Source: Psychroserpens jangbogonensis
Lineage (GTDB): Bacteria > Bacteroidota > Bacteroidia > Flavobacteriales > Flavobacteriaceae
Length of the DNA stretch: 64,000 nucleotides
Assembly: GCF_000797465.1 (NCBI RefSeq)
Contig: NZ_JSWG01000009.1
Coordinates: forward strand, 1-64,000
Reading direction: 5' to 3'
Within the stretch, counting starts at the first letter, position 1, and the number at the start of each line of letters is the position of its first letter. Of the stretch, positions 1 to 64,000 are shown one piece after another. The translations under genes were made by a program, and so were the position numbers. A model generated the notes under the pieces. It ran no database searches. It had not been told where the DNA came from and was given only the letters and a program-made list of their open reading frames with translations.

Positions 1-3000
1 ACTCGTTAAACCATCAGGTACTCCATCATCACAAACCTCTAAATCAGTCGGAAATACTAATAATGGTAATGGATTTACAATAATTTCTAGAGTTGTTCCA
101 ATGACACATCCTTGTCCTGTGTTAGGTGTAAAGGTATAAGTAGTTGTAGTTGAATTGTCAATAGCTGGACTCCAATTACCTGTAAAACCATTATTTGATG
201 TTGTAGGCAATAGTCCTAAAGTATCACCAATACATATAGAATCGACAACATCAAAAACAGGTATTGCATTAGCAATAATAATAATTTCTAATGTAGCAGT
301 AGTTGCAGATTGTCCTGGATCTGGTGTAAAAGTGTAGGTAGTAGTTGTCGTGTTATCTAAAGCAGGGCTCCAACTTCCGTTGATACCATTGTTCGATGTA
401 GTTGGTAATGGCGACAAAAGATCACCGCTACATATCGGTGTAACAGTATCAAAAAGAGGAGTTTCAACTAAAAAATCTCTGTAATCAAAATCAATAGTTA
501 GAGGATTAGCATTACTACCATTATCTAAAGTATCATCGTCTGTATCCAATAATAAGAAATTTATACCATCAAATGCTAAACCATTTACATCTGTATAGTT
601 GTCTATCACTTCTACAGTTAAATCGTTATCTAATCCGTTTGAGCCTGTTACGCCCGAAAGTGAAAAACCAGTTTCATTAGCATCTAACAAAGCATCATTA
701 TCACTATCTAAATCTAAATAATCTACTTCGTCAGAACTATCTGTATTTACTGGGTTTAAGCCTATTCCTGTATGTGTATAGGTAGCAGAAACATTAGATC
801 CAACTCCTGTTTGAGTATCGTCATAACGGTCATCTAATCCGTCCATATTTGAATCTTCAAAGCCAGTATTTGGTGCTCCACTTGGAGGAATATAATTAGC
901 GGTACTTTGAGCTTCTACATTATCAGGAATACCATCATTGTCACTATCTAAATCTTTGTGGTGAAATATAGAATCCGGTAAATCAGTAGCTAATGCATAT
1001 TTTATAGCATCAAGCGATGCAAAATCACCAGTTGAAGGAGAGGTCTTAGTTAGAACAAGCGTTAATTTGGTAAAATTCACATCGGACACAAAGCCAAAAA
1101 ATAATTCAACCATATGCCCAATAATAAGTGAAGTGCTATTAGAGCCATCAGTTAAGGTTTCAGTATCTGAAATATTAGTGCCAGCACTAGGATTAGAAAA
1201 CGTAGTAATATTTATATCATCAATTAGGATTGATGTTGTGTAAATAGCATTATTATCTGCATCGTAAAAATCAACTATTTCAAACCCTGCTGCACGTACT
1301 GGGTTATCAAATATAATATCAAAAATCACAATTGAACCATTAGAATTAATTTCATAGTTTATAGCGTTTCCTGAAGTATTATCTGGACCACTAACTTGAT
1401 TAGTAGTCAAATTTATAGGGTCAGCAGGTCCTGTAGTTGAGGCTGTAATATTTAGACCTGTTCCAGAAAAATTAGGCTCACTACCCGTAAAATCATCAAC
1501 ATTATTAATTTGTGTCATTCCTGAGTTTAATACTGCAGTTTGCCAAGCTGATGATGCTAAACCTGAATCATCGGTAACACTATTTATATAAAAGGAAGTT
1601 CCTAAAGTCACTACTTCCCAACTTTCAATACCCTTATAAGGGGAATCAATAGCATCAGTAATACCATCATTGTCATCATCTATATCACAAAAATCAAAAA
1701 CACCATCATCATCAGTATCTATTGAACTTACTTCAATTGTCAGTGTTACCAAGTCTGCACACTGACCAGCGTCTGGTGTAAAAGTATATGTAGTTGTTGT
1801 TGTATTGTTTATAGCTGGATTCCAACTTCCAGTAAAACCGTTGTTTGATGTAGTAGGTAGCTGTGCTAAATTTTCTCCTGCACATATAGAGTCTACAGCA
1901 TCAAATATAGGAATAACCTGAGTTCCTGAAATTATCCAACTACATGTCAAACTAACAAAGTTTGCGATTTCCCAACACTCTAAACCTGTAGGTTCTATTG
2001 GTTGTGATCCAGTAATTTCCCAGCTACATGTTGCAGAATTAACACTAGCTGTTTCCCAACATTCTAAAGTTGGTGGATTGGGCAATTGAATAATAGAAAT
2101 TTCAAAATTAGTGGAAAACGTGATACAATCATTGTTACTTAGATTTGTTGCAAACTCAGCAACTTTAGCTCTATAATAAGTGCTAGTTGTAACTCCTGTA
2201 AGTACTAAATTATCATTTGTTGCTCCAACAATATCTGTCCAATTAATTTCATCCGGACTTTCTTGCCATTGGTAAAAGTGATCATTAAAAACAGAATTAT
2301 CTGGAATTGCTGTTAAGGTTGTTGAATAAGGCGTTTCGCTACTGCACACAGAAACAGATGTATTATTGGAAGGGTCTATTACCGAAATAAAATCACCACA
2401 ACTTTTAAAGACAATATCATCAATAGCTAAATCATTTCCGCATCCTCCGACTCCATTATTAATCATTTTTAAGATGACTGAGGTTTGTCCAGTTAAGGTT
2501 TGAAAAACCAATCCATATTGCTGCCAATTTGGTGTTCCTGTGCCAAAAATGTTGCCTGTATCACCAGTAGCTAACAGATTAGTGTCTGTTATGTCCCAAA
2601 TTTGAAATCTAACATTTACGGGTATCCCATTACCTCCGCAACCAGAACTAGGTAAAATATTAAGAAGCCAAGACGAAAACTCATAGGTAGTATTTTCACA
2701 CAGGTCATTAATTGAAGTGGTATAAAATTCACCAGTAGTAAAACTTGCATTTACTATTAGTGCCTTTCCATTAGTGTCACCAGGTGTGTGATCGCTTGGC
2801 ATATTCCAACCATAAGCAAAGGTATTGCTGCCGATAGTATACTCACCATCTTGTGGACCATCAAATCCCACAAAATTATAAGTTGATGTTCCAGCTGGTA
2901 ATTGAGGTCCATATCCAGTGCCAGTTCCAAAGTTTTCAACAAAAATTGGATCTCCAGAATTTCCTTGGCAAAAATCTAATTGCGCAAATGTGGATTCTGA

Positions 3001-3057
3001 AGAGAAAAAAACACAAAAAATTATGATTATATTATGATATAATTTATTCTTTCTCAC
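1..3057 (-). CDS. Large secreted repeat protein (adhesin-like, probable T9SS substrate), 3' end outside window
   Basis: One reading frame stays open on the minus strand from 3057 to the left edge (1019 codons), so the C-terminus is missing. The start is taken as GTG at 3057-3055 because no ATG lies in or just before the signal peptide ([10 protein letters not shown] then a hydrophobic run ending STFAQ). Seen after the signal: a carbohydrate-binding-like beta-sandwich region (about residues 30-220), an Ig-like segment, two tandem ECWE.A...CSW.I.G.Q repeats (about 1930-2080), at least three copies of a module ending [13 protein letters not shown] (near 1740-1920, 290-480 and 110-290), and Asp-rich stretches of the type D.D.DG(I/V).D that look calcium-binding. 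This layout is typical of very large Bacteroidota surface proteins ending in a gliding-motility-associated or T9SS sorting domain, which would lie outside the window. The exact ligand is unknown. Confidence 0.85.
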
Positions 3058-3146
3058 GTTTAAATATATAGAGAAAATAATGAGTATTATTATATAATAT
3101 CAAATTATCAAACCGTTATAGCTACTATAACGTTATAGTAGAGCTA
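3058..3146. promoter_or_regulatory. Divergent promoter region with perfect 20-bp palindrome before pbpC
   Basis: The 89 bp between the divergent adhesin and pbpC genes hold a perfect palindrome, CTACTATAACGTTATAGTAG (3122-3141), ending five bases before the pbpC ATG. It overlaps a second inverted repeat, CGTTATAG (3114-3121) / CTATAACG (3125-3132), so the half-site occurs three times. It could be an operator for a dimeric regulator, or an RNA hairpin that hides the pbpC start. Seen directly; function inferred. Confidence 0.6.
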
Positions 3147-5498
3147 ATGTATAGGTTAACCAACTTAATAAAGATCCATAAAAAGAAAACAATTGTACTA
3201 GGAGTGCTACTTATTTGTTACTTTTTTTGTTTACCAAAGGACTTATTTAAAGATCCTACAGCTACAGTTATTACATCCAAAAACAATGAATTGTTAGGAG
3301 CACAAATTGCTACTGATGGGCAATGGCGATTTCCTCATAATGATAGTGTTCCTGAAAAGTTTAAAATCTGTATTGTACAGTTTGAGGACGAATACTTTTA
3401 CAGACATCCAGGTTTTAATCCCGTTTCAATTTTTAAGGCATTAAAAGGTAATATTAGTTCTGGGGAAGTGAAACGTGGTGGAAGCACGTTAACACAACAA
3501 GTTATTCGGCTTTCTCGAAAAGGACAATCAAGAACTTACTTTGAAAAAGTTAAAGAAATAATTTTAGCTACTCGATTAGAACTTCGCGATTCAAAAGAGG
3601 AAATTTTAGCGTTCTATAGTAGCAATGCGCCTTTTGGAGGTAATGTTGTTGGCTTGGATGCCGCTTCTTGGCGTTACTTTAATAGAGATGTACATCAACT
3701 TTCTTGGGCTGAAAGTGCCACTCTAGCAGTGCTACCAAATGCACCAAGTTTAATATATCCTGGGAAAAACCAAGAACGTCTATTACAAAAACGCAATCGA
3801 TTACTTAAAAAACTTCTAGCAAATACGATTATAGATACGCTTACTTATAAGTTGTCAATTGCTGAAGGCTTACCTCAAAAACCATATGCCTTGCCTCAAT
3901 TGGCTCCACATTTATTACAAAAAGTTGCTCAAAAAAATAAAGGTGAAATCATTCAAACAACTATCGATACAAAGCTTCAAGAACGTGTGAATCACATTGT
4001 AAAAAATCAATATAATATTCTGAAACAAAACGAAATACATAATACTGCTGTCTTAGTTTTGGATGTTCATACTAGAGAAGTTCTAGCATATATTGGTAAT
4101 TCACCAACAGATAGGGCTCATCAAAAAGATGTTGACGTTATAGACAAACCACGAAGTACAGGTAGTATTCTAAAACCTTTTTTATATGCAGCCATGTTAG
4201 ATTCTGGAGACTTATTGCCAAATACTTTAGTGGCAGATATCCCTTCACAATTTGGAAGTTATAATCCTGAAAATTTCAATAAAGAATTTGATGGTGTGGT
4301 TCCTGCAAGTAGAGCTTTATCACGTTCATTAAATGTTCCTGCCGTTAGAATGCTTCAAGACTTTGGATTGGATCGATTTCATCAATATTTAAAACAATTA
4401 CAACTTAAAGACTTAAAATACAATGCCAACCATTATGGATTATCGCTCATTCTTGGAGGAGCCGAAAGTAATCTTTGGGATTTATGTAAAAGCTATGCTG
4501 CTTTATCATCAACATTAAACCATTTTTCGGAAACATCAAGTGAATATTATTCCAATGAGTTTGTTGAACCAACCTTTATGGCTTCAGAAAATATAGACTT
4601 CGGAAAGACATCAACTGACAAAACCTTGTTTGATGCTGCTTCAATTTATCTGACTTACGATAGTTTAAAAAAAGTGAATCGCCCTGAAGGTGATGAAAGC
4701 TGGGAGTTTTTTGATGACTCCAAACAAATCGCATGGAAAACGGGAACAAGTTTTGGATTTCGTGACGCTTGGGCAATTGGTACAACTAAAGATTATGTAG
4801 TTGGTGTTTGGGTTGGCAATGCAGATGGCGAAGGTCGACCAGGTTTAGTTGGCGTGCAAACTGCTGCTCCAATTCTATTTGATGTATTTGATATATTGCC
4901 AAATAGCGATTGGTTTGCAAAACCATTTGATGAAATGCAAGAGGTTAGTATATGTACTAAAAGTGGACATCGTGCGTCTTCGATTTGCGATAACACCGAA
5001 GATACTTTTGTTCAGATTAGCGGTTTAAAAACAGAACCTTGTCCATATCATATTCTTGCTCATGTAGATGCTAATGAAACTTATCAAGTGAACTCTTCTT
5101 GTGAAGAATTAAGTTCTATTAAGCATAAGCCTTGGTTTGTATTGTCGCCATTAAAAGCCTATTACTATAAAACTAAAAACCCGTTTTATAAACCGTTGCC
5201 AAAACTGCGAATAGATTGTATGGGTGAAAATCAAATTACTATGGATTTTATATATCCAAAGAGGAACAATTCGGTATTTCTTCCTAAAGATTTCGATGGA
5301 GAAACTAATGATTTGATTTTAAAAATCACTCACTCAAAACCCGAATCTAGTGTGTATTGGTATTTAGATGAACGCTATGTTGGCACAACTAAAGACATTC
5401 ATGAATTGGCTATTATTCCAAAAGCTGGAGAACATCTTATTACAGTAGTCGATGAATTTGGAAATGAAGCAAAGCGAAAAATTTCAATTTCAGAATAA
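3147..5498 (+). CDS. pbpC: Penicillin-binding protein 1C (bifunctional peptidoglycan glycosyltransferase/transpeptidase)
   Basis: Class A PBP that polymerises and cross-links peptidoglycan at the periplasmic face. Seen: a short cytoplasmic N-terminus and one membrane segment (about residues 15-30). The glycosyltransferase domain has EDEYFYRHPG (about 80-90, catalytic Glu) and RGGSTLTQQ (about 109-117). The transpeptidase domain has the active-site SILK tetrad within STGSILKPF (about 337-345), SRSLN (about 392-396) and KTGTSFGFRDAW (about 530-541). The C-terminal ~150 residues match the extra beta domain typical of PbpC. The length of 783 aa is usual. The alpha-2-macroglobulin gene that often accompanies pbpC is not seen beside it. 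The ATG at 3147 sits right after the palindrome; no other start fits. All catalytic motifs are intact. Confidence 0.95.
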   Translation: MYRLTNLIKIHKKKTIVLGVLLICYFFCLPKDLFKDPTATVITSKNNELLGAQIATDGQWRFPHNDSVPEKFKICIVQFEDEYFYRHPGFNPVSIFKALKGNISSGEVKRGGSTLTQQVIRLSRKGQSRTYFEKVKEIILATRLELRDSKEEILAFYSSNAPFGGNVVGLDAASWRYFNRDVHQLSWAESATLAVLPNAPSLIYPGKNQERLLQKRNRLLKKLLANTIIDTLTYKLSIAEGLPQKPYALPQLAPHLLQKVAQKNKGEIIQTTIDTKLQERVNHIVKNQYNILKQNEIHNTAVLVLDVHTREVLAYIGNSPTDRAHQKDVDVIDKPRSTGSILKPFLYAAMLDSGDLLPNTLVADIPSQFGSYNPENFNKEFDGVVPASRALSRSLNVPAVRMLQDFGLDRFHQYLKQLQLKDLKYNANHYGLSLILGGAESNLWDLCKSYAALSSTLNHFSETSSEYYSNEFVEPTFMASENIDFGKTSTDKTLFDAASIYLTYDSLKKVNRPEGDESWEFFDDSKQIAWKTGTSFGFRDAWAIGTTKDYVVGVWVGNADGEGRPGLVGVQTAAPILFDVFDILPNSDWFAKPFDEMQEVSICTKSGHRASSICDNTEDTFVQISGLKTEPCPYHILAHVDANETYQVNSSCEELSSIKHKPWFVLSPLKAYYYKTKNPFYKPLPKLRIDCMGENQITMDFIYPKRNNSVFLPKDFDGETNDLILKITHSKPESSVYWYLDERYVGTTKDIHELAIIPKAGEHLITVVDEFGNEAKRKISISE

Positions 5499-5533
5499 AA
5501 AAAGGCACTCGTTTGAGCGCCTTTCTGTTTTTA
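5497..5533. terminator. Bidirectional intrinsic terminator between pbpC and ssb
   Basis: A-run, GGCACTC, loop GTTT, GAGCGCC (one mismatch), then a T-rich run. It lies between convergent genes and can serve both strands. Confidence 0.75.
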
Positions 5534-5543
5534 AATCAACTGT

Positions 5544-5876
5544 TTATTTTCCTAACATGAGTAATTCATTACAAACTACTTCAGTAGTATAACGTTTGTT
5601 TCCCTCTTTATCATCCCAAGTTCTTGTGGTCAACTTACCTTCGATAGCGATCTCTTTTCCCTTGGTAATAAACTTTTCTACAATCTCTGCAGTTTTCCCC
5701 CAAGCTACCACATTGTGCCATTGTGTATCTGTTACTTTTTCGCCTTGTGCATTTTTATAGCTTTCATTAGTTGCTATTGAGAATTTAGCTAATATTTTTC
5801 CTGATTCAAGAGTAATGATTTCTGGATCGTTTCCTAAGTTACCGATCAATTGTACTTTGTTTCTTAACGTATTCAT
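5544..5876 (-). CDS. ssb: Short single-stranded DNA-binding protein (OB fold, no acidic tail)
   Basis: The 110-aa protein is one OB-fold SSB domain: MNTLRNKVQLIGNLGNDPEI at the N-terminus, then FSIATNESYKN, QWHNVVAWGKTAE and IAIEGKLTTRTW. Family knowledge: the housekeeping SSB carries a flexible C-terminal tail ending in an acidic tip (DDDIPF type) that recruits partners. This protein stops right after the OB fold (LLMLGK), so it is probably a second, specialised SSB, for example for competence or recombination. The minus-strand upstream region has CATATTTG near 5935-5928, one base off the -7 consensus. The gene stands alone and faces pbpC. Confidence 0.9.
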   Translation of the reverse strand: MNTLRNKVQLIGNLGNDPEIITLESGKILAKFSIATNESYKNAQGEKVTDTQWHNVVAWGKTAEIVEKFITKGKEIAIEGKLTTRTWDDKEGNKRYTTEVVCNELLMLGK

Positions 5877-5975
5877 AAGATAAGATTTTAATTATATTGA
5901 ATGTCATTAGTTCGATTCAACATTGCAAATATGAAACAGCCTGCAGACTTTAGTCGGTTGTTACGTGTTTAAATT

Positions 5976-6028
5976 CGTTTGTAATTATTTGTTGTCGTTT
6001 GTAAACGGATAATAATTCGCTATCTTTG
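5976..6028 (+). promoter_or_regulatory. Promoter of methyltransferase gene: -33 TTTG (5998-6001), -7 TATCTTTG (6021-6028), direct repeat CGTTTGTAA
   Basis: TTTG, 19-nt spacer, TATCTTTG is a strong match to the Bacteroidota housekeeping promoter. CGTTTGTAA occurs at 5976-5984 and 5996-6004, exactly 20 bp (two helical turns) apart. The ATG at 6035 is only 6 nt past the box, so the mRNA should be leaderless or nearly so. Confidence 0.75.
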
Positions 6029-6034
6029 CCAACT

Positions 6035-6679
6035 ATGATCAAGTATCTCAGCTATTTATATCCTATGACACGAAAAGTGACATCTAAGTACAGTGACACT
6101 TTAGAAATCACTTGGCACAATGGGAAAAAACACCTAAACACCAAAAACGCAAACTATTCTTATGGATCATTACAAGCCATTTTAAAGTTTGGGCTAGAGA
6201 AAATTGAATTAAAAAACATGAACTCTATTTTGCTTTTAGGACTTGGTGGAGGAAGTGTGATTGAAACGCTTCGACAAGATTTTAACTATCAAAAACAGAT
6301 TACAGCAATAGATATCGATCCTGTAATTATAGATATAGCTAAAACAGAATACCAACTTGAAAGCAATTCAAATACTACTATTATTTGTGAAGATGCGCTT
6401 AAATTCATAAAAGATAACACGAGTAAATTTGACCTTATCATAATTGATTTATTTATTGATATTAAAGTGCCTCAGCAATTTTTAGAACTGTCATTTTGGG
6501 AAGATGTGGTGAAGTCAAAATCTACAAATGGTGTGATTTTATTTAACGCGTCATTAGAAGATAAAAAGAGTAATAAATTAAAATCTGTTATCGAATTTTT
6601 AAAAACTAAGGTCTATAAAGTTGATGTATACAATAAAGTAAATGACACAAATACTGTAATTATTTCGCAATCATTATAA
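6035..6679 (+). CDS. Spermidine-synthase-like SAM-dependent methyltransferase-fold protein
   Basis: The 214-aa protein has the Rossmann core of class I methyltransferases and spermidine synthases: GLGGGSV (nucleotide loop, about residue 71), AIDIDP (acidic residue ending strand 2), CEDALKFI (strand 3) and DLIIIDLF (strand 4). It resembles orphan spermidine-synthase-like proteins that lack the N-terminal beta-hairpin domain, so the substrate is unknown and polyamine synthesis is not assured. An in-frame TTG at 6026 is rejected as start because it is part of the -7 box; ATG 6035 starts MIKYLSYL. A 20-nt gap leads to the next gene, so co-transcription is likely. Confidence 0.8.
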   Translation: MIKYLSYLYPMTRKVTSKYSDTLEITWHNGKKHLNTKNANYSYGSLQAILKFGLEKIELKNMNSILLLGLGGGSVIETLRQDFNYQKQITAIDIDPVIIDIAKTEYQLESNSNTTIICEDALKFIKDNTSKFDLIIIDLFIDIKVPQQFLELSFWEDVVKSKSTNGVILFNASLEDKKSNKLKSVIEFLKTKVYKVDVYNKVNDTNTVIISQSL

Positions 6680-6699
6680 CCAAAATAAACTCATAAATT

Positions 6700-7050
6700 A
6701 TGGAAAAACAATGTCCAGAATGTGGCGATAAAATCGTTGGCAGAATTGATAAAAAATTCTGTAGTGATGCCTGCCGTAATTCTTATAACAACACCATAAA
6801 TAAAGACAACAAAAACCTAATTAGAAACACTAATAATTGGTTACGTAAAAACTACCGAATTCTTGAAGTTTTAAATCCAAATCAAAAAACGAAGGTCTCT
6901 AGAGCCAAGTTAATTGAAAAAGGATTTGATTTCAATTACTTCACCAGCATTTACACCACTAAAGCAGGAACCGTGTACTATTTTGTTTATGACCAAGGCT
7001 ATTTACCGCTTGAAGGAGATTACTACGCGTTGGTGAAACGAGAGAGTTAG
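6700..7050 (+). CDS. Small zinc-finger protein, function unknown
   Basis: 116 aa. The N-terminus has two Cys pairs, CPECG (about residue 5) and FCSDACR (about residue 20), a treble-clef or zinc-ribbon-like site for one zinc ion. A basic, Asn-rich linker follows, then a C-terminal part with several aromatic residues (YFTSIYTTKAGTVYYFVYD). Conserved hypothetical proteins of this kind are frequent in Flavobacteria; I do not know a function. It sits 20 nt after the methyltransferase gene and 51 nt before the GIDE-domain gene, all in the same direction, so the three probably form a unit. Confidence 0.75.
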   Translation: MEKQCPECGDKIVGRIDKKFCSDACRNSYNNTINKDNKNLIRNTNNWLRKNYRILEVLNPNQKTKVSRAKLIEKGFDFNYFTSIYTTKAGTVYYFVYDQGYLPLEGDYYALVKRES

Positions 7051-7101
7051 TTGTAACTATTTGTGACAATTCAATACTTATAAAGTATAACATCAAACTA
7101 A

Positions 7102-7785
7102 ATGAGTGAACCAATCATTATTGCCTGTGTCTTTAGCGTTGTCGGAATTATTATTTTCTGCACCTATTATTTCAGCAGAAAAAATGTGATTATTAGAACA
7201 CTTTCAAAAATACCACACAAACCTGCTTCGAGTTTAAAAACGAATCAACTGTCAAAAGTAAGCGGGAAAGCACTACACGTAAAAGAACCTTTAATTGCTC
7301 CATATTCAAAACGGAAATGTGTGTTTTATCAAATTGTTATTCAACAAAAAGTAAATACGGGAAAGAGTTCACATTGGAAAACAATTGTTGATGAAGAACG
7401 TTCTCAAGAATTCTTTATTCAAACTAAAAATGATTTTGTGATTGTTTCTCCAGAAGAAAACCCGAAAAACTACAAATGCTATTTAGTAAAAGATCAAGAT
7501 CAAAATTCTGGCACATTCAATAATCCGACTCAAAAATTTATAGCTCTTTTACAACACTATCATATCGATCATACTACACTATTTGGTTTTAATAAACGTC
7601 TACGATATAAAGAAGGTGTTATCGAAATTGGAGAAGAAATTACTGTTGCTGGAATAGCTAAATGGAAAACACTAAGCGAACCAATGCCTGAATATCCATA
7701 TTCAAAAATTGCAACCTTAGAAAGTGTAGATAAACAAAAGATTATTATTACTGACTTGCCCGAAATACGTCATAAAAGACGCTAA
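7102..7785 (+). CDS. GIDE (MULAN/MAPL-like) domain membrane protein without RING finger
   Basis: 227 aa. One N-terminal membrane segment (about residues 4-24, ACVFSVVGIIIFCTYYF) is followed by a soluble domain with KVSGKALHVKEPLIAPYS, then CVFYQIVIQQ and a W in SSHWKTIVDEE. This matches the GIDE/BAM domain known from the eukaryotic mitochondrial E3 ligase MULAN; annotation pipelines therefore call such bacterial proteins E3 ubiquitin ligase. No RING cysteines are present here, so ligase activity should not be inferred. The role is unknown. A small hairpin, ATACTT-ATA-AAGTAT (7074-7088), lies just before the start codon. Confidence 0.7.
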   Translation: MSEPIIIACVFSVVGIIIFCTYYFSRKNVIIRTLSKIPHKPASSLKTNQLSKVSGKALHVKEPLIAPYSKRKCVFYQIVIQQKVNTGKSSHWKTIVDEERSQEFFIQTKNDFVIVSPEENPKNYKCYLVKDQDQNSGTFNNPTQKFIALLQHYHIDHTTLFGFNKRLRYKEGVIEIGEEITVAGIAKWKTLSEPMPEYPYSKIATLESVDKQKIIITDLPEIRHKRR

Positions 7786-7786
7786 A

Positions 7787-8254
7787 TTATTTCCAGTTTT
7801 GTCCTTTCATCTCTATAGCAGCTTTGAGAACATCCTTTTGGCTAATTTGTCCAACTAACTTCCCATTTTCAACAATAGGGAAACGACGTATTTTAGATTC
7901 TAAAAATTTATTAGCAGCATCAAATATATTCATGTTACCATCAATAGTCTCTACGTGCTTTACCATTCTATTTTCAACAGTATGTTGTTCCATTGGCATG
8001 TTATAGTATCGACTTTCACTTATTTGTTTTAAACAATCACCTTCAGAAATGACACCAACCAGTTCATTATTATTATTAACTACAGGACCACCAGAAATCT
8101 TGTATTTAATTAGCGTTTGTATCACTTCTTCAACCTTTTGCTCAGGTCTAAACGTGATTATCTCACGTGACATATAATCACTTACTTTTAATGATGCAAC
8201 TTCTATTGTATTCTGTTGCAGCTTTCTTGCCCCTTGAAAACTTTTAATGCCCAT
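7787..8254 (-). CDS. Tandem CBS-domain protein
   Basis: 155 aa, essentially two CBS motifs forming one Bateman module: SDYMSREIITFRPEQKVEEV with GGPVVNNNNELVGVISEGD, then ENRMVKHVETIDGN with RRFPIVENGKLVGQISQKDV. Such modules bind adenosine nucleotides and usually regulate a partner. No enzymatic domain is attached, so the partner is unknown. The ATG at 8254 (MGIKSFQ) is preferred to an in-frame TTG at 8260. The stop codon nearly touches that of the convergent GIDE gene (7785/7787), with no room for a terminator. A weak -7 box TAACTTTA lies at 8286-8279. Confidence 0.9.
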   Translation of the reverse strand: MGIKSFQGARKLQQNTIEVASLKVSDYMSREIITFRPEQKVEEVIQTLIKYKISGGPVVNNNNELVGVISEGDCLKQISESRYYNMPMEQHTVENRMVKHVETIDGNMNIFDAANKFLESKIRRFPIVENGKLVGQISQKDVLKAAIEMKGQNWK

Positions 8255-8362
8255 AACCAATTTTTTTGTGTTGAATTTAAAGTTACTGAAAATAAGTGAA
8301 TTATGCTAAAGCAAAAATCAAGCTAATAATTTGTACATTTCGAAGCACTTAAAAATAAAATT

Positions 8363-9175
8363 TTGAAACAAAAGATTTGCGTAATAGGTTGTGGTTGGTT
8401 GGGTTTACCACTTGCAAAATCTATGATAAAAAAAGACTTCTTTGTAAAAGGATCTACCACCTCTTTTGAAAAAATAAGTATTTTAAACTCACATGAAATT
8501 AAAGGCTTTTTAGTACAATTATCTTCGGAAGGTATTACTGGAGACATTGAAGATTGCCTCTCAGATTGTGAAACCTTAGTACTTAATATTCCACCTGGAT
8601 TAAGAAAAAACCCTGAAGCAAATTATGTAAAGCAAATGCAACATATTTTACCTTACGTAGAAGCATCTTCTATTAAAAATGTCTTGTTTGTAAGTTCGAC
8701 TTCGGTATATGATGATCATGAATTGTGTCCTGTAATTTCTGAAACTAGTCAAACATCAAAAACATCAAATGTTGCTCAACAAATAGTTGCTGTTGAAGAA
8801 TTATTTCAGAATAACGTAAATTTTAAAACAACAGTACTTCGTTTTTCAGGATTATTTGGAGTGGATAGACATCCTGCAAAATTCCTATCAGGAAGACAAA
8901 ATATAAAAGACCCTGAAGCACCAATAAACCTGATTCATCTAAATGATTGTGTAGCAATCATTGAAAAAATTATAGAAGAAAACGCTTGGAATGACACATT
9001 TAACGCGTCTTCAACGGATCATCCTACTAAGCAAAAGTATTATACTATGGTTTGTAAAGCCCAAAATTTACCATTACCAATATTTGATAATACCTTAAAA
9101 AGTAAGGGTAAAATCATAGATTCAACAAAGCTGGCACGTGTTTTGGATTACTCGTTTGAAATTAAACTACAATAA
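8363..9175 (+). CDS. NAD(P)-binding SDR/epimerase-like oxidoreductase (YeeZ type)
   Basis: 270 aa. The N-terminus KQKICVIGCGWLGLPLAKSM is a GxGxxG dinucleotide-binding loop at the very start of the protein. Later parts include NVLFVSSTSVYDD (the S and Y positions of extended SDRs), RFSGLFGVDRHP and INLIHLNDCVAII, as in NAD-dependent epimerase/dehydratase relatives such as YeeZ. The start is TTG at 8363: no ATG is near, and the first beta strand begins right there. A box TACATTTC (8334-8341, one mismatch to TAnnTTTG) lies 21 nt upstream. The substrate is unknown; the short length and the WLG variant suggest a non-sugar substrate. Confidence 0.8.
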   Translation: MKQKICVIGCGWLGLPLAKSMIKKDFFVKGSTTSFEKISILNSHEIKGFLVQLSSEGITGDIEDCLSDCETLVLNIPPGLRKNPEANYVKQMQHILPYVEASSIKNVLFVSSTSVYDDHELCPVISETSQTSKTSNVAQQIVAVEELFQNNVNFKTTVLRFSGLFGVDRHPAKFLSGRQNIKDPEAPINLIHLNDCVAIIEKIIEENAWNDTFNASSTDHPTKQKYYTMVCKAQNLPLPIFDNTLKSKGKIIDSTKLARVLDYSFEIKLQ

Positions 9176-9212
9176 TTAGCATCTTTTTAAGATTCTGTTT
9201 TGTTTATTTTTT

Positions 9213-9220
9213 TAGTTTTG
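9213..9220 (+). promoter_or_regulatory. -7 promoter box TAGTTTTG of TPR gene
   Basis: Exact TAnnTTTG match 15 nt before ATG 9236. It lies downstream of the upstream in-frame TTG at 9200, which argues against that start. Confidence 0.6.
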
Positions 9221-9235
9221 ACACACAAAATAATT

Positions 9236-9934
9236 ATGATTATGAAAAAAATTCTTTGCCTAGTTGTTATAATGGCTTCAATGAGCATGACAGCGCAAAC
9301 AAAAACGGAGCTTTTAAAGCACTTTGAAGGGTATTACAAACAAATGAAAAACCAAGGCGATGTTCAAGGCGTGATAAATGCTATGACACATCTTAATGTA
9401 TTACAGCCTAGTCAACAACGATTAGACACTCTAGCATATATTTATGTTTCAGAAGGTAGAAACCTAGAGGCTTTAAACACCATTGGTATTGATAATAATG
9501 CTACAGATTCTAATATCAGTACAGAAGTAAAAGCACTTGCATTAAAAGCTTTAAACCAGCCTCAACGTGCTGTTATTTTTTACGAAGTGTTATTTCAAAA
9601 AGAGCCAAATTCATATTTAGCTTATGAAATTGCCGATCTAAAAACACAAACACAAGATTTAGCGGGAGCAAAAGCTAGCGTGGATTATGGGTTAGCTAAT
9701 GTAAAAGATGAGATGAAGAAAGCCTTTTATGAAACGCAGCAACCTTATGATGTATCTATGAAAGGAGCATTAACTTATTTAAAAGCTATAGTTTTATTTA
9801 ACATGAATAAAATCGATAATTTAGATCAAGCAATTGGTTTATTAGATGAAGCTCTTGTAATGGATGCAAACTTTAATTTAGCTCAAATAAGTAAAGATGC
9901 TTTACAAGCAATGAAAGCACCTAAGAAAGAATAA
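9236..9934 (+). CDS. Exported TPR-like repeat protein
   Basis: About 230-232 aa. A signal peptide MKKILCLVVIMASMSMTAQT is seen, cut after TAQ. The rest is helical and shows tetratricopeptide-like features: GDVQGVINAMTHLNVLQPSQ, ALAIYV-type helices, QPQRAVIFYEVLFQKEPNS and ALVMDANFNLAQ. TPR proteins act as protein-protein scaffolds; here the location is periplasmic. Two ATGs (9236, 9242) are possible starts, the second giving the cleaner MKK start. A bidirectional terminator follows. No specific partner is evident. Confidence 0.75.
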   Translation: MIMKKILCLVVIMASMSMTAQTKTELLKHFEGYYKQMKNQGDVQGVINAMTHLNVLQPSQQRLDTLAYIYVSEGRNLEALNTIGIDNNATDSNISTEVKALALKALNQPQRAVIFYEVLFQKEPNSYLAYEIADLKTQTQDLAGAKASVDYGLANVKDEMKKAFYETQQPYDVSMKGALTYLKAIVLFNMNKIDNLDQAIGLLDEALVMDANFNLAQISKDALQAMKAPKKE

Positions 9935-9952
9935 CAAGTTATTATATATAAT

Positions 9953-9987
9953 AAAAAAGCCTTTTGTGAATTACAAAAGGCTTTTTT
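9953..9987. terminator. Bidirectional intrinsic terminator
   Basis: AAAAAAGCCTTTTGT, loop, ACAAAAGGCTTTTTT: a long perfect stem between the TPR gene and the convergent DUF3078 gene, usable from both sides. Confidence 0.9.
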
Positions 9988-10003
9988 ATTTGGTAGTATT
10001 TGA

Positions 10004-10939
10004 TTAGAACTTATAGCTCAAACCAATAGTCCAATATGTTTGTAAGTCATTATCAACATTATCAAAGTCTGGAGTATCTCCCATACCATCAAATGTCGCT
10101 AAACCATAATTAAGTGCTTCTTGTTTATTACTTCTTAAACCAAAGTCAAAACCAACACCAATCATTTTCCAAAGGGTATAACCGAAAGAGTTTGTCCATG
10201 TCCAGTTGGATAAGTCTCCACTCTTATAACTTTGGAAAGCAGATAAATTAGATTTAAAGTTTACTGCTCCAATTTGTCTTGTATAATCTGCAACAATTTT
10301 AGCACCTAAAGATGATTCAAATACATTGTCATTATCAGCAAAAACAAAGTTGTAGTTTAAAGGATGAACCACTACAATTAAGTCTTGAATTGGTAACCAT
10401 GTGAAACCAACACCAACATCTAAATATCCAGGATCATTAAAGTTATCTAAAAGTGTTGTTCTATATTCCATTAATGTAGAAACAGCCAGTTTTTTAGTTA
10501 TGTTTCTTCCATAAAGTGATGAAATACTAAAAACGTCTGTAGTTGGATTGAAATCATCATCATCAAAATCTGTGTCTTTATCATCTAATTTTACCCAGTT
10601 TAAATTTGCTGTTAAAGAATTTCTCCAAAAATGTTTTTCTTCAATTAAATTAGCATAACCATTAACTGTAATACCAATACTTCCTGAAGAATTATTAGGA
10701 GTTCCTTGAGAATACCAATTATTAAAATTTGATAAATTCCCACCTATAGTTCCAAATGCACCTATTTTCCATCCAGGTAAAGCATCTATTTGGGACTGTA
10801 ATGCATCTGCTTCTGCTTGAGCTGCATCTGCCATAGCTTGTTTTTCAGATTTTTGAGTTTCTAATTCTTCTTTAGTTTGCGAAAAACTAAAAGTAATTGC
10901 AAACATAAAGAATGCTGCTAAAAGTGATTTTTTGTTCAT
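10004..10939 (-). CDS. DUF3078 outer-membrane beta-barrel protein
   Basis: 311 aa. A signal peptide (MNKKSLLAAFFMFAITFSFSQ) is followed by a short Ala/Gln/Glu-rich coiled-coil stretch (about residues 22-52, KEELETQKSEKQAMADAAQ). Then comes a beta-rich region with WKIGAFGTIGGNLSNFNNW and NSLTANLNWVKLDDKD. It ends in an aromatic residue (IGLSYKF), as outer-membrane barrels do. This is the DUF3078 family of Bacteroidota; the function is unknown. It sits downstream of the suf operon but has its own promoter and a 147-bp gap, so it is probably a separate transcript. Confidence 0.85.
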   Translation of the reverse strand: MNKKSLLAAFFMFAITFSFSQTKEELETQKSEKQAMADAAQAEADALQSQIDALPGWKIGAFGTIGGNLSNFNNWYSQGTPNNSSGSIGITVNGYANLIEEKHFWRNSLTANLNWVKLDDKDTDFDDDDFNPTTDVFSISSLYGRNITKKLAVSTLMEYRTTLLDNFNDPGYLDVGVGFTWLPIQDLIVVVHPLNYNFVFADNDNVFESSLGAKIVADYTRQIGAVNFKSNLSAFQSYKSGDLSNWTWTNSFGYTLWKMIGVGFDFGLRSNKQEALNYGLATFDGMGDTPDFDNVDNDLQTYWTIGLSYKF

Positions 10940-10964
10940 AATGTCTTAAAATTTAATAAATAAA

Positions 10965-10988
10965 AATTATTATCCGTTTACAAATATA
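10965..10988 (-). promoter_or_regulatory. DUF3078 promoter with 20-bp element shared with the methyltransferase promoter
   Basis: A -7 box TATATTTG (10988-10981) runs into TTTGTAAACGGATAATAATT (10984-10965, minus strand). The identical 20-mer lies at 5998-6017 in front of the methyltransferase gene. The predicted start of transcription leaves a leader of about 35 nt. Confidence 0.55.
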
Positions 10989-11086
10989 AGTGTTTAATCT
11001 TTAGTAACATTTGTTAAACATGTTGATTTTTTATATCGTATAAATTAAGACAATAAAATTATACAAAAGTCACATTTTTTATAGTA

Positions 11087-11593
11087 TTATTTTCTTTTAA
11101 ATAGTGGAACAGAAGAACACGCTTCACCATACATAATAGATTTAGCAACCGGTTTTAATGCTTCGGTAAGTAAAATATATGCATTATCTGGTACTGGTTT
11201 GTTAGAACAGCCTTTAATAATAATTGGTTTGTCTTGATAAGAGTCAAGATCTAAATCATTAATAATGTTTTGATAAATAGATGTCTCTAAGGTGTTTAAA
11301 TCACCTATAATGGCCTTTTTGGAAAAAGAGGATAGTTCTATAGTCATGAGCATATATGCCCAAGCAGGAACAATGGCATCAGTAGAACAAATAAGAGCTA
11401 CATATTGGTTTTCATATTGTGACCAATCATGATCTGCAACATGCTTTCTAAAGTCTTTTTCGCGAAGCACAAGCCCTTCATAAAGCCAATCTTTAATATC
11501 AAATAGTACGCGCTTTCCTTGAGGATAAAAATCTTCTAAATCAATAACCACAAGTTTACTTTGCGCAACTCTATTTATAATTTCGTCTGCCAT
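11087..11593 (-). CDS. DUF2480 family protein
   Basis: 168 aa, no signal peptide. It matches the DUF2480 family of Bacteroidota (N-terminal ADEIINRVAQSKLVVIDLED, central WLYEGLVLREKDFR). The family is typically the last gene of suf operons in Flavobacteria, as here, 12 nt after the sufT-like gene. A role linked to Fe-S cluster assembly is suggested by position only. Cysteines occur in ALICSTDA and IIKGCSNKPVPDN. No enzymatic motif is recognised. Confidence 0.85.
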   Translation of the reverse strand: MADEIINRVAQSKLVVIDLEDFYPQGKRVLFDIKDWLYEGLVLREKDFRKHVADHDWSQYENQYVALICSTDAIVPAWAYMLMTIELSSFSKKAIIGDLNTLETSIYQNIINDLDLDSYQDKPIIIKGCSNKPVPDNAYILLTEALKPVAKSIMYGEACSSVPLFKRK

Positions 11594-11605
11594 TTTGAAA
11601 TTATC

Positions 11606-11929
11606 TTAAAGCATTCCAAGTTCAAGTTTTGCTTCTTCACTCATTAAATCTTGACTCCAAGGCGGATCAAAAGTAATTTCAACCTCAGCCGATTTTACAT
11701 CGTTTAACGATTTTACTTTTTCTTCAACTTCTAATGGAAGAGTTTCTGCAACTGGACAGTTAGGCGTCGTTAACGTCATTAAAATTTTAACTTCGTAATC
11801 TTCATTTACAAATACGTCGTAAATTAGACCTAATTCGTAAATATCTACTGGTATTTCTGGATCGAAAATAGTTTTTATAACTCTTACAATTTTCTCTCCT
11901 AATGCATTTGTATCTATAGTAGTTTCCAT
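11606..11929 (-). CDS. sufT: MIP18/DUF59 family Fe-S assembly protein (SufT-like)
   Basis: 107 aa. It has the DUF59 core DPEIPVDIYELGLIYDV and the TTPNCPVAETLP segment with the conserved cysteine, as in SufT/PaaD and eukaryotic MIP18/Cia2. These proteins help load Fe-S clusters into targets. The small stand-alone length is usual. It lies one base from the sufE stop and 12 nt from the DUF2480 gene, so it belongs to the suf transcript. The symbol follows the family; the exact target is not known. Confidence 0.9.
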   Translation of the reverse strand: METTIDTNALGEKIVRVIKTIFDPEIPVDIYELGLIYDVFVNEDYEVKILMTLTTPNCPVAETLPLEVEEKVKSLNDVKSAEVEITFDPPWSQDLMSEEAKLELGML

Positions 11930-11930
11930 A

Positions 11931-12353
11931 TTAATTCAATTGTGTTTGGTATGCAACAGCATACATCTTTAATTTCTTTATCATACTCACTAAACCGTTT
12001 GCTCTGGTAGGTGATAGATGTTCTTTTAATCCTATTTGATCGATAAAATCAGTATCTGACTCAATAATATCTTTTGGATGTTGATTAGAAAAAACTCTAA
12101 TTAAAATAGCAATGATACCTTTAGTAATAATCGCATCACTATCAGCCGTAAACACTATTTTATCATTCTTCATATCAGCATGTACCCAAACTTTACTTTG
12201 ACAGCCTTTTATGATGTTGTCTTCTGTTTTATATTGCCCATCAATAAGCGGTAAAGTTTTACCAAGATCAATCATATATTGGTAACGCTCTTCCCAATCA
12301 TCAAACATTGCAAACTCTTCAATGATATCATTTTTTATCTCTGTAATAGTCAT
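11931..12353 (-). CDS. sufE: SufE cysteine desulfurase sulfur acceptor
   Basis: 140 aa. SufE takes the persulfide from SufS and stimulates it. Seen: ERYQYMIDLGKTLP and the active loop NIIKGCQSKVWVHAD with the acceptor cysteine (about residue 51), then a C-terminal helix region. It lies downstream of the META gene and one base before the sufT-like gene. It is separated from its partner sufS by the META-domain lipoprotein gene, which is an insertion into the usual sufS-sufE order. Confidence 0.95.
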   Translation of the reverse strand: MTITEIKNDIIEEFAMFDDWEERYQYMIDLGKTLPLIDGQYKTEDNIIKGCQSKVWVHADMKNDKIVFTADSDAIITKGIIAILIRVFSNQHPKDIIESDTDFIDQIGLKEHLSPTRANGLVSMIKKLKMYAVAYQTQLN

Positions 12354-12406
12354 TGTTTTTCTTTAATTAAGCATTAAGATAAGTGTATTACAAAAATACA
12401 ATATCT

Positions 12407-13219
12407 CTATTGTTTAGTCATTGTTTCCTTAATAGATAACACTTTGTCAACAAATAAAGCAATCGGTTTTGGCGGATTGCCATGATCAAAACCATTTGAT
12501 GTATAAATGGTTTCACCTACATTTATTTTAAGCACTCCCATTGCTGCTGCATCATGTTGAAACGTTTTTGATGGCGGCTCTAATGAAGGAATTGACTCCA
12601 CATCTAGATCATTATAAAGAGCCATAAGCTCAGAAAGTTGTTCGTCAGATAAATGACGTCTTTCAATGTCTATTAAATTTCTATCATTAGTATATTTAAG
12701 GACACTCCCTTCAATCCAAATCGCTTCAAAAAAACCTCTAGTCGATGCTCTATATGTGATATTAATTGTCTCGCCTTGTCTAGATTTAGACATCATTTTC
12801 TCATTAGCTGTGATCAAGATGTCTTCATCGTTTTTTAGACTTAATTTTCCATTTGTTAATTCATATGCATTTACCTTCGCTAAAGTTTGAAACATTTTTA
12901 GTTCAATCTTATTCGCTTCATCTTCACACATCATTCTCGTAGCTCCTAATTCAGATAAAGAAATTGTATTTCCATCTGTTGTATAGGTCCCAAAAAAACG
13001 GTTACAACCAGCAAAACCCGATACCTTATTTGTTTTAGAATCAAATTCTAATGTGAGTTCATCAGTAACATTTGTTGTATCCAATTGCTCTAACACGTAT
13101 GTACCTGAAATTGTTTCGTTAGTAATCATATCTGTTGTATTGGCTGCGCTTGCGACATCTTGCGAGCTTCCACAAGACTTTAATATAATCATGCTTATTA
13201 AAATTGCTAAATGTTTCAT
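12407..13219 (-). CDS. META-domain lipoprotein with extra C-terminal domain
   Basis: 270 aa. The N-terminus MKHLAILISMIILKSCGSSQ is a lipoprotein signal with cysteine at about 16. Residues about 35-130 form a META/HslJ domain (SGTYVLEQLD, VSGFAGCNRFFGTY, LGATRMMCEDE). Residues about 145-265 form a second domain (INITYRASTRGFFEAIW, HLSDEQLSELMALYNDL) resembling DUF6438. Both are seen in stress-linked envelope proteins; the function is unclear. It sits 52 nt after sufS and 53 nt before sufE, same strand, so it is probably carried on the suf mRNA. Confidence 0.85.
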   Translation of the reverse strand: MKHLAILISMIILKSCGSSQDVASAANTTDMITNETISGTYVLEQLDTTNVTDELTLEFDSKTNKVSGFAGCNRFFGTYTTDGNTISLSELGATRMMCEDEANKIELKMFQTLAKVNAYELTNGKLSLKNDEDILITANEKMMSKSRQGETINITYRASTRGFFEAIWIEGSVLKYTNDRNLIDIERRHLSDEQLSELMALYNDLDVESIPSLEPPSKTFQHDAAAMGVLKINVGETIYTSNGFDHGNPPKPIALFVDKVLSIKETMTKQ

Positions 13220-13271
13220 GGCTCTTAAATTTTATAGTTTGTATATAATATTACAAAAAGGACGCCAAACT

Positions 13272-14510
13272 TTACGACAACATCATTTTCGCCTTTTTCA
13301 CTCCTGAAACTAAAGCATCTATTTCGGCTTTAGTATTGTAAAATGAAAATGACGCTCTTACTGTTCCTGGTATGTTGAAAAATTCCATAATTGGTTGAGC
13401 ACAATGATGCCCAGTACGAACAGCAATTCCCATTTTATCTAAGATGGTTCCAATATCATAAGGATGTATTCCTTCAATATTAAAAGAAATAACAGACGTT
13501 TTATTAGCTGAAGTACCATAAATTTTCAAACCTTCAATTTCTAAAAGCTGTTGTGTACCATAAATTAAAAGCTCTTTTTCATAAGCCGCAATATTTTCAA
13601 AACCAATAGAATTCATATAATCAAGGGCAGTTCCAAAGGCAATACCTCCACAAATATTTGGCGTTCCTGCTTCAAACTTATGAGGCAAATCGGCATAAGT
13701 GGTTTTTTCAAAAGTAACTTCAGCAATCATTTCACCACCTCCTTGATATGGTGGTAATTTGTTAAGCCATTCTTCTTTTCCGTATAGCATTCCAACTCCA
13801 GTTGGTCCACAAATTTTGTGAGCGGATGCAACAAAAAAATCAACATCTAAAGCTTGAACATCTGGCACTAAATGCGGACAAGATTGTGCGCCATCAATTA
13901 AAACGGCAGCTCCAACCTGATGTGCTTTATCTATAATTATTTCAATAGGATTAATAGTTCCTAATGCGTTAGAAATATGATTAACGAAAACTAATTTTGT
14001 GTTTTCTGAAAGTAAAGCTTCATAATCACTCATGACTAATTCGCCAAGTTCATTCATAGGAATGACTTTCAAAGTTGCTCCAGTTCGTTCACATAACATT
14101 TGCCAAGGCACAATATTACTATGATGTTCTAAAGCAGACACAAGAATCTCATCCCCTTTTTCTAATAGAGAAGAAAATCCATTTGCTACTAAATTAATAC
14201 TATGTGTAGTCCCTGAAGTCATGATAATTTCATGACTATGTTTTGCATTAAAATGCTTTTGAATCTTAAGACGTGCTTGCTCATACAAATCTGTTGCTTC
14301 CTGACTCAACGTATGAACACCTCTATGAATATTGGCATTGTAGTTAGAATAATAATCTACAATTGTATCAATGACTTGTTGTGGTGTTTGCGAGGTTGCC
14401 GCATTATCAAAATACACTAAAGGTTTCCCGTTGACTTTTCTTTGAAGAATAGGGAAGTCTTTCCTTATGGTTTCAACATCAAAATTTGTATGTTTTAAAG
14501 TACCATTCAT
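13272..14510 (-). CDS. sufS: SufS group II cysteine desulfurase
   Basis: 412 aa. A PLP enzyme that removes sulfur from cysteine as a persulfide for SufE/SufBCD. Seen: YFDNAATSQTP (about 33), ALEHHSNIVPWQ (about 127-138), the PLP-lysine stretch ASAHKICGPTGVGMLYG (Lys near 232) and the catalytic-cysteine loop RTGHHCAQPIM (near 370). All key residues are intact. The start ATG overlaps the sufD stop by one base (TAATG), which points to translational coupling. Confidence 0.97.
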   Translation of the reverse strand: MNGTLKHTNFDVETIRKDFPILQRKVNGKPLVYFDNAATSQTPQQVIDTIVDYYSNYNANIHRGVHTLSQEATDLYEQARLKIQKHFNAKHSHEIIMTSGTTHSINLVANGFSSLLEKGDEILVSALEHHSNIVPWQMLCERTGATLKVIPMNELGELVMSDYEALLSENTKLVFVNHISNALGTINPIEIIIDKAHQVGAAVLIDGAQSCPHLVPDVQALDVDFFVASAHKICGPTGVGMLYGKEEWLNKLPPYQGGGEMIAEVTFEKTTYADLPHKFEAGTPNICGGIAFGTALDYMNSIGFENIAAYEKELLIYGTQQLLEIEGLKIYGTSANKTSVISFNIEGIHPYDIGTILDKMGIAVRTGHHCAQPIMEFFNIPGTVRASFSFYNTKAEIDALVSGVKKAKMMLS

Positions 14511-15823
14511 TACAAATCAAACCCTAAATTAACACCTAATTTGTTTGCAATAATCTTAGTGATACGTTGTTTTATTTCTGGAATTTTAACCGAATCTAAA
14601 ACATTATTACTAAAGGCAAACATGAGTAATGCTTTTGCTTCTTTTTCTGGAATTCCTCTTGAACGCATATAAAACATTGCGCTTTCGTCTAACTGACCAA
14701 TAGTACAACCATGAGAACATTTTACATCATCTGCAAAAATTTCTAATTGTGGTTTTGTGTTTATTGATGCACTATCACTTAAAAGAATATTGTTATTCGC
14801 TTGAAAAGCATTTGTTTTTTGAGCTTCTTTATCTACGAGAACTTTTCCATTGAAAACACCTGTAGACTTATCAGCAAAAATACCTTTATAGTCTTGGTGG
14901 CTTTCACAGTTAGGTTCTATATGATGAACTAATGTGTTATGATCTACATGTTGTTTGTCTCCAATAATGGTAACACCTTTTAAAGTAGAATCGATACGTT
15001 CTCCTTCTTGATAAAAGTTAAGGTTGTTTCGTGTCAATTGTCCACCAAAAGAAAACGTATGCACAGAGGCATGACTCTCTCGTTTTTGTTTTACAAACGT
15101 ATTATCAATAAGCGATGCGTTTTGCTTGTCATTCTGAATTTTATAATAATCAATAATGGCACGTTTATTTGTGAAAATTTCAGTAACACTATTAGTTAAT
15201 ACAGGGTTTTCAGTTAAACTTTGATGGCGTTCGATTATTTGAACATGAGAGTTTTCATCAACAACAATTAAGTTACGAGGTTGTAGCATTAAAGCCGATT
15301 CATTTCCTGTAGAAAAATGTAAAATCTGAATTGGTTTTTCAACCACTTTATTCTTTGGAATATGAATGTAAGCACCTTCTTGAGAAAACGCTGTATTTAA
15401 TGATGACAAGCTATCTTTTGTAGCTGCTTTATTGAAATAGTTCTCAATAAGAATTCTGTATTTTGGTTTTGATAAGGCTGCAGACATCAAACATACATCA
15501 ATACCATCATGTGTGGTTTGAGACAAGTGTGATGAATATTTCCCATCGATAAATACAATCTTATAACTGTCTATATCATGAATAAAATATTTCTTTATAT
15601 CACGATATTCTAATGCACTTTCTTTTTTAGGAAACACACTATAATCATGTTTTAAAACACTATTGAGAGATGTATATTTCCAAGCCTCGTCACGTTTTGA
15701 AGGAAAGCCTTCATTTTCAAACGTTTTCATTGCTTCACTTCGCACATCGTGAACGGCAGCTTCTACATCTACCAAATCCTCGAATGCCATGAATGACGAT
15801 ACTAATTTATCTTTTAAATCCAT
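14510..15823 (-). CDS. sufD: SufD scaffold subunit
   Basis: 437 aa. SufD is the SufB paralogue in the SufBC2D scaffold where Fe-S clusters are built. Seen: the N-terminal helical region with RDEAWKYTSLNSVLK, a central right-handed beta-helix, and the C-terminal part with FADDVKCSHGCTIGQLDESAMFYMRSRGI (Cys/His pair near 365-370), then EKEAKALLMFAF. It overlaps sufS by one base and follows sufC with a 68-nt gap. Confidence 0.97.
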   Translation of the reverse strand: MDLKDKLVSSFMAFEDLVDVEAAVHDVRSEAMKTFENEGFPSKRDEAWKYTSLNSVLKHDYSVFPKKESALEYRDIKKYFIHDIDSYKIVFIDGKYSSHLSQTTHDGIDVCLMSAALSKPKYRILIENYFNKAATKDSLSSLNTAFSQEGAYIHIPKNKVVEKPIQILHFSTGNESALMLQPRNLIVVDENSHVQIIERHQSLTENPVLTNSVTEIFTNKRAIIDYYKIQNDKQNASLIDNTFVKQKRESHASVHTFSFGGQLTRNNLNFYQEGERIDSTLKGVTIIGDKQHVDHNTLVHHIEPNCESHQDYKGIFADKSTGVFNGKVLVDKEAQKTNAFQANNNILLSDSASINTKPQLEIFADDVKCSHGCTIGQLDESAMFYMRSRGIPEKEAKALLMFAFSNNVLDSVKIPEIKQRITKIIANKLGVNLGFDL

Positions 15824-15891
15824 TTTTTTAATCTTCAGTTAGCAAAGTATAAGTCTTCAGTCACAATATAAATTGTAGACGAAGTACTTTT

Positions 15892-16644
15892 CTATGCGTT
15901 CACTTCTTCTTTAATCCAATCGTAACCTTTTTCTTCTAGCTCATGAGCTAATTCTTTACCTCCCGATTTTACGATTCGTCCATTATGCAATACATGAACA
16001 AAATCTGGAACGATATAATCCAATAAACGTTGGTAATGTGTAATTACAATAACAGCGTTATCTTTACTTTTCAATTTATTTACACCATTAGCAACAATTC
16101 GTAACGCATCGATATCCAAACCTGAATCTGTTTCATCTAAAATTGCCAATTTAGGTTCTAGCATTGCCATCTGAAAAATCTCATTACGTTTTTTCTCTCC
16201 ACCTGAAAACCCTTGATTAAGAGAACGTGATAAGAATTTTCGATCTATTTCAAGCATTTCGGCCTTTTCGCGAATCATTTTAAGCATTTCATTAGCTGGC
16301 ATATCTGCTAAGCCTTTGGCTTTTCTTGTTTCGTTAATTGCCGTTTTCATGAAGTTAGTTACAGAAACACCTGGAATCTCAACTGGATATTGAAACGATA
16401 AGAAAATACCTTTATGAGCACGTTCTTCAGCAGCTAATTCATCAATGTTTTCTCCTTCTAAAAGAATTTCTCCTTGCTCAACTTCGTATTCTTCTTTTCC
16501 AGCAATAACAGAAGCTAATGTACTTTTACCAGAACCATTTGGTCCCATAATAGCATGAACTTCACCAGGTTTAACTTCTAAGTTAATTCCTTTTAAGATG
16601 GCTTTATCTTCAACACTTGCGTGTAAATCCTTTATTTTTAACAT
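15892..16644 (-). CDS. sufC: SufC ABC-type ATPase of the Suf complex
   Basis: 250 aa. It has Walker [15 protein letters not shown] (about 34-47), the Q-loop region [13 protein letters not shown], the signature [13 protein letters not shown] (about 143-155), Walker [15 protein letters not shown] and the H-loop ITHYQRLL. SufC drives conformational change in SufBD during cluster assembly and has no membrane partner. It lies 14 nt after a small lipoprotein gene that separates it from sufB. Confidence 0.97.
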
Positions 16645-16658
16645 AATATAAATTTCAA

Positions 16659-17093
16659 TTATTCGGTCTTACTATCTCCTAGTTTAATGACGTCGTTCTC
16701 TTTAGATTCGTGTTTTTTTACGTTTTCAATCTCTTTGATATCAATTCTGAATGGCCAACCTTCTTCACCTTCTGGTTTTGGAATCAGTTTACCTCTTACT
16801 TGAACAGTTACATAATCTGTAGGTTCATTTTTATACGATTTTGCCATGTCATTTAATTCGTGCATTTTGTCGTTAATGACAACACCATAAATATCATTAC
16901 GTGTTTGCAAAACAGCTGCATCTGCATAATAAATAAACTGCCCAACCATCAATTTTAAACCATCATTTTGTTTGGCTGTTTTTCCATTTTCAGTAACTGC
17001 ATTTTCATCTACAGGAACTGTTTCTGTTTTTGTGTCATTTTTACAACCTGTAAAAAGACTAGCTACTAAAAAGAGTGTAAGTAATTTTTTCAT
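16659..17093 (-). CDS. Small lipoprotein encoded inside the suf operon
   Basis: 144 aa. Lipoprotein signal [20 protein letters not shown] with Cys at about 17, then an acidic linker. A compact domain (about residues 45-130) follows with [34 protein letters not shown] and [13 protein letters not shown], which looks like a small OB-type beta barrel, perhaps related to the C-terminal domain of NlpE-like envelope proteins; that similarity is from memory and unsure. It lies between sufB (25-nt gap) and sufC (14-nt gap), so it must be co-transcribed. Why an envelope lipoprotein travels with a cytoplasmic assembly complex is not known. Confidence 0.8.
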
Positions 17094-17118
17094 TTTAAAA
17101 TATTGCTTGTATTAATGA

Positions 17119-18567
17119 TTATCCTACTGAACCTTCTAGACTAATTTCTAAAAGTTTCTGAGCTTCAACAGCAAACTCCATTGGTAATTTATTTAAGACT
17201 TCTTTACTAAAACCATTCACGATAAGTGCAATTGCCTTTTCCGTTGAAATTCCTCTTTGGTTACAATAAAATATTTGGTCTTCACCAATTTTACTCGTTG
17301 TTGCTTCATGCTCAATTTGAGCCGATTTATTTTTCACTTCTATATACGGAAATGTATGTGCACCACATTCATTTCCCATCAATAAACTATCACATTGAGA
17401 GAAATTTCGTGCATTATCTGCACGAGAGCTAATTTGAACTAGTCCTCTGTAGGAGTTTTGAGATTTTCCTGCAGAAACTCCTTTTGAAATAATGGTTGAC
17501 TTGGTATTCTTACCTAAGTGAATCATTTTTGTTCCAGTATCAGCTTGCTGGTAATTGTTTGTTACAGCAATAGAATAAAATTCACCTACTGAATTATCTC
17601 CTTTTAAAATACAACTTGGATATTTCCATGTCACAGCAGAACCTGTCTCAACTTGAGTCCAAGAGATTTTTGCGTTTTTCTCGCAAAGTCCCCTTTTTGT
17701 CACAAAATTGTACACTCCGCCTTTACCTTCAGCATTTCCTGGATACCAGTTTTGTACTGTTGAATACTTTATTTCAGCATCATCCATTGCAATTAACTCA
17801 ACAACTGCTGCATGTAATTGATTTTCATCTCTACTTGGTGCTGTACAACCTTCCAAGTAACTTACATAACTTCCTTCATCTGCTATAAGTAAAGTTCTTT
17901 CAAATTGTCCTGTTCCTCCTTGGTTAATTCTAAAGTAGGTTGACAATTCCATTGGACACCTCACTCCTTTTGGAATATAACAGAAAGAACCATCACTAAA
18001 CACAGCCGAATTTAAGGCCGCATAAAAGTTGTCTTTTGTTGGTACTATTGTACCAATATATTTTCTCACAAGCTCTGGATGCTCTTTAATAGCCTCCGAA
18101 ATACTCATAAAAATAATGCCTTTTTCAGACAATGTTTTTTTAAATGTTGTTGCAACAGAAACTGAATCCACAACAATATCCATAGCGACATTGTTCATTT
18201 TTTTCTGTTCATCCACTGAAATTCCTAGCTTTTTATACATGGCTAAAAGATCGGGATCTACGTCGTCTAATGTTTTATTAGGATCGACAGCTACTGGTGC
18301 AGAATAATAAGCAATAGCCTGAAAATCAGGTTTTTTGTAATTAACATTTGCCCATTCTGGCTCAGTCATTTCTTTCCAGACTTTAAAGGCATCAAGTCTC
18401 CATTCTGTCATCCATTGTGGCTCTTCTTTCTTCTTAGAAATTGCACGAACGATATCTTCATTTAAACCGATAGGAAAAGTTTCAGATTCAATATCTGTAA
18501 AAAAACCATATTCATATTCTTTGGTTTTTAATTCTTCCCTTAAATCGTCTTCAGTATATTTTGACAT
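17119..18567 (-). CDS. sufB: SufB Fe-S scaffold subunit
   Basis: 482 aa, usual for SufB. SufB receives sulfur from SufE and forms the nascent cluster with SufC and SufD. Seen: [18 protein letters not shown], the conserved [57 protein letters not shown] and, near the C-terminus, [16 protein letters not shown] and [20 protein letters not shown]. Second gene of the operon, 14 nt after sufA. Confidence 0.98.
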
Positions 18568-18581
18568 GTTTGTTTTAAATT

Positions 18582-18911
18582 TTAAAGTGAAAATGATTCA
18601 CCACAACCACAAGTACGGTTGGCATTAGGATTATTAAATACAAATCCTGCTCCATTAAGTCCTCCCGAATATTCTAACGTAGTACCTATGAGGTATAAAA
18701 AACTCTTTTTGTCGACAATAATTTTCACACCATTGTCCTCAAAAACTTTATCCTCTTCTTTTTGTTCTTTATCAAACTTTAGATCGTATGATAATCCTGA
18801 ACATCCTCCACTCTTCACTCCTACACGAACAAAATCGATAGCACTATTAAAACCATCATCATTCATGAGCTGAATAACTTTCTTTTTAGCTGTTTCTGAT
18901 ACTTTAATCAT
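18582..18911 (-). CDS. sufA: SufA/IscA (HesB) A-type Fe-S carrier
   Basis: 109 aa. The three conserved cysteines of A-type carriers are present: [16 protein letters not shown] (about 40) and [10 protein letters not shown] at the C-terminus. It accepts or delivers Fe-S clusters. First gene of the long suf transcript. The promoter is at 18949-18942, leaving a leader of about 26 nt. Confidence 0.95.
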
Positions 18912-18941
18912 TTCTTATATAGATTTCTTCTAAATAGATTG

Positions 18942-18949
18942 CAAATATA
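18942..18949 (-). promoter_or_regulatory. suf operon -7 box TATATTTG
   Basis: Exact TAnnTTTG on the minus strand, 31 nt before the sufA ATG. No good TTG -33 is seen, which may mean activator dependence. I recognise no IscR-type site. Confidence 0.65.
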
Positions 18950-19072
18950 TGGTATAAGTAGCCTTTAACCATGTTTCCTAACATTATATTAGCAAATAAT
19001 AGCATAGAATTAGACTATGAAAATACGAGAAATCTCAGATTCTGAATAAAAATTCAGTTGTAGTACGTGTTT

Positions 19073-19303
19073 TTAAGCAGAAAGCTTTTGAGGAGAATAC
19101 CTGTTTTGCAATAGAAACAATTGCCTTAAAGCCGTTTTAATATTTTCGTTTTTTAATGGAAGTGTTTCAAATTTACCACTATCATCAATTGCAATTTTTG
19201 ATTTGCAAGTCTTACAAGTAAGCTCGTGAGAATCTTTTGATAAACGTTCAAGATTGTGCCCAAAAACAGAGCACGACATATCGTTATTAGTAGTAGTTTT
19301 CAT
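19073..19303 (-). CDS. Small zinc-binding protein, member 1 of a local three-gene family
   Basis: 76 aa. It has C-x2-FGHN (MSCSVFGHNLERLS) and LTCKTCKSKIAIDDSGKF, that is, one Cys and one His followed by a CxxC pair, enough for one zinc ion. The same layout recurs in the proteins at 20495-20773 and 20854-21117. It is the most divergent of the three and has a Gln/Leu-rich C-terminal helix (RQLFLLQNRYS). The family resembles the layout of DUF1660 phage-type proteins, but no phage genes are near. Function unknown. Confidence 0.7.
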   Translation of the reverse strand: MKTTTNNDMSCSVFGHNLERLSKDSHELTCKTCKSKIAIDDSGKFETLPLKNENIKTALRQLFLLQNRYSPQKLSA

Positions 19304-19421
19304 AAGTAGGTATTCATTTGGGATTAGAAACTTAATGAAAATGTTCTAGAGTTAGGTTTAAATGCTTATTTTTTCGATGAAATGCACAAATATTCAAAAC
19401 CAAAGCTTTGAAAATGCACTC

Positions 19422-19457
19422 AAAATAGTATGGTCTTCAAAAAACATACTATTTTTG
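19422..19457 (+). promoter_or_regulatory. thiL promoter with embedded 11-bp inverted repeat
   Basis: The -7 box TATTTTTG (19450-19457) is 4 nt before the thiL ATG, predicting a leaderless mRNA. AAAATAGTATG (19422-19432) and CATACTATTTT (19445-19455) are perfect inverted repeats, 12 nt apart, and the right arm overlaps the -7 box. This is a good operator candidate. No TPP riboswitch fits here. Confidence 0.6.
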
Positions 19458-19461
19458 CATC

Positions 19462-20514
19462 ATGATTGAAGATAAAAACCCACAACGTACGGCATTAGAA
19501 AATTTAGGTGAATTTGGACTTATAGACCATTTGACTAAAAATTTTGATATTAAGCATACATCCACTGTTAAAAGCATTGGTGATGATGCGGCTGTTTTAG
19601 ATTTCAAAAACAAACAAATTGTAGTTACTACAGATTTACTAATTGAAAATGTTCATTTTGATTTAAGCTATGTACCATTAAAGCATTTGGGTTACAAAGC
19701 TGTAGTTGTAAATCTTTCAGATGTTTACGCTATGAATGCTAATGCTACACAAATTACAGTCTCTATAGCTGTTTCAAATCGCTTCCCGCTTGAAGCACTT
19801 GAAGATTTGTATGCTGGTATTGAAGCTGCGGCTAAAATATATAACATTGATGTTGTTGGTGGAGATACAACTTCTTCAACCACTGGTCTTATTATTTCAA
19901 TAACTGCAATAGGTGAAGTTGACGAAAAGGATGTTGTATTAAGATCAGGAGCAAAAGCTAATGATTTAGTTGTTATTACTGGAGATATTGGAGCTGCATA
20001 TATGGGTTTACAAGTTTTAGAACGTGAAAAAGAAGTGTTTAAAGTAAATCCCCAAAGTCAGCCAGATTTAAGTTTGTACACCTATATTATTGAGCGTCAG
20101 TTAAAACCTGAAGCTAGAAAAGATATTGTAGAATTATTACAAAAGCTGGAAGTCAAACCGAGTTCTATGATTGATGTTAGTGATGGTTTATCGTCGGAAA
20201 TAATTCACTTGTGTAAAAACAGTGATGTTGGTGTTGAATTATATGAAAATAAAATTCCATTAGACCCTCAAGTGATCTCAACTTGTGAAGAGTTTAATAT
20301 TGACAGTACCACAATTGCTTTAAATGGTGGTGAAGACTATGAATTATTAATGACAATTTCTCAAGAAGACTTTCCGAAAATAAAAGGAAACCCTAACCTA
20401 ACTGTGATTGGTTATATTACAGAAAAGGCAAGAGGTATGCATTTAATTACAAGAGGTGAACAAGCAATTCCGATAATCGCAAAAGGATTTAATGCTATGA
20501 AAAATGAGGCGTAA
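19462..20514 (+). CDS. thiL: Thiamine-monophosphate kinase
   Basis: 350 aa. It phosphorylates thiamine monophosphate to thiamine diphosphate. Seen: the N-terminal GDDAAVLDFKNKQIVVTTDLL motif, NLSDVYAMNA (about 90), VVGGDTTSSTTGLIIS (about 133), SGAKANDLVVITGDIGAAYMGL, IDVSDGLSSEI (about 237) and ALNGGEDYELLMTI (about 292). The length is usual. Its 3' end overlaps the convergent zinc-protein gene by 20 bp (20495-20514). No other thiamine gene is in the window. Confidence 0.96.
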   Translation: MIEDKNPQRTALENLGEFGLIDHLTKNFDIKHTSTVKSIGDDAAVLDFKNKQIVVTTDLLIENVHFDLSYVPLKHLGYKAVVVNLSDVYAMNANATQITVSIAVSNRFPLEALEDLYAGIEAAAKIYNIDVVGGDTTSSTTGLIISITAIGEVDEKDVVLRSGAKANDLVVITGDIGAAYMGLQVLEREKEVFKVNPQSQPDLSLYTYIIERQLKPEARKDIVELLQKLEVKPSSMIDVSDGLSSEIIHLCKNSDVGVELYENKIPLDPQVISTCEEFNIDSTTIALNGGEDYELLMTISQEDFPKIKGNPNLTVIGYITEKARGMHLITRGEQAIPIIAKGFNAMKNEA

Positions 20515-20773
20515 AACCTATCAAACTTTCTTCATTACTAGTAATAAATGTTCTGTCTTGATTGAATCGCTTTTTAGACATTCTATTATTATGGATACGT
20601 TCTAGTACTGAATTAATTTCTTTGTATTTAGGCGTGAGTGGAGTTAGGTCGCCTTTTCCATTTGTTGTCATCTGTGCACTACAATGGGTACACTTATATT
20701 CTTTAACGTGATACGTAACTTTTTTAGAGACCTCATATTGGTGTCCAAAAAATGAGCAGTAGATACTTTTCAT
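20495..20773 (-). CDS. Small zinc-binding protein, family member 2
   Basis: 92 aa. It starts MKSIYCSFFGHQYEVSKKV and has YKCTHCSAQMTTNGKGDLTP followed by LTPKYKEINSVLERIHNNRM, nearly colinear with the neighbour at 20854-21117. One Cys, one His and a CxxC probably bind zinc. The extra C-terminal tail (about 15 residues) is encoded antisense to the end of thiL, so the two transcripts overlap. Function unknown. The family is common in Flavobacteria as hypothetical proteins. Confidence 0.75.
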   Translation of the reverse strand: MKSIYCSFFGHQYEVSKKVTYHVKEYKCTHCSAQMTTNGKGDLTPLTPKYKEINSVLERIHNNRMSKKRFNQDRTFITSNEESLIGFTPHFS

Positions 20774-20853
20774 ATTACAGTTATATTTAGTTATTACTTT
20801 AGATGGATTAGTCTAAATATATTGAAAACCAAATGTTAACGTGTGTTTTTTCT

Positions 20854-21117
20854 TTAATAAATCGACGAAGTGAGTGTTTTGTTCTTTAAACGCATCATTC
20901 GACGTGTGTAAATCTCTTCAAGTATGTTATTAATCTCCTGAAATTTAGGTGTTAACTCGGTAAGTTTACCATTACTATTCGTTGTTAGTTGACGTTTACA
21001 GCACTTGCATGTATATTCTTTAACATGTAAAGTTACCTTCTTTGTCATTTCGTAATTATGCCCAAAAAGGTCGCAGTAAAATCTCATTGGAGCAGGAGCG
21101 TTTGTAGTTTTTTTCAT
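20854..21117 (-). CDS. Small zinc-binding protein, family member 3
   Basis: 87 aa. RFYCDLFGHNYEMTKKVT, then VKEYTCKCCKRQLTTNSNG and LTPKFQEINNILEEIYTRRM. It is closely similar to member 2 across about 60 residues (the VKEY, TTN and LTPK blocks), so the pair looks like a tandem duplication. The conserved helix after the zinc site ends in a basic RRM/NRM patch that could bind nucleic acid; this is inference. It lies upstream of member 2 on the same strand with an 80-nt gap. Confidence 0.75.
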   Translation of the reverse strand: MKKTTNAPAPMRFYCDLFGHNYEMTKKVTLHVKEYTCKCCKRQLTTNSNGKLTELTPKFQEINNILEEIYTRRMMRLKNKTLTSSIY

Positions 21118-21179
21118 GGCTTAATGATTTGGGGACTACTAACATAGAGAAAAATATCAAACAAAAACGTTTAAAGGTT

Positions 21180-21956
21180 CTATTTTTCGATAAAACGTTT
21201 TATTTTGTAGGTTAATTCGTTCATATTTTCAATATGACTCATATGACCATCCGGGAATTCGACAATTTCAACATTTGAGTCGTAGGTTTGATTAATGAGT
21301 GTATTGTATTCTAAAACAGGATCTTCGCGTCCTATAATCATCATTTTTTTGAAAGTTGTATTTTGTAAGATAAACTCTCTATTTGGTCGAATTTTCATGC
21401 CTTCTAAAGCAGCAATTATTCCTTGAAGTGGAGTTTTAAGCGCTTCTAGTTTTACCAATTCAATATCCTTTGCAAATCGCTCTCTATTATCTGGAGCAAA
21501 AAGATTTGCGATCGACATACTTACAAATGTTTTGTGATTCGTCTTTACGGCTTCTATAGCTCTGTCTCTATTCGTTTTCCTTTCTGCATTATCCTCTAAA
21601 GCAGAAGAGTTCATTAAACACAAGCCATTAATTAGACCAGAATGCTTTTCAGAAAAAGCCAATGAAACATAACCTCCCATGGAATGACCAATAAGAGTAC
21701 ACGATTCAATTTTCAATTCATCAATAACCGTTTTTACAGCTTCTGCCATGTCTTCCATAGTATGGATATAACCTAAACATTCTGTTTGGCCATGACCTAA
21801 TAAATCAATACAAATCACTCTACAAGATGCAGTTAAATATGGTAGAAGAGATTGCCACATAGTACTGTTTTCAAGAAATCCATGTAATAAAACAATTGGA
21901 TCCCCTTGCCCTTCATCAGTATAAAATATTTGACTCCCTTTGTATTCTAAAATCAT
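21180..21956 (-). CDS. Alpha/beta hydrolase
   Basis: 258 aa with the full alpha/beta-hydrolase layout: oxyanion segment IVLLHGFLENSTMW, nucleophile elbow LIGHSMGGYVSL (Ser near 93), an acid in IIGREDPVLEY and the catalytic His in FPDGHMSHIEN. There is no signal peptide, so it is cytoplasmic. It resembles MhpC/BioH-like esterases; the substrate is unknown. The -7 box TATCTTTG is at 21981-21974, 17 nt before the ATG. Confidence 0.9.
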   Translation of the reverse strand: MILEYKGSQIFYTDEGQGDPIVLLHGFLENSTMWQSLLPYLTASCRVICIDLLGHGQTECLGYIHTMEDMAEAVKTVIDELKIESCTLIGHSMGGYVSLAFSEKHSGLINGLCLMNSSALEDNAERKTNRDRAIEAVKTNHKTFVSMSIANLFAPDNRERFAKDIELVKLEALKTPLQGIIAALEGMKIRPNREFILQNTTFKKMMIIGREDPVLEYNTLINQTYDSNVEIVEFPDGHMSHIENMNELTYKIKRFIEK

Positions 21957-21973
21957 TTTTAAACTATCTTGGG

Positions 21974-21981
21974 CAAAGATA
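21974..21981 (-). promoter_or_regulatory. -7 box TATCTTTG of alpha/beta hydrolase gene
   Basis: Exact match on the minus strand, leaving a leader of about 10-14 nt. Confidence 0.6.
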
Positions 21982-22041
21982 ATAAGAGTTTTGAGCTTAA
22001 AATCTCTATTTTGTCATAATCGTTAATTTAGAAAAACCAAC

Positions 22042-23340
22042 ATGAATAAAACTAAAAACCTCTTAGTTGTAAGTTTTGCTTTGTTCTCCTTGTTTTTTGG
22101 AGCTGGTAATTTACTATTACCTCCTCTTTTAGGTTATAATTCTGGTGAACATTGGTTATGGGTTGCTTTTGGATTTATGGTTACAGCTGTGGTAATTCCC
22201 ATTATTGGTATTCTTGCTCATGCCAAATTGCAAGGCACGCTTTATGATTTCGGAAAAAAAGTCTCACCAAAATTTAGTTTACTTTATTGCATCATTATAT
22301 ATGTGATTGCTGTAGCCATTCCATCTCCAAGAACAGCTGCTGCCACACATGAAATTGCGATTCATCCTGCATTTGGAACAAGTCCGTTGTTGACAAGTGC
22401 TATTTACTTTGCATTGGTTTTGGTTTTTGTTCTAAATCGTTCTAAAATAATCAGCTTAATTGGAAAATACCTAACACCTTTTATTGTGATTATGTTATTA
22501 ATGGTGATTGGTATTGGTTTATTTTCTTCAGAAATGACAACTCAAGTGATCAACTTAGACACACCTGCTGCAGTCATTGGGATTTTAGAAGGCTATCAAA
22601 CGTTTGACGCCATTGGTGCAGTGGTTGTTGGTGCTGTAATTATAATTTCTATCAATCTGAAAATTGATGCGAGTTTTGAAGAGAAAAGAGAACTCATTAG
22701 AAAGTCAGGTTGGATTGCTGGATTCGGTTTATTTATCATTTATGCTGGACTTATATCGGTTGGCGCCTATTATGGTTCAGAAATAAACATCAATGATACT
22801 TTAAGTAATGATATGCAACGAGCAAATCTTTTAAGAGGTATCAGTATTACCTCACTCGGAAGCTTTGGAAACACCATTTTAAGTGTCTTAATTTCATTAG
22901 CATGTTTTACAACAGCAGTTGGTATTATTGCTGGCGCAGCAGATTATTTTAAGGGATTACTCAACAATTCTCAAACGGTTTACATCATTACAGCTGTTAT
23001 TGCTTGTATACTCGGAATTGTTGTTGGACAATTAGATTTTAATTCGATTATTGTAATTGCTATTCCAGTTTTATTATGTGTGTATCCAATTACAATTGTA
23101 CTTATTTTACTGAATGTATTACCAGATAAACTTGCTACGCCATTAGTTTTTAGAGCTGTAGTACTAATAACTTTTTTATTCAGTTTACCAGACGTGATTG
23201 GGTTTATTAGTCCGTCAGAAACACTACAAAGTATTGCAGAATACATTCCTTTAGCACAATATAGTTTTGGTTGGGTGTTACCTGCTTTTGTAGTTTTCTT
23301 GGCAACGTCCTATATAAGTCAAAAAAAGCAAAAAGCCTAA
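22042..23340 (+). CDS. brnQ: Branched-chain amino acid transporter, BrnQ/LIVCS family
   Basis: 432 aa with about 12 hydrophobic membrane segments. The start MNKTKNLLVVSFALFSLFFG followed by AGNLLLPPLLGY is the family hallmark (FGAGNLIFPP type). PSPRTAAATHEIAIHPAFG near residue 95 matches the conserved SPRT region. It is a Na+- or H+-coupled importer of Leu/Ile/Val in the inner membrane. It ends inside its own terminator, so it is monocistronic. No partner gene is adjacent. Confidence 0.95.
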   Translation: MNKTKNLLVVSFALFSLFFGAGNLLLPPLLGYNSGEHWLWVAFGFMVTAVVIPIIGILAHAKLQGTLYDFGKKVSPKFSLLYCIIIYVIAVAIPSPRTAAATHEIAIHPAFGTSPLLTSAIYFALVLVFVLNRSKIISLIGKYLTPFIVIMLLMVIGIGLFSSEMTTQVINLDTPAAVIGILEGYQTFDAIGAVVVGAVIIISINLKIDASFEEKRELIRKSGWIAGFGLFIIYAGLISVGAYYGSEININDTLSNDMQRANLLRGISITSLGSFGNTILSVLISLACFTTAVGIIAGAADYFKGLLNNSQTVYIITAVIACILGIVVGQLDFNSIIVIAIPVLLCVYPITIVLILLNVLPDKLATPLVFRAVVLITFLFSLPDVIGFISPSETLQSIAEYIPLAQYSFGWVLPAFVVFLATSYISQKKQKA

Positions 23341-23363
23341 AACGAATACTTTAGGCTTTTTAT
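23330..23363. terminator. Intrinsic terminator overlapping the brnQ stop codon
   Basis: AAAAGCCTAAA (23331-23341), loop, TTTAGGCTTTT (23350-23360). The TAA stop lies inside the left arm. It also serves the convergent peptidase gene. Confidence 0.85.
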
Positions 23364-23379
23364 TATTTGATAGTTCTTA

Positions 23380-24672
23380 TTAAGAATTCATAAGATCCTC
23401 AATCTCTTCTGCTTCAATTGGTATGTTGCGCATTAAATTAAAAGGCTCACCATGTTCTTGAATCACTAAATCATCTTCCAAACGAATTCCGAAGCCTTCA
23501 TCAGGAATATAAATACCTGGCTCAACCGTAAAGACCATATTGGCTTGCATAGGTTCGGTTAATATTCCGTAGTCATGCGTATCTAAACCAATATTATGGC
23601 TTGTTCCATGCATGAAATATTTTTTATATGCTGGCCAATCTTTGTTTTCGTTTTGCACATCAGCTTTATCTAATAATCCTAAACCCAATAATTCAGATGT
23701 CATCAATTTACCGACCTCAACGTGATAATCTGCCCAAATAGTTCCTGGTACCAACATTTTTGTAGCGTCATCTTTTACACGATTGACCGCATCGTAAACT
23801 GCTCTTTGACGTTCAGAAAAACGACCAGAAACAGGAATCGTTCGTGTCATATCACTAGAGTAATTTGCATACTCTGCACCAACATCCATCAAGATTAAAT
23901 CACCAGCATTACAGGGTTGATTGTTTTCAATATAATGCAATACATTAGCATTATTTCCTGAAGCAATAATTGGTGTATAAGCAAATCCTTTTGAACGATT
24001 ATTTAAAAATTCATGCATGAATTCGGCTTCAATATTAAACTCCCAAACATCTGGTTTTACAAAGTTTAATACGCGACGTAAGCCTTTTTCTGTAATATCA
24101 CAAGCCTTTTGCATCAAGTCTAATTCAGCAGAATCTTTTACTGAACGCAAGCGTTGTAATATTGGATTACTCTTAGCGACCGAATGAGCTGGATATTTAT
24201 ATTTAAGCCATTTTGTAAACCGATCTTCACGAGTTTCAGTTTCTACATTAGCTCTATAATGTTCATTTGTATTGATATAAACCGTATCACATTGGGTCAT
24301 CAACTCAAACATGATTTTCTCCAAGTCTTGAAGCCAGTAAACCGTTTTTATTCCACTTGTTTTTAAAGCAGCTTCTTTTGTTAGTTTTTCACCTTCCCAA
24401 ACCGCAATATGCTCATTGGTTTCTTTTAGAAATAAAATTTCACGGTGCTTTTCATTAGGACAATCAGGAAACAATACCAAAATACTTTCCTCTTGATCAA
24501 CGCCACTCAAATAGAAAATATCTCGATGCTGTTCAAATGGCATTGTACTATCTGCACTTACAGGATAGATATCGTTCGAATTAAAAACCGCTAGGCTTCT
24601 AGATTGCATTTTAGCTACAAAGTTTTTTCGATTTTTTATAAATAGATTTTGATCAATCAAGTGATATTTCAT
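23380..24672 (-). CDS. pepP: Xaa-Pro aminopeptidase (M24B)
   Basis: 430 aa. It removes N-terminal residues preceding proline; cytoplasmic dinuclear-metal enzyme. Seen: N-terminal domain with FYLSGVDQEESILVLFPDC, and the pita-bread domain with the metal ligands in LILMDVGAEYANYSSDMTRT (two Asp), HGTSHNIGLDTHD (His), FTVEPGIYIPD (Glu) and IRLEDDLVI (Glu). The start is placed at ATG 24672 (MKYHLIDQNLF). A longer frame to 24723 would run through a promoter-like box TACCTTTA (24699-24692). Confidence 0.93.
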   Translation of the reverse strand: MKYHLIDQNLFIKNRKNFVAKMQSRSLAVFNSNDIYPVSADSTMPFEQHRDIFYLSGVDQEESILVLFPDCPNEKHREILFLKETNEHIAVWEGEKLTKEAALKTSGIKTVYWLQDLEKIMFELMTQCDTVYINTNEHYRANVETETREDRFTKWLKYKYPAHSVAKSNPILQRLRSVKDSAELDLMQKACDITEKGLRRVLNFVKPDVWEFNIEAEFMHEFLNNRSKGFAYTPIIASGNNANVLHYIENNQPCNAGDLILMDVGAEYANYSSDMTRTIPVSGRFSERQRAVYDAVNRVKDDATKMLVPGTIWADYHVEVGKLMTSELLGLGLLDKADVQNENKDWPAYKKYFMHGTSHNIGLDTHDYGILTEPMQANMVFTVEPGIYIPDEGFGIRLEDDLVIQEHGEPFNLMRNIPIEAEEIEDLMNS

Positions 24673-24791
24673 AGTATGATGTTTTAATATGGTAAAGGTA
24701 AATAGTTTAAATAAGTATCGCAACTTATCGCTAAATTACTATATTTACCGATGAACGGCAGAGATTCAATGTTTAACCCATACCAACCATT

Positions 24792-26561
24792 ATGAAAAAA
24801 ATTACATTTAAAAATTTGTTTACAACAGTAATAATGCTGTTTATGATTGCAAATTTATCTGCTCAAGAACTTATGTTTGAAGTTCCTTTAGCCACACAAG
24901 TACAGGCTTCTACTCAAATAATAGAAGGAAAAGTTATTGCCAAAACATCTTTTTGGGATGCCAATCAAGAAAACATTTATACAACAAACACAATAGATGT
25001 ATATAAGGTGTTTAAAGGCGAATCTTTAACTACTATTGAAATTATCACAAGAGGAGGTACTGTTGGGCTTGAAGCCGAAATTGTTACACCTAGCCTACAA
25101 TTAGGACTATATGACATTGGAATATTCACGTTACACAACAATAATGTCAATATTAACTCAACTTCTGCATTTCAGCCATTTAGTGAAGCTCAAGGATTTT
25201 ACAAATACAATACGCTAACTAATGTAGCAGCGAATCCTTTTATAGCAAAACAAGGTATTACTAGCTTTTATAATGAAATTGAAAACCTAACTAATAGTGC
25301 ATTTAAGAACGTTGGAGATTTCAGTATAGATGACATTATAAGTTCAAATGAAGCTAATAGAGGCTCAATAAATATATCTTCATTTAATCCAGCAACAGCT
25401 ACGGCTGGAACACAGACAGTTTTAACCATTAATGGTGTTGGGTTTGGTGCAACGAAACAAAACGTTGGGTTTGCTAATGCAAATGATGGAGGTGCTACTT
25501 TTACCTTAGCATTAGAGTCTCAAATATTAACTTGGACTGATACTCAGGTTACTGTAGAAATACCTTCTCAAGGTGGTTCTGGTCCTTTTGCATTAATTAA
25601 TTCTGGAGCAACAGCTGTATTAGCTCAATCAGGGAATTTAGATATCACATATGCTGAAATAAATGCTGTTTTTAATCCAGATGGAAATGGGAACTATGCG
25701 TACCCTACTCAACACATAAACAATGATGGAAGTGGTGGTTACATATGGCAAATGGAAACCGATTTTAATAACAATACAGCCGCAAATGAATCGTTCATTA
25801 GAGCTTTTGATACATGGAGATGTGAAACTGGTATAAATTGGACTATTGGAGCTGTTACTGCAGTAGATGTTGTTGCTGATGATGACATCAATATAATTAG
25901 ATTTGATAATGGCGCTGAGCTTGCGTCAGGAACTCTAGGAGTTTGTACTTCTCGTTTTGGTGGTTGTTATACACAAGCACAACCAACAACAGAAATGCAA
26001 TGGTTAGCATCCGAACTTGATATTGTTTTTAACGACACTACTAATTGGCAATTTGGACCAACAAATGCTAATAACTCTCAAATAGATTTTGAAACTGTGG
26101 CTGTTCACGAATTAGGACATGGGCATCAGTTAACTCATGTAATTGATACAAACAAAATAATGCATTACGCTATAGGTGGAGGCACAAATAATCGTGTATT
26201 AAGCGCTAGTGATATTGCAGGTGCAAACGATATACAATCAAGAAACACAACACTTACGCCTTGTGGAGCTCCAGTAATGATTGCTTTTGATTGCTCAACG
26301 TTAAGCATCAATGATAATGAAATTGCAAATAATATATCTATATATCCCAATCCAGTAAGAGGTATTCTTAATATTAAGCATTCAGCAAATATCATTCTAG
26401 ATAAAGCACTACTGTATGATGTAAGAGGACGATTGATTTCTAAAGTTGACCTAAAGAACACAACATCAATAAACACTAATCAACTTCATTCTGGAGTTTA
26501 TTTTATAAAGATTGATGACACAAAAGGAAATACCTTAACGAAGAAGTTTATTGTAGAATAA
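24792..26561 (+). CDS. Secreted metzincin-type zinc protease with IPT/TIG domain and T9SS sorting domain
   Basis: 589 aa. A signal peptide (MKKITFKNLFTTVIMLFMIA to SAQ) is followed by a beta-rich N-terminal region and an IPT/TIG-like domain (about residues 195-275, SFNPATATAGTQTVLTINGV). The protease domain contains HELGHGHQLTH (about 438), an HExxHxxxxxH zinc site, with IMHYAI as the Met-turn equivalent. The last ~75 residues (IYPNPVRGILNIKH ... FIKI) are a type A T9SS C-terminal sorting signal. The protein is thus exported by Sec, then moved to the cell surface or medium by T9SS. Substrate unknown. A box TATATTTA lies about 50 nt upstream. Confidence 0.88.
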   Translation: MKKITFKNLFTTVIMLFMIANLSAQELMFEVPLATQVQASTQIIEGKVIAKTSFWDANQENIYTTNTIDVYKVFKGESLTTIEIITRGGTVGLEAEIVTPSLQLGLYDIGIFTLHNNNVNINSTSAFQPFSEAQGFYKYNTLTNVAANPFIAKQGITSFYNEIENLTNSAFKNVGDFSIDDIISSNEANRGSINISSFNPATATAGTQTVLTINGVGFGATKQNVGFANANDGGATFTLALESQILTWTDTQVTVEIPSQGGSGPFALINSGATAVLAQSGNLDITYAEINAVFNPDGNGNYAYPTQHINNDGSGGYIWQMETDFNNNTAANESFIRAFDTWRCETGINWTIGAVTAVDVVADDDINIIRFDNGAELASGTLGVCTSRFGGCYTQAQPTTEMQWLASELDIVFNDTTNWQFGPTNANNSQIDFETVAVHELGHGHQLTHVIDTNKIMHYAIGGGTNNRVLSASDIAGANDIQSRNTTLTPCGAPVMIAFDCSTLSINDNEIANNISIYPNPVRGILNIKHSANIILDKALLYDVRGRLISKVDLKNTTSINTNQLHSGVYFIKIDDTKGNTLTKKFIVE

Positions 26562-26583
26562 AACTTTAATTAAATAATTTATC

Positions 26584-26620
26584 AAAAAAGGCGTCTCAAT
26601 AAAATGAGACGCTTTTTTTG
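26584..26620 (+). terminator. Intrinsic terminator after metzincin gene
   Basis: AAAAAAGGCGTCTCA, loop ATAAAA, TGAGACGCTTTTTTT: perfect stem and T-run. Confidence 0.9.
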
Positions 26621-26684
26621 TTTCCATCAGAAACTTATCATAAGCTATATTTCTTATCTTTAGTGCTCTTAAAAAACAACCATT

Positions 26685-29525
26685 ATGCTTAAACAAATTT
26701 GTTCTCTCCTATTAGTAGCCTCAGCAATTGTAAATGCTCAGCAACCAGCAACCTCTTCAAAAACTATTGAAGACGCACTTGTTCAAAAAGAACAACTTAT
26801 CAAGTCCTCATTAGTTAAAAACGTTGCCTTTGAAAATATTGGTCCAACGGTTATGAGTGGACGTGTTGTTGATCTTGCTGTAAATCCCGAAAACTCAACT
26901 GAATTTTATGTTGGTTACGCATCTGGTGGTGTTTGGCATACAGTAAACAACGGAACAACATTTACGCCAATTCTGGACAGTTCAAATACGCAAAACGTTG
27001 GAGATATAGCCGTAGATTGGAAGAACAGAACCATTTGGGTTGGTACTGGTGAAAATAACTCATCTAGATCTAGTTATGCAGGAATCGGAATCTTAAAATC
27101 TACAGATAATGGAGAAACTTGGCAAAATATGGGTCTTAAAGACTCACATCATATAGGTCGAATTTTAATCAATCCAAATAATCCTGATGACGTAGTTGTT
27201 GGAGTTACAGGTCATTTGTATTCTCCTAATCAAGAACGTGGTATCTATAAAACTACCGATGGTGGTAATACATGGTCGCAATCATTATTTGTAGATGATA
27301 TCAGTGGAATTATTGATTTGCAAACCAATCCTAATAATTACAATTTGATGTTCGCTTCATCTTGGACTAAAGATCGAAAAGCTTGGAATTTTGATGGCAA
27401 CGGTAATAATTCTGCCATATATAAAAGCACAGATGCTGGTAATACGTGGACAAAAGTCTCTACGGAAAACAGTGGTTTTCCAACAGGAAATGGTGTTGGA
27501 AGAATCGGTTTAGCAATTTATGATGATTCTATTATTTACGCTGTTCATGATAGTCAATTCCGAAGACCTACTGAAGATTCAAATAAAAAAGAATCGAAAA
27601 TCTTAACAAAAGATGATTTTAAATCCATGACGACTGATGCGTTTTTGAATCTTGACGACAAAAAGCTAAATGCTTATTTAAAAATGAATGGATTTCAGGA
27701 GAAATACAGAGCAAACAATGTGAAGCAAATGGTTAGAAGTGGAAATGTAAAACCTATTGATCTCGCTAAATATCTAGAAGATGCTAATTCCATGTTATTT
27801 GATACGCCTGTTATTGGAACCGAAGTTTATAAAAGTATTGATGGTGGGAAAACTTGGAACAAAACACACAACGATTATCTAGACGATATTTATTACAGTT
27901 ATGGTTACTATTTTGGTCATATTTATGTTGCGCCTAATAACGCAGAGAACATTTACATCTACGGTGTTCCAATCGTAAAATCTAAAGATGGCGGAAAAAC
28001 TTTCATCTCTATTAGTGCTGAAAATGTTCATGCCGATCATCATGCGCTTTGGATCAATCCAAAAAACCCTAATCACCTCATCAATGGTAATGATGGTGGT
28101 GTGAATATTACTTATGATGATGGAGAAAATTGGATTAAAAACAATTCGCCTTCGGTTGGTCAATTTTATGCGATTAATGTTGATAATGAAAAACCATATA
28201 ATGTGTATGGTGGTTTACAAGATAATGGCGTTTGGGTTGGAGCAAATAACGCTAGAGAAGATAAAAGTTGGCACCAAAGAGGTCAATATCCATGGAAAGG
28301 CATCATGGGTGGAGACGGAATGCAAATTCAAATCGATAGTAGAAATCACAATGTCGTTTATACAGGTTATCAATTTGGAAACTACTACAGAATTAATCTC
28401 GAAACTGAAGAAGAAACATACATTCAACCTAAGCATAAATTAGGTGAGAATCCATATCGTTTTAATTGGCAAACACCTATTTTGTTATCACCTCACAATC
28501 AAGACATTTTATACCTAGGCGGAAACAAACTAATGCGTTCAATGAATCAAGGTAATGATTGGATTGCCATTAGTGATGACTTAACCAATGGTGGGGAAAA
28601 AGGAAATGTAGCTTACGGAACTTTAGCTTCTATGAGTGAATCGCCTTTTCAATTTGGATTGATTTACACAGGAAGTGATGACGGATTGATTCATGTAACA
28701 AAAAATTCTGGAGCAAATTGGACGAACATTTCTAATGCCTTACCAAAAGACTTATGGGTAAGTCGAGTAATTGCTTCACAGCATAAAAAAGAACGAGTTT
28801 ACGTGACGTTAAATGGGTATCGTTGGGATGATTTTAAAGTTTATGCGTACATGAGTAATGACTATGGACAAACATGGAAAGACATTAGTTCAAACATTCC
28901 ATCGTCTCCAGTAAATGTCATAAGAGAAGATTCTGAAAATGAAAACATCCTTTATATAGGAACAGATAATGGCGCTTATATCTCTTTTAATCAAGGTGAA
29001 AGCTATGAAGCATTTAGTGAAGGGCTTCCAAGTGTTGCTGTTCATGATATTGTAGTTCAACCTGATGCTAAAGACCTTTTAATCGGTACACATGGAAGAG
29101 GTATTTACAAAATTAGTGTTTCAGAGCTTCAGTTAATGGATTCTAACGTGATGAATAAAGCTGTAACGTTATTTAAAACTGATGATGTAAGACATTCATC
29201 TCGTTGGGGAAGTTCTTGGGGGAAATGGTATGATGCATATGAACCTGAAATGGAAATTGCTTTTTACTCTAATTTTTCAGAAGAGAAAACAGTTAAAATT
29301 TTATCTGAAAAAGGAACGCTTCTAAATCAAATGAAAATTGAAGCCGATAAAGGACTTAACTATACAGGTTATGACATAACACTTTCTGAAAAAGGTCGGA
29401 AAGCGCTCCTTAAAGAAAACACATCAATTGAAATAGAGAAAGCTAAAAATGACAAGTATTACTTACCAAAAGGCTCATACACCGTTCAAATTAATGATGA
29501 AAAAACAAACTTTGAAATAAAATAA
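26685..29525 (+). CDS. Exported Vps10/sortilin-like BNR-repeat beta-propeller protein
   Basis: 946 aa. Signal peptide MLKQICSLLLVASAIVNAQ. Many Asp-box/BNR motifs of the type S.D.G.TW are seen: STDNGETW (about 140), TTDGGNTW (about 191), STDAGNTW (about 248), SIDGGKTW (about 385), then DDGENW, NQGNDW, NSGANW and NDYGQTW. They build one or two beta propellers, as in the glycosyl hydrolase/sortilin-like family of Bacteroidota. An insertion near 300-365 (KKESKILTKDDFKS...) interrupts the propeller. No T9SS sorting domain ends the protein, so it may stay in the periplasm. Enzymatic activity cannot be inferred from Asp boxes alone. Confidence 0.85.
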   Translation: MLKQICSLLLVASAIVNAQQPATSSKTIEDALVQKEQLIKSSLVKNVAFENIGPTVMSGRVVDLAVNPENSTEFYVGYASGGVWHTVNNGTTFTPILDSSNTQNVGDIAVDWKNRTIWVGTGENNSSRSSYAGIGILKSTDNGETWQNMGLKDSHHIGRILINPNNPDDVVVGVTGHLYSPNQERGIYKTTDGGNTWSQSLFVDDISGIIDLQTNPNNYNLMFASSWTKDRKAWNFDGNGNNSAIYKSTDAGNTWTKVSTENSGFPTGNGVGRIGLAIYDDSIIYAVHDSQFRRPTEDSNKKESKILTKDDFKSMTTDAFLNLDDKKLNAYLKMNGFQEKYRANNVKQMVRSGNVKPIDLAKYLEDANSMLFDTPVIGTEVYKSIDGGKTWNKTHNDYLDDIYYSYGYYFGHIYVAPNNAENIYIYGVPIVKSKDGGKTFISISAENVHADHHALWINPKNPNHLINGNDGGVNITYDDGENWIKNNSPSVGQFYAINVDNEKPYNVYGGLQDNGVWVGANNAREDKSWHQRGQYPWKGIMGGDGMQIQIDSRNHNVVYTGYQFGNYYRINLETEEETYIQPKHKLGENPYRFNWQTPILLSPHNQDILYLGGNKLMRSMNQGNDWIAISDDLTNGGEKGNVAYGTLASMSESPFQFGLIYTGSDDGLIHVTKNSGANWTNISNALPKDLWVSRVIASQHKKERVYVTLNGYRWDDFKVYAYMSNDYGQTWKDISSNIPSSPVNVIREDSENENILYIGTDNGAYISFNQGESYEAFSEGLPSVAVHDIVVQPDAKDLLIGTHGRGIYKISVSELQLMDSNVMNKAVTLFKTDDVRHSSRWGSSWGKWYDAYEPEMEIAFYSNFSEEKTVKILSEKGTLLNQMKIEADKGLNYTGYDITLSEKGRKALLKENTSIEIEKAKNDKYYLPKGSYTVQINDEKTNFEIK

Positions 29526-29563
29526 ATACTATATTTTTAGAGTTATACTAAAAAACTAAATCA

Positions 29564-30436
29564 ATGAAATACGTTAAACTATGCATCTTGTTAATCTGTG
29601 GATTAATTTTGTCTTGTAGTGAAGATAATGATGACAATGCGCAACTACCTTCTGAACCCAATTTAGTAATTAAGTTAAAGTTTGATCCTAATCAAGATCG
29701 CCTTGGTAATTTAGGTCAACCTGTTACTATTCCTCTTGGTAATGCTGCGCAATCACCTTCAATAAATCGTATGAGTGCGAATTATATTGAACTAGCTCCA
29801 ACAGCAATAACTCCTTTAGAAACTGGTGAAATTATATTTGTAGGTGATGAAACTACAGCTGGTGGTGCTCAGGCTATCAATTTTCAAAACGCAATTTTTG
29901 CAGGAAATAACGAAACGTTTATAACAATTCCTTTAAGTGAAATAACAACTGGAACTTATGAATGGGTTAGAGTTTCCTTAGCATATCAAGAAGGCAATAT
30001 CGATGTTTTAGTAAACGGACAAGATATCACTGGAACACTAGGTAGCTTTGTAGGTTATAATTCATATATCTCCTCTTTTGATCTTAACGGAAATGATTTT
30101 GATATTAATGATAATCGCCCTCAGGGTTTTTGGGCTTTTGAAGCTTTAGGCTTTTCAACTCAAGGTCAAGCTCCCGAAGGATCTACAACAGTTCCAAACC
30201 CCTTATTTGATTCCTCTCCTATTCCTCCTGGATCTTGTGTGGTCACCGGAGAATTCGAAAACGGATTGCATATTACAGGAAATGAAACCCAAGATATTAC
30301 GGTTACCCTTTCATTTTCAATCAATAATAGTTTTGAATGGACCGAAGTAAATTCAGATGGAAAATACGAACCTGGAGTTGGAGAACAAGTAGTCGATATG
30401 GGACTTCGTGGTTTAATTCCGATGGTCTCTAATTAA
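29564..30436 (+). CDS. Lipoprotein of unknown function
   Basis: 290 aa. Lipoprotein signal MKYVKLCILLICGLILSCSE with the modified Cys near 18, then an acidic linker. The rest is beta-rich and contains KLKFDPNQDRLGNLGQPV, SPSINRMSANYIELAP and a polar stretch FDLNGNDFDINDNRPQGFWAFE. Late in the protein LHITGNETQDITVTLSFSINN suggests a beta-sandwich end domain. It resembles Bacteroidota surface lipoproteins of the MbnP-like kind, but I cannot confirm this. It follows the propeller gene by 38 nt and may be co-transcribed. Confidence 0.7.
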   Translation: MKYVKLCILLICGLILSCSEDNDDNAQLPSEPNLVIKLKFDPNQDRLGNLGQPVTIPLGNAAQSPSINRMSANYIELAPTAITPLETGEIIFVGDETTAGGAQAINFQNAIFAGNNETFITIPLSEITTGTYEWVRVSLAYQEGNIDVLVNGQDITGTLGSFVGYNSYISSFDLNGNDFDINDNRPQGFWAFEALGFSTQGQAPEGSTTVPNPLFDSSPIPPGSCVVTGEFENGLHITGNETQDITVTLSFSINNSFEWTEVNSDGKYEPGVGEQVVDMGLRGLIPMVSN

Positions 30437-30470
30437 ACCCATTCTAAATAATTAAAATTGTAGCCAAAAT

Positions 30471-30501
30471 TTGTTGTACAACGCAATGAACCTTATCTTT
30501 G
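30471..30501 (+). promoter_or_regulatory. sdhCAB promoter: TTG (30471-30476, two copies) and -7 TATCTTTG (30494-30501)
   Basis: Complete Bacteroidota-type promoter; spacing from the two TTGs to the -7 box is 17 or 20 nt. Predicted leader about 22 nt to the sdhC ATG. Confidence 0.75.
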
Positions 30502-30528
30502 CTATTCAAATAATTAACTACAATTATA

Positions 30529-31200
30529 ATGAGCGGAATTTTAAATTCGTCAATTGGAAGAAAATTTGCCATGGCACTTTCGGCACTCTTCCTAATGGTT
30601 TTTGTACTACAACATTTTGTTATTAATAGTCTTTCTGTATTTAGTCCAGATGCTTTCAACGAAGTATCTCACTTTATGGGAACATTTTGGGTGATTCAAT
30701 ATCTAATACAACCTGTATTGATTATTGGTGTCATTTTTCATTTTGTAATGGGATTTGTACTCGAAATTAAAAACAACAAAGCAAATGGTATTAAATATGC
30801 CAAAAACAATGGTGCTGCAAATTCTACTTGGATGAGTAGAAACATGGTTTGGAGTGGAGGATTTATTCTCGTATTCTTAGTCATTCACTTTATTGATTTC
30901 TGGATCCCAGAAATAAATACTAAGTATATTGTTGGAGACATGTCTGGTATGCACAATGGTGAGTTCAGATATTTTCATGAACTACAAGAAAAGTTTGTTC
31001 CTATCTGGAGAATAGCATTATACTGTATAGGTTTTGTGTTCTTAGCACTTCACTTATTACACGGTTTTGATTCTGCATTCCAATCTGTTGGAGCAAATAA
31101 TAAATACACTAAAGGATTAAAAGGGTTCGGGAAATTTTACGCAATTGTTATTCCATTAGGATTCATTTTTATTGCATTATTTCATCACTTTAATCACTAA
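30529..31200 (+). CDS. sdhC: Succinate dehydrogenase cytochrome b subunit
   Basis: 223 aa with five hydrophobic membrane helices, the single-subunit di-heme anchor type (B-type) of Bacteroidota. Histidines suited to heme ligation are seen in MVFVLQHFVIN, GVIFHFVMGF, LVIHFIDFW and LALHLLHGFDSAFQ. It anchors SdhAB in the inner membrane and passes electrons to or from menaquinone. First gene of sdhCAB, 12 nt before sdhA. Confidence 0.95.
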   Translation: MSGILNSSIGRKFAMALSALFLMVFVLQHFVINSLSVFSPDAFNEVSHFMGTFWVIQYLIQPVLIIGVIFHFVMGFVLEIKNNKANGIKYAKNNGAANSTWMSRNMVWSGGFILVFLVIHFIDFWIPEINTKYIVGDMSGMHNGEFRYFHELQEKFVPIWRIALYCIGFVFLALHLLHGFDSAFQSVGANNKYTKGLKGFGKFYAIVIPLGFIFIALFHHFNH

Positions 31201-31212
31201 AAAATATCTAAT

Positions 31213-33225
31213 ATGGTTTTAGATTCAAAAGTACCAAAAGGTCCAATTAAAGATAAATGGACAACGTATAAAGATAAAATCGATTTAGTAAATCCTGCCA
31301 ACAAGCGTCATATTGATGTTATTGTTGTTGGTACTGGGCTTGCTGGAGGTTCTGCTGCTGCAACCTTAGCAGAATTAGGCTATAATGTAAAAGCATTTGC
31401 TTATCAAGATTCACCTCGTAGAGCGCATTCAATTGCAGCTCAAGGTGGTATTAATGCGGCAAAAAATTATATGGGAGATGGTGATTCTAATTATCGTCTT
31501 TTTTATGATACAGTAAAAGGAGGCGATTATCGTTCTCGTGAAGCAAACGTATATCGTTTGGCAGAAGTTTCTGGAAATATTATTGACCAATGTGTGGCTC
31601 AAGGTGTTCCCTTTGCTCGTGATTATGGTGGACTATTAGACAACCGTTCATTTGGTGGTGTTTTAGTATCTAGAACATTTTATGCTAAAGGTCAAACAGG
31701 GCAGCAACTTTTATTAGGAGCTTATTCTGCAATGAATCGTCAAATTGCTCGTGGTAAAATTGAAATGTTCAATCGTCACGAAATGTTAGATGTTGTAAAA
31801 GTTGATGGCAAAGCAAGAGGGATTATTGCACGTAATTTAATTACAGGTGAGATAGAACGTCATTCTGCACATGCTGTTGTAATTGCTTCTGGTGGATACG
31901 GAAACGTTTATTTCCTTTCAACAAATGCAATGGGAAGTAATGCTACTGCAGCTTGGAAAATTCATAAAAAAGGAGCGTATTTCGCAAATCCTTGTTTTAC
32001 ACAAATTCATCCAACATGTATTCCACGTTCTGGAGATTACCAATCTAAGTTAACGTTGATGTCTGAATCATTACGTAATGATGGTAGAATTTGGGTTCCA
32101 GCAAAAATAGAAGATGCTAAAGCCATTCAAGAAGGTAAATTAAAACCTACACAAATAGCTGAAGAAGATAGAGATTATTACTTAGAGCGTCGTTATCCAG
32201 CATTTGGTAATTTGGTTCCTCGTGATGTAGCGTCTAGAGCTGCTAAAGAACGTTGTGATGCAGGTTACGGAGTAAATGCGACAGGTGAAGCTGTGTATTT
32301 AGATTTCGCTGCTGCTTTTGAACGTTATGGAAAAGAGCAAGCAAAAATAAAAGGACTTAAAAACGCTTCGAAAGAAGAAATTATAAAATTAGGGCAGGAA
32401 ATTATTGAAGAAAAGTACGGGAATTTATTTCAGATGTATGAAAAAATCATCGCTGAAAACCCATATGAAACTCCAATGATGATCTATCCTGCAACTCACT
32501 ATACAATGGGTGGTGTTTGGGTTGATTATAACTTAATGACAACCGTTCCTGGTTTATATTGTATTGGTGAAGCTAATTTCTCAGACCATGGTGCAAACAG
32601 GCTTGGAGCATCTGCTTTAATGCAAGGTTTAGCTGATGGTTATTTCGTTCTACCTTATACAATTGGTGATTATTTATCAGACGATATTAGAACAGGAAAA
32701 ATTTCTACGGATACAAAAGAGTTTGAGGACGTTGAAAACGAAGTTAAAGATAGAATCGAATTCTTTATCAATAATAAAGGAACAAAATCTGTAGACCATT
32801 TCCACAAACGTTTAGGAAAAGTAATGTGGGATAAAGTTGGAATGTCACGTAATGAAAAAGATTTAAAAGAAGCTATGGCTGAAATTAAAGCTATTCGAGA
32901 AGAATTCTGGAAAGAAGTTAAAGTTCCAGGAACTGCCAACGAAATGAACCCTGAATTAGAAAAAGCTGGGCGTGTAGCTGACTTTTTAGAATTAGGAGAG
33001 TTATTTGCTAAAGATGCTTTAATAAGAAATGAATCTTGTGGTGGACATTTTAGAGAAGAGTCTGTAGAATTAGATGGTGAGCAAAAAGGAGAAGCAAAAC
33101 GTAACGATAAAGATTATGCTTTTGTATCTGCATGGGAATACAAAGGAGAACCTTCTGATGCTGTTCTTCATAAAGAAGAATTAGAATTTAAAGATATCGA
33201 ATTAAAACAACGTTCGTACAAATAA
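31213..33225 (+). CDS. sdhA: Succinate dehydrogenase/fumarate reductase flavoprotein subunit
   Basis: 670 aa. Seen: the FAD-binding loop [20 protein letters not shown] (about 37-56), [18 protein letters not shown] with the FAD-linked His (about 77), the active-site region [23 protein letters not shown] segment (about 265-285), [12 protein letters not shown] and [19 protein letters not shown]. It oxidises succinate to fumarate in the TCA cycle. The length fits the B-type enzymes. Confidence 0.97.
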
Positions 33226-33233
33226 GAAAAGAT

Positions 33234-33986
33234 ATGATGATGAATCTAACACTTAAAATTTGGAGACAAAAAGACTCAAATACAAAGGGTCAAATGGTCG
33301 ATTATAAAGTAACTGATATTTCAGAGCATATGTCTTTTTTAGAAATGCTAGATGTTTTGAACGAGCAATTAGTAAATTCTGGTGAAGAGCCTGTAGCATT
33401 TGATCATGATTGCCGTGAAGGTATTTGTGGAATGTGTTCATTATATATTAATGGTGAAGCTCATGGTCCAGATCGAGGCATCACAACTTGCCAGTTACAT
33501 ATGCGTATGTTCAACGATGGTGATACAATTACAATAGAACCATTTAGAGCTGCGGCATTTCCAGTTATAAAAGATTTAGTTGTGGATAGAATGGCTTTTG
33601 AACGTATTCAACATGCAGGAGGTTACATTTCTGTGAACACATCTGGAAATACACAAGATGCTAATGCGCTTCCTATTTCAAAACACGATGCAGATGAGGC
33701 TATGGATGCAGCAGCTTGTATTGGTTGTGGTGCATGTGTTGCCACTTGTAAAAACTCTTCAGCTATGTTATTTGTAGGTGCTAAAATATCACAATATGCC
33801 TTATTACCACAAGGACAAGTAGAAGCAGCAGATCGTGTTCAGAACATGGTAGCTCAAATGGACTTAGAGGGATTTGGTAACTGTACCAACACAGGAGCAT
33901 GTGAGATTGAATGTCCTAAAGGAATTTCTTTAGAAAACATTGCACGTATGAATCGCGAATATTTAAAAGCGAGCCTTAAAGGGTAA
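33234..33986 (+). CDS. sdhB: Succinate dehydrogenase iron-sulfur subunit
   Basis: 250 aa. The three Fe-S clusters are visible: [2Fe-2S] in [15 protein letters not shown] plus GITTCQL (about 62-90), then [15 protein letters not shown] (about 161-175) and [15 protein letters not shown] (about 218-232) for the [4Fe-4S] and [3Fe-4S] clusters. It passes electrons from SdhA to SdhC. Three ATGs in a row (33234, 33237, 33240) make the exact start ambiguous. AAGAAAAG just upstream may help ribosome binding. Confidence 0.97.
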
Positions 33987-34022
33987 TTTATAACCTTTTA
34001 AACTCAAATTATAAACGAAAAT

Positions 34023-34047
34023 CTCAAGAGCAATCTTGGGGTTTTTT
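34023..34047 (+). terminator. Intrinsic terminator after sdhCAB
   Basis: CTCAAGA, loop GCAA, TCTTGGG (one G-U pair), then GTTTTTT. It overlaps the TTG at 34046, an unlikely start for the next gene. Confidence 0.8.
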
Positions 34048-34072
34048 GTTTCTTTACCACATAAATTTAATC

Positions 34073-35842
34073 ATGACTGACCCAATAAAATTCTATAAAC
34101 AAGAATTAGAGAAACATAAAACAGAAGTCGTTTCACATAGAAAACGTTTGTTACTTCTTAGCGCTCTGCGTTTACTAGCATTCGCAATTACTGGTATTGC
34201 AGTATATTTTACGTTTTCGAAATGGCAAATAGCAATGGTGATTGGACTTTTAGGAATAGGAGTCTTTATATACTTGCTATCAAAATATACAGATACAAAA
34301 GCTAAGCGTGAACTTCATAAAGCATTATTAAAAATAAATACTGAAGAACTAAAAATTGCCTCTGGAGAATTTCATGATAGGGACACTGGCTTACAATTTC
34401 AAGATCCAAAACATTTTTATAGTTTAGATGTTGATCTATTCGGAAAAGGGTCTTTTTTTCAATACATAAATAGAACCATCTCTTCAGAAGGTCAGCACAG
34501 ACTTTCAAATGCTTTAAAAGCAAATAAAATTTCTAATATTGAAGAGCGCCAAGACGCTATTATAGAACTATCTGAAAAAACAAAATGGACACAGTTCTAT
34601 GCGGCAACCGGAAGTTTAATAGAAACTGAAACTCCAGCTTCAAAAATTATCTATTGGTTAAAAAACCATAAAAGTTTTATTCCTAAGGAGATGAAATGGG
34701 CACCATGGATAGTTACCATAATCTCAGTAGCTTTATTGATCATGGCTATATTTAACGTTTTAGATATTTCGTTTTTTGGTTATTGGTTATTTGTTGGATT
34801 AGGTTTCACTGGTTTGTATTTAAAAAAAATCAATGCTCTAGCAATTAATTCAGATAAAACTAAAGACACTTTTAAACAATATGCCTCCTTATTACTTCAA
34901 ATAGAAAATGAAGAATTTAAATCAAAATTACTTCAAGAAAAGCAGAAAAAAATTCAATCAGAAGGCAATAAAGCTTCAGAAATTTTCTCTGAATTCTCAA
35001 AACACTTAGATGCTTTAGACAATCGTAATAATCTCATTGGAGCAATTTTTGGAAACGGTTATTTGCTTTCAGATATTAAAAATGCATATAAAGTTGAGCA
35101 ATGGATTTCTAAATATGCACACAAAGTTGAAGATTGGTTTGAAGTCGTCTCATTTTTTGATGCCTATAATAGTTTAGGGAATTATACTTTTAATCATGTG
35201 GAACATGTGTTTCCTGAAATTTCAAATGGTAAAACGATTATAAAGGCCGAGAATTTAGGCCATCCTTTACTTACTAAAACAAAACGAGTTAATAGCGATG
35301 TGGTAATTGGTAATAAGCAATTTTTCATTGTAACTGGAGCAAACATGGCTGGTAAAAGCACATTTTTACGAACAGTTTCTTTGCATATAATGATGGCAAA
35401 TGTAGGCTTACCGGTTTGTGCTAAATCTAGTTCTTATTCTCCTGTAAAACTCATTACAAGTATGCGTACTAGCGATTCATTAACAGATGATAGTAGTTAT
35501 TTCTTTTCAGAATTAACACGTTTAAAATTTATTGTAGATGCTATTGAAAAAGAACCTTATTTTATCATTCTAGATGAAATTTTAAAAGGGACGAATAGTA
35601 CAGATAAAGCAATAGGTTCAAGAAAATTTGTCGAAAAATTAGTTGCTGGAAATGCGACTGGCATTATAGCCACACATGATTTAAGCCTTTGTGAAATTTC
35701 TAATGAACTCGACGAAGTTAAAAACTATTATTTTGATGCTGAAATCGTAGATGACGAACTCTACTTTGATTACAAATTCAAAAAAGGTATTTGTCAAAAT
35801 ATGAATGCTAGTTTTCTGCTGAAGAAGATGGAGATTATATAA
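34073..35842 (+). CDS. Membrane-anchored MutS-family ATPase
   Basis: 589 aa. The C-terminal third is a MutS domain V: Walker A TGANMAGKSTFLRTVS (about 420), then TDDSSYFFSELTRL and Walker B YFIILDEILKGTNSTD (about 495-510), plus IATHDLSLCEI. The N-terminal half instead has four hydrophobic segments: LLLLSALRLLAFAITGIAVY and MVIGLLGIGVFIYLL (about 20-75), then WIVTIISVALLIMAIF and FGYWLFVGLGFTGLYL (about 210-250). No mismatch-recognition domain I (FxE) is seen, so ordinary mismatch repair is unlikely. The ATG at 34073 is chosen because an in-frame TTG at 34046 lies in the sdh terminator. Role unknown. Confidence 0.88.
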   Translation: MTDPIKFYKQELEKHKTEVVSHRKRLLLLSALRLLAFAITGIAVYFTFSKWQIAMVIGLLGIGVFIYLLSKYTDTKAKRELHKALLKINTEELKIASGEFHDRDTGLQFQDPKHFYSLDVDLFGKGSFFQYINRTISSEGQHRLSNALKANKISNIEERQDAIIELSEKTKWTQFYAATGSLIETETPASKIIYWLKNHKSFIPKEMKWAPWIVTIISVALLIMAIFNVLDISFFGYWLFVGLGFTGLYLKKINALAINSDKTKDTFKQYASLLLQIENEEFKSKLLQEKQKKIQSEGNKASEIFSEFSKHLDALDNRNNLIGAIFGNGYLLSDIKNAYKVEQWISKYAHKVEDWFEVVSFFDAYNSLGNYTFNHVEHVFPEISNGKTIIKAENLGHPLLTKTKRVNSDVVIGNKQFFIVTGANMAGKSTFLRTVSLHIMMANVGLPVCAKSSSYSPVKLITSMRTSDSLTDDSSYFFSELTRLKFIVDAIEKEPYFIILDEILKGTNSTDKAIGSRKFVEKLVAGNATGIIATHDLSLCEISNELDEVKNYYFDAEIVDDELYFDYKFKKGICQNMNASFLLKKMEII

Positions 35843-35845
35843 AAT

Positions 35846-35880
35846 AAAAAACCCACTCTAAATAAGAATGGGTTTTTTTT
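35846..35880. terminator. Bidirectional intrinsic terminator
   Basis: AAAAAACCCACTCT, loop AAATA, AGAATGGGTTTTTTTT between the MutS-like gene and the convergent rpmA. Confidence 0.8.
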
Positions 35881-35902
35881 ATAGTATCGGTTTAAAATTC
35901 AA

Positions 35903-36163
35903 TTAAGCCTCAAAAGGCTCAATAGAAACATAAGATTTATTATCTCTTTTCTTTGTGAATTTTACTAGACCATCAACTTTAGCATGTAAAGTGTGATCTT
36001 TTCCTCCATACACATTTTCACCTGGATGATGTGTATTACCTCTTTGTCTAATGATAATGTTACCAGCTAATGCAGCTTGACCACCAAATATCTTAACACC
36101 TAAACGTTTCGATTCTGATTCTCTACCATTTTTAGAACTACCTACTCCTTTTTTATGAGCCAT
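35903..36163 (-). CDS. rpmA: 50S ribosomal protein L27
   Basis: 86 aa. [30 protein letters not shown] and the [20 protein letters not shown] core are diagnostic for L27, whose N-terminus reaches the peptidyl-transferase centre. It starts directly with MAHKK, with no cleavable N-terminal extension as found in Firmicutes. Second gene after rplU, 27 nt downstream. Confidence 0.98.
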
Positions 36164-36190
36164 TGTCTTAAGGTTTTATATTGTTAATGA

Positions 36191-36727
36191 TTAACTTAAA
36201 GCGGTAATTAAATCAGCTTTCTTCATAGAAGAAATACCTTCAATCCCTTTAGCTTTTGCCATGTCTTTTAACTGAGCAACAGTCATTTTACTTAAGTCTT
36301 GAGTCTCCTCTTTAACTTCTGAAACTGGCTTAGCTTCTGCTTTAGGTTCTACTTTTTTAGTTTCTTTTTTCGGAGCAGCTTTTTCAGCCTTAGCTGGAGT
36401 TGCTTTCTTTGCTCCTGAAGCGACAATACTTTCAATTACGATTTCAGATAAAGATTGTCTGTGTCCGTTTTTAACACGGTAACCTTTTCTTCTTTTCTTC
36501 TTGAAGACTATTACTTTATCACCTTTAAGGTGCTTTAAGACTTTTGCACTTACTTGTGCTCCGTCTATAGCTGGGGCGCCTAAAGTTACATTGTTACCGT
36601 CGTCAATTAAAAGAACGTTATCGAAAGAAACTTTCTTACCTTCTTCTGTTGCTAAACGGTTAACAAAAACTTTTTGGTCTTTTTCAACTTTGAATTGATG
36701 CCCTGCTATCTCTACAATTGCGTACAT
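36191..36727 (-). CDS. rplU: 50S ribosomal protein L21 with C-terminal extension
   Basis: 178 aa; a plain L21 is about 103. Residues 1-103 are L21 (MYAIVEIAGHQFKVEKDQ, VIVFKKKRRKGYRVKNGHRQ). Then follows a Lys/Ala/Glu/Pro-rich linker (about 108-142) and a ~34-residue end with LSKMTVAQLKDMAKAKGIEG and SSMKKADLITAL, matching the SAP/Rho-N helical fold, a nucleic-acid-binding module. The ATG 36727 is chosen: a longer frame to 36793 begins with the TTG of the promoter box. Confidence 0.96.
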   Translation of the reverse strand: MYAIVEIAGHQFKVEKDQKVFVNRLATEEGKKVSFDNVLLIDDGNNVTLGAPAIDGAQVSAKVLKHLKGDKVIVFKKKRRKGYRVKNGHRQSLSEIVIESIVASGAKKATPAKAEKAAPKKETKKVEPKAEAKPVSEVKEETQDLSKMTVAQLKDMAKAKGIEGISSMKKADLITALS

Positions 36728-36767
36728 AGCGTAAACGTTTTTATTAATTAATTTGTTCAAAATGTGT

Positions 36768-36798
36768 GCTTTCTCCTCAGAAAGCGGGTGCAAATATA
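36768..36798 (-). promoter_or_regulatory. rplU-rpmA promoter and 5'-leader hairpin
   Basis: The -7 box TATATTTG is at 36798-36791. Right at the predicted 5' end is GCTTTCT-GAGG-AGAAAGC (36785-36768), a perfect 7-bp stem with a GAGG loop. The leader is about 58 nt. It could stabilise the mRNA or be a site for r-protein autoregulation; this is inference. Confidence 0.6.
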
Positions 36799-37168
36799 CA
36801 TTCTAATTAATTAACCTACAAACGTTTTTAAGCGTTTTGAGGAATATAGTCGCTTTTTTTAAAAAGTTGTATAAATGTTATAGCCCAATTCACTCCAGAA
36901 GCTACTCCTATTTATAATGATATTATCAGCGCTTACCTCATAATCAATAAATCAATCGCAAATAATTTTTTCAGTAAATCCAGTATCAAATTGATTGATA
37001 TCGGCATAAAAACGGTTATCAAAGCTGTTTTAATAACATTTAAGATTTTTTTTACATTTTAACATTCTAAAAAAGGCTAGCTATTTACTATTTTTGTAAA
37101 ACGTATGTAACATTAATTGTAAATCATACACTTACAACTCGTAAAAACTAATTTAAAACAAACTCACA
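36799..37168. other. 370-bp intergenic region between divergent rplU and M16 peptidase genes
   Basis: AT-rich with no supported gene. It holds the M16 promoter (-7 box TATTTTTG at 37089-37096, leader about 67 nt) and a weak inverted repeat ATCAATC / GATTGAT near 36950-37000. Otherwise I see nothing recognisable. Confidence 0.5.
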
Positions 37169-38497
37169 ATGAAAAAAGGCTTATTTACTTTAGCTGCTTT
37201 TGTACTTGCAATATTTGCTACAAATGCACAAGAAGTTAAATTTGAAGAATTTGATCTAGACAATGGATTACATGTAATTCTTCATCAAGATAACACTGCT
37301 CCAGTAGTTATTACATCGGTTATGTTTAATGTAGGAGGAAAAGATGTAGGAGGAGGTCCTGAAGCACCTCGCACAGGTTTTGCTCACTTTTTTGAACACC
37401 TTTTATTTGAAGGAACTGAAAACATTGGACGTGGAGAATATGCAAAGATAGTTTTAGCAAATGGTGGAACATTAAATGCTAATACGTCTCAAGACAGAAC
37501 ATATTATTATGACATCTTCCCTTCAAACAAATTAGAATTAGCCCTTTGGTTAGAATCAGAGCGTATGTTACACCCTGTTATTGACCAAGTTGGTGTTGAC
37601 ACTCAAAACGAAGTTGTAAAAGAAGAAAAGCGTCAACGCTATGAGTCTCCTTATGGTAAAATATTTGAAACTTTAGGAAAGAATCTTTTTAAAGTTCACC
37701 CATATAAAGATCCAAACATTGGTTTTATGAAAGACTTGGATGCTTCTACTCTAGAAGAATTTAATACGTATTTCAAAAATTATTATAGTCCAAACAATGC
37801 TGTTTTAGTAGTTGCTGGAGATATTGATTCTAGCGAAACAAAAGAGCTTGTAAAAAAATACTTTAGTGAAGTCAAAAGAGGACCCGAAGTCGTTAGGAAT
37901 TTCCCTAAAGAGCAACCAATAACAGTTACAGAAAATGCTAAAGCTTTCGATAAAAACATTCAAATCCCTGCTATTCTTGCAGCCTACAGAACACCTGGTT
38001 TTGGAACAAGAGATGCTTATATTTTAGATATGATTTCTTCATATTTAAGTGGAGGTAAAAGTTCTGTGCTCTACAAAAAGTTAGTTGATAACCAAAAACA
38101 AGCTTTAGCTGTTCAAGCTGTAAATATTCCACAAATGGATCATAATATATTTGCACTGTTTGCACTTCCATTAGGTGATGTTACTTTAGGTAACTTATTA
38201 ACAGAAATGGATGAAGAAATTTCTAAAATGCAAAACGAATTAATTTCTGAGCGTGATCATCAAAAACTAGTCAATCAATTTGAAAATCAATTTGTAAACG
38301 CTAACGCCAGTATTGAAGGTATTGCAGAATCACTTGCTAGTTACTATCTATTATATGGAGACGTAAATTTAATCAATAAAGAAATAGAAATTTATAGAGG
38401 GATTACAAGAGAGGACATTCAAGCGGTAGCTCAAAAATACTTAAGCCCAAATCAACGAGTAGAAATTGAATACTTACCACAAAAAGACGAACAATAA
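37169..38497 (+). CDS. M16 zinc metallopeptidase, catalytic partner
   Basis: 442 aa. Signal peptide MKKGLFTLAAFVLAIFATNA, then the M16A catalytic domain with the inverted zinc motif HFFEHLLFEG (HxxEH, about 73-77) and a downstream Glu in NEVVKEEKRQRYE (about 150). The second M16-fold half (about 240-430) is present. It acts in the periplasm on unfolded or short peptides. It pairs with the next gene, whose product lacks the zinc site; such active/inactive pairs form heterodimers, as in mitochondrial processing peptidase. Confidence 0.92.
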   Translation: MKKGLFTLAAFVLAIFATNAQEVKFEEFDLDNGLHVILHQDNTAPVVITSVMFNVGGKDVGGGPEAPRTGFAHFFEHLLFEGTENIGRGEYAKIVLANGGTLNANTSQDRTYYYDIFPSNKLELALWLESERMLHPVIDQVGVDTQNEVVKEEKRQRYESPYGKIFETLGKNLFKVHPYKDPNIGFMKDLDASTLEEFNTYFKNYYSPNNAVLVVAGDIDSSETKELVKKYFSEVKRGPEVVRNFPKEQPITVTENAKAFDKNIQIPAILAAYRTPGFGTRDAYILDMISSYLSGGKSSVLYKKLVDNQKQALAVQAVNIPQMDHNIFALFALPLGDVTLGNLLTEMDEEISKMQNELISERDHQKLVNQFENQFVNANASIEGIAESLASYYLLYGDVNLINKEIEIYRGITREDIQAVAQKYLSPNQRVEIEYLPQKDEQ

Positions 38498-38498
38498 G

Positions 38499-40598
38499 AT
38501 GAAAACAATATATAATATGAAAACAAAATTATCAGCATTTATTTTACTGTTCTTAATGTCAGTAACAAGTGTAAATGCACAATTAGATAGATCTATTCAA
38601 CCTAAACCGGGTCCAGAACCATCTATTTCTTTAGAAGTTCCTAGTGAATTTGAATTAAAAAATGGCTTGAAGGTTCTTGTTGTTGAAAATCATAAACTAC
38701 CTAGAGTTACGTATTCTTTAAATATAGATAATAAGCCTGTTGCCACTGGAGCAAAAGCTGGTGTTGAAAGTTTAATTGGAAGTATGTTAGGAAATGGTAC
38801 TACAAGTATTCCTAAAGACGAATTTAATGAAGAAATCGATTTTTTAGGCGCCAATTTAAACTTAGGTATTAATGGTGGTTTTGCAAGATCGCTTTCAAAA
38901 TATTCTGAAAGAATATTAGAACTTATGGCTGATGCAGCTATCAATCCTTTATTAACTGAAGAAGAATTTAATAAAGAAAAAGAGAAAAGTATTGAAGGTC
39001 TTAAAACACAAGAGAAAAGTATTGATGCCATTAGTGGCCGAGTAGGTGATGCCTTGCTATATGGTGCAAAACACCCTTATGGTGAGTTTGTTACTGAAGA
39101 AACTATTAACAATGTAACCTTTGGTGATGCTGTTGCCTATTATGAAAAACATTTCAACCCAAACAATGCTTATTTAGTAATTATTGGAGACGTTGATTTA
39201 AGTACTGTTAGAAAACAGGTTAAAAAATATTTTAAAGATTGGGAACAATCTATTGACGTGTCAACGACAGTTCCAGCAGTTAATCCAAATGCACAATACA
39301 CTCAAATTAATTTTGTGGATTTGCCTAATGCATCACAATCTAGTATTGCAATAAAAAACAGCGTAGATTTAAAAATGGGTGATGAAGATTATCATGCTTC
39401 TATAATTACAAATGATATCTTAGGAGCAAGTTTTACAGGCTATTTATATAAAAATCTTCGAGAAACTAATGGTTATACCTATGGTGCTAATTCAAGAATA
39501 AGAGCTAACAGATATGGAGCAGGAAGTTTTAATGCAACTACCAAAGTAAGAAACATGGTTACTGATAGTGCTGTAGTTGAAGCAATGAAAGAAATCAATC
39601 GTCTTAAAACAGAAAAGGTAGATGCACAAGACCTTAAAGACACTAAAGCTAAGTACGTTGGTAATTTCATTATGGGATTAGAAGATCCTCAAACCGTTGC
39701 ACGTTATGCTTTAAATATCAAGCTTAATAATTTACCTAAAAATTTCTACACAACGTATTTACAAAAAATTAATGCAGTTACTGCTGATGATGTAAAACGT
39801 GTAGCTAATAAATATATAAAGCCTGAAAACGCAAGAATTGTAATTGTAGGTAAAGGAAGTGAAGTGTTAGAAAATCTTGAAAAAACAGGAATTCCAATTA
39901 AGTATTTTGACAAGTATGCAAATGCTGTTGATAAGCCTGTTTTCTCTAAGCCAATTCCTTCGGGAGTTACTGCTGAAACTGTTGTTGCTAGTTACTTGAA
40001 GGCTGTAGGAGGAAAAGATAAACTACAAAACATCAATACTGTTTTAACTAATGCAAATGTTACTATAGAAGGTGCTCCTTTTAAACCAACTGCAGTTATT
40101 AAAGCTATGGCTCCTAACAAGGAATCTATGGAAATGACTATAGAAGGTATGGGAACTATAATGAAACAAAAATTTGATGGTGCTACCGGTTATAGAGAGC
40201 AACAAGGAATGAAAGTGCCTATGACTGATAAAGAGTTGGATGGTAAAAAGGAAGAGAAAGGATTATTTCCTGAACTATATGTTGATGTAGCTAATATGGA
40301 ATTAGAATCTATTACTACTGTAGAAGGAAAAGATGCTTACAAAGTAAAAGTAACTACAGGAGACGATGTATCCCATAGATATTATAATACTGAAACAGGT
40401 TACTTAATTCGTACAGAATCAACTAGTGAACAACAAGGGCAAAGTGTTACTACTACATATGATTTCTCAGATTATTTAGATGTTAATGGAGTAATGATCC
40501 CTCAAACTCAAAGAATCACAGCTGGTCCTCAAATCATTACTTTAAAGTCGACAGACGTAAAGTTTAATGAAGGCGTAACAGATGCTGATTTTAATTAA
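38499..40598 (+). CDS. M16 peptidase-like inactive partner with extra C-terminal domain
   Basis: About 699 aa from ATG 38499 (or 693 from ATG 38517, giving signal peptide MKTKLSAFILLFLMSVTSVN). Where the zinc motif should be it reads GVESLIGSMLGNG, so HxxEH is absent. The second half keeps RETNGYTYGANSRIRANRY, the M16 R/Y motif for substrate binding. A further ~200 residues (about 490-699, beginning VVASYLKAVGGKDKL) form a LolA/LolB-like lipoprotein-carrier fold, a fusion seen in Bacteroidota. The gene starts one base after the stop of the catalytic partner, so co-translation is expected. Confidence 0.9.
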   Translation: MKTIYNMKTKLSAFILLFLMSVTSVNAQLDRSIQPKPGPEPSISLEVPSEFELKNGLKVLVVENHKLPRVTYSLNIDNKPVATGAKAGVESLIGSMLGNGTTSIPKDEFNEEIDFLGANLNLGINGGFARSLSKYSERILELMADAAINPLLTEEEFNKEKEKSIEGLKTQEKSIDAISGRVGDALLYGAKHPYGEFVTEETINNVTFGDAVAYYEKHFNPNNAYLVIIGDVDLSTVRKQVKKYFKDWEQSIDVSTTVPAVNPNAQYTQINFVDLPNASQSSIAIKNSVDLKMGDEDYHASIITNDILGASFTGYLYKNLRETNGYTYGANSRIRANRYGAGSFNATTKVRNMVTDSAVVEAMKEINRLKTEKVDAQDLKDTKAKYVGNFIMGLEDPQTVARYALNIKLNNLPKNFYTTYLQKINAVTADDVKRVANKYIKPENARIVIVGKGSEVLENLEKTGIPIKYFDKYANAVDKPVFSKPIPSGVTAETVVASYLKAVGGKDKLQNINTVLTNANVTIEGAPFKPTAVIKAMAPNKESMEMTIEGMGTIMKQKFDGATGYREQQGMKVPMTDKELDGKKEEKGLFPELYVDVANMELESITTVEGKDAYKVKVTTGDDVSHRYYNTETGYLIRTESTSEQQGQSVTTTYDFSDYLDVNGVMIPQTQRITAGPQIITLKSTDVKFNEGVTDADFN

Positions 40599-40618
40599 AC
40601 AATAAATTATTCAATACT

Positions 40619-40653
40619 AAAAATCCGAAGCATTTCTGCTTCGGATTTTTTTT
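40619..40653. terminator. Bidirectional intrinsic terminator
   Basis: AAAAATCCGAAGCA, loop TTTC, TGCTTCGGATTTTTTTT between the M16 pair and the convergent transporter gene. Confidence 0.92.
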
Positions 40654-41530
40654 ATCGTTGTCTTTTATGTGAAAGATAAACACCAAGTAGAATTATTAAA
40701 CTTCCAACAGCTTGCATTAAACTAAACCCTTCGCCATCTAATATTCCCCAAATTAAAGCAACTAAAGGCATTAAATAAGTTACAGAAGATGCAAATACAG
40801 GAGTAGAACTCTGAACCAATGTATTAAATAAAACCTTGGCTAATGCAGTCCCAAAAAGTGATAAAATAACAATGTACACCATAGACATTTCAAATTCTGG
40901 ATGTGCATATGTACTTTCGTTAAAGAAATCTGTAAAACATAATATTACAATTGCAGGTATAATGATTGCCACATAGTTTCCAGTAGCAATACTTAGAGGC
41001 TTGGCATACTGTAAATATTTTTTAATAATATTCACATTAAGCGCGTACAAACAAGTCGCTATAATAATATATCCAGCGTACAAGTAATTTTGTTCAGGAT
41101 TAAGTTCTGCACCTTTCAAAATCAAAAGACTTGTTCCAATAAAACCAATTATTACACCTAGAATTTGACGTTTAGTAGATGCTATTTTAAAAATAGCAAA
41201 GCCAAACAACACCGTATTTAATGGAACTAACGAATTTAAAATTGAGGTGACAGTGCTATCAATTTCAGTTTCGGCAATTGCAAATAAAAATGCAGGAATA
41301 AATGAACCCAGAAATCCAGTTAAAATGACCCATTTCCATTCTTTTTTTTTAATAGATTTTAAACTTTTAAAACCAACAGCGAAAAGAAATACTCCTGTAA
41401 TTATAGTTCGTAATGCACCCAATTGATAAGGCGTTAAACCTAATAATGACTTCTTTATTAAAATGAAGGAACTTCCCCAAATTAATGCTAACACAATTAA
41501 ATACAGCCACTTACTATTAGCGTTTTTCAT
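40652..41530 (-). CDS. EamA/DMT-family transporter
   Basis: 292 aa with ten hydrophobic segments in two EamA repeats: LYLIVLALIWGSSFILIKKS and GLTPYQLGALRTII in the first, then SVTYLMPLVALIWGILDGE in the second. This is a drug/metabolite transporter of the inner membrane, probably a metabolite or amino-acid exporter. The substrate cannot be told from sequence. Its last codons lie in the terminator. Confidence 0.9.
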   Translation of the reverse strand: MKNANSKWLYLIVLALIWGSSFILIKKSLLGLTPYQLGALRTIITGVFLFAVGFKSLKSIKKKEWKWVILTGFLGSFIPAFLFAIAETEIDSTVTSILNSLVPLNTVLFGFAIFKIASTKRQILGVIIGFIGTSLLILKGAELNPEQNYLYAGYIIIATCLYALNVNIIKKYLQYAKPLSIATGNYVAIIIPAIVILCFTDFFNESTYAHPEFEMSMVYIVILSLFGTALAKVLFNTLVQSSTPVFASSVTYLMPLVALIWGILDGEGFSLMQAVGSLIILLGVYLSHKRQR

Positions 41531-41591
41531 AAGATCTCTTAACTAAGTCACAAAATTCGTTAATTTTAGTGCAAGAAATGGCAATATTCCT

Positions 41592-41599
41592 TAGTTTTG
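41592..41599 (+). promoter_or_regulatory. -7 box TAGTTTTG of HMA lipoprotein gene
   Basis: Exact TAnnTTTG, 24 nt before the ATG at 41624. Confidence 0.6.
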
Positions 41600-41623
41600 T
41601 AACAAATACAATACTTTAAATCT

Positions 41624-42139
41624 ATGAATACATTAAAAAACATATTGGTTGTCGCATTTATTTCAGTAGTTGTAATGGCTTGTAAAAATGAAGCTCAACC
41701 TGAAGTTAAAACTGTAGAAACTGAAGTTAATTCTGAAGTAAATACAAGCGAGGCTAAACAATTAGATCCTAATGCCACTTATGCAAAAGCAGAATTTGGT
41801 ATTGAAGGAATGACTTGTGCTATGGGCTGTGCAAAAACCATAGAGAAGAAAATTGCAAAAATGGACGGAGTAAAATCTGCTAAAGTTGATTTTGAAAAAG
41901 AAATCGCAATGGTAGAATACGACGAAGCTAAAGTAACAACTAACTCTCTTGAAGAAGCTGTTGCAAAAGCAGGTGATACTTATAAAGTGAAAGACATGAA
42001 AACTGTTAAGTCTTTCTCTTCTGATAAACACGAATGTACAGCAAGCTGTGACAAAGCATCTTGTGCAAACAAAACAGAAGCCGAAAAAATGGCTTGTGCT
42101 AAAGATTGTAAAGAAGCATGTTGCGCTAAAAAAGCTTAA
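41624..42139 (+). CDS. Lipoprotein with heavy-metal-associated domain and Cys-rich tail
   Basis: 171 aa. Lipoprotein signal MNTLKNILVVAFISVVVMAC, an acidic linker, then an HMA fold (about 50-125): GMTCAMGCAKTIEKKIAKMD, VDFEKEIAMVEYD. The metal loop is CxxxC rather than the classical CxxC. The C-terminal ~40 residues hold nine cysteines (HECTASCDKASC, MACAKDCKEACCAKKA), a metallothionein-like tail. It probably binds copper or zinc at the envelope. No P-type ATPase or regulator is adjacent. Confidence 0.87.
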   Translation: MNTLKNILVVAFISVVVMACKNEAQPEVKTVETEVNSEVNTSEAKQLDPNATYAKAEFGIEGMTCAMGCAKTIEKKIAKMDGVKSAKVDFEKEIAMVEYDEAKVTTNSLEEAVAKAGDTYKVKDMKTVKSFSSDKHECTASCDKASCANKTEAEKMACAKDCKEACCAKKA

Positions 42140-42156
42140 GGTCCATTATCAATAAT

Positions 42157-42190
42157 AAAAAAAGCCACTCAAAATTGAGTGGCTTTTTTT
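42157..42190. terminator. Bidirectional intrinsic terminator
   Basis: AAAAAAAGCCACTCA, loop, TGAGTGGCTTTTTTT between the HMA gene and the convergent YciI-like gene. Confidence 0.92.
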
Positions 42191-42195
42191 ATACC

Positions 42196-42762
42196 CTATC
42201 TTAATGAAAAACCCTTTGCAGCCCACCATGGATGAATTTCAATTTGTAGTCGTCCTGCTTTAACCATTGGGTCAGAATTGGCTAAACTATCCGCCATTTT
42301 TTGTGTTGGTACATTATAAATTGTGATGCCTCTAATATCACCATCATCCCCAAAAGGGCCAGAAATATCAGCATAACCTAACTCATACATTTTACCCAAA
42401 TGCGTTAAATGCTCACTCTGAAGTCGATTAGCTTCCTCTTCATTTTGATTACGAATCAATCCACGTTTCAAAAACGCTATAAAATATTGCTGCATTATAA
42501 TAGTGTCTTGCGTTTTTTCGTCTACATAATCAAAAGTCTGAAACCCTTTTGATGTGAGCTCTTCTTTTAGTTGGCTCATCGAAACTTTTTCTTTGGAGTT
42601 GTTTTCTTTAACTAAAGAAATAGTATCAATATCTTTTTGATTCTTTTCGATTTCAACAACCTCCTTTGCTGCATCACTAATTGGTTCTGTTGTAGCTTTA
42701 GCATCTTCTTTACATGCCAAAAATACTAATGCTAGACAAATTGTAACTATAACGTTCTTCAT
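42196..42762 (-). CDS. Lipoprotein with YciI-like domain
   Basis: 188 aa from ATG 42762. Lipoprotein signal MKNVIVTICLALVFLACKED. The C-terminal half (about 85-185) is YciI-like: YFIAFLKRGLIRNQNEEE, LQSEHLTHLGKMYELGYADI, SGPFGDDGDIRGITIYNV, with the conserved His and Asp of that ferredoxin-like fold. YciI relatives are small enzymes or binding proteins of uncertain function. Secreted lipoprotein versions recur in Bacteroidota. It follows the CYTH gene with a 16-nt gap. Confidence 0.82.
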   Translation of the reverse strand: MKNVIVTICLALVFLACKEDAKATTEPISDAAKEVVEIEKNQKDIDTISLVKENNSKEKVSMSQLKEELTSKGFQTFDYVDEKTQDTIIMQQYFIAFLKRGLIRNQNEEEANRLQSEHLTHLGKMYELGYADISGPFGDDGDIRGITIYNVPTQKMADSLANSDPMVKAGRLQIEIHPWWAAKGFSLR

Positions 42763-42778
42763 TATAAACACATTTAAA

Positions 42779-43246
42779 TTACCACGTTTTATATGGCGTT
42801 TGACTTATTTGAGAATTGTAATATTTTATATCTCCTGTGACTTCTTTCCCTAACCATTGTGGCTTTTCAAAACTATCGTGTTCATGTTCAAGTTCAACTT
42901 CTGCTATGATTAAACCTTTATTATCTCCAAAAAATTCATCAACTTCAAATACATGTTGCCCTTGTTTAACTTCGTATCTCATTTTATCAATTACGCCTTC
43001 TTCACATAAATTTAAAAGTGCTTCTGCATCAGTTTTTGAAATTTCTTTTTCCCATTCAAAACGCTTTAAGCCATCATCTGTTGATTTTCCTTTTACAGTA
43101 AAAAACCCTTGTTCTCCTTTTAGTCTAATTCTAACGGTTCTCAAAGGATCTGTATTTAAAAACCCTTGAATGATTCGAGTATGTTTAAAAGATTCTGTTT
43201 TAAAATCATCTGAAGTCACTAAAAATTTACGTTCTATTTCTATCAT
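42779..43246 (-). CDS. CYTH-domain phosphatase/cyclase-like protein
   Basis: 155 aa from ATG 43246 (MIEIERKF), a better start than GTG 43252. The EIERKFLV signature, VRIRLKGEQGFFTVKG, FEWEKEI and VDEFFGDNKGLIIAEVELE are the charged beta-tunnel residues of CYTH/triphosphate tunnel metalloenzymes. Bacterial members split inorganic tripolyphosphate or nucleoside triphosphates; cyclase activity is rare. The specific substrate here is unknown. It sits in a same-strand run with the DUF2238 and YciI-like genes. Confidence 0.92.
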   Translation of the reverse strand: MIEIERKFLVTSDDFKTESFKHTRIIQGFLNTDPLRTVRIRLKGEQGFFTVKGKSTDDGLKRFEWEKEISKTDAEALLNLCEEGVIDKMRYEVKQGQHVFEVDEFFGDNKGLIIAEVELEHEHDSFEKPQWLGKEVTGDIKYYNSQISQTPYKTW

Positions 43247-43254
43247 ATTCACAA

Positions 43255-43863
43255 TTAATTTTTAGTTTCCATCGCTTTTATTTGACTTGAATGATACTTT
43301 CCGAAAATAACCAAAGCCAGAATGGCACCAATGGTGGCGTATAGCATATCAGACTGTGTATCCCAAATATAGCCTTGAGTTCCCAAAAAGGAATCTCCGC
43401 CTTCTCCTGTTCCTAATGAGACTGCCCATTCAATAAATTCATAAGTGACACTAATTGCCATTGCAATACAAACCACAATAAAATTAAGCCACTTTGTTGT
43501 ATTGACGACTTGTTTTCGAATTAATAATTCTCTTGCAATCATTGCAGGAACAAATCCTTGAGCGAAATGACCAACCTTATCATAATTATTTCTAGTTTGA
43601 TTTAAGGCGTCTTGAATCCAATCGAATAACGGAACTTCAGCATACGTATAATGACCTCCAATAATTAAAATAGCACAATGAAAAAAAACAAGTACATAAA
43701 CAAAATTCGTAAACCTAAATCTATTAAACGTTATTATAAGGACCAAAACACCAATAATTGCTGGTAAAACCTCTAAAAACCAAGTGAAATATTCATAAGG
43801 GCTGATGGCAGACCAGATTAATAATAATACAGTTAAACCTAAAAGAGTATATATAAGTTTCAT
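43255..43863 (-). CDS. DUF2238 (YjdF-like) integral membrane protein
   Basis: 202 aa, five or six membrane segments. HCAILIIGGHYTYAEVPLFDW, NNYDKVGHFAQGFVPAMIA and YEFIEWAV plus WDTQSDMLYATIGAI match YjdF/DUF2238. The conserved His, Asp and Glu residues at the membrane edge are present; the function of the family is unknown. Own promoter at 43891-43884, leader about 15 nt. Confidence 0.88.
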   Translation of the reverse strand: MKLIYTLLGLTVLLLIWSAISPYEYFTWFLEVLPAIIGVLVLIITFNRFRFTNFVYVLVFFHCAILIIGGHYTYAEVPLFDWIQDALNQTRNNYDKVGHFAQGFVPAMIARELLIRKQVVNTTKWLNFIVVCIAMAISVTYEFIEWAVSLGTGEGGDSFLGTQGYIWDTQSDMLYATIGAILALVIFGKYHSSQIKAMETKN

Positions 43864-43883
43864 ATTTATGTCATCAATTGAAT

Positions 43884-43902
43884 CAAAGATATTATAAATT
43901 TG
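43884..43902. promoter_or_regulatory. Back-to-back -7 boxes of DUF2238 (minus) and dinB (plus)
   Basis: Minus strand TATCTTTG (43891-43884) and plus strand TAAATTTG (43895-43902) are separated by 3 bp. The dinB ATG is 4 nt after its box, so a leaderless transcript is predicted. The two polymerases cannot bind at once. Confidence 0.65.
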
Positions 43903-43906
43903 TTTT

Positions 43907-45016
43907 ATGGTTAATACCTTTCCTATTAGAAAAATTATTCATGTTGATATGGATGCATTTTATGCCTCTGTAGCCCAAATGGATTATCCTGAACTTAGAG
44001 GTAAACCTGTAGTTGTTGGTGGTGGTGGCACTCGAGGTGTGATTAGTGCAGCAAGTTATGAAGCCAGAAAATTTGGAGTGAAAAGTGCCATGTCTGGACG
44101 ATTAGCAATTAAACTTTGTCCAGAATTATTATTTGTTAAAACCGATTTTGAACGTTACACTGAAATTTCAAAACAAGTTCGAAAAATATTTTATGATTAT
44201 ACAGATTTAGTAGAGCCCCTTTCACTTGATGAAGCCTATCTAGATGTCACTGAAAATAAAAAAGGAAACCCAAGTGCTTCACTCCTTGCTGAAGAAATCA
44301 GAACTCGTATTTTTAATGAGGTTGGTTTATCAGCTTCTGCTGGAATTTCTATCAATAAATTTATTGCCAAAGTCGCCAGTGATTATAATAAACCTAACGG
44401 ACAAAAAACAGTTAACCCTGAAGAGGTTATTGCTTTCCTAGAAGATTTAGATATCAGAAAGTTTTATGGTGTTGGTAAGGTTACAGCTGAAAAAATGTAT
44501 CAAAAAGGAATTTTCACAGGTAACGATTTAAAAACAAAATCACTTGAATATTTAGATAAACACTTCGGAAAATCAGGAAAGTCTTATTATTATATTGTTA
44601 GAGGAATTCATACAAGTGAAGTAAAACCCAATCGTATAAGAAAATCACTTGCTGCCGAGCGCACTTTTAGTGAAAATCTATCTTCAGAAATATTTATGCT
44701 TGAAAAACTTGAGCATATTGCTGAAGAAGTTTCAAAGCGTTTAAACAAAAGTAAGGTCTCAGGCAAAACAATAACACTCAAAATTAAGTATAGTGACTTC
44801 ACACTTCAAACTAGGAGTAAAACCTTACCATATTTTGTAAGTGAAAAAAGTATAGTTTTAGAAACTGCGAAAGATTTATTGTATCAAGAAAAGTTGAATA
44901 ATTCAGTACGTTTGTTAGGTATTTCACTATCAAATTTAAATACAGATGCATCAAAAACTAATAAACCTAAAGTGATTGAAAAACCAATTAGTGTACAGCT
45001 GAAGTTTGAGTTTTAA
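43907..45016 (+). CDS. dinB: DNA polymerase IV (Y family)
   Basis: 369 aa. A translesion polymerase. Catalytic motifs are intact: HVDMDAFYASVAQMD (about 10-24), the DxD-type SLDEAYLDVTEN (about 105-116) and SAGISINKFIAKVASDYNKP. The little-finger domain is present, and the C-terminal QLKFEF could be a beta-clamp binding peptide. It overlaps the convergent pyk gene by 4 bp. No LexA-type site is recognised; the promoter is unusual in being placed right at the ATG. Confidence 0.96.
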   Translation: MVNTFPIRKIIHVDMDAFYASVAQMDYPELRGKPVVVGGGGTRGVISAASYEARKFGVKSAMSGRLAIKLCPELLFVKTDFERYTEISKQVRKIFYDYTDLVEPLSLDEAYLDVTENKKGNPSASLLAEEIRTRIFNEVGLSASAGISINKFIAKVASDYNKPNGQKTVNPEEVIAFLEDLDIRKFYGVGKVTAEKMYQKGIFTGNDLKTKSLEYLDKHFGKSGKSYYYIVRGIHTSEVKPNRIRKSLAAERTFSENLSSEIFMLEKLEHIAEEVSKRLNKSKVSGKTITLKIKYSDFTLQTRSKTLPYFVSEKSIVLETAKDLLYQEKLNNSVRLLGISLSNLNTDASKTNKPKVIEKPISVQLKFEF

Positions 45017-46455
45017 AAACTACAACTTGTGATTTCTGAAACTCGTAATGTATTCACCATTCCTTTCTCTTGAATAGGCATTGCTGCCAAACTAATAAGC
45101 ATGTCTCCAACTTCCAAATAGCCTTTTTTACAGGCAATGGCATTTACATCTTCAATGGTTTCGTCTGTACTTACAAATCTATCGTAGTAAAACGACTCAA
45201 CTCCCCAAAGTAAACTTAATTGTGTTAGAATTCGCTTGTTAGAAGTAAACACTAAAATATGAGCGCTTGGTCTCCATGCCGAAATTTGAAAAGCTGTATA
45301 ACCACTATTCGTTAATGTCGAAATTGCCTTAGCATTAATTTCGTTAGCCATGTTGGCTGCATGAAAACATATAGATTTTGTAATGTAACGTTTCGTTCGA
45401 ATATGAGGAGGCGATTGTGGTACCTTAATTAAACTAGAGTCTTCGACACTCTTAATAATATTAGCCATTTGGGTAATAACTTGTACTGGGTAATTTCCAA
45501 CAGAAGTTTCACCAGATAACATTACAGCATCAGCACCATCCATGACAGAATTGGCAACATCGTTTACCTCTGCACGTGTAGGTGTTAAGCTTGTAATCAT
45601 CGTTTCCATCATTTGGGTAGCAATAATTACAGGTATTCTAGCACGTTTAGCACGTAATACTAATTGCTTTTGAATTAACGGCACTTCCTCTGCAGGAATT
45701 TCTACACCTAAATCTCCACGAGCAACCATTAGTCCGTCGCAATATGCAACAATCTTATCAATGTTTTCTACTGCTTCTGGTTTTTCAATTTTAGCTATAA
45801 TTGGAATTTTATGATCACTATGTTCTTTAATTAATTCTTCAAGTTCCATTAAATCTTCTGCATGACGTACAAACGATAAAGCCATCCAATCTACTTGTAA
45901 TTCACAAGCAAAAATAGCATCTTCAATATCTTTTTCTGTAAGTGCAGGCTGAGAAATATTTGTGTTTGGAAGGTTGACACCTTTTTTAGATTTCAAAGGT
46001 CCACCTTGTATCACTCTTGCTTTAACTTCTGATTTTTTATCTGTAGAAACAACTTCAAATATTAATTTCCCATCATCTAACAGAATGCGTTCTCCAGGTT
46101 TTGCATCTTGAGGAAACTTATCATATGTCATATAAACACGTTCTTTAGTGCCTTCAAAACGTTCTCCAGTTGCAAAAATAATTTCATCGCCTTCATTGAC
46201 AACTACTTCACCTTTCATAACACCAACTCTCAATTTTGGTCCTTGTAAATCACCTAAAATTGCTGCATTATAACCAAATTCTTCATTTAACTCACGAATC
46301 ATAGTAACTCGTTCTTTAACATCATCATAGTCGGCATGAGAGAAATTAATTCTAAAAACATTAGCGCCTTCTTCAAGCATTCTTTTTAGAACATCTTTAC
46401 TACTCGTTGCAGGTCCTAAAGTAGCAACAATCTTGGTTTTCTTTTTTCGTAACAT
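45013..46455 (-). CDS. pyk: Pyruvate kinase
   Basis: 480 aa. It makes pyruvate and ATP from PEP and ADP in glycolysis. Seen: KIVATLGPATSS and VFRINFSHADYDD at the N-terminus, the IPIIAKIEKPEAVEN lysine/glutamate motif (about 220), GLMVARGDLGVEIP, ATQMMETMITSLTPTRAEV and MDGADAVMLSGETSVG. The C-terminal domain is present. Its ATG overlaps the IPExxxVDY stop by one base (TAATG). Confidence 0.97.
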   Translation of the reverse strand: MLRKKKTKIVATLGPATSSKDVLKRMLEEGANVFRINFSHADYDDVKERVTMIRELNEEFGYNAAILGDLQGPKLRVGVMKGEVVVNEGDEIIFATGERFEGTKERVYMTYDKFPQDAKPGERILLDDGKLIFEVVSTDKKSEVKARVIQGGPLKSKKGVNLPNTNISQPALTEKDIEDAIFACELQVDWMALSFVRHAEDLMELEELIKEHSDHKIPIIAKIEKPEAVENIDKIVAYCDGLMVARGDLGVEIPAEEVPLIQKQLVLRAKRARIPVIIATQMMETMITSLTPTRAEVNDVANSVMDGADAVMLSGETSVGNYPVQVITQMANIIKSVEDSSLIKVPQSPPHIRTKRYITKSICFHAANMANEINAKAISTLTNSGYTAFQISAWRPSAHILVFTSNKRILTQLSLLWGVESFYYDRFVSTDETIEDVNAIACKKGYLEVGDMLISLAAMPIQEKGMVNTLRVSEITSCSF

Positions 46456-46937
46456 TAATTAAAAATTAAATGATCTTTTGATTTTATCTGGTCTACATCA
46501 ATATTATAAGATGTAATTACTTGAGGTATTGATTGTATTTTATTGAGAATACTCTTCTCATTAAAATTTTGGTTTTCATTACTTACTTTAATTAGATAAT
46601 CTACATTTTTAAATTCTGGTAATAAATTGTAGGTTTTCATAATTGAATTCTGACTCTCAAATAATGATCCAGAACTCTGCAACGCAGCTTCTTCTTTCTT
46701 ACAAATATTAGACACTAAATTCCATGTAGTATCCATGATTATATTATCCCACTCATAAATGGCGTAAGAAGCAGCAAAATAATTATAGTCTAAATCTTGA
46801 GGCTTACGCTTTAAATTGAGACCTAGATGTTTATTAAGAAGATAGGCTAATCTATAATCTTCCAGCCTGCAATGAATTGCCAAAAGCGTAAAAGAAGTGT
46901 CGTAAAAATCGTCTACAAGTAACTTGTGTAAAGCCAT
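46455..46937 (-). CDS. IPExxxVDY family protein
   Basis: 160 aa, cytoplasmic. It carries the family motif as LPEFKNVDYLIKV (near 118-130), and the N-terminal LAIHCRLEDYRLAYLLNKHL. The family is restricted to Bacteroidota, lies next to rnc and pyk in many genomes, and has no known function. Here it overlaps pyk by one base. Promoter TACATTTG at 46959-46952. Confidence 0.88.
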   Translation of the reverse strand: MALHKLLVDDFYDTSFTLLAIHCRLEDYRLAYLLNKHLGLNLKRKPQDLDYNYFAASYAIYEWDNIIMDTTWNLVSNICKKEEAALQSSGSLFESQNSIMKTYNLLPEFKNVDYLIKVSNENQNFNEKSILNKIQSIPQVITSYNIDVDQIKSKDHLIFN

Positions 46938-46951
46938 AATTTAACCACTAT

Positions 46952-46959
46952 CAAATGTA
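46952..46959 (-). promoter_or_regulatory. -7 box TACATTTG of IPExxxVDY-pyk operon
   Basis: Exact match on the minus strand, 14 nt before the ATG. Confidence 0.6.
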
Positions 46960-47072
46960 AATATAGTACATTATGACTAGTTTGAGATTAAGTTTTTATT
47001 AATCTTAACAGCCTAAGGCTTCGAAAACGTTATAGTACTACAAATATTTTTCAGAGAATGGAATATAAGCCA

Positions 47073-47813
47073 TTAAAATACTTTGGAAATCTCTTTTTGG
47101 AAGGCAAAAAACGCACGTCTGGATGCTTTTTCTTCTGCTTTTTTCTTTGAGGTGGCTCTAGCTTTTGAAATGACTTTATCATTTATAGATAATTTAACAG
47201 AGAAGTGTTTTAAGTCATCATTTCCTGTGTCTTCATAAACGTTATAATCAAACGATTTTTTTTCTTTCTGACACCATTCTATAAGTAAGCTTTTATAGCT
47301 AATTACTTTTCCTTCTAAAGTTTCAATATCAACATGAGGCTTTATAACTCTTTTAAAGATAAACTTTTCGCAATGTTTATATCCTCTATCCAAGAAGATT
47401 GCTCCCACGAGAGACTCAAAAAGGTTGCCATGTATATTGTTACCAAAATTTGAGGTAGGTATTTTACTTTCAACCAAATCTATAAGTTTGAGTTCTTTTC
47501 CTAACTCATTAAGGTGTTCTCTACTTACAACTTTAGATCGCATTTTAGTTAAGTAACCTTCATCTCCTTGAGGTACTTTTTCAAATAAATAGGATGCAAT
47601 AACTGCGCTTAACATGGCATCACCAACAAACTCTAATCGCTCATAATTAACTGCATTCCCATCATCATCTTTTAAATTTAAAGACCTATGAGTAAATGCT
47701 TTAATGTAAAGCTCCTTGTTTTTAGGCTTATAGCCAAGAATTTTAGAGAGTTCTAAAAAAAAATTCCCGTCTTTATTAGAACGGGAATTTAATATGTTAC
47801 GAATGATGTTCAT
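47073..47813 (-). CDS. rnc: Ribonuclease III
   Basis: 246 aa. It cuts double-stranded RNA, for rRNA processing and mRNA decay. Seen: the signature NYERLEFVGDAMLSAV (about 58-72), the second acidic site in NLFESLVGAIFLDRGY, and a C-terminal dsRNA-binding domain (KSLLIEWCQKEKKSFDYNVY, KARATSKKKAEEKASRRAF). Last gene of acpP-fabF-rnc, a common arrangement. Confidence 0.97.
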   Translation of the reverse strand: MNIIRNILNSRSNKDGNFFLELSKILGYKPKNKELYIKAFTHRSLNLKDDDGNAVNYERLEFVGDAMLSAVIASYLFEKVPQGDEGYLTKMRSKVVSREHLNELGKELKLIDLVESKIPTSNFGNNIHGNLFESLVGAIFLDRGYKHCEKFIFKRVIKPHVDIETLEGKVISYKSLLIEWCQKEKKSFDYNVYEDTGNDDLKHFSVKLSINDKVISKARATSKKKAEEKASRRAFFAFQKEISKVF

Positions 47814-47819
47814 CCGCCT

Positions 47820-49070
47820 TTAATCTATTTTTTTGAATAATACACAAGCGTTGTGACCGCCAAATCCAAACGTATTACTCATAGCGACTTTAACGTCTCT
47901 TTTTTGTGCTTTATTTAATGTTAAATTAAGTTTAGAATCAATATTTTCATCTACAACTTTGTGATTTATTGTTGGAGGCACAATGCCGTATTCCATTGCT
48001 AAAATTGATGCAATAGATTCGATAGCTCCAGCAGCTCCTAATAAATGTCCAGTCATGGACTTTGTTGAATTAATATTGATGTTTTTTGCGTGGTCTCCAA
48101 ACACTTCAGAAATCGCTTTAAGTTCAGCAACATCTCCTAGAGGTGTTGATGTTCCATGCGTGTTGATGTGATCAACTTCTTCAGGTTTTACTCCAGCATT
48201 TTCTAAACAATTTTTCATTACTGCGATAACACCAATTCCATCTGGATGTGGAGCAGTCATATGATAAGCATCAGAAGATAAACCTCCTCCGAGTACTTCA
48301 GCATAAATTTTTGCTCCTCTAGCTTTAGCGTGCTCATATTCCTCAAGAATAATAGCTCCAGCGCCTTCACCTAAAACAAAACCATCTCTAGTAGCGTCAA
48401 AAGGTCGAGAGGCCGTTTCTGGGCTTTCATTTCTTGTTGATAAAGCATGCATCGCATTAAATCCACCCATGCCTGCAATGGTTACTGCCGCTTCACTTCC
48501 ACCTGTAACGATAACATCACAATGACCCAAACGGATCATATTTAATGAATCGAACATAGCGTTGGCCGAAGAGGCACATGCAGATACAGTTGTATAATTA
48601 GGTCCCATAAATCCATGTTTAATGGATATGTTTCCTGGCGCAATATCTGCAATCATTTTTGGGATAAAAAACGGATTAAATCTTGGTGTTCCATCTCCTT
48701 CTGCAAAGTTTAAAACTTCGTTTTGAAATGTTTCCAATCCTCCAATTCCTGCTCCCCAAATAACACCTACTCGTAATTTATTTACCTTTTCCAGATCTAA
48801 CTTAGAATCTAAAATGGCTTCATCTGAAGCCACCATAGCATACTGTGTAAATCTATCCATTTTACGAGCTTCTTTTCTGTGTAGAAAATCTTCGGCGTTA
48901 AAGTTTTTTAATTCACAAGCGAATTTTGTTTTGAACTTTTCAGTATCAAAATATGTTATAGGTGCAGCACCACTTTTACCACTAATAAGTGCATCCCAAA
49001 ATTCATCTTTGGTATTGCCTATAGGTGTAAGCGCTCCTAAACCGGTAACTACTACTCGCTTTAATTCCAT
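47820..49070 (-). CDS. fabF: 3-oxoacyl-[acyl-carrier-protein] synthase II
   Basis: 416 aa. Condenses malonyl-ACP with acyl-ACP in fatty acid elongation. The Cys-His-His triad is seen in TVSACASSANAMFDS (about 165), NTHGTSTPLGD (about 305) and KSMTGHLLGAAGAIE (about 342). It is 14 nt downstream of acpP and 6 nt before rnc. Confidence 0.98.
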   Translation of the reverse strand: MELKRVVVTGLGALTPIGNTKDEFWDALISGKSGAAPITYFDTEKFKTKFACELKNFNAEDFLHRKEARKMDRFTQYAMVASDEAILDSKLDLEKVNKLRVGVIWGAGIGGLETFQNEVLNFAEGDGTPRFNPFFIPKMIADIAPGNISIKHGFMGPNYTTVSACASSANAMFDSLNMIRLGHCDVIVTGGSEAAVTIAGMGGFNAMHALSTRNESPETASRPFDATRDGFVLGEGAGAIILEEYEHAKARGAKIYAEVLGGGLSSDAYHMTAPHPDGIGVIAVMKNCLENAGVKPEEVDHINTHGTSTPLGDVAELKAISEVFGDHAKNININSTKSMTGHLLGAAGAIESIASILAMEYGIVPPTINHKVVDENIDSKLNLTLNKAQKRDVKVAMSNTFGFGGHNACVLFKKID

Positions 49071-49084
49071 AAAAATTTATTGGA

Positions 49085-49318
49085 TTATTTTGCTTCTTCT
49101 ATATAAGAGATCGCTTGACCTACTGTAGCAATGTTTTCAGCTTGATCGTCTGGGATTTGAATATCGAATTCCTTTTCAAATTCCATGATTAATTCGACAG
49201 TGTCTAATGAATCTGCTCCTAAATCGTTAGTGAAGCTCGCTTCTATAACAACTTCGTTTTCATCAACTCCTAATTTGTCTACGATAATCGCTTTTACTCT
49301 TGATGCAATGTCTGACAT
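49085..49318 (-). CDS. acpP: Acyl carrier protein
   Basis: 77 aa, acidic. [18 protein letters not shown] contains the DSL serine (about 38) that carries phosphopantetheine. First gene of acpP-fabF-rnc; promoter at 49357-49350. Confidence 0.98.
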
Positions 49319-49349
49319 GATTTTTTAATTTTAAGTTTTAATTAGGTCG

Positions 49350-49357
49350 CAAAAATA
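49350..49357 (-). promoter_or_regulatory. acpP-fabF-rnc -7 box TATTTTTG
   Basis: Exact match on the minus strand; leader about 25 nt. It shares a 185-bp gap with divergent purN, for which I see no clear box. Confidence 0.6.
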
Positions 49358-49503
49358 AAAAAACTTTATTTCAATACACGCCTTTAATCTAAAAATGTGT
49401 CTGTAATTTACTAAAATTACTTTGAAGAATTTATCTTTTGCGGTCTAATTGTTAATTATTATTCCTTTTTTTGTTCTGAATAATAGTAACTGATTGTCTG
49501 TAA

Positions 49504-50070
49504 ATGAAACGTATTGTAATCTTTGCGTCCGGAAGTGGCACTAATGCTGAAAATTTAATTGAGTTTTTTCACAACAGAGAAAATGCTTCTGTTATTCAGG
49601 TACTAACTAACAATTCTCGTGCCAAAGTTTTAGACCGTGCAAAAAATTTAAATGTTAGCGCTTTGTCTTTCAATAGAATAGCGTTTTCAAAAACAAATGA
49701 TGTACTTAATATCCTTGAAGCTTCTAAACCAGATTTAATTGTCTTAGCTGGCTTTCTTTGGAAATTTCCTGAACATATTCTGAAAGCATTCCCAAACAAA
49801 GTCATTAATATTCATCCTGCTCTTTTACCAAAATACGGAGGAAAAGGAATGTATGGAATGCATGTTCATGAAGCTGTAGTTTCTAATAAAGAGAAAAAAA
49901 CCGGAATCACAATTCATTATGTAAATGAAAAATATGATGAAGGTGCTATTATTTTTCAAGCAACATGTGATGTAAATGTTTCAGATTCTGCTCAAAACGT
50001 AGCCGATAAGATTCATGAATTAGAAATGGAACACTTTCCGAAAGTAGTTGAAAAACTTTTAAATGAGTAA
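49504..50070 (+). CDS. purN: Phosphoribosylglycinamide formyltransferase
   Basis: 188 aa. Transfers the formyl group from 10-formyl-THF in purine synthesis. Seen: FASGSGTNAENLIEFF (PRPP-sugar binding, about 8-23), LAGFLWKFPEHIL, the catalytic NIHPALLPKYGGKGMYG (Asn/His, about 100-116) and ITIHYVNEKYDEGAII with the catalytic Asp. Divergent from acpP. The last 8 bases overlap the RNase H gene. Confidence 0.95.
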   Translation: MKRIVIFASGSGTNAENLIEFFHNRENASVIQVLTNNSRAKVLDRAKNLNVSALSFNRIAFSKTNDVLNILEASKPDLIVLAGFLWKFPEHILKAFPNKVINIHPALLPKYGGKGMYGMHVHEAVVSNKEKKTGITIHYVNEKYDEGAIIFQATCDVNVSDSAQNVADKIHELEMEHFPKVVEKLLNE

Positions 50071-50704
50071 AAAGAAAAAAAAATACTACACCGTTTGGAA
50101 AGGACATCATACTGGTGTTTTTGAATCTTGGAATGATTGTAAAGCACAAATTAAAGATTTTCAAGGCGCTCAATATAAATCATTCGCCACTTTTGATGCC
50201 GCAAAAAAAGCTCTAAAAGGCAACTATTTTGATTATATAGGGAAAAATAAATCGTTCACTAGCGAACTTACAGAAGATCAACTCAAAAAAATAGGAGTGC
50301 CAAATTACAAATCCATTTCTGTAGACGCTGCGTCTTCTGGAAATCCTGGAAAAATGGAATACCGTGGAGTGGTTACAAAAACAAAAAAACAACTCTTTAT
50401 TCAAGGACCATTTGAAGAAGGTACAAATAATATTGGTGAGTTTTTAGCCATTGTACACGGACTTGCATTTCTGAAAAAGAAAGACAGCGACCTCATCATG
50501 TATACCGATTCTAGAACCGCAATGAGTTGGGTTAGAAAAAAAACCTGCAACACTAAACTAGACCGTAATGCTAAAAACAAAGCTTTGTTTGAATTGGTTG
50601 ATCGTGCAGTTGATTGGTTAAAAAACAATAGCTATACTACAACTATTGTTAAATGGGAAACTAAAGCTTGGGGAGAAATTCCTGCAGATTTTGGCCGAAA
50701 ATAA
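50063..50704 (+). CDS. Ribonuclease H with N-terminal viroplasmin (RNA/DNA hybrid-binding) domain
   Basis: 213 aa. Residues about 7-50 (YYTVWKGHHTGVFESWNDCK, YKSFATFDAAKKAL) form the hybrid-binding/viroplasmin domain also seen at the N-terminus of RNase HI in eukaryotes. The catalytic domain follows with SVDAASSGNPGKMEYRG (first Asp), NNIGEFLAIVHGLAFL (Glu) and MYTDSRTAMSWVRKK (Asp). The enzyme removes RNA from hybrids. It overlaps purN by 8 bp, suggesting coupled translation. Confidence 0.93.
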   Translation: MSKKKKKYYTVWKGHHTGVFESWNDCKAQIKDFQGAQYKSFATFDAAKKALKGNYFDYIGKNKSFTSELTEDQLKKIGVPNYKSISVDAASSGNPGKMEYRGVVTKTKKQLFIQGPFEEGTNNIGEFLAIVHGLAFLKKKDSDLIMYTDSRTAMSWVRKKTCNTKLDRNAKNKALFELVDRAVDWLKNNSYTTTIVKWETKAWGEIPADFGRK

Positions 50705-50730
50705 ATTCGTTTTTTAGTCCTTAAAAAACG

Positions 50731-50738
50731 TATATTTG
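50731..50738 (+). promoter_or_regulatory. -7 box TATATTTG of PfkB kinase gene
   Basis: Exact match 21 nt before ATG 50760. The TTG of the box is in frame with the gene and easily mistaken for a start. Confidence 0.65.
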
Positions 50739-50759
50739 CAGCAAATTTTAAAACGCCTT

Positions 50760-51686
50760 ATGAGCAAATTAGTTATAGTTGGTACAGTCGCTTTTGATGC
50801 TATCGAAACCCCTTTTGGAAAAACAGATAAAATTTTAGGTGGTGCAGCCACTTTTATTGGATTAGCAGCATCTCAATTTGATGTAGATTCTGCTGCAGTT
50901 TCTGTAGTTGGTGGTGATTTTCCACAAGAATATTTAGACTTATTATCAGATAGAAACGTAAACATAGAAGGTATAGAAATCGTTAAAGAAGGAAAAACTT
51001 TCTTCTGGAGTGGTAAGTATCATAATGATATGAATTCAAGAGATACTTTAGCCACAGAACTAAATGTACTTGCAGATTTTGACCCTAAAGTTCCAGTTCA
51101 CTATCAAGATGCCGAAGTTGTAATGTTAGGAAACTTGCATCCAATGGTTCAAATGAGTGTATTAAATCAAATGACTAATAAGCCAAAAATGGTTATTTTA
51201 GACACCATGAATTTCTGGATGGATTGTGCTCTTGAAGATTTACACAAGGTCATAGAAAAAGTAGATGTTATTACCATAAATGATGAAGAAGCAAGACAGT
51301 TAACTGGAGAATATTCTTTAGTTGTAGCTGCTCGTAAAATTCATGAGATGGGACCAAAATATGTTGTGATTAAGAAAGGAGAACATGGTGCATTATTATT
51401 TCATGAGGATAATGTGTTTTATGCTCCAGCCTTACCTTTAGAAGAAGTCTTTGATCCAACAGGAGCAGGTGACACCTTTGCTGGTGGTTTTGCTGGTTAT
51501 TTAGCAAGTACAGAAGATTATTCTTTTGAGAACATGAAAAATGCTGTCATATTTGGTTCAAACTTGGCCTCCTTCTGTGTGGAGAAATTTGGTACAGAAC
51601 GTATGCAACATTTAACGAAAGATGAAATTGACTACAGACTAAAAGAGTTCAAACAACTCACTCAATTTAATATTGAATTATCATAA
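50760..51686 (+). CDS. PfkB-family sugar/nucleoside kinase
   Basis: 308 aa from ATG 50760 (MSKLVIVGTVAFDAIETPFG). Seen: GGAATFIGLAASQF, VITINDEEARQLTGE and the catalytic and ATP-binding VFDPTGAGDTFAGGFAGYL (Asp near 240). It belongs to the ribokinase/adenosine-kinase group; the neighbours purN and purF make a nucleoside or ribose substrate attractive, but this is inference. The start is ATG because the in-frame TTG at 50736 belongs to the promoter box. Confidence 0.9.
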   Translation: MSKLVIVGTVAFDAIETPFGKTDKILGGAATFIGLAASQFDVDSAAVSVVGGDFPQEYLDLLSDRNVNIEGIEIVKEGKTFFWSGKYHNDMNSRDTLATELNVLADFDPKVPVHYQDAEVVMLGNLHPMVQMSVLNQMTNKPKMVILDTMNFWMDCALEDLHKVIEKVDVITINDEEARQLTGEYSLVVAARKIHEMGPKYVVIKKGEHGALLFHEDNVFYAPALPLEEVFDPTGAGDTFAGGFAGYLASTEDYSFENMKNAVIFGSNLASFCVEKFGTERMQHLTKDEIDYRLKEFKQLTQFNIELS

Positions 51687-51689
51687 ACC

Positions 51690-51717
51690 AACGCGCTCAA
51701 AATTGAGCGCGTTTTTT
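51690..51717 (+). terminator. Intrinsic terminator after PfkB gene
   Basis: AACGCGCTCAA and TTGAGCGCGTT form a perfect stem, then a T-run. Confidence 0.92.
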
Positions 51718-51741
51718 ATTTAATACTAAATCCGAAATTTA

Positions 51742-51749
51742 TAATTTTG
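51742..51749 (+). promoter_or_regulatory. -7 box TAATTTTG of purF-like gene
   Basis: Exact TAnnTTTG; leader about 20 nt to ATG 51776. Confidence 0.6.
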
Positions 51750-51775
51750 GAACACTTAAAAACAAGAATACAACA

Positions 51776-53674
51776 ATGAGCGATGCTTTAAAACATGAAT
51801 GCGGAATTGCACTCGTAAGACTTAAAAAACCATTAGAGTATTACAAAGAAAAGTACGGAAGTGCATTTTACGGCGTAAACAAAATGTATCTCATGATGGA
51901 GAAGCAGCACAATCGTGGTCAAGATGGAGCTGGTTTTGCAAGTATTAAATTAGATACTTTACCTGGAGAACGCTATATAAGTCGAGTACGATCTATCGCT
52001 CAGCAGCCAATTCAAGATATTTTTGCTCAAATAAATGAACGCATCAATGATGAGTTAGATGAGCATCCTGAATACCAAGATAATGTGGCACTTCAAAAAA
52101 AACATATACCATATATAGGTGAATTGCTTTTAGGTCATGTTCGTTATGGAACCTTTGGGAAAAACAGTGTTGAGAGTGTTCATCCATTTTTAAGACAAAA
52201 CAATTGGATGCATAGAAATCTTATTGTAGCTGGAAACTTTAATATGACCAATGTAAACGAATTGTTTGATGGCTTAGTTGAACTTGGTCAGCATCCTAAA
52301 GATAAGGTTGACACCATTACTATTATGGAGAAAATTGGTCACTTTCTTGATGATGCGGTTAGTAAAATTTATAAAAATCTTAAAAAAGAAGGCTACAGTA
52401 AAAGCGAATGTTCTCCTTTAATTGCAGAACGTTTAAATGTTGCTAAAATATTGAAAAAAGCATCTAAAAACTGGGATGGTGGTTATGCTATGGCTGGTTT
52501 ATTAGGTCATGGAGATTCTTTTGTACTGCGAGATCCTGCTGGCATTAGACCAACTTATTATTTTGAAGATGATGAGATAGTCGCTGTCGCATCAGAGCGT
52601 CCTGTATTACAAACTGTATTTAATGTTGATTTTGAAGATGTAAAGGAATTAGCTCCAGGACATGCTATTATTACTAAGAAATCTGGAGAGGTATTCATTG
52701 AAAAAATCATTGAACCTTTAGAACGAAAAGCTTGTTCGTTTGAACGTATTTATTTTTCAAGAGGAAGTGATGCAGAGATTTATCAGGAGCGTAAAACTTT
52801 AGGGAAATTATTAATGCCTAAAGTATTAGAAGCTATAAATGAAGACACTAAAAATACAGTCTTTTCATATATACCAAATACTGCCGAAACTTCGTTCTTC
52901 GGAATGATAGAAACTGTTGAACAACATCTCAACGAACGAAAAACACAAGCAATATTAAATGGTAACGGAAAACTTTCAGCAGAAAACGTAACCGAGATTC
53001 TTTCTGAAAGACCTAGAATTGAAAAGATTGCCATCAAAGATGTAAAACTTAGAACCTTCATTACAGAAGACAGTAGTCGTGATGACTTAGTAGCTCATGT
53101 TTATGATGTCACCTATGGTGTTATTAAACCAACTGACAACTTAGTAATTATAGATGATAGTATTGTAAGAGGTACAACACTTAAAAAGAGTATCATTAAA
53201 ATGATGGATCGCTTAAACCCGAAACAAATTGTCGTGGTTTCATCTGCTCCACAAATTCGTTATCCAGATTGTTATGGTATTGACATGGCAAACCTTGAAG
53301 GTTTAATCGCTTTTAGAGCCATGCTTGAGTTATTAAAAGAAAATGATAAATACCACATGATTGAAGAGGTATATCATAAGTGCAAAGCTCAACTAAAATT
53401 AAAAGACCGTAAGGTCAAAAACTTTGTAAAAGATTTATATAGTGAATTTACTGTTGATCAGATTTCAGATAAGATTTCAGAATTGATATCAGACGATACT
53501 GTAAAAGCAAAGGTGAAAACTATTTTTCAGCCAATAGAAAATCTACATAAAGCATGTCCTAAAAATTTAGGAGATTGGTATTTCACGGGAAACTATCCTA
53601 CTGCTGGTGGTAATCGTGTGGTTAACAAGGCTTTTATTAATTTTTACGAAGGGAATAAAGAAAGAGCCTACTAG
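51776..53674 (+). CDS. purF: Amidophosphoribosyltransferase, long form
   Basis: 632 aa, longer than a standard PurF of about 470-510. It makes phosphoribosylamine from PRPP and glutamine, the first step of purine synthesis. Seen: a short propeptide then HECGIALVRL with the nucleophile Cys at 9, HNRGQDGAGFA (about 46), LLGHVRYGTFG (about 122), SFVLRDPAGIRPTYYF and the PRPP loop LVIIDDSIVRGTTLKKS (about 455). Extra residues are in the glutaminase domain (about 85-115 and 170-235) and at the C-terminus. It is probably the Bacteroidota long paralogue; it has its own promoter. Confidence 0.92.
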   Translation: MSDALKHECGIALVRLKKPLEYYKEKYGSAFYGVNKMYLMMEKQHNRGQDGAGFASIKLDTLPGERYISRVRSIAQQPIQDIFAQINERINDELDEHPEYQDNVALQKKHIPYIGELLLGHVRYGTFGKNSVESVHPFLRQNNWMHRNLIVAGNFNMTNVNELFDGLVELGQHPKDKVDTITIMEKIGHFLDDAVSKIYKNLKKEGYSKSECSPLIAERLNVAKILKKASKNWDGGYAMAGLLGHGDSFVLRDPAGIRPTYYFEDDEIVAVASERPVLQTVFNVDFEDVKELAPGHAIITKKSGEVFIEKIIEPLERKACSFERIYFSRGSDAEIYQERKTLGKLLMPKVLEAINEDTKNTVFSYIPNTAETSFFGMIETVEQHLNERKTQAILNGNGKLSAENVTEILSERPRIEKIAIKDVKLRTFITEDSSRDDLVAHVYDVTYGVIKPTDNLVIIDDSIVRGTTLKKSIIKMMDRLNPKQIVVVSSAPQIRYPDCYGIDMANLEGLIAFRAMLELLKENDKYHMIEEVYHKCKAQLKLKDRKVKNFVKDLYSEFTVDQISDKISELISDDTVKAKVKTIFQPIENLHKACPKNLGDWYFTGNYPTAGGNRVVNKAFINFYEGNKERAY

Positions 53675-53775
53675 ACAAAATACATAATATTAGCGTTTTA
53701 TCCGAAAAAAAGTGTTGTTTGTCCGAAAAAAATGCTTTTCGTCTGATTTTTGTTTAGGATTAAACAAAATACACA

Positions 53776-53860
53776 TACATTGGTGTCACCATAACATAAG
53801 TAGGTTAAGTTCATGGTAGATTTGGGGCAAAAAAAGGTGAACGTAAGTTCACCTTTTTTT
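53776..53860 (+). ncRNA. Predicted small RNA, copy 1, with promoter box and terminator
   Basis: Box TACATTGG (53776-53783, one mismatch) lies 3 nt before a conserved unit starting CACCATAAC at 53787. Predicted RNA about 74 nt. The 5' hairpin pairs ACCATAAC with GTT-C-ATGGT (one bulged C) and inside TAA with TTA around a GTAGG loop. A single-stranded linker AGATTTGGGGCAAAAAAA follows, then the terminator GGTGAAC-GTAA-GTTCACC and seven Ts (53836-53860). No conserved peptide: a short ATG frame changes phase between the copies. An Rfam search, including Flavo-1, is the first test. Confidence 0.65.
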
Positions 53861-54020
53861 ATTAACATAGGTTAATAATTATATAACGACTTGTTTCTCA
53901 ATTTCTTTATACAATCAATTAAAGCATTTCTTTATTGCTACTAATGATGCCGTTTTCCCCGTTTAAGCCAATTTATTCGTCGTTAGTCTAATAAATTTAA
54001 CAATTAGAAAAAAGTCCAGT

Positions 54021-54101
54021 TATATTTGTTTCACCATAACATAAGTAGGTTAAGTTTATGGTAGATTTGGGGCAAAAAGGTGAACGTAAGTTCACCTTTT
54101 T
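54021..54101 (+). ncRNA. Predicted small RNA, copy 2, with promoter box and terminator
   Basis: Box TATATTTG (54021-54028, exact) lies 3 nt before CACCATAAC at 54032. The ~70-nt unit differs from copy 1 by a single base (the bulged C becomes T) and two fewer As in the linker, while sequence outside the unit is unrelated. The same two hairpins form; the terminator is GGTGAAC-GTAA-GTTCACC then five Ts (54079-54101). Confidence 0.68.
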
Positions 54102-54148
54102 CATTTTTAGTCCATATCAAAACTAAATCCTTTTCTATTTCTAAAGCA

Positions 54149-54180
54149 CAAAAAAAGCAAACCCAATAGAGTCTGCTTTC
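54149..54180 (-). terminator. Intrinsic terminator of sodB
   Basis: On the minus strand AAAGCAGAC, loop, GTTTGCTTT (one G-U pair) then a T-run. Confidence 0.75.
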
Positions 54181-54202
54181 CTTCAATTTATATTTAGAGA
54201 TA

Positions 54203-54811
54203 TTACTTTGCTTCTGCGTAACGTCTTTCAACTTCATTCCAGTTAACAACTTTAAAAAAGGCTTCAATATAATCTGGTCGTCTATTTTGATAATTTAAAT
54301 AGTACGCGTGCTCCCAAACATCTAATCCTAAAATTGGTGTTCCTCCACAAGTAACACCAGGCATTAACGGGTTATCCTGATTTGGTGTTGAACATACTTC
54401 AACCTTTCCTCCTTTATGAACACATAACCATGCCCAACCTGATCCAAACTGTGTTGCTGCAGCCTTACTAAAAGCTTCAACAAAAGCATCTTTAGATCCA
54501 AATTCTGCGTCGATAGCATCTTTTAAATCACCAGATAAATAACCTCGATCTTCTGGATTCATTACTTCCCAAAACAATGAATGGTTATAAAAACCTCCTC
54601 CATTATTTCTAACACCAGCATTATTCATGTCAAGATTTGTTAAAATATCTCCAATAGATTTCCCTTCTAATTCTGTACCTGCAATAGCGGCATTAAGTTT
54701 AGAAGTGTAACCATTATGATGTTTAGAGTGATGAATTTCCATTGTACGAGCATCAATATGAGGTTCTAAAGCGTCGTATGCGTATTTTAATTTCGGTAAT
54801 TCGAAAGCCAT
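54203..54811 (-). CDS. sodB: Superoxide dismutase, Fe/Mn family
   Basis: 202 aa, no signal peptide, so cytoplasmic. Metal ligands are seen in [12 protein letters not shown] (His near 28), [10 protein letters not shown] (His near 77) and [19 protein letters not shown] (Asp/His near 165). The GSGWAWLCV segment is typical. Fe versus Mn use is not decided from sequence. Promoter TAAATTTG at 54854-54847, leader about 30 nt. Confidence 0.96.
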
Positions 54812-54846
54812 AATATTATGTTTTATATGTTAATATGTAATGATAC

Positions 54847-54854
54847 CAAATTTA
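54847..54854 (-). promoter_or_regulatory. sodB -7 box TAAATTTG
   Basis: Exact match on the minus strand, about 36 nt before the sodB ATG. Confidence 0.6.
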
Positions 54855-54923
54855 CATATAATACAGCGCAATTAAAAATATTAAATAGCTATGAACTCAT
54901 TGATAGTTTTTATAATTTTAAGC

Positions 54924-57900
54924 GTGCAAAAGCAATCACCATTTACAATTTACAACGCATCCGCTGGAAGCGGAAAAACCTATACCTTGGTTCAAGACTA
55001 TTTAAAGATTCTCTTTACATCAAATAGTCTATTAACTTTCAAGAATATTTTGGCACTCACCTTCACTAACAAAGCCGTTGGAGAAATGAAGGAGCGAATT
55101 ATAGAAACACTAAAATCGTTTTCTAACGAATCTATTTTTGAAAGCTCAAACAGTATGTTTGAAACTATTGCAAAAGATTTGAATCTAGAACCAAAAGCAC
55201 TTCATGAAAGGTCTAAAATCCTCTTGCATACCATGGTTCATAATTATGCTGCATTTGACATTTCTACTATTGATAAGTTCAATCATAAGCTCATTCGTAC
55301 ATTTGCTCATGACTTAAAACTTCCAGTTAATTTTGAAGTTGAACTTGACACAAAAACGATGTTAGGAAAGGCTGTCGACAAACTTATTGATAAGGCAGGA
55401 AGCGATAATGAGTTAACAAAAGTGTTAGTTGATTTTGCTATAGAGAAAACTGATGACGATAGAAGTTGGGACATTTCATATGACTTTAATTCAATTGCAG
55501 AATTATTAATTAATGAAAATGAAATTGCGTATATCGATCAGCTCAAAGACAAAACCCTTAAAGACTTTAGGGCTCTAAAAGCAAATTTGCAAAAGCAACA
55601 CAAAAATGCAATTGAGCAGGTTTCAGAAGTCGCTGAAACTATTCTTGAATTAATAAGTCAGTCTAATCTGGCTCATGATGATTTTTCAAGTAGTTATTTG
55701 CCAAAGCATTTCATTAAACTAGCTGATGGAAATTTCAAAGTATCGTTTTCAACTAAATGGCAAAAAGACCTAGTAGAAGGGTTGCCAATTTATCCTAAAA
55801 AAGCTTCAGATGACGTTGGTAATTCTATTGAAAGCATACGACAACAATTAACAGATGCGTTTCTAAAAACGAAAAAAGCTGTCTTTCAAATTAAATTTCT
55901 GAAAAATGCACTAAACAATATTACGCCTCTATCGGTTTTAGGCGCCATTAAAAAAACACTAGACGAACTAAAAGAAGAAGACAACCTATTATTAATTTCT
56001 GAGTTTAATGCGATCATCAATAAAGAAATTAAAGAACAACCTACTCCTTTTATATATGAGCGAATTGGTGAAAAGTTTAAACATTATTTTATTGATGAAT
56101 TTCAAGATACTTCAGTTTTACAATGGGAAAACTTAATTCCGTTAGTTGATAGTGCTATTACTGGTCAAAGTTTAAAAGGCGAAACAGGAACAGCTATGTT
56201 GGTTGGAGATGCAAAGCAAGCTATTTATAGGTGGCGAGGTGGACGTGCTGAACAATTTATTGATTTATACTCTGAAGGAAATCCGTTTCATATAGATAAA
56301 ACGGTTAGAAATTTACCCTCTAATTATAGAAGCTTTAAAAGTATCGTAGAATTCAACAATACTTTTTTTAATCATATTTCTGAATTCGCATTTTCTAATC
56401 CGCAGCATCAACATATTTATGAAAATGCACATCAAGAATTGATATTTGAAAATGAAGGTTATGTGGATCTATCCTTCTTGAATATAGATAATGAAGACAA
56501 GAATGAAGTGTATTGCGAAGCCGTCTTAAATAGCATTAAGAAAGCAGAGTTAAACGGCTTTTTACTTAAAGATATTTGCATTATTGTTAGGAGAAAAAAA
56601 GAAGGTATTGCTATTGCAGAATATTTAAGCGGAAAAAATTATTCAATAATATCTTCAGAAACTTTAATGCTTAAAAATTCTCCTGAAGTTAATTTTATTG
56701 CCAATATTTTAACCTTAGTAATACAACCAAATAACGATGAAGTTAAGATGGAAGTCTTAAGTTATTTGGCAGAACATCAATTGACACTAAATGATAAACA
56801 TGAGTTTTTTAGTCAATTAATTCACAATGATATTTTCACCTTATTTGATGCGCTCAAAGATTTTGGTTACGAATTTGATTTTACTAGATTTTTACAGTTA
56901 CCTATTTACGAAGCTATTGAAAGTATTGTTAGACAATTCAAACTTAATACTTCGTCAAATGCTTACATTCAGTTTTTCTTGGATGAAGTTTTAGACTATT
57001 CTCAAAAGTATAACACAAGTCTTTCTGGGTTTTTGGATTATTGGAATAGGAAAAAGGACACTTTAAGTATTGTTTCGCCTCAAGGTGAAAATGCAGTTCA
57101 GATTATGACAATTCATAAGTCGAAAGGTTTAGAGTTTCCGGTAGTTATTTTTCCTTATGCTAATCAAGGTATTTATTTTGATTTAAATCCAAAAGTTTGG
57201 TTTCCTGTCGATAAAGATAATTTTAATGGATTTTCTAATTTGTATCTGAATCTTAACAAAGACTTCGAAGATTATAATGAAGTTAGCAACACCATATATA
57301 ATGAATACCAATCAGAACTTGAATTAGATAGCATTAATTTACTCTATGTAGTTCTTACAAGAGCAATAGAACAATTGTATATCATCTCAGAATTTGATGT
57401 GGATAAAAAAACTCAAACTGAAAAACTAAAGAACTACTCAGGCTTATTTATTAATTATTTAAAGTCAATTAATCACTGGGAAGATGACAGATTTAGTTAC
57501 AGCTTTGGGAATCCAACAAAGACTTCCGAAGAAAAACCAATTTTACATAATACCACATATCAAGGTGAATTTATTTCAACAGCTAAAGAAGAACACAATT
57601 TAAATATCGTAACAAGTTCGGGATATTTATGGGATACACTTCAAGAGAAAGCCAAGGAAAAAGGAAACTTGATTCATGATATCATGGCTGAAATTAAAAC
57701 GATTGAAGATGTTGAGTATGTTTTAACAGATTTTGAAAGTTTAGGCAAAATAAATACGTTACAACATGATAAACTAAAAATAACGGTTTATGATATTATT
57801 AATCACAGTCAATTACAATCTTATTTTAATTCTGATCTTACCATATATAATGAACAAGATATTATTACTAAAAGAGGATCTCTTCTTAGGCCAGATCGAG

Positions 57901-58076
57901 TTGTTATAAATACTGAAAATGAAGCTGTTATTATCGATTACAAAACAGGTCAAACCAATTCCAAACACCAAGAGCAACTTTACGATTACCAATTGGTTTT
58001 AGAAGAAATGAACTTTAAAGTCATTAAAAAGGTTCTCATATATATTAATGATGAAATAACTGTAAAAGAATTTTAA
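54924..58076 (+). CDS. addA: UvrD-type helicase with C-terminal nuclease (AddA/RecB-like)
   Basis: About 1050 aa. SF1 helicase motifs: Walker A YNASAGSGKTYTLV (near 13-26), ILALTFTNKAVGEMKERI, Walker B YFIDEFQDTSVLQWENL (about 390), DAKQAIYRWRGG, the motif-V region IMTIHKSKGLEFPVVIF and LLYVVLTRAIEQLYI. The C-terminus has a PD-(D/E)XK nuclease: KGNLIHDIMAEI, LRPDRVV and AVIIDYKTGQTN. With the AddB-like gene at 60857 it should process double-strand breaks for recombination. Start: GTG 54924 is preferred, since ATG 54891 would add a hydrophobic MNSLIVFIILS; a weak box TAATTTTA is 3 nt before the GTG. Confidence 0.9.
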   Translation: MQKQSPFTIYNASAGSGKTYTLVQDYLKILFTSNSLLTFKNILALTFTNKAVGEMKERIIETLKSFSNESIFESSNSMFETIAKDLNLEPKALHERSKILLHTMVHNYAAFDISTIDKFNHKLIRTFAHDLKLPVNFEVELDTKTMLGKAVDKLIDKAGSDNELTKVLVDFAIEKTDDDRSWDISYDFNSIAELLINENEIAYIDQLKDKTLKDFRALKANLQKQHKNAIEQVSEVAETILELISQSNLAHDDFSSSYLPKHFIKLADGNFKVSFSTKWQKDLVEGLPIYPKKASDDVGNSIESIRQQLTDAFLKTKKAVFQIKFLKNALNNITPLSVLGAIKKTLDELKEEDNLLLISEFNAIINKEIKEQPTPFIYERIGEKFKHYFIDEFQDTSVLQWENLIPLVDSAITGQSLKGETGTAMLVGDAKQAIYRWRGGRAEQFIDLYSEGNPFHIDKTVRNLPSNYRSFKSIVEFNNTFFNHISEFAFSNPQHQHIYENAHQELIFENEGYVDLSFLNIDNEDKNEVYCEAVLNSIKKAELNGFLLKDICIIVRRKKEGIAIAEYLSGKNYSIISSETLMLKNSPEVNFIANILTLVIQPNNDEVKMEVLSYLAEHQLTLNDKHEFFSQLIHNDIFTLFDALKDFGYEFDFTRFLQLPIYEAIESIVRQFKLNTSSNAYIQFFLDEVLDYSQKYNTSLSGFLDYWNRKKDTLSIVSPQGENAVQIMTIHKSKGLEFPVVIFPYANQGIYFDLNPKVWFPVDKDNFNGFSNLYLNLNKDFEDYNEVSNTIYNEYQSELELDSINLLYVVLTRAIEQLYIISEFDVDKKTQTEKLKNYSGLFINYLKSINHWEDDRFSYSFGNPTKTSEEKPILHNTTYQGEFISTAKEEHNLNIVTSSGYLWDTLQEKAKEKGNLIHDIMAEIKTIEDVEYVLTDFESLGKINTLQHDKLKITVYDIINHSQLQSYFNSDLTIYNEQDIITKRGSLLRPDRVVINTENEAVIIDYKTGQTNSKHQEQLYDYQLVLEEMNFKVIKKVLIYINDEITVKEF

Positions 58077-58097
58077 ATTTGTAAAAAATTAGCAAAC

Positions 58098-59291
58098 ATG
58101 TACGGAAAAATCCAAGAACATTTACAAACTGAATTACAAAACATAAAAGATGATGGGCTTTTTAAAGAAGAACGCATTATCACTTCAGCTCAAGGCGCTG
58201 AGATTACATTAAACACAGGTCAAAAAGTATTAAACTTTTGTGCCAATAACTATTTAGGACTTTCGTCACATCCAGATGTTATACAAGCAGCTAAAGATGT
58301 TATGGATACTCATGGCTTTGGAATGTCATCGGTTCGATTTATTTGTGGTACTCAAGATATTCACAAAACCTTAGAGGCTAAGATTGCAGAATTTTATGGT
58401 ACAGAAGATACTATATTATATGCTGCTGCCTTTGATGCTAATGGAGGCGTTTTCGAACCTTTATTAGGAAAAGAAGATGCTATAATTTCAGATTCATTAA
58501 ACCACGCATCTATTATAGATGGTGTGCGCTTGTGTAAAGCAGCTAGGTATCGTTATAAGAATAACGATATGAGCGATCTGGAGCAACAACTTATTGCAGC
58601 TAATGAAAATGGTGCGCGTTTTAAAATTATTGTAACCGATGGCGTATTCTCTATGGACGGCTTAGTAGCTCCTTTAGATCAAATTAGTGAATTAGCAGAT
58701 AAGTATGATGCTATGGTTATGATTGACGAATGTCATGCTACTGGTTTTATTGGTGAAACTGGTCGAGGTACACTTGAAGAAAAAGGTGTAATGGGACGTA
58801 TCGATATTATTACTGGAACTTTAGGTAAAGCGCTTGGTGGAGCCATGGGAGGTTATACAACAGGTAAGAAAGAAATAATTGAAATGTTAAGACAACGCTC
58901 AAGACCTTATTTGTTTTCCAATTCTTTAGCTCCTGCAATTGTAGGTGCTTCTATCAAAGTATTTGATATGCTTTCTAACGACACTTCACTTAGAGACACT
59001 TTAGAAGAAAATACAAATTACTTCAAAAAAGGTATTAAGGACGCTGGTTTTGATGTCATAGATGGAGATTCGGCTATTGTACCTGTAATGCTTTACGATG
59101 CAAAGCTCTCTCAAACCATGGCAAAAATGTTATTAGATGAAGGAATTTACGTAATTGGATTCTTCTTTCCAGTCGTTCCAAAAGAAAAAGCAAGGATACG
59201 TGTTCAGTTGTCTGCAGCCCACAAAAAAGCTCATTTAGACAAAGCTATCGAAGCCTTTATTAAAGTAGGAAAACAACTAAATATTATTTAA
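58098..59291 (+). CDS. kbl: Glycine C-acetyltransferase (2-amino-3-ketobutyrate CoA ligase)
   Basis: 397 aa, PLP-dependent alpha-oxoamine synthase. It cleaves 2-amino-3-ketobutyrate with CoA to glycine and acetyl-CoA in threonine breakdown. Seen: [66 protein letters not shown] and the PLP-lysine motif [16 protein letters not shown] (about 245). It lies 21 nt after the addA-like gene; threonine dehydrogenase (tdh) is not adjacent. Confidence 0.96.
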
Positions 59292-59338
59292 AATCACTCC
59301 AAACTCCCTAAATTTAATAGAACTAATCAATATTTTTA

Positions 59339-59346
59339 TATATTTG
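59339..59346 (+). promoter_or_regulatory. -7 box TATATTTG of OmpA-family gene
   Basis: Exact match; leader about 72 nt, long for this window, and AT-rich. Confidence 0.6.
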
Positions 59347-59424
59347 TCTTTGTTAATAAAATTTAACAACTTACTTTTGCTTAGAATTAACACTTATAAC
59401 ACTTAAAATTAAAATTATTAGAAT

Positions 59425-60786
59425 ATGAAAAATCTTAGCAGATTATTTTTCGTTTTGTTGCTTGCTTTAAGCTTCAGCGCTAATGCACAGGATGAAAACA
59501 ACCCTTGGAAAATTCACATTGGTGTAAACGCAGTTGACATGTATCCAGTTGGAGAAGATGCTCCAAGAGGTGACTTCCTTGACGAATTTTTTAACTTAGA
59601 TGACCATTGGAATATCCTTCCATCTTTGTCAACAGTATCTGTTTCTAGATACTTAAGCGAAGGTTTTAGCATTACAGCAGCAGGTTCTATTAACGAAATC
59701 TCAAAATTTGGTGATACTAAAGTAAATGACTTATCATACTATGCATTAGATGGTACAATTTCTTATGGTTTCATGAAACTTTTAAAGTCTAATAGCGTTG
59801 ACCCTTTCTTAGGTGTTGGTGGTGGTTATACTTGGATTGATGAAATTGGAGCAGGTACTTTTAATGGTACAGTAGGTATTAACTATTGGTTTAGTGATAA
59901 CTTAGCTTTAACTGCTCAGTCTTCTTATAAGTCTTCTTTCGAAGATTACTTACAAGATCATTTTCAACATTCATTAGGTATATCAGTTAAATTTGGTGGA
60001 AAAGACACTGATTCTGATGGTATCTATGACAAAAACGATGCTTGTCCAGATGTTCCTGGTTTAGAAGCCTTCAATGGTTGTCCAGATTCTGACAATGATG
60101 GTATCGAAGATTCTAAAGATGATTGTCCTAACGAAGCTGGTTTAGCTGAATTTAATGGTTGTCCTGATTCTGATGGTGATGGTGTAGCTGATAAAAATGA
60201 TGATTGTCCTACTGTCGCAGGTCTTGCAGCTCTTAACGGTTGTCCAGATGCTGATAATGATGGTGTAGCTGATAATGCTGATGATTGTCCTAACGAAGCT
60301 GGTCCATCTGCTAACAAAGGATGTCCTTGGGCTGATACTGATGGTGATGGTGTTTTAGATAAAGATGATAAATGTCCTAGCGAAGTTGGTACAGTAGCTA
60401 ATAATGGTTGTCCAGAAATTCACCCTACTGCAGAAGTTGTGAGCGCTTTAAATACTTACGCAAGAGATGTCTTATTCAATTCAGGTAAGTCAACTTTCAA
60501 AGCTGAAACTGATAAAGTATTACAAGCTATGACAGTGATATTTAAAGAATATCCAAAGGCTAACTTCTCTATAGAAGGTCATACTGATAGTGATGGTGCA
60601 AAAACATCTAACCAGTTATTATCTGAAAGAAGAGCTAGTGCAGTTAGAGATTACTTAATCTCTAATGGTATTGCTGCTGATAGATTAACTTCTAAAGGTT
60701 TTGGAGAAGATTACCCAATCGATTCAAACAAAACTAGAGCTGGTAAAGCAAATAACAGACGTGTTGAAGTAAAACTTATAAAATAA
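59425..60786 (+). CDS. OmpA-family outer-membrane protein with thrombospondin type 3 repeats
   Basis: 453 aa. Signal peptide MKNLSRLFFVLLLALSFSAN ending in AQ, an N-terminal beta barrel (about 25-190, with GVGGGYTWIDEIG), then five calcium-binding TSP3 repeats (about 193-330; D.D.DG(I/V).D..D.CP units), then an OmpA peptidoglycan-binding domain (about 340-453; SIEGHTDSDGAKTSNQLLSE, RASAVRDYLI, NRRVEVKLIK). It links the outer membrane to peptidoglycan. Major outer-membrane proteins of this type are common in Flavobacteria. A strong terminator follows. Confidence 0.95.
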   Translation: MKNLSRLFFVLLLALSFSANAQDENNPWKIHIGVNAVDMYPVGEDAPRGDFLDEFFNLDDHWNILPSLSTVSVSRYLSEGFSITAAGSINEISKFGDTKVNDLSYYALDGTISYGFMKLLKSNSVDPFLGVGGGYTWIDEIGAGTFNGTVGINYWFSDNLALTAQSSYKSSFEDYLQDHFQHSLGISVKFGGKDTDSDGIYDKNDACPDVPGLEAFNGCPDSDNDGIEDSKDDCPNEAGLAEFNGCPDSDGDGVADKNDDCPTVAGLAALNGCPDADNDGVADNADDCPNEAGPSANKGCPWADTDGDGVLDKDDKCPSEVGTVANNGCPEIHPTAEVVSALNTYARDVLFNSGKSTFKAETDKVLQAMTVIFKEYPKANFSIEGHTDSDGAKTSNQLLSERRASAVRDYLISNGIAADRLTSKGFGEDYPIDSNKTRAGKANNRRVEVKLIK

Positions 60787-60814
60787 GTTTTATCAAACAT
60801 TACAAATAAGTTTT

Positions 60815-60846
60815 AAAAAACGCTCCGAAATTCGGAGCGTTTTTTA
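60815..60846 (+). terminator. Intrinsic terminator after OmpA-family gene
   Basis: AAAAAACGCTCCGAA and TTCGGAGCGTTTTTT, perfect palindrome and T-run. Confidence 0.95.
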
Positions 60847-60856
60847 TTTTTATACT

Positions 60857-63619
60857 ATGGTAAGTTTTTTAAATGATGTTATTGTTGACCTTCAAAAAAA
60901 GAATGCAGAATTTTCGCAATTAACATTCATTTTACCAAGTAAAAGAGCAGGAGTATTTCTTAAGCACAGCATTTCTAAACATCTTAACAAAACAATTTTT
61001 GCTCCCAAAATTCTATCTATTGAAGAATTTGTTGAAACACTTTCTGATCTTAAATACGCCAACAACACTGAGCTTCTTTTTGAGTTTTATAAAGTTTATT
61101 TGACACACACACCAAAAGATCTCATCGAACCATTTGATACGTTTTCAAAATGGGCCCAAATACTTCTTCAAGATTTTAATGAAATTGATCGTTATCTTGT
61201 TCCTCCTAATCAAATCTTTGACTATCTAAATGCTATAAAAGAAGTAGAGCATCAGCATTGGTCTCTGGATGAAGATCAAACATCATATGTAAAAAATTAT
61301 CTCTCCTTCTGGAATCGTTTAAAACTATATTATTCTGAACTAAACAATCAATTGATTAGTAGTAAAAAAGGTTATCAAGGCCTTGTTTACAAAGAAGCTA
61401 TTGAAAACCTCGAACAGTTTATAGCCTCCCAAAAAAATGAAACTTATGTGTTTGTTGGCTTTAATGCACTTAATAAAGCAGAAGAAATAATCATTCAAGA
61501 ACTTCTGCAACAAAATATAGCTCATATATATTGGGATATAGATGATAGCTTTGTAAAGGATCAAATTCATGATGCAGGTTTATTTATAAGAGCACACAAG
61601 GCACAGTGGCATTACTTTAATAAAGAAGATTTTAATTGGTTCTCGGATTATTATACTACCGATAAAAAAATAAAATGCATAGGTACTCCAAAAAACATTG
61701 GTCAAATAAAATATGTAGGTGAACTGTTATCAAAATTAAAAGACAAGAACGAATCCTTAGAGCATACTGCAATTGTTTTAGGAGATGAGTCTTTACTCAT
61801 TCCGTTATTAAATTCTATTCCTAAAGACATAGGGCCTATAAATATTACAATGGGTCTTCCGTTAGGCACCATTCCAATGGCTTCATTATTTGAGAGTCTT
61901 TTCAAGTTACACAAATCAGATAGTCCAACACTTTACCATAAGGATGTCATTTCTATTTTATCAAATCAGTTTGTAAAACCACTTTTCAATATTGAAAACA
62001 GTAATGTTTCAGATAAAATTATTTATGAAATCCAACAAAATAACATTAGTTATATTTCAATCGATAAGTTAAAAACACTTGGTAGTACTAAGTCTGAAAT
62101 TCTAGAATTACTATTTGGCTCATGGCAAAACAATTCAGAAAATGCTTTAAAAAAATGTACACAGCTCATTTTAGAAATAAAAGATTCATTAGATCAGAAT
62201 AAGCATGATAATTTATTAGCATTAGAATACTTATATCGATTTAATGTCATTTTTAATGAACTGAATAATTTAAACAACACGTATTCATATATAAATAGCA
62301 TCTCTGTTCTTTTCGGGCTTTATAAAGAGCTTTTGAAGAGTGAGACTTTAGACTTTAAGGGAGAGCCTCTTAAAGGTCTTCAAATAATGGGAATGCTAGA
62401 GTCTAGAGTTCTAGACTTTGAAACGGTTATTATTACTTCAGTTAACGAAGGTGTTCTGCCAGCAGGTAAAAGTAACAACTCCTTTATTCCGTTTGATGTA
62501 AAGCTTGAAAACAACATGCCAACCTATAAAGAAAAAGATGCAGTATACACTTACCATTTTTATAGATTGCTGCAACGTGCTGAAAACATACACATCATTT
62601 ATAATACTGAACCTGACGTTTTAAATGGAGGTGAAAAAAGCCGCTTTATAACACAATTAGAGATTGAAAAAACTCATGACATTACACATGTAGTAGTCAC
62701 CCCAAAAGTTCCAATAACTGAACAAAATCTTATTGAGGTTTCAAAATCATCAGATGTTATTGAAGGGCTTAAACGATATTCTAAATCAGGGTTTTCACCA
62801 TCATCACTTACAAACTACATTAGAAATCCTATAGCATTCTACTATGAAAAAATACTAGGAATAAAACAATATGAAGATGTAGAAGAAAGTGTTGCCTTAA
62901 ATACTTTAGGAACTATAATTCACAACACTCTTGAAGATTTTTATAAACCTCTTGAAGGTCACATCTTAACTCTCGAGGAAATTACTAAAATGGTGTCAAA
63001 AATAGACGCTATTGTTGGACATCATTTTAAAACCGAATACAAACAAGGTGATGTTACTAGAGGGAAAAACCTTATAATTTATGAAATAGCTAAACACTAT
63101 ATATCAAATTTCTTAAGCCTTGAAAGTAAGGCTATCAAAGAAGGGAATTCCATTAAAATCTTGGCTATTGAAACGAAAAATGACGTATCATTGGAAATTG
63201 ATGGTTTAAGTTTTCCCATTAATTTAACTGGAAAAGTAGATCGTGTAGATAGTTATAATGGCGTCACAAGGATTATCGATTATAAAACTGGTCGCGTTGA
63301 ACAAAACAAAGTCGAAATTGTAAATTGGGAAGACATTACAACAGATTATGATAAGTATAGCAAAAGTTTTCAAATATTAATGTATGCCTATATGATGCAT
63401 AAACAGAAAAAGATAGAGTTGCCTGTTGAAGCCGGAATTGTATCATTTAAAAAATTGGGTTCAGGGTTTATAAAATTTGGAAAAAAAGAAACTCAAGGAA
63501 CAAGAACTAAAGACAATTCTATAACAGAAGAAACATTAATAGCTTTTGAAATAGAATTGAAAAAACTCATCTTCGAAATCTGTAATCCCAGTACTAATTT
63601 TGTAGAAAAAGAAGTTTAA
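60857..63619 (+). CDS. addB: PD-(D/E)XK nuclease, AddB-like recombination protein
   Basis: 920 aa. The N-terminus (TFILPSKRAGVFLKHSI) resembles the inactivated helicase half of AddB. The C-terminal part has GFSPSSLTNYIRNPIAFYYE (about 650), the RecB-like TLGTIIHNTLEDFY and the catalytic LTGKVDRVDSYN with RIIDYKTGRVE (about 793-810). The four cysteines that bind a [4Fe-4S] cluster in Bacillus AddB are not evident: the C-terminus has only one (CNPSTNF). It should pair with the helicase encoded at 54924. kbl and ompA lie between them. Confidence 0.88.
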   Translation: MVSFLNDVIVDLQKKNAEFSQLTFILPSKRAGVFLKHSISKHLNKTIFAPKILSIEEFVETLSDLKYANNTELLFEFYKVYLTHTPKDLIEPFDTFSKWAQILLQDFNEIDRYLVPPNQIFDYLNAIKEVEHQHWSLDEDQTSYVKNYLSFWNRLKLYYSELNNQLISSKKGYQGLVYKEAIENLEQFIASQKNETYVFVGFNALNKAEEIIIQELLQQNIAHIYWDIDDSFVKDQIHDAGLFIRAHKAQWHYFNKEDFNWFSDYYTTDKKIKCIGTPKNIGQIKYVGELLSKLKDKNESLEHTAIVLGDESLLIPLLNSIPKDIGPINITMGLPLGTIPMASLFESLFKLHKSDSPTLYHKDVISILSNQFVKPLFNIENSNVSDKIIYEIQQNNISYISIDKLKTLGSTKSEILELLFGSWQNNSENALKKCTQLILEIKDSLDQNKHDNLLALEYLYRFNVIFNELNNLNNTYSYINSISVLFGLYKELLKSETLDFKGEPLKGLQIMGMLESRVLDFETVIITSVNEGVLPAGKSNNSFIPFDVKLENNMPTYKEKDAVYTYHFYRLLQRAENIHIIYNTEPDVLNGGEKSRFITQLEIEKTHDITHVVVTPKVPITEQNLIEVSKSSDVIEGLKRYSKSGFSPSSLTNYIRNPIAFYYEKILGIKQYEDVEESVALNTLGTIIHNTLEDFYKPLEGHILTLEEITKMVSKIDAIVGHHFKTEYKQGDVTRGKNLIIYEIAKHYISNFLSLESKAIKEGNSIKILAIETKNDVSLEIDGLSFPINLTGKVDRVDSYNGVTRIIDYKTGRVEQNKVEIVNWEDITTDYDKYSKSFQILMYAYMMHKQKKIELPVEAGIVSFKKLGSGFIKFGKKETQGTRTKDNSITEETLIAFEIELKKLIFEICNPSTNFVEKEV

Positions 63620-63621
63620 CA

Positions 63622-64000
63622 ATGATTACAAAAAATCAGATACTTCACAGAAAAAACAACAAACCTATTGTTTGGGATGCCTATTTTAAATCTGATGGTG
63701 TAAAAAAACCTATAGTCATCTTTTGCCACGGTTATAAAGGGTTTAAAGATTGGGGAAGTTGGGATTTAGTAGCAAAAACTTTTAGTAATCAGAATCTGTT
63801 TTTTGTGAAATTTAATTTTTCTCATAATGGAGGAACTATAGATAACCCTATAGATTTCCCTGATTTAAAAGCTTTTTCTGAGAACAACTACACAAAAGAG
63901 CTTATCGACCTAGATGATATCCTCAACCTTATTCTTTCTGAAAACTTCAAACATAAAAACGAAATTGACATCTCAAATATCACGCTTATTGGGCATTCTA
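63622..64000 (+). CDS. Alpha/beta hydrolase, 3' end outside window
   Basis: The first 126 codons are present. IVIFCHGYKGFKDWGSWDLV (oxyanion region, about 34-53), FVKFNFSHNGGT and, cut by the window edge, TLIGHS, the start of the nucleophile elbow (GHSxGG). No signal peptide. It follows the addB-like stop by two bases, so it is co-transcribed with that gene. Possibly a dienelactone-hydrolase-like or acyl-hydrolase enzyme; the rest of the sequence is needed to tell. Confidence 0.85.
   Translation, partial: MITKNQILHRKNNKPIVWDAYFKSDGVKKPIVIFCHGYKGFKDWGSWDLVAKTFSNQNLFFVKFNFSHNGGTIDNPIDFPDLKAFSENNYTKELIDLDDILNLILSENFKHKNEIDISNITLIGHS

Follow-up and report, generated by a model that had tools for sequence, protein, structure and literature searches.

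Tandem RNA units between purF and sod

Within the window, i.e. the whole 64,000-nucleotide stretch of DNA analysed here, two convergent genes enclose a pair of tandem units of about 72 nt. The left neighbour is a purF-like amidophosphoribosyltransferase gene on the plus strand (51776–53674), recognised by its glutamine amidotransferase domains, and the right neighbour is an Fe/Mn superoxide dismutase gene (sod) on the minus strand (54203–54811), assigned by domain match; both are conserved neighbours of the units in relatives. Unit 1 (53787–53860, the TTCATGG sibling) and unit 2 (54032–54101, the TTTATGG sibling) lie on the plus strand and were delimited by sequence, fold and match to a covariance model (CM), which scores 99.1 bits for unit 1 (53786–53861) and 99.5 bits for unit 2 (54031–54104). 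As the initial annotation had stated, the two are nearly identical: the sole differences are one C/T exchange at position 53812 and its counterpart, located in a bulge, and a run of seven versus five A residues ahead of the terminator, while the intervening and upstream DNA of the two units shows no relatedness.

Each unit is preceded at a distance of 3 nt by a box of the TAnnTTTG type, as had been noticed before, namely TACATTGG with one mismatch (53776–53783, plus strand) for unit 1 and TATATTTG, a perfect fit (54021–54028, plus strand), for unit 2; we regard both as -7 promoter boxes. According to the fold and the family alignment, unit 1 begins with a bulged 5′ hairpin with a GTAGG loop (53788–53817, plus strand). 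It continues with a single-stranded linker containing the proposed seed GATTTGGGG (53819–53827, plus strand), chosen on the basis of its complement CCCCAAATC and of the conservation of GATTTGGG in relatives, and ends in an intrinsic terminator with a 14-bp stem and a GTAA loop (53829–53860, plus strand), identified by repeat comparison and folding. In unit 2 the search for the complement CCCCAAATC places the same proposed seed at 54064–54072, and repeat comparison and folding place the intrinsic terminator at 54074–54101 (both plus strand). The bulged hairpin and the TTTGGGG linker of the earlier description are thus present in both units, the folds agree with each other, and the unpaired linker reads GAUUUGGGGC. 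For unit 1 the minimum free energy (MFE) is -23.1 kcal/mol (z = -4.64) and for unit 2 it is -21.3 kcal/mol (z = -4.46), with none of 200 shuffles as good in either case. The GNRA cap that had also been described is correct for these two terminators (GTAA). Terminator loops of relatives vary (AUCU, UUCU, ACUC, UCUC and others), and the cap is thus not a feature of the family. At the level of sequence, each unit has the promoter and the intrinsic terminator of an independent transcription unit.

A conserved RNA family of the Flavobacteriaceae

A cmscan of the whole window against 4227 Rfam families, including Flavo-1 (RF01705), as initially suggested, returned no match at the gathering score. 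A BLASTN search of the kind proposed alongside it revealed abundant homologues: with a 90-nt unit as query, 299 same-family genomes (the own genome included) were searched, and about 238 gave strong matches (E ≤ 1e-8), the matches in the other 61 being weaker or absent. A CM built from 24 units matched in 33 of the 395 genomes of a phylum sample, scanned with stricter filters than in the small searches, and all 33 belong to the same family. Eight same-family genomes gave no match, which, with the rows in kinship order, amounts to 33 of 41 genomes inside the family (own included) versus 0 of 354 other Bacteroidota. Given its spread over both surveys, the observation cannot be attributed to chance. 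A scan of named genomes matched at least 118 stretches; the 80 matches listed come either from flavobacterial genera, Zobellia, Maribacter, Flagellimonas, Winogradskyella, Algibacter, Aquimarina, Tamlana and Flavobacterium among them, or from uncultured Flavobacteriaceae, Flavobacteriia, Bacteroidetes and Bacteroidota. The listed titles and abstract openings of open-licence PMC articles on flavobacterial or conserved Bacteroidota sRNAs and sponges do not name the family, which is weak evidence for novelty. The units belong to a Flavobacteriaceae-wide RNA family that apparently has not been described previously.

The locus is conserved as well. Arrays hold one to six copies, six being found in Zobellia uliginosa, with a typical spacing of about 185–250 nt; purF adjoins the array at all 58 loci analysed, which come from 56 genomes, and at 49 of them sod was detected within 1.5-kb flanks that limit its detection. 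The own genome (G000) carries two strong units, and its next CM match scores 31 bits. Weak CM matches at C34:193262, C3:120171 and C62:773068 were dismissed as units, as they share terminators only.

To describe conservation we used 110 distinct units from 58 loci chosen by blastn or CM, within which the units were located by a loose match to their first 21 nt. All 110 contain GTAGG and 108 contain GATTTGGG, the remaining two reading AATTTGGGG, and the mean major-letter frequency over the first 28 nt is 0.947. For the terminator, the corresponding value is 0.63 over 19 columns of a separate alignment of 150 units (135 distinct), which were taken from 159 matches in 76 sources (75 of the 80 listed named loci plus L001). 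GTAGG and GATTTGGG occur in 135 of 135 units of this second alignment, a count that we excluded as evidence because its loci had been found with a pattern containing those motifs, only 9 of the 135 rows being without the selection pattern. Both sides have changed in 10 of the 11 pairs of the terminator stem. Over the whole structure there are 271 double-changed cells, compared to a shuffled mean of 68 and with none of 500 shuffles reaching 271, a count tilted by the fitting of the alignment to the structure model. The 5′ hairpin is 96.8% paired and mostly invariant, four of its 11 pairs never varying and only two changing on both sides, so that covariation supports the hairpin weakly. Upstream of the units, the -7 box TAnnTTTG stands at a single offset in most of 152 distinct stretches from relatives, with letter frequencies of.88 (T),.90 (A),.99 (T),.93 (T) and.70 (G). 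A further conserved element, C..AA followed by TTTT, is found family-wide at 45–34 nt ahead of the core, about where a -33 region would be expected; it is more extended than a plain TTTG box and might be a regulator site. In line with the initial proposal, selection appears to act on RNA, as judged from the near-invariant core, the covarying terminator and the promoter box at one offset.

Seed complements, candidate targets and a candidate sponge

The own genome contains CCCCAAATC at 20 places, two of them in the sRNA genes and 18 elsewhere; the reversed pattern occurs 8 times. Four of the 18 non-self sites begin no more than 40 nt upstream of a start codon, compared to about 2% of strand positions, an estimate which assumes roughly 3,200 genes. 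These four sites precede genes for a CAP-domain lipoprotein (PF00188), a putative esterase (PF00756) and an 87-aa protein, and a 42-aa gene. The other 14 are located antisense in coding sequences (10), sense in a coding sequence (1), in the coding sequence of the 42-aa gene (1), 176 nt before a gene (1) and in the anti-seed RNA discussed below (1). Among 30 relatives picked for strong sRNA matches, the pattern CCCCAAATCN{2,30}ATGAAA has 36 occurrences versus 3 for a dinucleotide-matched version with CAAATCCCC, the reversed patterns of the two giving 3 and 7, respectively; owing to the choice of relatives, this enrichment says nothing on genomes without the sRNA. Part of it stems from one conserved coding sequence read antisense, which accounts for 15 of the 36 sites as judged by the matched strings (14 were checked to lie opposite a long open reading frame), and 3 more fall within other coding sequences. 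Of the 18 sites left, 13 stand in start-region contexts (the ATG of L159 opens 6 codons, inside the leader of the 42-aa gene), three precede open reading frames of 142, 161 and 536 aa, and two do not. A comparison of genomes bearing and lacking the sRNA with CCCCAAATCTN{1,30}ATGAA was set aside, as this pattern also matches the sRNA genes themselves. The suggestion that the TTTGGGG linker serves as seed gains support from the location of its complement before start codons. At the computational level, the units have a conserved accessible seed with complements at the start regions of unlinked mRNAs, as a trans-encoded base-pairing sRNA would, and the best reading of these sequences is that GAUUUGGGG would be the main seed of multicopy trans-acting base-pairing sRNAs.

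One candidate target lies in the window itself. The gene for the 87-aa protein (FGHNYEM... CKCC; 20854–21117, minus strand), which has no Pfam match, carries CCCCAAATC in its putative 5′UTR (21126–21134, minus strand), 8 nt before the ATG. Among the collected proteins, blastp finds the 87-aa family in the own genome and in G045, G267, G197 and G059, and the homologous genes of these four have such sites, too. The CAP lipoprotein recurs by blastp in the own genome, G019 and G254, the Pfam CAP domain being confirmed for two of the three. By eye, many other candidate-target proteins begin like lipoproteins or signal peptides, and one has a T9SS sorting domain. As a side observation, a complement of the sRNA 3′ arm, CACCATGAACTTAACC, is found at G000:C60:55391–55415 (L039, about 1000–1025), shortly before a secreted-looking gene. 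Separately, a long near-complement of the sRNA core lies at G000:C7:206095–206121 (L038, about 1000–1030), immediately beyond the 3′ end of a gene on the minus strand, the last residues of which resemble T9SS cargo; this stretch could be a 3′UTR decoy or a decayed copy.

Extended complementarity is seen at the 42-aa gene (G000:C62, about 259890–260140; L006, 1440–1690), which is located between scoB, a CoA transferase gene (PF01144), and a peptide ABC-transporter gene. Its product ends in ...LTKKIFML, is conserved in many relatives and has no Pfam match. The sRNA core has two to three complementary sites in the leader and first codons. The three anti-seed sites at G000:C62, about 259930–260010, had been considered as a sponge; since this region equals the leader and first codons of the 42-aa gene, it was reclassified as a target. 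In 30 scoB loci (L194–L223, own included), selected solely as best scoB matches, a small LTKKIFML-like open reading frame follows scoB in 22, and in each of these the complementarity of the 60-nt leader to the core exceeds that of every one of 200 mononucleotide shuffles, in two of them narrowly. The best leaders contain CCCCAAATCTACCATAAACTTAAC, 24 nt which form a perfect complement of the own TTTATGG sibling. In 20 further loci, mainly from a second clade with units of the type GGTAAGATTTGGGG, the open reading frame is present in 13 and its leader is complementary beyond shuffles in one of the 13. Comparison of 22/22 with 1/13 indicates that the link between the sRNA and the 42-aa gene is clade-dependent. 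Wobble-type substitutions in the leaders are not clearly favoured (A>G 10/388, T>C 4/271).

A separate locus presents complements of both the loop and the linker of the sRNA. This putative anti-seed RNA is encoded in a stretch of about 85 nt near G000:C7:148256–148340 (L358 = C7:146000–151000, about 2240–2345), flanked by an ABC-transporter gene (PF00664, PF00005) and a gene of the sigma-70 family (regions 2 and 4). A TATGTTTG box is followed by CTTAACCTACTTAT in an unpaired 5′ tail, by CCCCAAAU in an 11-nt hairpin loop and by a terminator; the predicted fold has an MFE of -29.3 (z = -6.44), and none of 200 shuffles is as good. In three relatives, G125, G219 and G260, found through CCCCAAATCT before ATGAA, the layout is retained, the stem differs in sequence, and the terminator loop additionally carries CCCAAATC. 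The gene neighbours look the same in G125 and G219, G260 being assigned by sequence only. The duplex energy of the whole molecules is better than that of all 200 shuffles in one of the four anti-seed loci. From its sequence, the anti-seed RNA looks like a candidate sponge of the family. The initial annotation had offered regulators or sponges as roles of the tandem units; for the units themselves the regulator role is the better supported, and it is this separate locus that resembles a sponge.

Known sRNAs, rival explanations and proposed mode of action

Multicopy sibling sRNAs are familiar from LhrC or Qrr, in which redundant tandem or dispersed copies share a seed, as here. LhrC and Qrr belong to other phyla and have other seeds, the likeness to our units being one of general architecture only. 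By way of working, FopS of Bacteroides (RF04319) is the closest known system. It shares with our units the occurrence in Bacteroidota, multicopy siblings of about 65–70 nt, canonical promoters, a terminator as 3′ end and a core antisense to start-codon regions. According to PMC11697453, FopS binds start regions and represses the translation of susC-type mRNAs, antagonism with RbpB being part of its action. RbpB, the protein partner of FopS, is of the RRM_1 type. FopS is described as a single-stranded 5′ seed stretch followed by a terminator, i.e. without a 5′ hairpin (PMC11697453), whereas our units start with an 11-bp hairpin instead of a single-stranded 5′ end; moreover, FopS genes are dispersed and ours form a single tandem array. 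The FopS model scores 26.0 bits on unit 1 compared to a gathering score of 56 bits, which is exceeded in only 2 of 296 phylum-sample genomes, both from one other family. A search for RRM_1 (PF00076, the RbpB fold), which addresses gene presence only, gave no match in the own genome, with Bacteroides ihuae as positive control. Membership in FopS was therefore rejected on account of the score, the 5′ architecture and the absent partner gene.

A weak resemblance is seen in both directions. An alignment is possible between the FopS seed region UUCAUGGUA..AGAUUU..GG and ours, the partial alignment being UUCAUGGU---AGAUUU..GG, and our CM gives overlapping right-strand matches at each of the six FopS loci, with 11.4–18.7 bits (E 0.026–0.77), a wrong-strand match reaching 13.2 bits in one. 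These weak reciprocal alignments may reflect remote homology or convergence on start-codon complementarity. The FopS cores (L084, L085, L109, L110, L112, L113) read as the complement of TTAACCTTAAATCTAATACCATGAAAAACAC. Several sub-threshold FopS matches, found in flavobacteria and in one further family (among them L086, L088 and L093), were discarded, as they lie on or antisense to starts of the ATGAAAAAC type; such matches may mark targets rather than sRNAs. Two further RNAs were compared by description only. GibS of B. thetaiotaomicron is likewise a Bacteroidota sRNA, with a seed, R1, acting at translation initiation regions, and, unlike our array, it is a single gene with a non-canonical promoter (PMC11697453). 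Rfp18 and other Rfp RNAs come from Flavobacterium psychrophilum and thus from the bacterial family of our host, Rfp18 being a conserved sRNA that affects protease mRNAs, pairs through its 'third stem-loop' and is not presented as part of a tandem family, as far as the accessible parts of PMC9723704 describe it.

We consider it probable, at roughly 80%, that the units are Flavobacteriaceae-wide multicopy trans-acting sRNAs which pair at start codons and likely block initiation, with their dose set by copies and lowered by titration. Several observations count against this reading: part of the motif enrichment is coding sequence read antisense, the near-invariance of the 5′ stem exceeds what simple seed pairing needs, the leaders of the GGTAAGATTTGGGG clade pass the shuffles in a single case of 13, wobble-type substitutions in leaders are not clearly favoured, and a chaperone of the RRM_1 (RbpB) fold gave no match in the own genome. 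The invariant core could instead be a protein site, the units binding or titrating a protein in the manner of CsrB/RsmX or 6S RNA. This would suit the conservation of the 5′ stem in sequence as well as in pairing (four of 11 pairs invariant), and titrating RNAs typically occur in multicopy arrays. However, neither the complement CCCCAAATC(TACCATAAACTTAAC) before start codons nor a second RNA with anti-seeds in loops would be predicted by protein titration, to which we assign a small probability. Smaller still is the chance that the units act as sponges of some other, principal sRNA, the alternative raised by the initial annotation. Their core is indeed complementary to the short RNA near G000:C7:148256–148340, yet its complement is carried by many mRNA leaders, and it is the purF–sod units that form the multicopy family, the anti-seed RNA having been seen only in the four loci examined.

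Tandem near-identical copies might also suggest a mobile or repetitive element (REP/MITE-like) without RNA function. We deem this very improbable, as there is a single locus type, next to purF in every one of the 58 loci, the own genome has only two strong copies, and the core is kept while the flanks diverge. A match to a known mobile repeat had been named initially as grounds for refutation. Phages and plasmids gave weak partial matches only, one phage record and three plasmid records at E 0.3 that cover no more than 16% of the query, and viral contigs gave no match to the unit. Just as improbable is a short peptide gene or leader, for which no evidence was found; the siblings differ from each other by an indel (7/5 A), relatives differ by indels as well, their terminator loops being variable, and these differences and the covarying stem speak against it.

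In the preferred reading, that of start-codon-pairing sRNAs, each copy would be transcribed from its own promoter of the sigma-ABfr type and end at its own terminator. The linker GAUUUGGGG(C) would pair with complementary CCCCAAAUC(UACCAUAAACUUAACCUACUUAUG) elements, which are located at or just upstream of start codons, and the loop and 3′ arm of the 5′ hairpin would extend this pairing. By analogy with FopS of Bacteroides, on which the hindrance of initiation is modelled, pairing would most likely block the translation of surface lipoproteins, secreted (T9SS) proteins and small proteins. The dose would be set by copy number, and the separate anti-seed RNA probably titrates the family. More tentatively, and with odds somewhat below even, these elements may form a lineage-wide circuit ancestral to much of the family, in which a dose-array, an anti-sRNA acting through loop and tail, and the 42-aa antisense leader would jointly control T9SS cargo and surface lipoproteins, with no RbpB-type protein involved. 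If so, a near-frozen sRNA core would be faced by anti-seeds that the companion RNA displays in its 5′ tail, in the loop of a hairpin and in some cases in the terminator loop as well, and by a 42-aa mRNA leader that is nearly a full antisense of this core.

To our knowledge, few base-pairing sRNAs have been described in Bacteroidota outside Bacteroides. The present family occurs in most of the 299 sampled genomes of its bacterial family, its locus being conserved and its core almost invariant. As candidate targets can be named for testing, a sponge candidate is at hand and many hosts can be cultured (for example Zobellia uliginosa, Flavobacterium, Maribacter, Winogradskyella, Algibacter), post-transcriptional control of flavobacterial surface proteins becomes directly testable.
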